From contig NZ_JAUFQI010000002.1 in the NCBI RefSeq assembly GCF_030409715.1, positions 1 to 24,587 of the forward strand: a DNA stretch of 24,587 bases, given 5' to 3'. The stretch's first letter is position 1, and each line of letters opens with the position of its first letter. Made by a program: the position numbers and the translations under genes. The stretch is from Reinekea marina (lineage in GTDB: Bacteria > Pseudomonadota > Gammaproteobacteria > Pseudomonadales > Natronospirillaceae). Shown piece after piece: positions 1-24,587 of this stretch. Under the pieces are notes generated by a model, which was not told where the DNA came from, made no database searches, and was given only the letters and a program-made list of their open reading frames with translations.

Positions 1-11
1 CAATAATTTCT

Positions 12-866
12 TCAGCCAAATTTCGCTGCTATCATGCCGCGATTAAGCGACCAAAGGCGAGGATCTGTTTCAACATAGTGATCATTTTTGACCGCACTCA
101 TTAAGGTCCACAAGCTATTTTCTTTAAACGTATCAATTACCGTTTCTTCACCATATTCACCCACTAAAAAATAATCTGGGTTGGCTTTGACTAATCCTTC
201 AATGGTTGTTTGTACATACGCTTCTGTTTCATCGGGTACGGGCGATCGTAGCCCTAGACGATTTACCACCCCTCCGGCATAGGCTTTTGGTGCATGCATA
301 TAGACACCGCGCGCACTCGACACAGCAAACAACAAACTTGCATCGTTATCTATTTGCTTTGCAAAGGCATCCATCTTTTGGCTATGTTCAGCGACTTTTT
401 GCGCCATTTCACCTTCTCGATCGAAAGCACTAGCTACTTTAATCACGGATTTTAAGTTGTCTTGGTATGTTTCACCACGGCTTTTCAATATAAGCGTTGG
501 GGCAATGCGTTTTAGATCTTCATATATCGCTTCATGGCGTTCACGATCGGCAATAATTAAGTCTGGCTTGAGCGAAGCAATCACTTCCAAGCTGGGCTGA
601 GAACGTGAACCTAAAGATACCCAGTCTTCACCTATGCGCGCTCTAATTTGTTCAATAACGCGTGTTTTATCGCCATCATCTGCTACGCCCACAGGAGCAA
701 TACCTAAGCTTGCCAAGGCATCGACAAAAGAGAATTCTAATGCCACTACTCGTACTGGAACAGAATCAAGTTCGACAGTTCCTAACTCATCATTCACGGT
801 AATTTGACCAAAAGTTAAACTACTAATGAGTAGGGCAGCACAAAGCGAAACGAGTTGCTTGACCAT
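12..866 (-). CDS. fecB: FecB-like Fe(III)-dicitrate/siderophore ABC transporter substrate-binding protein, C-terminus frameshifted
   Basis: Periplasmic iron-chelate binding protein that would deliver ferric citrate or a similar siderophore to an inner-membrane ABC importer; no permease or ATPase genes lie in the window. The start at 866 is chosen because a good Shine-Dalgarno (GAAGGAG) sits just upstream and a signal peptide follows (MVKQLVSLCAALLISSLTFG); longer in-frame starts run through the Fur-box promoter. The mature part follows E. coli FecB closely from memory: LEFSFVDALASLGIAPVGVADD near residue 40, then RSQPSLEVIASLKPDLIIADRERH and LKSRGETYQDNL. The frame gives 284 residues and ends at RGMIAAKFG. 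Skipping one T in the TTT run (plus 18-20) reads AAKLAEEII, which resembles the continuation expected for FecB, so about 15 residues are lost to a one-base insertion or a sequencing error. Expression should be iron-repressed. Confidence 0.82.
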   Translation of the reverse strand: MVKQLVSLCAALLISSLTFGQITVNDELGTVELDSVPVRVVALEFSFVDALASLGIAPVGVADDGDKTRVIEQIRARIGEDWVSLGSRSQPSLEVIASLKPDLIIADRERHEAIYEDLKRIAPTLILKSRGETYQDNLKSVIKVASAFDREGEMAQKVAEHSQKMDAFAKQIDNDASLLFAVSSARGVYMHAPKAYAGGVVNRLGLRSPVPDETEAYVQTTIEGLVKANPDYFLVGEYGEETVIDTFKENSLWTLMSAVKNDHYVETDPRLWSLNRGMIAAKFG

Positions 867-883
867 ATTAATCTCCTTCAATT

Positions 884-902
884 GATAATGGTTCGCATTA
901 TC
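884..902 (-). promoter_or_regulatory. Fur box 1 (perfect inverted repeat over the -10)
   Basis: GATAATGGTTCGCATTATC is a perfect 7-5-7 inverted repeat with the length and arms of the classic 19-bp Fur consensus (GATAATGATAATCATTATC). It overlaps the predicted -10 of the fecB promoter and ends 18 bp upstream of the start codon at 866. Iron-loaded Fur bound here would block RNA polymerase. Confidence 0.88.
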
Positions 903-924
903 CCTAGATGATAATGAATTGCAA
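897..924 (-). promoter_or_regulatory. fecB promoter
   Basis: On the minus strand, TTGCAA (919-924) and GATAAT (897-902) are separated by 16 bp. This fits a sigma-70 promoter firing into fecB. Both elements are covered or flanked by Fur boxes, as expected for an iron-repressed promoter. The assignment rests on sequence match only. Confidence 0.6.
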
Positions 925-926
925 CT

Positions 927-945
927 GATAATGAGAATAAATATC
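927..945 (-). promoter_or_regulatory. Fur box 2 (upstream of the -35)
   Basis: GATAATGAGAATAAATATC matches 16 of 19 positions of the Fur consensus. A further partial GATAATGAATTGCAAC stretch at 910-925 bridges it towards box 1, so Fur could occupy 884-945 as an array of overlapping sites. Confidence 0.75.
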
Positions 946-1020
946 AACAAATGAAATTTAAAAGCATCCAAAGCTGGCTCGCTTAGGCCCATGAAACTAC
1001 GAGTTGTCAGCTCGTTCAAC

Positions 1021-1040
1021 GAAGGACAATGAAGGACAAC
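1021..1040. repeat. Short tandem duplication of a 10-mer
   Basis: The decamer GAAGGACAA(T/C) occurs twice in a row in the gap between fecB and the VF530 gene. I see no coding or regulatory role. The rest of the 867-1194 gap holds the Fur-controlled promoter and a weak GGCT/AGCC hairpin near 1108-1120. Confidence 0.5.
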
Positions 1041-1194
1041 GCCTTATTTATGTATAGATAACACAGTGAAGGTTAATTGTAGGGGTTAATTTGGCTAAAC
1101 TTTATAGGCTATGCGAGCCTTTGCGTAAGAAACCTTATCAGCGAATAACGCCACACACTCATGAAGCGCTGTTTTCATTTTATGATTTATTCCA

Positions 1195-1698
1195 CTAACT
1201 GTTATCGCCATTCTTTTCAGCAATTATTTTACGGGCGTTTGCCCATGGGTCTGCACTGTCATCTGAAGGCTTAGTTGAAGGTGTTTTGCTTCGATAATGT
1301 GAATCGCTTCTATTGTTAGGCCGACCGCGGTTTGACTTAGGTGCATTCTTCGCTTTACGCTCATTAATACGCTCTAACTCTTCTAGCGTTAACACAACTG
1401 AGTCGCGAGGCTTCTGGTGCTCTGGAATGATGCGATCTCTCGGTGGCAGCGCAAACTGCTTGTCGTCTGGTCTTGGCAGGTGCTTGTAGCGGTAAAGGTA
1501 GAACGCTTCTAGTTTATGTCGCGCCCATTCGGTTTTTCTGAAGAACTTTACGCTGCCTTTGATCGATGGATTGGTTTTAAAGCAGTTAAAGTTTAAAGCA
1601 GCGGCGAGTATTTCCCAGCCATAAAAATCGACGAGCTCCGTTAGCAATACGTCTAATTTGAGTCCATGTAACGGGTTATTTAAATATTGTTCGCTCAT
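1195..1698 (-). CDS. VF530 family (DUF2132) DNA-binding protein with basic, AT-hook-like tail
   Basis: 167 residues. Residues about 6-75 carry the VF530/DUF2132 signature: NNPLHGLKLDVLLTELVDFYGWE, then NFNCFKTNPSIKGSVKFFRKTEWAR. This small fold is known from Vibrio fischeri VF530 and annotated as DNA-binding; its cellular role is not established. Most family members are little more than this domain. Here a charged, low-complexity tail of about 90 residues follows, with many K/R and S/T/N and an RGRP core at 124-127, which is the minor-groove-binding core of AT-hooks. The tail supports nucleic-acid binding, but that is inference. The gene appears monocistronic: acuI-like starts beyond 1754 on the same strand with a 55-bp gap, so read-through from acuI is possible. 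Confidence 0.82.
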   Translation of the reverse strand: MSEQYLNNPLHGLKLDVLLTELVDFYGWEILAAALNFNCFKTNPSIKGSVKFFRKTEWARHKLEAFYLYRYKHLPRPDDKQFALPPRDRIIPEHQKPRDSVVLTLEELERINERKAKNAPKSNRGRPNNRSDSHYRSKTPSTKPSDDSADPWANARKIIAEKNGDNS

Positions 1699-1753
1699 CG
1701 ATTAACTGTGTCCACTGTCATTTTAAAATTAGTCTCTACAGTGTAACTTGTGG

Positions 1754-2752
1754 CTAAGAATTTTCCATGTTTACTACGATTCGACCATGAGATTGTCCTT
1801 TTAGCATGGCCAGCAATGATGATTCAGCTTGGTCTAAGGTTATCTCGGTAACTAAGCTTTCGAGTGTTTCTACCTTATAGTCACTCGCGAGCGCTTGCCA
1901 TGCTTGAGTTCGAACATCCATTGAGCACTCTACTGAATCGATACCGATTAATCGCACCCCCCTTAAGATGAATGGAAATATCGATGTCGTAAAATCGACT
2001 GCGCCGACTAAACCACTGGCGGTGACAACACCATTGTATTGGCACGATTTTATTGCATTGGCTAAGGTATCACCTGCCACCACATCGACTACTCCTGCCC
2101 AGTGCTCTTTAAACATGGGTCGGCTGTTATCTAGCAATGTCTCACGGTTAATTACTTCACTGGCGCCGAGACGCTTTAAGAAGTCTTCAGCACTGGCCTT
2201 GCCAGTGGCGGCCGTTACGTTGAACCCTAGCTTCGATAATATAGATACCGCGATTGAGCCAACGCCGCCTGTTGCTCCGGTCACTAAAACAGGGCCTTTC
2301 TCTGGTGTTACGCCATTACTTTGCAGTGCACTGATCATCAATGCGGCGGTTAAACCGGCCGTTCCGAAGCCCATCGCTTCTTTTGCGGTTAGCCCTTGTG
2401 GGCGTTTTAGCACCCACTGCTGGGGAACGCGAATATATTGGCCCAGCCCACCAGCGGTGTTCATGCCTAAATCATAGCTGGTCACGATCACTTCATCGCC
2501 TTTTTTGAAGGCGTCACTCTGGCTTTCAACGACGGTGCCTGCGGCATCAATACCGGGCGTATGCGGAAAGATCCGGCTAACACCAGGGTTGCCTGTGGCC
2601 GATAACGCATCTTTATAATTAAGCGATGAGTACTGAACTTTTATGAGTATTTCACCTTCCGGTAACTCATCAATGGTGCGCTCGCCGATATGGCGACTGA
2701 ACTGTTTGTCTTCTGATTTTTCAACGATGAGTGCTTTAAAGGATGTCGACAT
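1754..2752 (-). CDS. acuI: YhdH/AcuI family MDR oxidoreductase (acrylyl-CoA reductase, NADPH-type)
   Basis: 332 residues, the usual family length. This is a zinc-less medium-chain dehydrogenase/reductase. The GroES-like N-terminus has SSLNYKDALSATG and HTPGIDAAGTV. The Rossmann domain has VTGATGGVGSIAVSILSKLGF around residue 155, the dinucleotide-binding motif. The C-terminus GVRLIGIDSVECSMDVRTQAW matches YhdH/AcuI from memory. Characterised members reduce acryloyl-CoA to propionyl-CoA with NADPH, detoxifying acryloyl-CoA formed, for example, from DMSP; marine gammaproteobacteria often carry it. No DMSP lyase or CoA-transferase genes lie nearby, so the substrate here is inferred. The ATG at 2752 has a GGGAA upstream. 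NDH-2 lies upstream on the same strand, with a 94-bp gap holding a hairpin. Confidence 0.85.
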   Translation of the reverse strand: MSTSFKALIVEKSEDKQFSRHIGERTIDELPEGEILIKVQYSSLNYKDALSATGNPGVSRIFPHTPGIDAAGTVVESQSDAFKKGDEVIVTSYDLGMNTAGGLGQYIRVPQQWVLKRPQGLTAKEAMGFGTAGLTAALMISALQSNGVTPEKGPVLVTGATGGVGSIAVSILSKLGFNVTAATGKASAEDFLKRLGASEVINRETLLDNSRPMFKEHWAGVVDVVAGDTLANAIKSCQYNGVVTASGLVGAVDFTTSIFPFILRGVRLIGIDSVECSMDVRTQAWQALASDYKVETLESLVTEITLDQAESSLLAMLKGQSHGRIVVNMENS

Positions 2753-2805
2753 AATTTCGTTTCCCGCTCTGATTCAGTGTTAATTTATAACAGCATAGAT
2801 GGGTT

Positions 2806-2832
2806 CCATAGCCGTTGAGAATACGACTATGG
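2806..2832. other. Inverted repeat between ndh and acuI
   Basis: CCATAG (2806-2811) pairs with CTATGG (2827-2832), and CGT (2813-2815) pairs with ACG (2823-2825) inside it, around a 7-nt loop. It lies just after the ndh stop on the minus strand. There is no T-tract, so it is either a 3'-end stabiliser, a weak terminator or a protein site. Confidence 0.4.
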
Positions 2833-2846
2833 TCTGGGAGGTGCTT

Positions 2847-4145
2847 TTAATGCAACTTTAAACGAGGGCGAATAATTTTATTGATTCGATCAGACACCAT
2901 CCGTAACCCTGTTCTCACCCAACCATGCAAAGCGAGTTGATGTAATCGATACAGCGAAACATACATTAGCCGCGCGATACGGCCTTCTATCATCATGCTG
3001 CCTTTAGACAAATTGCCCATGAGGCTACCTACGGTTGAGTATCGGCTTAGGTTAACCAGTGAGCCGTAATCCGTGTATTGGTATTCTTTATCTGCTGGCT
3101 CCCCTTTTAACTGCCGAGCAATATTCAAATAGACATGCGACGCCATTTGGTGTGCCGATTGAGCCCTTGGAGGAACTTGTTTGCCATCGGGCATGATGCA
3201 GGCGGCACAATCGCCAAGGGCGTATATGTTGTTATCGAGTGTGGTTTGCAGAGTAGGCTTTACCTGCCACTGGTTTATGCGATTAGTCTCTAAATCAGAC
3301 ATAGCGGCGAACTGATCGGGAACCTTGATTCCGGCGGCCCAAACGAGTAAATCGGCTTCTATGGCTTGATCGTCTTTAGTAATAAAGGCGCCCGCTTCAC
3401 CGCGCGCTACGAGCGTATTCGTTTTTACATCCACGCCTAATTCACCGAGTTCTTTATGCGCCGATGCCGATATCCGCTCGGGCAGTGCAGGCAGTATACG
3501 AGGGCCTGCCTCTATTAAGCTGATTTTAAGTTGTGATGGCTTTAGCTCATTAAGACCATAGGCTTTCATGGTATTAAAGGTGTGGTGCAATTCTGCTGAA
3601 AGCTCGACACCGGTCGCTCCAGCGCCAACAATAGCAATGCGGTATACGGCAGACTTATCTTGCTCCGCATTTTTATTTAGCTTTAGTAGCCCATTCAATA
3701 ATTTGGTGTGGAATTTTTCAGCCTGCGTTGCAGCATCTAAAAAGAGTGCGTGCTCCTTAACCCCTGGTGTTCCGAAATCATTAGTGACACTGCCTAAGGC
3801 TAACACCAGTATGTCGTAATCTACTTTGCGCTCGGGCAATACCTCTTGGTCTTCTTCATCGGTTAATGAGGCGAGTGTAATTGTTTTGGTGTTCCGATCT
3901 ATCCCGCTCAGTGAACCGAGCTTGAATCGAAAATGGTGATTATAAGCATGGGCTCTGTAGCTGAGCGAGTCTACGCCCATATCTAAACTGCCCGAAGCCA
4001 CTTCATGAAGTAGTGGCTTCCATAGGTGAGTATTGTTCCGATCGATTAAAGTGATGTTGGCTTTTTTACGTCGTCCAAATTTGCGACCTAATCGCGTCGC
4101 CAATTCCAAACCACCTGCACCTCCGCCAACAATGACTATATTCAT
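2847..4145 (-). CDS. ndh: Type II NADH dehydrogenase (NDH-2)
   Basis: Membrane-associated, non-proton-pumping NADH:quinone oxidoreductase with FAD. The start at 4145 ([12 protein letters not shown]) is chosen because it has GGGAG upstream and puts the FAD GxGxxG motif at the N-terminus; the product is 432 residues, close to E. coli Ndh at 434. It has two Rossmann folds: [16 protein letters not shown] at residues 3-18 (FAD) and [15 protein letters not shown] near 170-185 (NADH). YALGDCAA near 305 contacts FAD. The basic, hydrophobic C-terminal stretch ([27 protein letters not shown]) is the usual amphipathic membrane anchor. No complex I genes are in view. The 240-bp gap to the divergent lipoprotein gene should hold both promoters. 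Confidence 0.92.
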
Positions 4146-4385
4146 GTTGCTCTCCCGATCGGTAAAATGTAATTTAATTACATTATGGGCACTTTTTCTC
4201 AGCTCGCAACCTAAATTCCACCGTTTTAATTGCAATTCTGTATATAAAACTACAAATTCAATGTGTGCTTACTGTTAAAAGCTATTGAAATAAGCACCCT
4301 TTATAATTTCACCCCTTGCCATTTTGCTACGGTAATAATTGTTGTATATTGACGCCGAAACTAAAAATTCTAAAAAGGAATTAGA

Positions 4386-4982
4386 ATGAAACTTAAGCTA
4401 CTTGCCACCATCACTGCTTTTTCAACTCTGACAGGATGCGCTTCGTTAACTTATCAAGCTACCGTTGAGCCAGAAAAAATAGCCACAGGGTACCGCTGTG
4501 ATATTAAGGAAAAGGTATCGGCAACTTCAGGGAATACCACCTATCAGTTAATCAACTTAATCAGTGAAGAAGTAAAAGAGGAATCTCAATGTAAACCAGA
4601 GAATTTTACTCAGAAGGCCTATTTGCGTTACATCTTAGTAGACTCGGTCAGTGGACAAAAAAAATACGGCAGCCAATTCGCCTTTCGTCGTGAAAACGGC
4701 CGCTTTGGCTTTATGGATAACTGGGTTGACCTTAAAGCCATCTATAAAGACTTAGATCGCGACAAACTAATAAACTTTGCAGAAAACCTACCTTACCGTT
4801 ACGAAGACGAGGTAAACACACCAGACTATGCGTTTTGGTCAAAAACTTACCGAAACAGCGCTAACAATGAGTATATATTCTTACGAAGTAATGGCGATTC
4901 CGGTTTGAAACGTACAGTTCGCAATGGAAATAGTTCAGTAGAGCAATGCAGTACCGATGGCGTTACTTGGACAGATTGTTAA
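4386..4982 (+). CDS. Predicted lipoprotein of unknown function
   Basis: 198 residues, and I do not recognise the family. A lipoprotein signal peptide is clear: MKLKLLATITAFSTLTGC, with lipobox LTGC and lipidated Cys at 18. AAGGAATTAGA is a strong Shine-Dalgarno before the ATG. The mature protein is hydrophilic with five further cysteines (YRCDI near 37, SQCKP near 68, QCSTDGVTWTDC at the end), so disulfides are possible in the periplasm. A run rich in aromatic and charged residues (RFGFMDNWVDLKAIYKDLDRDKL) follows the middle. The gene stands alone on the plus strand between ndh and a convergent DUF4442 gene and ends at its own terminator. Codon use resembles its neighbours, with no sign of recent transfer. 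Confidence 0.8.
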   Translation: MKLKLLATITAFSTLTGCASLTYQATVEPEKIATGYRCDIKEKVSATSGNTTYQLINLISEEVKEESQCKPENFTQKAYLRYILVDSVSGQKKYGSQFAFRRENGRFGFMDNWVDLKAIYKDLDRDKLINFAENLPYRYEDEVNTPDYAFWSKTYRNSANNEYIFLRSNGDSGLKRTVRNGNSSVEQCSTDGVTWTDC

Positions 4983-4996
4983 TGCTCTGAGTGAGT

Positions 4997-5036
4997 ACAA
5001 TGGAGAAGCCCCCTTGAACTGAGGGGGCAGCATTGT
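4997..5036. terminator. Hairpin terminator between convergent genes
   Basis: GCCCCCT (5008-5014) pairs with AGGGGGC (5022-5028) around a 7-nt loop. An outer ACAATG/CATTGT pair (4997-5002 with 5031-5036) extends the stem past an internal loop. The T-tract is poor (TGTTTGAG), so it may work in both directions but not strongly. Confidence 0.65.
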
Positions 5037-5073
5037 GTTTGAGTCTCTTTAATTTGCCATTGTCGTTGCTAAT

Positions 5074-5565
5074 CTAACGCCGCTTAGGAGTCCATGCCCA
5101 TATCATTTCACACTGCACGGGCTGCTTATTTTCCCCGTCAATAATGGTCACAGGTACGGTAACCTCACCCTTTTCTTGAGTCTTAATTTGCTCTCTTTGG
5201 GCATCGGTTAAATGTGCTTCGGCGGTTATGTTGCCCTTGCAGCGCTTTTCATAATCAACCTTGAGGGTCTTTATCACTGGCACGCTTGAATCGGGCACGT
5301 TCATCGCAACTAAATAGCCCGTTGCTGATTCGGCCGCAATAGCGATTGCAGTCGCATGAATACTACCAATATGGTTTTGAACACTGCGCTTATTTTTGAT
5401 GGTGATGACCGATTGGGAGTGGGTCAGCTTTTCAACGCGAACCTTTGAACGACCGGCGTAAGGGATCATGGTACCGAACGCGGTTGAAAGTACCCATGTA
5501 CGCATAAATTTAGGCGCTTTTTCTAAGCGCGCTACGGTTTTAGATACTTTATTTAACTGAGTCAT
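5074..5565 (-). CDS. DUF4442 hotdog-fold protein (acyl-CoA thioesterase-like)
   Basis: 163 residues matching the DUF4442 family in length and signature. The central NHIGSIHATAIAIAAESATG (about 83-102) is the hotdog helix region that in related PaaI/YiiD-type thioesterases lines the acyl-CoA site. The preceding VITIKNKRSVQNH strand and the later VPVIKTLKVDYEKRCKGNITAEA strands fit the rest of the fold. Function is inferred: hydrolysis of an acyl-CoA or a related thioester in the cytoplasm; no substrate can be read from the sequence. The ATG at 5565 is the only sensible start. The gene follows the DUF900 hydrolase on the same strand after 138 bp that contains an 8-bp inverted repeat. Confidence 0.8.
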   Translation of the reverse strand: MTQLNKVSKTVARLEKAPKFMRTWVLSTAFGTMIPYAGRSKVRVEKLTHSQSVITIKNKRSVQNHIGSIHATAIAIAAESATGYLVAMNVPDSSVPVIKTLKVDYEKRCKGNITAEAHLTDAQREQIKTQEKGEVTVPVTIIDGENKQPVQCEMIWAWTPKRR

Positions 5566-5594
5566 GTGGATGCTTTCGAGTTATGAGTGAATGC

Positions 5595-5625
5595 GGAGAT
5601 TGTTGATCAGATAACTCCAATCTCC
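5595..5625. repeat. 8-bp perfect inverted repeat upstream of the DUF4442 gene
   Basis: GGAGATTG (5595-5602) and CAATCTCC (5618-5625) are exact inverted copies 15 bp apart, 30 bp upstream of the DUF4442 start. There is no T-tract on either strand. It may be an operator or a 5'-UTR stem-loop. Confidence 0.45.
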
Positions 5626-5703
5626 CAGTATTCTTTGCGCGAGTTAAATCCCTGCTCACAAGCACGCTCTTTTATGAGGCCACTCGTGACCTTGAGGCAA
5701 TAA

Positions 5704-6885
5704 TCACTGTTTTAATGGCTGCGTTAAGTTGTGCCGCAAAATCCAGTAATTTAACTCAGTGTTTTGATACGGCACGGCGACCAAATGCTCTCGCTGCTCC
5801 GCTCGCTTGCCTTCGACCAACAATCCAGACAAATCTTTAATCAAAATAGCCGTTTCGGCATAATCTGAATGACCAAACATACTGTCGCTTACTTCAGAGG
5901 TATCAATCGTTTCTACACCCTTGGCGACCGTGATGTCTTTACCCGATTCACCTGCGCGTGGGTATTTGCCATGTATGGTTTTAGAGGCTTTTAAGGCGAC
6001 GTCTTTTGACGATGAGTACAAAGTAATAGGCAGGTGGTGCGCTGATAATCGTGGTAATAAATCTCGTTTAAAATAATCGGCATCAATGTCTGGAGAGGCC
6101 AACACCAATTCTCCTAAACACTTTCGATAACTGGGTGAATCGTTAAACAGGTTGATCAACGCCGAAGTGACCAGTCTTGAGCCCATCGAATGCGCAATGA
6201 TATCGAGCGTTTTTACTTGAGTTTGGTCACATATACTTTTAACTGTCTTTATAAAATCAACTTTACTCCACTCAACATTGGCTTCATCTACCGTATATTG
6301 GGCGAAATTCCCCCGAGAAGGCCAGCTAAACGCAAAGGCGAGACCTGAAAACCCCATGTCATGCTTTAACTGTGCAGCAATGCGAATGGCATTTTCAAAG
6401 GTGACGTTATAACCATGTACATATAATAGCGCGTGATCGTTTTGCGATTTTTCTGTGTGGCTCACTTCATGAAAGAATTCACTGGGGTTTAACGTACTAA
6501 CATCGTGTAAGAAAATATTTTTACTCGGATTACGATTAATTCCAACAGGTCCCCAAACAAACGCTAGCTTGGCATCGGCGGTTTGATAAGTTGCTTTGGG
6601 AATACTAATTAGCGAAGCACCATAGGTGAGAGAGCCTCGATCATCGGTGATGTTGGCCAGTTTCCCCGGCGATTGAATGAGCCGGTTGGTCGCGTAGTGC
6701 ACTTCGACAAAATCGAGTTCATCTAGGCTTACTTTATCGGCAATTTGGTATCGCTCAAAGGCACTATTTGCGCCGGCATACTGCAACGTTGGCGTCATAG
6801 AACAACTGCTCAGCGAAAACACCAACAACCCCAGCCAAAGCTTTTGATGTTTAAACAAAGAAGTGATTAGAGAGTAAATACGCAT
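5704..6885 (-). CDS. DUF900 family alpha/beta hydrolase, predicted lipoprotein
   Basis: The ATG at 6885 gives 393 residues with a lipoprotein signal (MRIYSLITSLFKHQKLWLGL, then lipobox LSSC at about 25-28); a TTG at 6924 would add 13 hydrophilic residues and lacks a better ribosome site. The hydrolase domain shows the family marks: FVEVHYATNR near 60, LLYVHGYNVTFENAIRIAAQ near 155 (oxyanion region), FSWPSRG, then IIAHSMGSRLV near 235, where Ser is the nucleophile of the A-H-S-M-G elbow. ASPDIDADYF follows, probably with the acid residue, and GHSDY near the C-terminus may supply the His. Family substrates are mostly unknown; esterase or lipase activity in the periplasm is inferred. It is divergent from the EamA gene with only 83 bp between starts. 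Confidence 0.83.
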   Translation of the reverse strand: MRIYSLITSLFKHQKLWLGLLVFSLSSCSMTPTLQYAGANSAFERYQIADKVSLDELDFVEVHYATNRLIQSPGKLANITDDRGSLTYGASLISIPKATYQTADAKLAFVWGPVGINRNPSKNIFLHDVSTLNPSEFFHEVSHTEKSQNDHALLYVHGYNVTFENAIRIAAQLKHDMGFSGLAFAFSWPSRGNFAQYTVDEANVEWSKVDFIKTVKSICDQTQVKTLDIIAHSMGSRLVTSALINLFNDSPSYRKCLGELVLASPDIDADYFKRDLLPRLSAHHLPITLYSSSKDVALKASKTIHGKYPRAGESGKDITVAKGVETIDTSEVSDSMFGHSDYAETAILIKDLSGLLVEGKRAEQREHLVAVPYQNTELNYWILRHNLTQPLKQ

Positions 6886-6968
6886 TAAAGAAGCCTGTTG
6901 CTCGTGACGGATTTGATTGTTCAATGTTATTGTAGGGGCTCACCTTTCGACTGAGAAGCCTTCTTTTC

Positions 6969-7823
6969 GTGTCCTTGATAAAACTCATTGTAATGACCAG
7001 CTTAGCGCTTGTTGCTTTTGCGGCTAATTCCGTACTGACTCGAATGGCATTGGCGCAAGGGCTTATCGACCCTGGGAACTTCACTTTAATTCGCTTAATC
7101 AGTGGAGCTATGACCTTGGCGATTATCTGTTTCTTTGTAAATAGAAACAGCGTGCAAGGCGTTTTTACATCGGGAACTTGGTTGGGCGCATTTTCTCTGT
7201 GGATGTATGCAGTATGCTTTTCTTATGGCTATCTCCACTTAGACACCGCAACTGGCGCTCTCATTCTATTTACGACAGTTCAGTTAACCATGTTAATAAT
7301 AAGTTATGTTCGCGGCCAACGGTTTTCTATCATGGAGTGGGTAGGGCTAATTATTGCCTTTATGGGTTTTGTCGTATTGATCTTACCTAACTTAAGCTCA
7401 GGTACTACAAGCCTTGGCATTTTGCTTATGGTGGCTTCAGGTATAGCCTGGGGCAGTTATACGCTATTAGGTAAGGGAGCTGTTTCACCCACCTTATTAA
7501 CGACCGGCAATTTTATAAGGGCTTCAATTATGTCATTGCCGATTATTTTCTTTAGCGCTTCCATACAATATGTAGAGTTTTCAGGCGTCTCGCTTGCCAT
7601 TGCTTCGGGCGCTTTAGCCTCTGGTATTGGTTACGCACTGTGGTACACCGTGTTACCAAAATTGACCACCAGCCAAGCGGCCGTATCTCAATTATTGGTT
7701 CCAGCGCTGGCCGCATTTGGTGGCGTTTTATTTACTGGCGACCGCTTAACAACTCTCTTAATTGTGTCACTCGCCATTATTATGAGTGGAATCTTTATTG
7801 TTATAAGAGCTAAGGCGCACTAA
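6969..7823 (+). CDS. EamA/DMT superfamily transporter
   Basis: 284 residues, ten predicted membrane helices in two EamA repeats (about 3-135 and 143-280), the standard size for a drug/metabolite exporter. It starts MSLIKLIVMTSLALVAFAANSV from a GTG at 6969; GAGAAG lies 10-15 bp upstream, while the ATG at 6993 would cut into helix 1. The second repeat begins LGILLMVASGIAWGSYTLLGKG, with the usual W-x-x-Y-T after the first helix. Members export amino acids, nucleobases or drugs; the substrate here is unknown. The 3' end overlaps the stop of the convergent MFS gene by four bases, so the two transcripts are antisense at their ends. Confidence 0.85.
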   Translation: MSLIKLIVMTSLALVAFAANSVLTRMALAQGLIDPGNFTLIRLISGAMTLAIICFFVNRNSVQGVFTSGTWLGAFSLWMYAVCFSYGYLHLDTATGALILFTTVQLTMLIISYVRGQRFSIMEWVGLIIAFMGFVVLILPNLSSGTTSLGILLMVASGIAWGSYTLLGKGAVSPTLLTTGNFIRASIMSLPIIFFSASIQYVEFSGVSLAIASGALASGIGYALWYTVLPKLTTSQAAVSQLLVPALAAFGGVLFTGDRLTTLLIVSLAIIMSGIFIVIRAKAH

Positions 7824-9004
7824 ACCGGTATATGCGCGCTTTGCTTAAACAGAGCTTTCATGGCAAATGCCGACACGAGCAGAATAATGGCTGCAATTAA
7901 AAATCCAAGATATGTCATTTGCGAATGGCTTAGCCAAGCAATCAACACGTAACCTAAACTTTGGCTCATCGTAGAAAATAGTTTTAAACCGCCATCGATA
8001 CGGCCCCGTTCCGATACATTAAGTTCGCGGCTCATTTTTACCGTTCTGGCGATTCGGTTAAATGAATTAAAAAAGCCAAAAGGCAGTGTAAACACTATTA
8101 ACAAAAGTGGATTCAAAATAATAAACATAGCCACCAATAGCATCGAGAGTATCAACACGCTGTTAAACATCACTTTTTCAGTTTCAAAATTTTCTAACAG
8201 TTTGGCTACACCGATCCCACAAATGAGCGCTCCTAGCCCGTAAGCCACTTTCCAAGCTGCAAAGTAATCGCCTGTTAAGCCCAACTCAGAAAAATAAATT
8301 GGTATTAATTTCGATAAAAAGGTTAATACGGGGTATGAAAGGCATGACAATGCTAAAAATATAAAAAATCTAGGCTGGCGCTGAAAAATAGTTTTAGTTT
8401 CTACCAGCTGCGCAATAAATGAAGACTTTAGAACAACACTGAGCTGCCGGCGGTAGGGCATTAGCCCGTAGCATAGTGCCGCAATTAGGGAGGCGATCAT
8501 TGCAAAAGCTGAGAATTCTCGCATTGACCAAATCGACATCAATAAAATTCCCGCCGCCCCTGAGCCGAGCGATGTAGTTTGCATGACCATTTCTAGTCGA
8601 CCAGAAACCATAGGGTATTCATTGGCGTTGAAGTGTTCTTGAGTGAAGGCTGAGTTGGTACTCCATGCAAAATCACCGGTCCACCAAAAAACCAGCTGAG
8701 CGAAGATGAGCACTCCTATGTGCGCATCACCTTTCACAAAACTCATAAAAACCAAGGCAGCCGTAAGCGCCTGTATACATTGAACACCGATAAGGATATT
8801 TTTGCGCGAATGACGATCAATATAAGTAGCCAATATGGGTGTAAGCAAAAATGAACCCGCTGTACAAACAAAAGCCGTTAATGCAACCAAAGCGCCACTC
8901 GCCCCATTGGCCAGCATAAGCCAAGGCAATGCCATCATAAACATGCCTGAAGACAGGCCATCAAAAAAACGACCGCAGAGAAAGGCGCGATAAAAACTCG
9001 TCAT
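7820..9004 (-). CDS. MFS transporter, predicted SoxR-regulated efflux pump
   Basis: 394 residues with about twelve membrane helices. The N-terminus FYRAFLCGRFFDGLSSGMFMMALPWLMLA and the loop ILATYIDRHSRKNILIGVQ (the cytoplasmic loop 2-3 motif, D-R-x-x-R-K) are characteristic of MFS proteins. The ATG at 9004 follows a good AAGGAAA Shine-Dalgarno. It is divergent from soxR and sits behind a SoxR-type promoter at 9041-9071, so it should be induced by redox-cycling compounds. SoxR-controlled MFS pumps are known in pseudomonads and help export phenazines or quinones; that this gene does the same is inference. No second protein (membrane fusion or outer-membrane channel) accompanies it. Confidence 0.85.
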   Translation of the reverse strand: MTSFYRAFLCGRFFDGLSSGMFMMALPWLMLANGASGALVALTAFVCTAGSFLLTPILATYIDRHSRKNILIGVQCIQALTAALVFMSFVKGDAHIGVLIFAQLVFWWTGDFAWSTNSAFTQEHFNANEYPMVSGRLEMVMQTTSLGSGAAGILLMSIWSMREFSAFAMIASLIAALCYGLMPYRRQLSVVLKSSFIAQLVETKTIFQRQPRFFIFLALSCLSYPVLTFLSKLIPIYFSELGLTGDYFAAWKVAYGLGALICGIGVAKLLENFETEKVMFNSVLILSMLLVAMFIILNPLLLIVFTLPFGFFNSFNRIARTVKMSRELNVSERGRIDGGLKLFSTMSQSLGYVLIAWLSHSQMTYLGFLIAAIILLVSAFAMKALFKQSAHIPV

Positions 9005-9040
9005 CTAGTTTCCTTATGTATTCGTTGCTGTGTATGATGC

Positions 9041-9071
9041 AGTTTAAAACCTCAAGTTAACTTTAGGTCAA
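9041..9071 (-). promoter_or_regulatory. SoxR-activated promoter with SoxR box (9050-9067), reading into the MFS gene
   Basis: CCTCAAGTTAACTTTAGG at 9050-9067 matches the E. coli soxS operator core CCTCAAGTTAACTTGAGG at 17 of 18 positions. On the minus strand TTGACC (9066-9071) and TAAACT (9041-9046) are separated by exactly 19 bp, the over-long spacer that SoxR and other MerR proteins correct by DNA distortion. This orients activation towards the MFS gene. The same site lies 22 bp before the soxR start and could also affect soxR itself. Confidence 0.9.
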
Positions 9072-9088
9072 GCCTTTAAGGAGTGTTT

Positions 9089-9520
9089 ATGGAATTAAGT
9101 GTGGGCGAAGTGGCAAAGCGTAGCGGAATCTCGGTACCGACATTACACTTTTATGAATCTAAAGGACTAATAACGAGCCGTCGAAATCAGGGGAATCAAC
9201 GCCGCTATGAACGAAGTGTCCTTCGAAGAGTAGCGATTATTAAAACTGCGCAACAGCTTGGTCTTAGCTTAAAAGATATCGCCCAGTCGATGGCCTGCTT
9301 GCCCACCAACAAAGCACCGACCAAACAAGATTGGTTAAAAATGTCTAAACAATGGCAGCATGAGCTTGATGCTCGAATATCAAGGCTTGAAAAATTACGC
9401 GATCACTTGGGAGATTGCATTGGCTGCGGCTGCCTATCGTTGCAATCATGCAAACTGCGCAATCCTGACGACATCTTGGGAAAAAAAGAAGTAGGTGCTG
9501 TTGAACTCAGTCAACAGTAG
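9089..9520 (+). CDS. soxR: Redox-sensitive transcriptional activator SoxR
   Basis: 143 residues from the ATG at 9089, which has AAGGAG 5 bp upstream; a GTG at 9083 lies inside that ribosome site and is unlikely. MerR-type winged helix: LSVGEVAKRSGISVPTLHFYESKGLI at 3-28, then NQGNQRRYERSVLRRVAII. A dimerisation helix follows, and the [2Fe-2S] cluster ligands are C110, C113, C115 and C121 in the CIGCGC-x5-C pattern, with CKLRNPDD as in E. coli SoxR. All four cysteines are present, so redox sensing should be intact. No soxS neighbour is seen, as in non-enteric bacteria, where SoxR activates transporter genes directly. The divergent MFS gene with its SoxR box is the obvious target. Confidence 0.95.
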   Translation: MELSVGEVAKRSGISVPTLHFYESKGLITSRRNQGNQRRYERSVLRRVAIIKTAQQLGLSLKDIAQSMACLPTNKAPTKQDWLKMSKQWQHELDARISRLEKLRDHLGDCIGCGCLSLQSCKLRNPDDILGKKEVGAVELSQQ

Positions 9521-9541
9521 CTAAGGCAAATGCTTTAGCTA
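9498..9541. other. Two consecutive hairpins at the soxR 3' end
   Basis: CTGTTGA (9498-9504) pairs with TCAACAG (9511-9517). TAGCTAAGGC (9518-9527) pairs over 10 bp (one G-T wobble) with GCTTTAGCTA (9532-9541) around AAAT. The second stem includes the soxR stop codon. No T-tract follows on either strand. These may separate soxR from the convergent ABC operon as a weak bidirectional terminator or protect the 3' ends. Confidence 0.5.
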
Positions 9542-9561
9542 CCGTTCACTAGGTTAGGCGA

Positions 9562-11400
9562 TTATATCTCACCTTCTTTCAATAGCGTTTCCTCCAGTTC
9601 GTTTTTGAACTGCTTTTGGTAAAGTTCAAAGTAATGACCCTTTTTCTCTAGCAATTCACTGTGACTGCCTTGTTCGATCAACCTGCCATCTTCTATCACG
9701 ACAATCACATCCGCATTGCGAATGGTTGAAAGCCGATGAGCAATGATAAAGCTGGTGCGGCCTTTCAGCACTGTGGCTAAGCTCTTTTGCAGGCGAGCTT
9801 CTGTTTGCGTATCAACCGACGACGTGGCTTCATCCATCACTAAAATTTGCGGATCATGAATAATGGCGCGGGCAAAACTGATTAATTGTTTTTGCCCTGT
9901 AGAAAGGTTTGTCCCCCCTTCTTGTACCTGTGTTTCATAACCATGCTCCATACCCATGATAATATCGTGAACGTTAACAGCTTTTGCGGCCGCTTCTATT
10001 TCAGCGTCTGTCGCATCTAACTTACCGTATCGTATGTTTGATCGAATGGTGCCGGTAAAAAGAAACGGTGTTTGCAATACAATGCCTAGATTCGATTGCA
10101 GCCATAAAAGACTACGATCTCGGTAATCAACACCGTTAACCAATACTTGCCCTTGGTTTGGCTCATAGAAACGACACAGTAAACTGACGACAGTTGATTT
10201 ACCGCTTCCAGTTGGACCAACGAGTGCCACGGTAGAACCGGCTGGAACTTTCAAATTGAAGTCTGAGAGTACGGGCTCGTCTGGTTTATATGAAAACTGA
10301 ATATCTTTAAATTCTATATCTCGAATATCATTTTCTAAACCATCAAGAGTTTGGTGATCCGATTCATAGGCTCGCTTCATTAGTTCAACAACTGCGTCAG
10401 AATCTTTAATCGTTGGCTCAACGACTAATAACCCCATAACTCGCTCAACACAGGCGGTTGTTCGCTGTAAGTTGGCCAAGGTTTCACTGACCTCCAACAT
10501 TGGATCCATCAGTGTACGTGCATAATTCATAAACGCGACTAAGGTACCTAGCGTTAATACACCAGCAAGTACATCAACACCGCCTAGCCAAAGAGCAATA
10601 CCCACGGCCAAGCTGACAAAGACGTTTACAAAAGGAAAAAATGCCGACGTCAGTAACAGATTATGCATAGATAGCCCGTACATCTTATCGGTATCGACTT
10701 TAAATTCTTTTAAATTTTGCTGTTCACGTACCAAGATTTTACTGGTTTGTATGCCTGCAATCCCTTCGTTATATACAGCGGTTAGCCTTGAGTTAGTTTT
10801 ACGTAACTCACGCGAACTGTTCAGTATTTTTTGATTAAACACCCAAGCCACGCCGGCCAACAATGGGAATAAGGCCAATACAATTAAGGCCATTCTTGCG
10901 TCTAAAACAAAAAGCACAATAAAGATCGCCAGAATCATGGGTATTCCCCAAAACAAATCCAGTGTCCCCCAGGCAACTATTCTGGCAATACGGGCTGTAT
11001 CAGAAGTTATTCGAGAAACCAACCAGCCTACGGCGTTGTTGTCATAAAATGAAAACGATAGAGATTGTAGGTGTTCGAAACTCTCTTTTCTTAGCTCGTA
11101 CATGAGCGTCATCGACAACTTACCGGTAAGCCGAATAAAGCTTCTAATGCATATCACGAGCACGGCTAATGCAGTAAAGAATACCAGCCCATAACCTAAC
11201 AGCTGAGCATCCGCTCCTTTATCAGCAATTTCGTCGAAGACTTCTTTTGTAATCAACGTAAAGCTGGCTTCAACACCAGCCGTCGTTAGTGCAAGTGCGA
11301 TCACTCGGTGAAATAGTTTTTTTTGTGGCTGGTAGCATCGGTTAAAAACCGCTTTCCAGGCGCCTTTTTCAAAAGGCGTACTATTTTGTGTAGCGTCCAT
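9562..11400 (-). CDS. ABC exporter half-transporter, MdlB-like (catalytic subunit)
   Basis: 612 residues: a six-helix exporter membrane domain (about 20-330) fused to an ATPase. Walker A GPTGSGKST starts at 395, the signature is LSTGQ near 499 (non-canonical second position), Walker B ILVMDEATSS carries the catalytic Glu near 524, and the switch His is in IIAHRLST near 555. The intact Glu with an altered signature is the mirror image of the partner gene, which is how heterodimeric exporters such as MdlAB share one consensus and one degenerate site. GGAGAAGG precedes the ATG at 11400, 23 bp after the partner's stop, so the two are co-transcribed and co-translated. Likely substrates are drugs, lipids or peptides; none can be read from the sequence. 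No peptidase C39 domain is present. Confidence 0.88.
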   Translation of the reverse strand: MDATQNSTPFEKGAWKAVFNRCYQPQKKLFHRVIALALTTAGVEASFTLITKEVFDEIADKGADAQLLGYGLVFFTALAVLVICIRSFIRLTGKLSMTLMYELRKESFEHLQSLSFSFYDNNAVGWLVSRITSDTARIARIVAWGTLDLFWGIPMILAIFIVLFVLDARMALIVLALFPLLAGVAWVFNQKILNSSRELRKTNSRLTAVYNEGIAGIQTSKILVREQQNLKEFKVDTDKMYGLSMHNLLLTSAFFPFVNVFVSLAVGIALWLGGVDVLAGVLTLGTLVAFMNYARTLMDPMLEVSETLANLQRTTACVERVMGLLVVEPTIKDSDAVVELMKRAYESDHQTLDGLENDIRDIEFKDIQFSYKPDEPVLSDFNLKVPAGSTVALVGPTGSGKSTVVSLLCRFYEPNQGQVLVNGVDYRDRSLLWLQSNLGIVLQTPFLFTGTIRSNIRYGKLDATDAEIEAAAKAVNVHDIIMGMEHGYETQVQEGGTNLSTGQKQLISFARAIIHDPQILVMDEATSSVDTQTEARLQKSLATVLKGRTSFIIAHRLSTIRNADVIVVIEDGRLIEQGSHSELLEKKGHYFELYQKQFKNELEETLLKEGEI

Positions 11401-11423
11401 CTTAATTCCTTCTCCGTAACAGC

Positions 11424-13256
11424 TTAAACCGTTACTTTAATTTCCGATTCAAATTGGTCTTTTTGGTCGCTTTGAATTTCCCATAGCTCATTGTAAAAAC
11501 CATCTCGATGAGTCAATTCGTTATGCGTTCCTTGATCAGTAATCCGACCGTCTTGCATCACAATTATTCGGTCTGCCTTTTGGCACACACTGATTCGATG
11601 CGTAATTATGAGCAGCGTTTGCTCACCCTTTTTCTCATGCAAGGCCGAGATAATCTTTTGCTCAGTCGAGGCATCTACAGCACTGAGCGTGTCATCTAGC
11701 ACCAAAATGGGTGGCGTATTTAATAAAGTACGAGACAAAGTTACCCGTTGCTTTTGGCCACCACTTAAACTCACACCCCGTTCACCAATGACGGTGCTAT
11801 AACCACCTTGGAAACTTTCAATAGTGTGATGAACAGCCGCCGCTGTTGTCGAATGAACCATTGCGCCATCGCTGGCCTCTAAGTGACTGAACTTAATGTT
11901 TTCACGTAAGCTTCGACTGAATAAAAACGGCTCTTGAAGTAGTGTGCCTATTTGGTGACGAATATCCTTTCGAGCAATTGAACTCAGTTCAATACCATCT
12001 ACTGAAATAGACCCTTGTTCATAATCATGTAAACGCATCAGCAATTGGATCAGGGTACTCTTACCAGCACCGGTAGGACCTACAATGGCTATGGTTTCTC
12101 CAGGGGCAACATCAAAACTTACGTCGGTGAGCACTGGGCGATCTTTATCGTACTGAAAGTGTATATTCTCAAATTTTATCGCCCCCATGATTCGGTCTGG
12201 TAAAGGCGTAACATTCTGGAGTTCTTCTTCCTCTGGCGCTTCTAATATTTCTTGAATTCGGCCAATCGCTACGGTGGCTTTGCCAGCTTCACTGAGTTCT
12301 TTGCCTAACTGTCGAATCGGCCAAATTAACAAATTGGTGTATCCAATGAATGCAAAGTAGGTACCGAACGAAATATGACCTTGCGCGGTTAACCAGCCTC
12401 CGCCGATGAGAACAATGCCGCTCTGCGCAATACACAATAAATCTGAGAGCGACCAGAAGTTGGCAAACATACAAATAAGTTTGTAGTTTAAATCACTGTA
12501 TCGCGCATTTTTTTCATCAAATTTTTCACACTCATAGTCTTGGCGAGCAAAAGCGCGTACCACTCGAATACCGGTAAGGTTTTCTTGGACTATGGTAGTC
12601 AGTTCGCCTTCGGCTTCGTCTACTTTCTGAAACAATTCTCGAACTTTTACAAAGAACACCATGCCGTAGTATAAAACTACAGGTACCAATATGAGTGAAA
12701 GAACCGTAAGCCACGCATTTTGCATAAACATCAGTGGAATAACGACGGCCATTAAAATAATGGTTCGGCCTATATTCATCACTTGCATGGTTAAAAACTC
12801 TCGCAATGTATCAATATCGGATGTGCAACGCTGAAGAATGTCACCACTGTCGGCATTATTTAAATAGCGCTCATCGATGTGATGTAAATGATGGTAGAGT
12901 TTATTCCTCAGTTCTCGAACCGTCGTTTCGCAAGCACCTGCGGCGAGGTAGTCTTTGAGGTACATAAAAAGACCGCTCAATGCTGTAACGATGACAATGG
13001 CCAAACCGGCTAACCAAAGTTGGTTGGCTAGGGCATCTGGCCCACCGACCCAACTAATTACGGCATCAATCTTGTCACCATTGTGAACACGCGGCTCGGT
13101 AATGACTCGATCTATCACTAACTTACCAATGGTTGGTACTAGAAACATAAAGTAACTGGCAATACCCACGCTAATAATTGCGCCGAGGTAGGGCCATTTT
13201 TTTTGATGAATTAAATCTATTAATATTTGATTACGCTGTGAAGCTTTCTTGTTCAC
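11424..13256 (-). CDS. ABC exporter half-transporter, MdlA-like (degenerate ATP site subunit)
   Basis: 610 residues: a six-helix exporter domain, then an ATPase with Walker A GPTGAGKST at 393, a canonical LSGGQ near 497, Walker B ILVLDDTLSA near 518-527 where the catalytic Glu is Asp, and H-loop IITHRIS near 553. The Asp marks the degenerate site of heterodimeric exporters and matches E. coli MdlA (LDDALSAVD) from memory. The start is a GTG at 13256 with AAGGAAG 5 bp upstream; upstream DNA lacks a better start. First gene of a two-gene operon. A leader ORF and alternative hairpins ending in a Rho-independent terminator lie 54-225 bp upstream, suggesting that expression depends on attenuation. 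Confidence 0.88.
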   Translation of the reverse strand: MNKKASQRNQILIDLIHQKKWPYLGAIISVGIASYFMFLVPTIGKLVIDRVITEPRVHNGDKIDAVISWVGGPDALANQLWLAGLAIVIVTALSGLFMYLKDYLAAGACETTVRELRNKLYHHLHHIDERYLNNADSGDILQRCTSDIDTLREFLTMQVMNIGRTIILMAVVIPLMFMQNAWLTVLSLILVPVVLYYGMVFFVKVRELFQKVDEAEGELTTIVQENLTGIRVVRAFARQDYECEKFDEKNARYSDLNYKLICMFANFWSLSDLLCIAQSGIVLIGGGWLTAQGHISFGTYFAFIGYTNLLIWPIRQLGKELSEAGKATVAIGRIQEILEAPEEEELQNVTPLPDRIMGAIKFENIHFQYDKDRPVLTDVSFDVAPGETIAIVGPTGAGKSTLIQLLMRLHDYEQGSISVDGIELSSIARKDIRHQIGTLLQEPFLFSRSLRENIKFSHLEASDGAMVHSTTAAAVHHTIESFQGGYSTVIGERGVSLSGGQKQRVTLSRTLLNTPPILVLDDTLSAVDASTEQKIISALHEKKGEQTLLIITHRISVCQKADRIIVMQDGRITDQGTHNELTHRDGFYNELWEIQSDQKDQFESEIKVTV

Positions 13257-13309
13257 GTTATCTTCCTTAATGCTTTGTTTTCTAAGACTTTTTCACAACA
13301 CCAACACGC

Positions 13310-13338
13310 AAAAAAGCCCGCAATTTAGCGAGCTTTTT
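13310..13338 (-). terminator. Rho-independent terminator ahead of the ABC exporter operon (segments 4:5)
   Basis: On the minus strand GCTCGC (13333-13328), loop TAAATT, GCGGGC (13321-13316) and six T (13315-13310) form a terminator, extended by A/T pairing on both sides. The fourth pair is a G-U wobble on minus-strand RNA but a C-A mismatch on plus-strand RNA, so it folds best as the minus transcript. It lies 54 bp before the exporter start. Confidence 0.8.
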
Positions 13339-13380
13339 AAAAATACGATTAATAGTTTTTGGTCGTATTCGAAAGCCCGC
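13328..13380 (-). promoter_or_regulatory. Antiterminator-like hairpin competing with the terminator (segments 3:4)
   Basis: On the minus strand GCGGGCTTT (13380-13372) pairs over 9 bp, one G-U, with AAAGCTCGC (13336-13328). Inside it AATACGA (13369-13363) pairs with TCGTATT (13348-13342) around a 14-nt loop. The 13333-13328 strand is the 5' arm of the downstream terminator, so the two hairpins exclude each other. Confidence 0.65.
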
Positions 13381-13390
13381 GAATTTATCA

Positions 13391-13423
13391 GACGGGCAAT
13401 CGACAAACGATTAGCTACCCGTC
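13391..13423 (-). promoter_or_regulatory. Leader hairpin overlapping the leader-ORF stop (segments 1:2)
   Basis: GACGGG (minus 13423-13418) pairs with CCCGTC (13396-13391), with an inner AATCG/CGATT stem around a 5-nt loop. The first arm overlaps the stop codon of the 19-codon ORF. The second arm, GCCCG, can instead pair with CGGGC at 13379-13375 (segment 3). Confidence 0.65.
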
Positions 13424-13481
13424 AGAAGGTATTTCCAAGCGCTGCAAAGGCGCCGTATGGTACTGTGATTAACATAGTCAT
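13422..13481 (-). CDS. Candidate 19-residue leader peptide of the ABC exporter operon
   Basis: The reading frame encodes MTMLITVPYGAFAALGNTF and stops at TGA, preceded by AGGAA 9 bp before the ATG at 13481 and by an in-frame stop. The third codon is also ATG. It is far too short to judge by composition; the case rests on its place. The stop codon overlaps the first arm of a hairpin that begins an ordered chain of competing stems ending in a terminator just before an ABC exporter operon. This is the geometry of ribosome-mediated attenuation, where stalling on or release from the leader decides which stem forms. The peptide has no run of one amino acid, so if it senses something, a drug or nascent-chain effect is likelier than charged-tRNA supply. 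No clear promoter could be assigned upstream. Confidence 0.4.
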   Translation of the reverse strand: MTMLITVPYGAFAALGNTF

Positions 13482-13540
13482 ATTTGGTTATTCCTATTTA
13501 AAACTAATCATTAAAATATGCCGTAAGACGGGTGAGTGTT

Positions 13541-13555
13541 TTGCACAATGTGCAA
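13541..13555. promoter_or_regulatory. 15-bp palindrome, possible operator
   Basis: TTGCACAATGTGCAA has 7-bp perfect arms around a single central base. It lies between the minus-strand leader ORF and the plus-strand mini-ORF, 60 bp upstream of the leader ORF start. I cannot assign a regulator; its length and form suit a dimeric HTH protein. Confidence 0.45.
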
Positions 13556-13643
13556 CTGAGTGTCGACAAAGTTAGAACAAGCCATTCAAAAAGGCAAGCG
13601 CTTTTTGGAAAACTTTTTAAATCAGTGTTGCATTTTAAATTTG

Positions 13644-13688
13644 AAAGGCGCAGTATCACGCCAAATTTCTATCGCCTTTTTCACGGCG
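13644..13688 (+). other. Alternative GGCG/CGCC stems before the plus-strand mini-ORF
   Basis: AAAGGCG (13644-13650) can pair with CGCC at 13659-13662 or with CGCCTTT at 13673-13679. The latter strand, followed by more T, can also pair with GGCG at 13685-13688. These stems are mutually exclusive. Terminator-like potential exists but the loops are large. Confidence 0.35.
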
Positions 13689-13712
13689 TTTTCTCAATTC
13701 GGAGGGTTAAAT

Positions 13713-13754
13713 ATGATTGTATTAAACAAAACGCACTTAGGATCTGGCGCGTAA
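13713..13754 (+). CDS. Candidate 13-residue mini-ORF upstream of rsgA
   Basis: GGAGGG at 13701-13706, six bases before the ATG, is among the best ribosome sites in the window. The frame encodes MIVLNKTHLGSGA and stops at TAA. The same frame is open back to a GTG at 13560 (64 residues), but that GTG has no ribosome site. It is followed by a terminator at 13810-13840 and then by rsgA. A leader peptide or a small independent peptide gene are both possible; I do not recognise the sequence. Confidence 0.3.
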   Translation: MIVLNKTHLGSGA

Positions 13755-13809
13755 TTTAACACTCTTTTTAAAAATTACCTTCAGCTTCTCGGTGCTTAAC
13801 TTTTGCATC

Positions 13810-13840
13810 GGGCCATCTATTGATGACCCTTTTTAATTTT
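13810..13840 (+). terminator. Rho-independent terminator just upstream of rsgA
   Basis: GGGCCATC (13810-13817) pairs with GATGACCC (13822-13829) around TATT, with one mismatch, followed by a run of T to 13834 and another after AA. It would end any plus-strand transcript from the gap and lies 21 bp before the rsgA start, so rsgA needs read-through or a promoter very close to its start. Confidence 0.65.
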
Positions 13841-13860
13841 ATTAATTTGGGGTTATACCA

Positions 13861-14922
13861 TTGAACAATCCAAATAAAATGTCACTGACCGATCTCGGTT
13901 GGCGACCTATTTTACAACAACAATTAACGTTAGAAGATTTAGAACAAGGCTATGTTGCTCGCGTTGTTAGTGCTCAACGGGATGTTATCGGCGTTTTATC
14001 TGAACAAGGCGAGTCATTATTGCCTCTCAGATTATTTGATCAAAAAGATGATCCAGAGTTTCGACCCACGGTAGGGGATTGGGTTTGGGTAGATTTTGAA
14101 CACAGTCGTGCACGTGTATTCGAGCGTTTAAGTTATTTAAAACGCACGGCGGCTGGCAGCAACCCAAAACCTCAATCGATAGCCGCAAATGTTGATACGT
14201 TGTTTTTAGTTAGCTCGTGCAATAAAGACTTTAACGTCAGTAAGTTAGAACGCTATTTGGCTCTGGCATTAGAGGCAAAAATTCCGACAGTGATTGTTCT
14301 CACAAAAGCCGATCTGACAAACAGTGTTGAAGACTATGAAGCCCAAGCAAAAAGCATACATGTAAACACACCCGTGGTGGTAGTGGATGCTTTATCTGAA
14401 GAAGCGATTGACCACCTTAAACCTTGGCTGGTCAAAGGTGATGCCATTGCCTTTGTTGGGTCCTCTGGTGTGGGAAAATCTACGCTTACGAATGCAGTTC
14501 TGGGTAGAGAGGCACAGGCGACCCAAGGCATTCGGGTAGATGATGCCAAAGGACGGCACACTACAACGGATCGATCAATGCACCTTTCTCCGACGGGGAC
14601 TTGGGTAATAGACACACCCGGTATGAGAGAGCTTAGAATTACGGATGTGAGCGATGGCATTGCTGAAGTATTCGATGATATTGAAGCTTTGAAGTTGCGA
14701 TGTAAGTTTCGTAATTGTCAACATGAAGGTGATGAAGGATGTGCCATTCAAGAGGCCATTGAGGCTGGCGAACTGACAATGCGCCGCTGGTCGAACTACC
14801 TCAAACTACAAAGAGAAGCAGACTTCGCAGCCAGTAATAAATGGCAACAACGTGAGAAGCACCGGCAATTTGGTAAGATGATAAACAACCATCTTAAGCA
14901 AAAGAAAACGCTAAAGTACTAG
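13861..14922 (+). CDS. rsgA: Ribosome small subunit-dependent GTPase A (RsgA)
   Basis: Circularly permuted GTPase that helps mature and check 30S subunits. 353 residues from a TTG at 13861 with GGGG upstream; an ATG at 13879 (MSLTDLGW) is the alternative. An N-terminal OB-fold (about 25-100) is followed by the permuted G domain: the G4 motif TKAD near 148 comes before the P-loop GSSGVGKST near 200, then switch sequence GRHTTTDRSMHL and the G3 motif DTPGMREL near 258. The C-terminal zinc site is CKFRNCQHEGDEGC (C-x4-C-x-H-x5-C) near 281-294. The N-terminus (LGWRPILQQQL) resembles the longer RsgA type that many gammaproteobacteria carry as a second copy, so this may not be the only RsgA. A strong terminator follows. 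Confidence 0.92.
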   Translation: MNNPNKMSLTDLGWRPILQQQLTLEDLEQGYVARVVSAQRDVIGVLSEQGESLLPLRLFDQKDDPEFRPTVGDWVWVDFEHSRARVFERLSYLKRTAAGSNPKPQSIAANVDTLFLVSSCNKDFNVSKLERYLALALEAKIPTVIVLTKADLTNSVEDYEAQAKSIHVNTPVVVVDALSEEAIDHLKPWLVKGDAIAFVGSSGVGKSTLTNAVLGREAQATQGIRVDDAKGRHTTTDRSMHLSPTGTWVIDTPGMRELRITDVSDGIAEVFDDIEALKLRCKFRNCQHEGDEGCAIQEAIEAGELTMRRWSNYLKLQREADFAASNKWQQREKHRQFGKMINNHLKQKKTLKY

Positions 14923-14929
14923 CATTAAA

Positions 14930-14949
14930 AAAGGGGCTAGCGCCCCTTT
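14930..14949. terminator. Bidirectional terminator between rsgA and the oxygenase gene
   Basis: AAAGGGGC (14930-14937), loop TAGC, GCCCCTTT (14942-14949). A-runs before and T after give U-tracts on both strands: it ends rsgA on plus and the 2OG oxygenase gene on minus. Confidence 0.88.
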
Positions 14950-14956
14950 AACTGCC

Positions 14957-15892
14957 TTACTTTACCAGGCCGATTTCTCGTAAGCGTTCCATTAGGTAGT
15001 CATGAGCCGTCGTGGGTTCAAACTGTTTCGGATTTTCTTCGGTGACGCATTGAGGCAAGCAATCTAAAGACATATCTGGATTGGCGTGCATGAAAAACGG
15101 AATCGAGTAACGTGACGTTTTTCCAGCTTCGCCTTTTGGATTCACCACTCGATGCGTTGTTGAAGGCAGCACTTTATTGGTTAAACGTTGCAGCATGTCA
15201 CCAACGTTACAAATAATCGTACCTTCGATCATTGAGATGCCAACCCATTCGCCTTTTTTACTGAGCACTTCTAAACCTTCTTGCTCGGAACCGACCAGTA
15301 ACGTAATAAGGTTAATGTCTTCATGTGCACCAGCACGAACATTCGGTAAGCTCGGATCGGTAATAGGCGGGTAGTGTAATGGGCGTAAAATTGAGTTACC
15401 CCAGTTTGCCTTGTCTTCAAAGAAATCCGCTTTTTCACCTATAAATAACGCAAATGCTCTTAACATTGTATTGGCCAGCTTATCGAGCTCGGTAAACAGC
15501 TCTAACATGACCGGCTTAAACTCAGGAACTTCTTCAGGCCATACATTCGGCGTCAACTGCGGGTACGGTGGTGTTCCGCTAATTTCACGGCCTACGTGCC
15601 AAAACTCTTTTAAATCTACATGGTCTGCGTTTTTAGCAATTTCAGTTCCGAAAGGCGTATAACCGCGAGTACCACCGTTGTCTTTAAAGTACTGTTTTTT
15701 AGTGTCTTCTGGCAACGAAAAAACCGCTTCCATAACAGCCATGGCACGTCGAATGAGGTCTGTAGAAATACCATGGTTTTGAATGCCCGCAAAGCCCCAT
15801 TCTTGGTAGGCTGCGCCTAGTTGGGCAACGAACGCATCTTGGTCTTTCGCAAAACTAGAGATATCAAGTGTTGGTACGGTGGGTTGAGTCAT
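14957..15892 (-). CDS. 2-oxoglutarate/Fe(II)-dependent dioxygenase, isopenicillin N synthase family
   Basis: 311 residues. The N-terminal DIOX_N segment (PTLDISSF, then EWGFAGIQNHGI at 31-42) and the jelly-roll core are typical of this family. The iron ligands are H190 and D192 in AGAHEDINLITLL and H247 in STTHRVVNP; R261 and S263 (RYS) bind 2-oxoglutarate. All are present. The enzyme should hydroxylate or otherwise oxidise a small molecule using O2 and 2-oxoglutarate. It directly follows the nucleoside-type ABC operon on the same strand; an oxidative step on an imported purine or pyrimidine is a reasonable but unproven guess. AAGG lies in front of the ATG at 15892. A terminator at 15910-15946 separates it from the permease gene. 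Confidence 0.87.
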   Translation of the reverse strand: MTQPTVPTLDISSFAKDQDAFVAQLGAAYQEWGFAGIQNHGISTDLIRRAMAVMEAVFSLPEDTKKQYFKDNGGTRGYTPFGTEIAKNADHVDLKEFWHVGREISGTPPYPQLTPNVWPEEVPEFKPVMLELFTELDKLANTMLRAFALFIGEKADFFEDKANWGNSILRPLHYPPITDPSLPNVRAGAHEDINLITLLVGSEQEGLEVLSKKGEWVGISMIEGTIICNVGDMLQRLTNKVLPSTTHRVVNPKGEAGKTSRYSIPFFMHANPDMSLDCLPQCVTEENPKQFEPTTAHDYLMERLREIGLVK

Positions 15893-15909
15893 TGTTATTT
15901 CGCCTTATT

Positions 15910-15946
15910 AAAAAAAACCTGCCAAGAGCTTGGCTCAAGACAGGTT
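15910..15946 (-). terminator. Rho-independent terminator between the permease and oxygenase genes
   Basis: On the minus strand AACCTG (15946-15941) pairs with CAGGTT (15921-15916), with a CCAAG/CTTGG stem inside, followed by eight T down to 15910. The T-tract ends a few bases before the oxygenase ribosome site, so only read-through or a new promoter would express the oxygenase. Confidence 0.82.
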
Positions 15947-15990
15947 GTCTCAGTGAAGCCCCAATCTAACGCTGGGTGAATTCAGTTATA

Positions 15991-16977
15991 TTAGGTACGC
16001 TCTTTCACGTACGGTTTACCAATAGCTTTTGGTGCCACAGCTCGGCCAATAAAGCCACCTAATAGGATGACCGTTAAGATGTATGGCAATGCTTCAATCA
16101 GCTGCACTGGGATGGTAAATGTACCAATAGCGGCTCCTTGAGTTCTGTCTGCAATAGCTTGCAAGATACCAAACATTAAGCAGGCTAACAGTGCGCCACG
16201 AGGATGCCATTTACCAAAAATTAGCGCCGCTAAGGCCATATAACCTTTACCCGCACTCATGTTCGGTAAGAACTGAGCCGTTACCGCAACCGATAAATAA
16301 ACACCGGCCAAACCAGCCAGAATACCACAAATTAACAAGGCAGAATAACGCATGGTGGTAACAGAAATACCCGCGGTATCTACAGCCGATGGGTTTTCAC
16401 CTACGGCTCGAAGGCGCAAGCCAAAGCGTGTTTTAAATAATATAAACCAGGTAATCGGAACCATGATAAGTGCCACATAGACCAGCAAAAAGTGCCCGCT
16501 GATCAGCTCGGAATAAATACCCCCAATGATAGGAACATCGGCTAACGCATCGGCAAACGGAAAATTAAGTGGTTCGAAGCGAGCATTAATGCCATTCGCA
16601 GAATCTACTAGGTTTGGCGTGTTACCACCTTGCTTAAACCAGTAATTACCCAGTGCAGCCGTTAAACCGGCCGCTAAAATGTTAATGGCCATACCAGAAA
16701 CGACTTGGTCACCGTTGTGAGTAACCGTTGCAAATGCGTGCATCATTGCAAATACAACCGAAACCATTACACCGGCCAAAAGGCCCATCCAAGGTGAGTT
16801 GGTTACATAGGCCGCAGCAGCACCGGCAAAGGCCGATGCCAAAATTTTGCCTTCCAAAGCAATGTTTACGATACCAGATCGTTCTGAAAACATACCGGCC
16901 AAAGCCGCAAAGATTAGAGGCGTTGCTACACGCAATGTTGCATCTAAAATAAGGATTAAATTAGTGAACGCTTCCAT
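15991..16977 (-). CDS. BMP-associated ABC transporter permease (NupQ/YufQ-like)
   Basis: 328 residues, eight to ten hydrophobic helices, of the BPD_transp_2 family that also includes the branched-chain amino acid and ribose permeases. TPLIFAALAGMFSERSGIVNIALEG near 20-45 is the family hallmark at the start of the core, and TRFGLRLRAVGENPSAVDTAGI near 185-206 is the cytoplasmic loop that contacts the ATPase. The gene starts 2 bp after the stop of the other permease, and its AAGGAGG ribosome site lies in that gene's last codons. With its partner it should form the membrane channel for a nucleoside or nucleobase importer served by the BMP proteins upstream. Followed by a terminator. Confidence 0.9.
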   Translation of the reverse strand: MEAFTNLILILDATLRVATPLIFAALAGMFSERSGIVNIALEGKILASAFAGAAAAYVTNSPWMGLLAGVMVSVVFAMMHAFATVTHNGDQVVSGMAINILAAGLTAALGNYWFKQGGNTPNLVDSANGINARFEPLNFPFADALADVPIIGGIYSELISGHFLLVYVALIMVPITWFILFKTRFGLRLRAVGENPSAVDTAGISVTTMRYSALLICGILAGLAGVYLSVAVTAQFLPNMSAGKGYMALAALIFGKWHPRGALLACLMFGILQAIADRTQGAAIGTFTIPVQLIEALPYILTVILLGGFIGRAVAPKAIGKPYVKERT

Positions 16978-16979
16978 GA

Positions 16980-18101
16980 TTAAGCCTCCTTCGCATCTGG
17001 TTTAGTTAACAGCGCAGACAATTTTAAATACGCTTTTTCAACAGGGTGCTTTGTCATGTTTTCTAAGGCACTAGAGAACAAGATAACTAAGCCTTGTAAG
17101 ACGACGATTATGCGAGGGTCAACGCCGTATTCAAACTGCAACTCACCGCCACCTTGATACAAGAAACCAAATAACAAGCTTGCTAAGATAATACCCACTG
17201 GGTGGTTTCGGCCAATTAATGCTACCGCAATACCTGTAAATCCAAAGCCATTGACAAGGTTCAGTTTAATTTGGTGGGCTTCACCTTGAACCACGTTAAG
17301 CGCGAAGAAACCGGCTAACATGCCAGAAACCAGCATGGTCATAATAATAGTTTTATCAAGCGGGATACCGGCGTATTTAGCCGCACTTGGGTTTTGCCCA
17401 GTGGCTCTAATTTCATAGCCCCAACGGGTACGCCACATAAAGAAGTACACACCCACACAGCATATTAATGCCCAAACTATTGATAGGTTTAAAGGTGAGC
17501 GCTGCAGGTTTATGCCTAAAGGCGAAAGCACTTCAGATATTTTTGGAATCCAAGCCGATTGAGCAAAGACCGCACTTTCAACTGACATCGAGCCTTCAAC
17601 TTTGAAGACTTCTACTAATAGATAACCCATCAAAGATGCTGCAATGAAGTTGAACATAATGGTCGTAATTACAATGTGAGAGCCACGCTTAGCTTGTAAA
17701 AAGGCTGGAATATAAGCCCATGCTGCACCAAAAATGCCCGCCGCCATAATGCTAAGCGGTAACAGAATGATGAAAGGCAGTACGTCACCTAAGGCTAAAC
17801 AGACAATGCCTACGCCCAATGCACCCACATAGGCCTGGCCTTCGCCGCCAATGTTGAATAAGCCCGCCTGAAAGGCAACCGCCACCGCTAGGCCAGTAAA
17901 AATAAAGCTCGTTGTGTAATAAAGGGTATAACCCCAGCCGTAAGAATCACCAAAGGCACCATAGGCCATCGTGTTTACAGCTTCAATTGGGTTAATGTCT
18001 AAGTACCAAAACATAATACCGGCTGCGAGCGCCGCTAACATGATGTTAACGATGGGGATAATGACTACATAGATCCACGCGGGAATTCGTTGCGCACTCA
18101 T
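16980..18101 (-). CDS. BMP-associated ABC transporter permease (NupP/YufP-like)
   Basis: 373 residues, about ten membrane helices. FNIGGEGQAYVGALG near 82-96 and TRWGYEIRATGQNPSAAKYAGI near 225-246 are the two family motifs that pair with those of the second permease; the latter is the EAA-like loop for the ATPase. The start codon overlaps the stop of the ATPase gene (ATGA at 18101-18098), and AGGAGA upstream lies inside that gene, so the two proteins are translationally coupled. Forms a heterodimer with the next gene product in the cytoplasmic membrane. B. subtilis NupNOPQ, which imports guanosine and related nucleosides, has the same gene order. Confidence 0.9.
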   Translation of the reverse strand: MSAQRIPAWIYVVIIPIVNIMLAALAAGIMFWYLDINPIEAVNTMAYGAFGDSYGWGYTLYYTTSFIFTGLAVAVAFQAGLFNIGGEGQAYVGALGVGIVCLALGDVLPFIILLPLSIMAAGIFGAAWAYIPAFLQAKRGSHIVITTIMFNFIAASLMGYLLVEVFKVEGSMSVESAVFAQSAWIPKISEVLSPLGINLQRSPLNLSIVWALICCVGVYFFMWRTRWGYEIRATGQNPSAAKYAGIPLDKTIIMTMLVSGMLAGFFALNVVQGEAHQIKLNLVNGFGFTGIAVALIGRNHPVGIILASLLFGFLYQGGGELQFEYGVDPRIIVVLQGLVILFSSALENMTKHPVEKAYLKLSALLTKPDAKEA

Positions 18102-19657
18102 ACGTTGGTCTCCTGCTGCAGTGCTTTAACTTCATCAGGCACAATATTGGCCATCATTAATCCTAAGATTTGTTCATTTGCCTTATCGGCCGGTACTTCA
18201 CCGACGATTTGTCCATCGAACATCACCAAAATTCGATCCGCTAAGCTCATGATTTCCTCAAGCTCAACGGAAATGAGCAACACGGCTTTGCCGGCATCTC
18301 GCATATCGATAACGCGTTGGTGAATGGTTTCAATTGCACCGATATCAACACCACGAGTAGGCTGACCAACCAAAAGTACATCGGGGTCTTGTTCCATTTC
18401 TCGTGCAATGACTAGTTTTTGCTGGTTACCACCAGAGAAATTTGCGGCTTTGAGATTTGGGTCTTGAGGACGCACATCCCATTTTTCCATTTTGGCTTTG
18501 CAGTCTTCGGTAATGGCTTCGACTTTCGTGAGTAATTTACCGTTGTAGTCTTGATGGCGATGGAAACCAAGAATATAGGCTTGTTCCGCAGGGAAAGAGT
18601 TAATCAAACCCATCTTATGTCGGTCTTCAGGAATGTGACCCACTTTTATGTCGCGTATTTCAGAGGGTGTTAACGGGTTTTCTTTAGTGATGGTATGCCC
18701 GTTAATGTCGATAGAACCATTTTGCAAAGGCTCAATCCCAGCGATAACATCTAAAAGCTCAGACTGACCATTACCACTGACACCGGCAACACCAACAATT
18801 TCACCAGCACGCACGTTGAAGCTCACATTATCAAGGCGAACAACGCCGGCATCGTTTTTCAATGAGACGTTTTTAACGTCTAGCAATACGTCTTTTGGTT
18901 CTGCAGGTTGCTTATCAACACGCAACAGAACTTTACGGCCGACCATTAATTCAGCTAAGTCTTCACGGCTGGTTTCGGCGGTTTTAACATGAGCCACCAT
19001 TTCACCACGACGCATAATGCTAACGTTATCTGTGGCGGCCATAATTTCTTGTAACTTATGGGTGATCAACATAACGGTATTGCCTTGCTCTTTCAGCGAG
19101 GCTAATACTTTAAATAGATGCTCTGTTTCTTGTGGCGTAAGTACGCCCGTCGGCTCATCTAAAATTAAGATTTTAGCGCCTCGGTACAGAGCTTTTAAAA
19201 TTTCGACGCGCTGCTGCATACCCACAGACAGCTCTTGAACCGGTGTATCTAAAGGCACATCTAAGCCATATTCATCGGCTAGGCGTTTTAACTCTGCACG
19301 AGCTTTATCAAGACTTTTATCGATTAACTCGCCGCTCTCAGCGCCTAATACAACGTTTTCTAGGGCGGTAAAGTTTTGAATCAACATAAAGTGTTGGTGA
19401 ACCATGCCGATGCCTGAAGCAATGGCCACTTTTGAATCGCTGATTCGGGTAACTTCGCCATCGATAAGAATATCGCCTTCATCGGCTTCATAGAAGCCAT
19501 AGATAATACTCATTAAGGTCGATTTGCCGGCACCATTTTCTCCGACAATGCCGTGAATGGTTCCTTTTTCGACTTTCAGATCGATATATTTGTTTGCGTG
19601 AACGGCACCGAAACGCTTGTCGATACCACGCAACTCTATTGCGAGTTGAGTTGTCAT
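18098..19657 (-). CDS. BMP-associated ABC transporter ATPase with two nucleotide-binding domains (NupO-like)
   Basis: 519 residues with two ATPase domains, as in ribose- and nucleoside-type importers. The first has Walker A GENGAGKST at 39-47, signature LSVGMQQ near 143 and Walker B ILILDEPTG near 165. The second has a degenerate Walker A (GVSGNGQSE near 290), a good FSGGNQQ signature and a Walker B in which the usual Asp and Glu are altered (LLVGQPTRG), so it probably binds but does not hydrolyse ATP; this asymmetry is common in the family. It begins the ATPase-permease-permease operon at 19657. The 122-bp gap upstream holds a strong terminator after the binding-protein gene. Confidence 0.92.
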   Translation of the reverse strand: MTTQLAIELRGIDKRFGAVHANKYIDLKVEKGTIHGIVGENGAGKSTLMSIIYGFYEADEGDILIDGEVTRISDSKVAIASGIGMVHQHFMLIQNFTALENVVLGAESGELIDKSLDKARAELKRLADEYGLDVPLDTPVQELSVGMQQRVEILKALYRGAKILILDEPTGVLTPQETEHLFKVLASLKEQGNTVMLITHKLQEIMAATDNVSIMRRGEMVAHVKTAETSREDLAELMVGRKVLLRVDKQPAEPKDVLLDVKNVSLKNDAGVVRLDNVSFNVRAGEIVGVAGVSGNGQSELLDVIAGIEPLQNGSIDINGHTITKENPLTPSEIRDIKVGHIPEDRHKMGLINSFPAEQAYILGFHRHQDYNGKLLTKVEAITEDCKAKMEKWDVRPQDPNLKAANFSGGNQQKLVIAREMEQDPDVLLVGQPTRGVDIGAIETIHQRVIDMRDAGKAVLLISVELEEIMSLADRILVMFDGQIVGEVPADKANEQILGLMMANIVPDEVKALQQETNV

Positions 19658-19733
19658 GACGCACCTGATAGTTGGTTATTGAAAGACTAGACGATTAAAG
19701 AACAGTGGTCTGTTTTTTAATAGTCCAGATACG

Positions 19734-19765
19734 AAAAAAGGCATTGGCTCTTAAGCCAATGCCTT
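19734..19765 (-). terminator. Strong Rho-independent terminator after the first BMP gene
   Basis: A perfect 12-bp stem, AAGGCATTGGCT (19738-19749) with AGCCAATGCCTT (19754-19765), around CTTA, followed on the minus strand by six T. It starts 15 bp after the BMP stop codon. Partial termination here would make the binding protein more abundant than the transporter. Confidence 0.92.
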
Positions 19766-19779
19766 AATTTTAATCGATC

Positions 19780-20778
19780 TTAGTAGTTACAAGTGTTGTC
19801 AGACATGTAGTCGTGAACCTTGATCTTACCAGCGATGATGTCAGCTTTGATTGCATCTACCTTCGCTTTTTCATCTGCAGAAATCAGTGCTTCGTTGTGC
19901 TGATCAACCGCGTAGTCAACACCACCTTCTGCTAGACCAAGAACCTGAATACCTGGAGTCCACTCACCGTTTTGAGCATCTTCCCAAGCACCGTAAGCTG
20001 CAACACCAACACGCTTAACCATAGACGTTAACATTGTGCCTGGCTGGATGTGGTTTTGGTTTGAATCTACACCAATTGCGAAAACGCCTTCGTCTTTAGC
20101 GGCCTGATAAACACCGATACCGGTACCACCAGCAGCTGCGAATACAGTGTCTGCGCCTTTAGAGATTTGAGACTTAGCAAGCTCAGAACCACGAGCAGGG
20201 TCATTAAATGCTGTTGGCGTAGAACCTGCCATGTTTTGTAATACAGTGATGTCACCAGAAATGTGCTTAGCACCTTGCTCATAACCACATGCGAACTTAC
20301 GAATAAGAGGAATGTCCATTCCGCCTACGAAGCCTACAGTGTTTGATTCAGACTTAAGTGCCGCTAATGCACCCACTAGGAAAGAACCTTCATGCTCAGA
20401 GAAAACAATAGACTGAACGTTTGGTAGATCAACAACCATATCAATGATGACGAACTGGCTATCTGGGAACTCAGCCGCAACTTTAGTTACTGAAGAAGCC
20501 ATGTTGAAACCAACGGCAACGATTGGGCTATTGCCACGACTCGCTAAACGACGAAGACCCTGTTCACGCTGCTCTTCGTTTTGTGGTTCAAATTCACGAA
20601 CGGCAACGCCTTTATCCATAGAGAACTTCTCAGCTCCGTTACGGAATACAGCTTCGTTGAATGATTTATCGAACTTACCTGCGGTATCGTAAACAACCGC
20701 TGGGTTAAAGTCTGCTGCGATGGCAGATGCAGACATACCGATAACGGTAGATGCAGCTAAAGTTAATAATGCTTTCAT
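19780..20778 (-). CDS. BMP family ABC transporter substrate-binding protein (copy 1)
   Basis: Periplasmic binding protein of the Bmp/PnrA family, which in characterised cases binds purine nucleosides or related compounds. 332 residues with a signal peptide (MKALLTLAASTVIGMSASAIA) and no lipobox, so it is free in the periplasm. Family marks in the mature part are AVVYDTAGKFDKSFNEAVF near 28-46, PDSQFVIIDMVVDLPNVQSIVFSEHEGSFLVGALA near 105-140 and AAAGGTGIGVYQAAKDEGVFAIGVDSNQ near 212-240. The last is the ligand-pocket region. AGAGGA precedes the ATG. The gene lies downstream of an exact RutR-type operator. It is clearly paralogous to the protein encoded immediately upstream. Confidence 0.93.
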   Translation of the reverse strand: MKALLTLAASTVIGMSASAIAADFNPAVVYDTAGKFDKSFNEAVFRNGAEKFSMDKGVAVREFEPQNEEQREQGLRRLASRGNSPIVAVGFNMASSVTKVAAEFPDSQFVIIDMVVDLPNVQSIVFSEHEGSFLVGALAALKSESNTVGFVGGMDIPLIRKFACGYEQGAKHISGDITVLQNMAGSTPTAFNDPARGSELAKSQISKGADTVFAAAGGTGIGVYQAAKDEGVFAIGVDSNQNHIQPGTMLTSMVKRVGVAAYGAWEDAQNGEWTPGIQVLGLAEGGVDYAVDQHNEALISADEKAKVDAIKADIIAGKIKVHDYMSDNTCNY

Positions 20779-20863
20779 GGAGAGTCCTCTATACGTATTT
20801 ATTGTTAGTGTTTCTAGTTTACGCGTGGCATACCATTTGGTGGCGATGCCACTTTAAGCTTTG

Positions 20864-20879
20864 TTGACCATATGGTCAA
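20864..20879. promoter_or_regulatory. RutR-type operator (perfect 16-bp palindrome)
   Basis: TTGACCATATGGTCAA is an exact match to the RutR box consensus I recall for E. coli, TTGACCAnnTGGTCAA. RutR is a TetR-family regulator whose binding is relieved by uracil or thymine. The site is 86 bp upstream of the first BMP start and would fall about 20-30 bp downstream of the start site predicted from the TATAAT at 20904-20909, a position suited to repression. Confidence 0.75.
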
Positions 20880-20903
20880 TGGAATTGCTTAAAATTCTTT
20901 TTC

Positions 20904-20909
20904 ATTATA
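20904..20909 (-). promoter_or_regulatory. -10 element of the copy 1 BMP promoter
   Basis: An exact TATAAT on the minus strand. No good -35 lies 16-18 bp upstream (GATGTA is the nearest), so the promoter may be weak or need activation. The rest of the 20779-21002 gap is AT-rich. Confidence 0.5.
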
Positions 20910-21002
20910 CACGCTGAATGACCAGTTACATCGCTCAAGTCAACTTTCATTCATCTTTTATTCATAAATGAAATCAACTTCGATCGTGCCTAATTTTATT
21001 CA

Positions 21003-22010
21003 CTAGCCTTCTATAAAAGGCACCGGACACTGGTTGGTGGCGTTGTAATCGACCACTTTAATTTTGCCCGACTTAATAGCGTCGCGAATTTTGTTGATCT
21101 TTTTCTCATCGCTTTTTGAAACCAAACCGCGGTTGAAAATATCCAACACCCAATCAACACCATTTTCGGCGAGACCAAGCTCTGTAACACCTGGGTTCCA
21201 AATGCCTTTTTCAGCATCTTCCAGAACGTTATACGCAGCAATGCCAACGTTCTTAACCATTGACGTTAACATGGTGCCGGTATGTAAAAAGTTTTGATTA
21301 GAATCTACGCCGATAGCGTATACATTAGAATGGTTGGCCGCTGCTTCATAAACCCCATTCCCAGTACCACCGGCGGCGGCATAGATCACCTCGACACCTT
21401 GAGTAATCATTTTACTGGCCAGTTCATTACCCTTTTCCGGAATCGAAAAGCCCGAAAAATCGGTAGAAGCCATACTCAAATACACTTGAATATCATCATT
21501 AATATAGGCGGCACCTTGTGCGTAGCCACAACCAAAACGGCGAATAAAAGGTAAATCTACACCACCGATGAAACCAATTTTATCGCCCTTTGCTTTTAAC
21601 GCCGCTAACGCGCCAACCACGAATGACCCTTCGTGCTCTTTAAACACAATTGATTGAACATTGGGTAAATCGACTACGGAATCAATAATAGCAAACTGAG
21701 TATCGGGAAATTGTGGCGCAACTTCTTGAAGAGCCGATGCGAAAGAAAACCCCAATGCAATAATAGGGCTACGACCCTGCTTTGCTAAATTGGTCAATTG
21801 ACCGACAAATTCATCCGGAGAACTCGGGTTCGCCTCAACGAGATTTCGACCATATTCGGCCTTAAACGGCACAACCCCTTGGCGATACATGGCCTCATTA
21901 AATGAGCTGTCGAATTTAGGCGCCTCGGTATAGACCACCGCTGGGTTACTGGCCAACGCTAACGGTGCAATTACAGCAACTATGGCGCAGGCGATCGATT
22001 TTAAGTTCAT
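21003..22010 (-). CDS. BMP family ABC transporter substrate-binding protein (copy 2)
   Basis: 335 residues from the ATG at 22010, chosen because it begins a signal peptide (MNLKSIACAIVAVIAPLALA); an ATG 54 bases upstream would put 18 polar residues in front. It matches copy 1 along the whole length: AVVYTEAPKFDSSFNEAMYRQG, then VDLPNVQSIVFKEHEGSFVVGALAALKA and YAAAGGTGNGVYEAAANHSNVYAIGVDSNQN. Differences cluster near the first pocket segment: D-T-A-G-K becomes T-E-A-P-K, and Q-N-E-E-Q-R-E-Q-G becomes S-S-P-D-E-F-V-G-Q, so the two may differ in ligand or affinity. Only one ATPase-permease set follows, so both probably feed it. It has its own promoter with a TTGACC half-site. Confidence 0.92.
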   Translation of the reverse strand: MNLKSIACAIVAVIAPLALASNPAVVYTEAPKFDSSFNEAMYRQGVVPFKAEYGRNLVEANPSSPDEFVGQLTNLAKQGRSPIIALGFSFASALQEVAPQFPDTQFAIIDSVVDLPNVQSIVFKEHEGSFVVGALAALKAKGDKIGFIGGVDLPFIRRFGCGYAQGAAYINDDIQVYLSMASTDFSGFSIPEKGNELASKMITQGVEVIYAAAGGTGNGVYEAAANHSNVYAIGVDSNQNFLHTGTMLTSMVKNVGIAAYNVLEDAEKGIWNPGVTELGLAENGVDWVLDIFNRGLVSKSDEKKINKIRDAIKSGKIKVVDYNATNQCPVPFIEG

Positions 22011-22097
22011 ATTATTTTTCTCATTAAGGAGTTGGTACAGCCACGTCAATTTACATCCATGCATTTTATCTCAACGACCTTGTCCAAAGATTGACCG

Positions 22098-22126
22098 ATT
22101 ATACAGTTATTTCGACGATATCAAAA
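22098..22126 (-). promoter_or_regulatory. Promoter of the copy 2 BMP gene
   Basis: An exact TATAAT (minus, 22103-22098) with TTTTGA 17 bp upstream (22126-22121), or TTGATA at 15 bp. Just downstream lies GGTCAA (TTGACC on plus at 22091-22096), half of the RutR-type palindrome found before copy 1. Confidence 0.6.
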
Positions 22127-22171
22127 ACAATGCAAGACAGTATTGAGAATCGTCAGTCTTTTGTGAGTTTT

Positions 22172-23185
22172 TTACATCGGACAGATGATTTCACCTGTCT
22201 CAATCTGATTCCAGTTCTTAATCGACACCCGATCAAACCTCTCTAATTGACCACGATCAACATGATCTGTAGCGCCGACCTTGTGCAACAAGGCTGTCAT
22301 TACAGATTCAGCGCCACGAGTTGCGCCATCTTCACATTTTAACGCTATAGCTAATTTGAGATCTGGAATAGCGGCTATATAGACGCCTTCGGCACCCACT
22401 TTCAAAAACACTCGCTGGCCTAAAGCTTCCATCATTTCTGTGCAATATCGCTTTGTACCTGCGACCATGAACGGGTTATTCACTACCGCATTGAACATGG
22501 TTCTACACGCTTTTTGTCGCTCAGCTGAAAGATTAGAAGGATCTGCAAATTTTGCAAAACCTAAGGCTAAGTTGAACAAAGGCATCGCCCATGTAGGTGC
22601 AGAGCAACCATCGGGAGAATGCGGCAACGTTGAAAAGTCTATTTCACACATTTGCCCCATAGTGTCTGCAATGGTTTGCTGAACATCGTGCTCCACCTGT
22701 ATGTAACCTTTAGAGTCTACGTTTAGTAGCTTTGCCAAACCCAACATACCGGCGTGTTTACCCGAACAGTTATTGTGCAAGTTATTTGGCGTTTCACCTT
22801 TACCTGCAAGTTCATAACCTGCTTCAACAAACATGGGCCAATGGTGCCCACATTCGAAATCTTTCGGCGTATGCCACAGCTTAGCTAGCATTTTCTGTAC
22901 CGTTTCGGTGTGTCTTTGCTCGCCATTATGTGAAGCACCTAAAATAGCGATCTCTTGCTCGGTAAAATCGTATTTTTGCGCACCGCCTCGCTCTAAAAAT
23001 GCTAAAGCTTGCAGCGCTTTAATGGCACTGCGCGGATACACCAATGGTTCCATATCGCCCCAAGAGTGGAGCGTTTCACCCGAGGAGTTTACAATAATTG
23101 CTTTAATTTGGTGCGCAGATTCGGTAATGCCACCGCGTTTAACCTGTACATTGATAGCAGGGTGGTTCATAAGGTGAGGCTCCAT
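22172..23185 (-). CDS. L-asparaginase, Rhizobium etli-type (asparaginase II family, PF06089)
   Basis: 337 residues. This class is unrelated to E. coli-type asparaginases and uses two Ser-Lys pairs and a structural zinc. Residues equivalent to those I recall for R. etli ReAV are all present, mostly shifted by five: S53 and K56 (PRSAIKAL), S85 (GASHNGE), the zinc ligands C140 and K143 (NNCSGKHAGM) and C194 (DGCSAPTW), and K262 (FLKVGAEG). CEDGATRG near 284-291 is another family motif. It should hydrolyse asparagine to aspartate and ammonia in the cytoplasm; no signal peptide is seen. The ATG at 23185 has AAGGTAAG upstream; an ATG five codons later lacks a ribosome site. It lies upstream of, and on the same strand as, the copy 2 BMP gene, whose own promoter separates them. 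Confidence 0.88.
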   Translation of the reverse strand: MEPHLMNHPAINVQVKRGGITESAHQIKAIIVNSSGETLHSWGDMEPLVYPRSAIKALQALAFLERGGAQKYDFTEQEIAILGASHNGEQRHTETVQKMLAKLWHTPKDFECGHHWPMFVEAGYELAGKGETPNNLHNNCSGKHAGMLGLAKLLNVDSKGYIQVEHDVQQTIADTMGQMCEIDFSTLPHSPDGCSAPTWAMPLFNLALGFAKFADPSNLSAERQKACRTMFNAVVNNPFMVAGTKRYCTEMMEALGQRVFLKVGAEGVYIAAIPDLKLAIALKCEDGATRGAESVMTALLHKVGATDHVDRGQLERFDRVSIKNWNQIETGEIICPM

Positions 23186-23304
23186 TGATTTTGGCTTACC
23201 TTAGTACGCATTAAGCCGTTAAATCAATCCTTTCACCTTTAATGACGTCTTTGAATCGCCTACTAAATGGGATAAAGTAAGCTCAAACAACAAGAGCTTT
23301 CATC

Positions 23305-23394
23305 GTGCAGCTAATTTTTTTTCAACAAACAAACGACAGCAGCCAGTGGTATAACCACGATTACCGCCTGTCTAGCGCCTGCCTACACTTCTAA
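23305..23394 (+). CDS. tnaC: TnaC-like tryptophanase leader peptide (candidate)
   Basis: A 29-codon frame from GTG at 23305, ending at TAA 93 bp before tnaA. Its middle, QWYNHDYRL (residues 14-22), aligns with the TnaC core KWFNIDNKI, keeping the crucial Trp and the Asp four residues later plus the Asn between them. In E. coli, TnaC stalls the ribosome when tryptophan is bound and thereby prevents Rho termination before tnaA. The C-terminal Pro expected twelve residues after the Trp is absent here (Leu). Shifting the frame by one base after residue 23 would place a Pro codon (CCT) at that distance, so an indel like those in tnaA may be hidden here. A 5-bp inverted repeat (GTGGT/ACCAC) surrounds the Trp codon. 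Confidence 0.6.
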   Translation: MQLIFFQQTNDSSQWYNHDYRLSSACLHF

Positions 23395-23428
23395 TCTCGC
23401 TTTAAAAACGACTGAACTTTAATGAACT

Positions 23429-23451
23429 GCCAACGCCTTTGATGTGTTGGC
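23429..23451 (+). other. Stem-loop in the tnaC-tnaA spacer
   Basis: GCCAAC (23429-23434) pairs with GTTGGC (23446-23451) around an 11-nt loop. No good T-tract follows (GGGTTACGTTTATT). In E. coli this spacer contains rut and Rho pause sites; the stem may be part of such a region. Confidence 0.4.
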
Positions 23452-23486
23452 GGGTTACGTTTATTGATTTTAAAAAGAGCTGAAAC

Positions 23487-24587
23487 ATGAAAAGAATTCC
23501 TGAACCCTTTCGTATAAAAATGGTTGAACCCATTAAAATGACCACCCTTGCAGACCGTGAGGTTGCCTTGAAGGAAGCGGGCTATAACCCGTTTTCACTC
23601 AAAAGCGAAGATGTGTATATCGACTTACTCACCGATTCAGGCACCGGCGCAATGAGTGCAAACCAATGGGCCGGGCTTATGATAGGCGATGAGGCCTATG
23701 CCGGAAGTCGCAGTTTTATCAAGCTTCAAGATTCGGTTCGCACCTTATTTAAATACCAACATGTGATTCCTGTGCACCAAGGTCGCGGCGCCGAGCAAAT
23801 TTTATTCCCTACGCTAATCGAAAAACGCCAAAAGCAATTTAAAGCCAACCATGAATCGGGCGAGTTTAAGCCCATCTTTATATCTAATTACCACTTCGAC
23901 ACCACCGCAGCGCATGTTGAATTAAGCGGTGCAAAAGCCATTAACACGCTAACGCCAGAGGCGACCAACACCGCACAATGGTTCGACTTTAAAGGCAATT
24001 TTGATCTGCCCCAGTTAGAAAAAACCATTAACGACGCCGGTGCCGCCAATGTGGCCGGTGTCATTATTACCATTACTTGTAACTCCGCGGGCGGCCAACC
24101 CGTCGCCATGGCAAATATTAAAGCCGCCGCTACTTTGGCGCGTAAGCACGGCATTCCTATCATTATTGATGCCGCACGCTTTGCTGAAAACGCCTGGTTT
24201 ATCAAACAACGCGAAGAGGGCTATGCCGATGTGGCCATAGGCGATGTAATTCGCGAAATGTTCGCCTATGCCGATATGTTTACCATGTCGGCCAAGAAAG
24301 ACCCCATGGTGAACATGGCGGTTTGTGCTGCTTTAAAGACAATGAAGAATTGTTTAAAGCCGCACAAGTGTTGTGCGTACCGATGGAAGGCTTTGTTACC
24401 TACGGCGGATTAAACGGACGAGACATGGAAGCGCTAAACGTAGGTTTATGGGAATGCGCCGATGAAGACTTTTTGCGCTACCGCATTGGTCAAGTGGAAT
24501 ACTTGGGCGAACGCTTGCGCGAAGGCGGCATTCCTATTCAGTACCCAACGGGTGGGCACGCGGTATTTTAGACGCGGGCAAGCTATT
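23487..24587 (+). pseudogene. tnaA: Tryptophanase, two single-base frameshifts, cut by the window end
   Basis: PLP enzyme splitting tryptophan to indole, pyruvate and ammonia. The first frame starts [16 protein letters not shown], then [70 protein letters not shown] and [11 protein letters not shown], where the first Lys of KKD binds PLP. SAKKD and the [10 protein letters not shown] stretch favour tryptophanase over tyrosine phenol-lyase. The frame breaks at 24317-24318: one extra G would restore NMGGL and lead into [17 protein letters not shown], read in the next frame up to GGHAVF. There a second break at the T run 24566-24569 hides LDAGKL, restored by one more T. Both look like one-base deletions in short homopolymers, so sequencing or assembly error is as likely as true decay. 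Confidence 0.87.

Follow-up and report, generated by a model that had tools for sequence, protein, structure and literature searches.

How the two-gene ABC exporter operon of a marine gammaproteobacterium, Reinekea marina, is switched on is the question raised by the leader of about 600 bases that separates it, on the minus strand, from rsgA. The window analyzed here is an entire small contig of 24,587 nt (G000:C2). Its assembly also includes a large contig, C1, in which the 601-base leader stretch recurs letter for letter, as do two longer stretches around it (3601 and 4830 bases). The leader is therefore present twice in the assembly, and because the compared stretches, up to 4830 bases, are identical in C1, the small contig looks redundant. 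The rsgA gene (13861–14922, plus strand) is divergent from the leader and exporter, and the closest named record by exporter is Reinekea forsetii G2M07, with 99% exporter identity. Elsewhere in the window, a soxR gene (9083–9520, plus strand, TIGR01950) is divergent to an MFS gene (7820–9004, minus strand) that has weak similarity, under the cut-off, to Mef(A); this pair (7820–9520), which lies downstream of the ABC operon, may form another efflux unit. Two neighboring, mutually similar genes, which we take to encode binding proteins (19780–22064), look like a tandem duplication and are followed by an ABC importer-like set (19657–15991). A tryptophanase-like ORF at 23487–24413 stops early, close to where the contig ends, and looks truncated or frameshifted.

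Both exporter genes encode ABC half-transporters with PF00664 plus PF00005. Sequence motifs place a DD Walker B and an LSGGQ signature in subunit A (11424–13256, minus strand, GTG start at 13256) and a DE Walker B and an LSTGQ signature in subunit B (9562–11400, minus strand). The subunits are 28% identical to each other, and the many exporters that they match include the YheI and YheH chains. In exporter pairs with one degenerate site, one half has a non-Glu Walker B and the other half an altered signature. Because DD/LSGGQ and DE/LSTGQ fit this rule, the pair is classed by its motifs as a predicted heterodimeric exporter with one degenerate ATP site; an earlier sequence-only reading of this DNA had likewise called the exporter heterodimeric.

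That reading had also described a short leader ORF and five arms on the minus strand, all of which were found, on reading the sequence, at the positions it had given. The leader ORF has 19 codons (MTMLITVPYGAFAALGNTF; 13422–13481, with ATG at 13481 and TGA at 13424–13422). Arm 1 (GACGGGT, 13417–13423) overlaps the stop codon, beginning at its second base, and is followed by arm 2 (GCCCGTC, 13391–13397), arm 3 (GCGGGCTTT, 13372–13380), arm 4 (AAAGCTCGC, 13328–13336), and arm 5 (GCGGGC plus T6, 13310–13321). Arms 1 to 4 were identified by reading, folds, and swap tests, and arm 5 by reading, folding, and comparison. Arms 4 and 5 form a predicted terminator (4:5) whose hairpin begins 86 bases past the leader stop, that is, outside the leader ORF. 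A consensus terminator scan of 13200–13880 listed none, in our opinion because the 11-pair stem absorbs most of the T run, which was seen by reading. Elements beyond those first described include inner stems (AATCG/CGATT within 1:2 and AATACGA/TCGTATT within 3:4), an arm 0 (ACCCGTC, 13533–13527) that is complementary to arm 1 and pairs with it in the window's centroid fold, and a 5' hairpin (TTGCAC-ATT-GTGCAA, 13555–13541) present in the fold of 13308–13560 and close to the presumed transcript start. A putative promoter (13569–13597, minus strand), consisting of TTGCCT (13597–13592), a 17-base spacer, and TAACTT (13574–13569), was recognized from hexamers picked by eye in eight leaders. Seven of the eight have the pattern TTGCNN, 17, TANNNT (L008 deviates), and a consensus promoter scan gave nothing at 13569–13597. 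Transcription would start at approximately 13562.

Close homologs of the exporter were identified by a protein search with subunit A alone, blind to the leader, as those with at least 61% identity (61–100%). They occur in seven of 22 genomes of family f1, the window's own being one of the seven, and in one MAG labeled Hahella; a class-wide exporter search of 369 genomes gave no further match at 1e-100. Eight loci were compared (the window, L033, L034, L004, L005, L006, L007, and L008), with G177 and L033 counted as one record. Each has a leader ORF of 18–22 codons with its stop codon within arm 1 (TGA in seven, TAA in L005), followed by arms 2 to 5, and GCGGGCTTTTT in arm 5 is kept in all eight. 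The earlier expectation of a conserved MTMLITVPYGAF frame held for position, length, and stop; the peptide itself is not conserved in the eight loci (MTMLITVPYGAFAALGNTF, MMSIYTGHTGVFGAPRGSC, MSFILSYIIVSAFFAPKGYC, MINSIFHNWDAPNASVRFR, MINNIFTPDGAANASGRFR, MKHYILTPHGAGTASGHC, and MMPNIRISKALYKYASKGAVKH), and the arms stay alike. Runs of a regulatory codon are absent from all eight leaders, which extends the earlier observation that the window's leader lacks repeated codons. Most invariant letters of the leader belong to the arms and terminator, with no conservation in the loops. Among the seven other close loci, rsgA is found within the available flank (1.5 to 3 kb) only in L033, so the leader travels with the exporter as the upstream neighbor changes. 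The exporter of L034, the Hahella-labeled MAG, is 74% identical to that of the window by best tblastn segment, and other species of the window's genus are at 65–67% by a different measure, which suggests horizontal transfer or a mislabeled MAG. L033, from the same-species strain G2M07, has an altered arm 1 (GACGGTGTG for GACGGGTAG at 2835–2843) with arm 2 unaltered; its 1:2 pairing is shortened yet retained in the fold from stop to arm 4.

Species-swap tests on seven distinct loci (L033 was dropped as a near copy; relatedness among some of the loci means that they are not fully independent) indicate that the inner stems covary, both within 1:2 (P = 0.005) and within 3:4 (P = 0.006). This covariation, with the ORF and arms present in all eight loci, supports the original proposal of an attenuator with competing hairpins, for which a lack of such conservation in relatives had been named as a refuting outcome. 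No covariation signal was obtained in the close group for the outer arms (1:2, 2:3, 3:4, and 4:5; swap P from 0.12 to 1.0) because they hardly vary, each having to match two partners. The 1:2 helix is 92.3% paired (slide −2 register). For the 5' hairpin the swap P value of 0.0002 is biased, as stems were chosen per sequence, and automatic stem picking missed the expected hairpin in L005 and L006; its combined z is −4.9 over the seven distinct loci and −0.6 in the window alone. An arm 0 motif, [AG]CCCG, occurs 21–63 bases ahead of the ATG in all eight close loci, with a swap P of 0.024 for 0:1 pairing in the close group. Partition functions give 0:1 a probability below 0.3 in the seven other loci, and arm 0 matters mainly in the window.

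The leader is more stable than expected by chance. The fold of 13308–13444 (137 bases, from ORF end to terminator) has a z of −4.5 against dinucleotide shuffles, none of 200 being as stable, and that of 13308–13560 has a z of −3.5 against shuffles. Five of six other loci gave values of −3.6 to −4.6 in the same folding test, and L005 gave −1.7, with 11 of its 200 shuffles equally stable. An ATG-initiated ORF of 16–23 codons with a Shine-Dalgarno (SD) sequence that ends at the arm 1 stop arose in four of 5000 shuffles of the window leader and in 9–32 of 5000 for each of the other seven loci; seven of the eight close loci pass a stricter SD rule, which L008 fails. A possible hairpin within the ORF (GGCGC...GCGCT, 13438–13454, minus strand), where seven of the eight close loci have an Ala codon GCG, was rejected as a firm element for its weak combined z (−2.1 over seven loci and −1.1 over 15 loci of the second family described below).

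Folding in silico is consistent with a choice between alternative pairings. In minimum-energy folds from the stop to arm 4, a free arm 1 yields both 1:2 and 3:4 at all eight close loci. Masking it moves six of them to 2:3, and the window and same-species L033 keep 3:4. Partition functions that included the 5' part and assumed ribosome footprints were used to compare a ribosome at the stop with one near codon 5. For RNA extending to arm 4, the stop-codon ribosome gives the higher probability of 2:3 at all eight loci: 0.27 versus 0.01 in the window, 0.09 versus 0.03 in L033, 0.13 versus 0.00 in L008, and approximately 0.85 versus 0.00 in L004, L006, and L007. For a ribosome placed near codon 5, the probability exceeds 0.5 for 1:2 in seven loci (L033, 0.07) and for 3:4 in six (L007, 0.00; L008, 0.02). 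A stop-codon ribosome lowers 3:4 in the window from 0.95 to 0.66 as 2:3 rises from 0.01 to 0.27. Because this equilibrium shift is modest, the window's switch would have to rest on folding order, with 1:2 transcribed before arm 3, and by these models a working switch would need to be kinetic at several close loci. When the window RNA extends to arm 3, 2:3 is at 0.83 and 1:2 at 0.00 for either ribosome position. The full-length fold of the window is dominated by the 4:5 terminator, and 4:5 reaches only 0.28 in the full leader of L005 with a stop-codon ribosome. The minimum-energy folds, swap tests, and the T run seen by reading identify a mutually exclusive antiterminator and intrinsic terminator.

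From its sequence, the leader is very likely a ribosome-controlled transcription attenuator of the two-gene exporter operon. The full reading, to which we assign a probability of roughly 0.7, adds that a ribosome on the leader stop would turn the operon OFF and a ribosome held upstream would turn it ON. Transcription would start near 13562, with a ribosome translating the 19-codon leader close behind RNA polymerase. On prompt arrival at the UGA, the ribosome would cover arm 1 during synthesis of arms 2 and 3; 2:3 would then form, leaving arm 4 for arm 5, and the resulting 4:5 terminator would stop transcription. If the ribosome were delayed earlier in the leader, arm 1 would be free to form 1:2, arm 3 would take arm 4, and 3:4 would block the terminator so that the exporter is made. 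If no ribosome loads, arm 0 may hold arm 1 and keep untranslated leaders OFF, a weaker suggestion that concerns mainly the window. The polarity is probable from the anatomy, because arm 1 begins at the stop codon, so that timely completion of the leader would mean OFF and an upstream hold-up ON. As the natural trigger, an inhibitor that targets the ribosome or a general slowing of elongation is more probable than one amino acid or a particular arrest peptide. The leader peptide can vary freely in sequence, which argues against either of the latter, and its drift specifically disfavors an arrest peptide; no amino acid is indicated because codon runs are absent. Translation inhibitors are the likeliest guess for the natural inducer, at about even odds.

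A second layout in another family of the same order (f39) bears on this polarity. Exporter matches at E 1e-100 or better, 38–46% identical, were found in 60 of 100 sampled genomes. The set comprises 57 upstream regions, without L113 (upstream part short of the start), G799 (match begins at a contig end), and the weakest of the matches listed, which are second copies for the most part (E between about 1e-101 and 1e-103). A motif search found a leader ORF with a stop opening TGAGC, then CCGCTC-like and GCGGG-like arms, in 15 of the 57 regions; the TGAGC motif is absent from the other 42. Three of the 15 (L097, L101, and L128) are near relatives. All 15 leader ORFs terminate inside arm 1, and the arm letters are unlike those of the Reinekea group. 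As long as the RNA ends short of arm 3, arm 2 is paired with the stop region in 14 of 15, and placing a ribosome at the stop yields 2:3 in 14 of 15; even without a ribosome, 12 of 15 full-length RNAs favor 2:3. A run of at least six T within 12 bases past arm 3 occurs in five of the 15, so a clear intrinsic 2:3 terminator is limited to those five. The invariance of TGAGC, CCGCTC, and CGG in alignment A5, from which L098 and L109 were dropped, is partly circular because the motif rules that selected the f39 sets contain arm letters. Covariation of 2:3 is weak in f39 (25 of 500 shuffles reach the score). Five regions without TGAGC (L075, L082, L083, L084, and L105) still carry, 100–300 bases upstream, a short ORF preceded by something like a ribosome site, with other stop contexts; these may represent yet another layout under the same control. 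Both layouts would share a polarity because masking of arm 1 leads toward termination, directly by 2:3 in f39, in those cases where 2:3 is a terminator, and by relay in the Reinekea group, where 2:3 leaves arm 4 to arm 5. The sequence-only reading had held that the ON state could not be read from sequence; the two arm layouts argue that a stop-codon ribosome means termination, a polarity that we infer.

We searched for the arrangement without using the arm letters, requiring an ORF with a ribosome site and then a terminator-like hairpin. It was recovered at all eight close loci, at 12 of 57 f39 exporters, and at one of 24 other ABC exporters of relatives used as a control with starts set per locus (one of these, L015, has only 14 bases upstream). 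In five of the 12 f39 cases, the stop (offset −1 to +2) is where arm 2 has its best complement. Across 390 genomes of the order, model R1 scored above 70 bits only at exporter leaders, all of them training sequences or copies; matches below 41 bits were taken for terminators as a group, not one by one. Model R2 matched 14 of the 100 f39 genomes at one place each, all beside exporters by coordinates, and 13 of these are training sequences. In the only new case, L089, the readable ORF passes TGAGC and stops approximately 16 bases later. Across the order, R2 matched one of 390 genomes (L148), and this match was rejected as a terminator between convergent genes, not an exporter leader. The control result (1 of 24) and the f39 T-run count slightly lower two of the supports; our odds were kept because the close group stands on other evidence.

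The best surviving alternative keeps the same attenuator and places the sensor at the termination step. A ribosome slow or arrested at the UGA, whether because release factor is limiting or because a ligand acts together with the nascent peptide, would give OFF, and fast release or the lack of ribosomes would give ON. The stop codon itself lies within arm 1 in all eight close loci and in the f39 set, TGA prevails among the eight leaders, and the last residue is Arg or Cys in five of eight close leaders and 12 of 15 f39 leaders. However, the UGA letters are already required by pairing, final residues also include F, H, V, W, and Y, and stress would be expected to turn an exporter ON, all of which make this version unlikely. 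An RNA switch that binds a ligand or protein, with the ORF incidental, would account for the structured, conserved, and alternatively folding RNA and for the 5' hairpin. It is improbable given that an SD-preceded ORF ends in arm 1 at all eight loci (with L008 failing the stricter SD rule), that the invariant letters lie mostly in the arms and terminator rather than the loops, and that Rfam at gathering thresholds gave no match in the window or in 20 relative loci. Equally improbable is an ordinary promoter-proximal terminator with no regulated choice, its extra arms by-products of the repeated GCGGGC. Dominance of 4:5 in the window's full-length fold fits it, and the many weak R1 matches near 30–40 bits, not individually examined, suggest that GCGGGC-type terminators are common; but the window has no upstream same-strand gene to terminate (rsgA is divergent), the five arms, ORF, and inner stems are conserved jointly, and just one of 24 other exporters has an ORF with a terminator. 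An amino acid-responsive attenuator of the trp/his type likewise combines a leader ORF with competing arms and a terminator but is very improbable, since none of the eight leaders has regulatory codon runs and the controlled gene is an exporter.

An attenuator that turns the exporter ON when the ribosome is held upstream may, more tentatively, represent an undescribed class of translation-sensing attenuators in marine gammaproteobacteria, with the leader stop as the first strand of the switch. Members would sense timely arrival of the pioneer ribosome independently of the peptide, and would be rewired between lineages (three-strand, five- or six-strand, with other arm letters) with polarity and exporter kept. 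In marine Reinekea and relatives, the pump would probably be switched on when ribosomes are held up. Independence from the peptide suggests that the leader senses ribosome delay in general and could hint at the exporter's substrate, and a stop-in-arm-1 layout would make polarity predictable from sequence. If this is true, drug-responsive leader-peptide attenuation of heterodimeric ABC exporters reaches from Firmicutes to non-model Gram-negatives.

A literature search of open-licence papers gave no description of the Reinekea exporter leader. The closest known system is bmrBCD of Bacillus subtilis, in which, according to the passages on its leader, a heterodimeric ABC exporter operon is preceded by a leader ORF and three stem-loops that form alternatively, and drug-slowed leader translation leads to read-through (PMC4191407). 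Both systems thus combine a heterodimeric ABC exporter with a leader ORF and alternative hairpins, and the polarity proposed here fits bmrBCD because slowed translation there gives read-through. BmrB has 53 codons with the terminator inside the coding region, and blocked leader translation lowers expression (PMC4191407), whereas the Reinekea leader has 19 codons, a stop in arm 1, and a terminator 86 bases past the stop; it is set apart from the bmrB type by this layout rather than by a leader alignment. The low expression of bmrBCD without leader translation might have a counterpart in arm 0 of Reinekea. In Pseudomonas aeruginosa, the leader peptide PA5471.1 of armZ (mexXY), with proposed transcription attenuation induced by ribosome-targeting antibiotics (PMC12057347), is likewise a Gram-negative leader peptide acting on efflux. 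However, as presented in that paper's account of the leader, it controls the anti-repressor of an RND pump and not the pump operon, a comparison made apart from arm layout. ABC-leaders, predicted in a survey of premature terminators as attenuators ahead of ABC transporter operons, including one before a multidrug export operon of lactobacilli (PMC2965389), belong to another lineage; the survey mentions neither Hahella nor any word beginning with Oceanospirill-, and its relevant passages include no such leader. The patAB genes of Streptococcus pneumoniae encode an ABC exporter that an intrinsic terminator in the leader holds back; the published abstract describes terminator mutations, not a leader ORF (PMC4319486). 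In Escherichia coli mdtU-mdtJI, translation of a small upstream ORF is required for exporter induction through control of premature termination, but the control, as summarized in that report, is Rho dependent and spermidine responsive, and the transporter is of another kind (PMC7815308). As far as these sources go, leader-peptide attenuation of an exporter in B. subtilis, predicted ABC-leaders, and a proposed efflux leader peptide in P. aeruginosa are already known; what is new is the lineage, the placement of the leader stop within arm 1, and both the arm relay and the way in which it is rewired.
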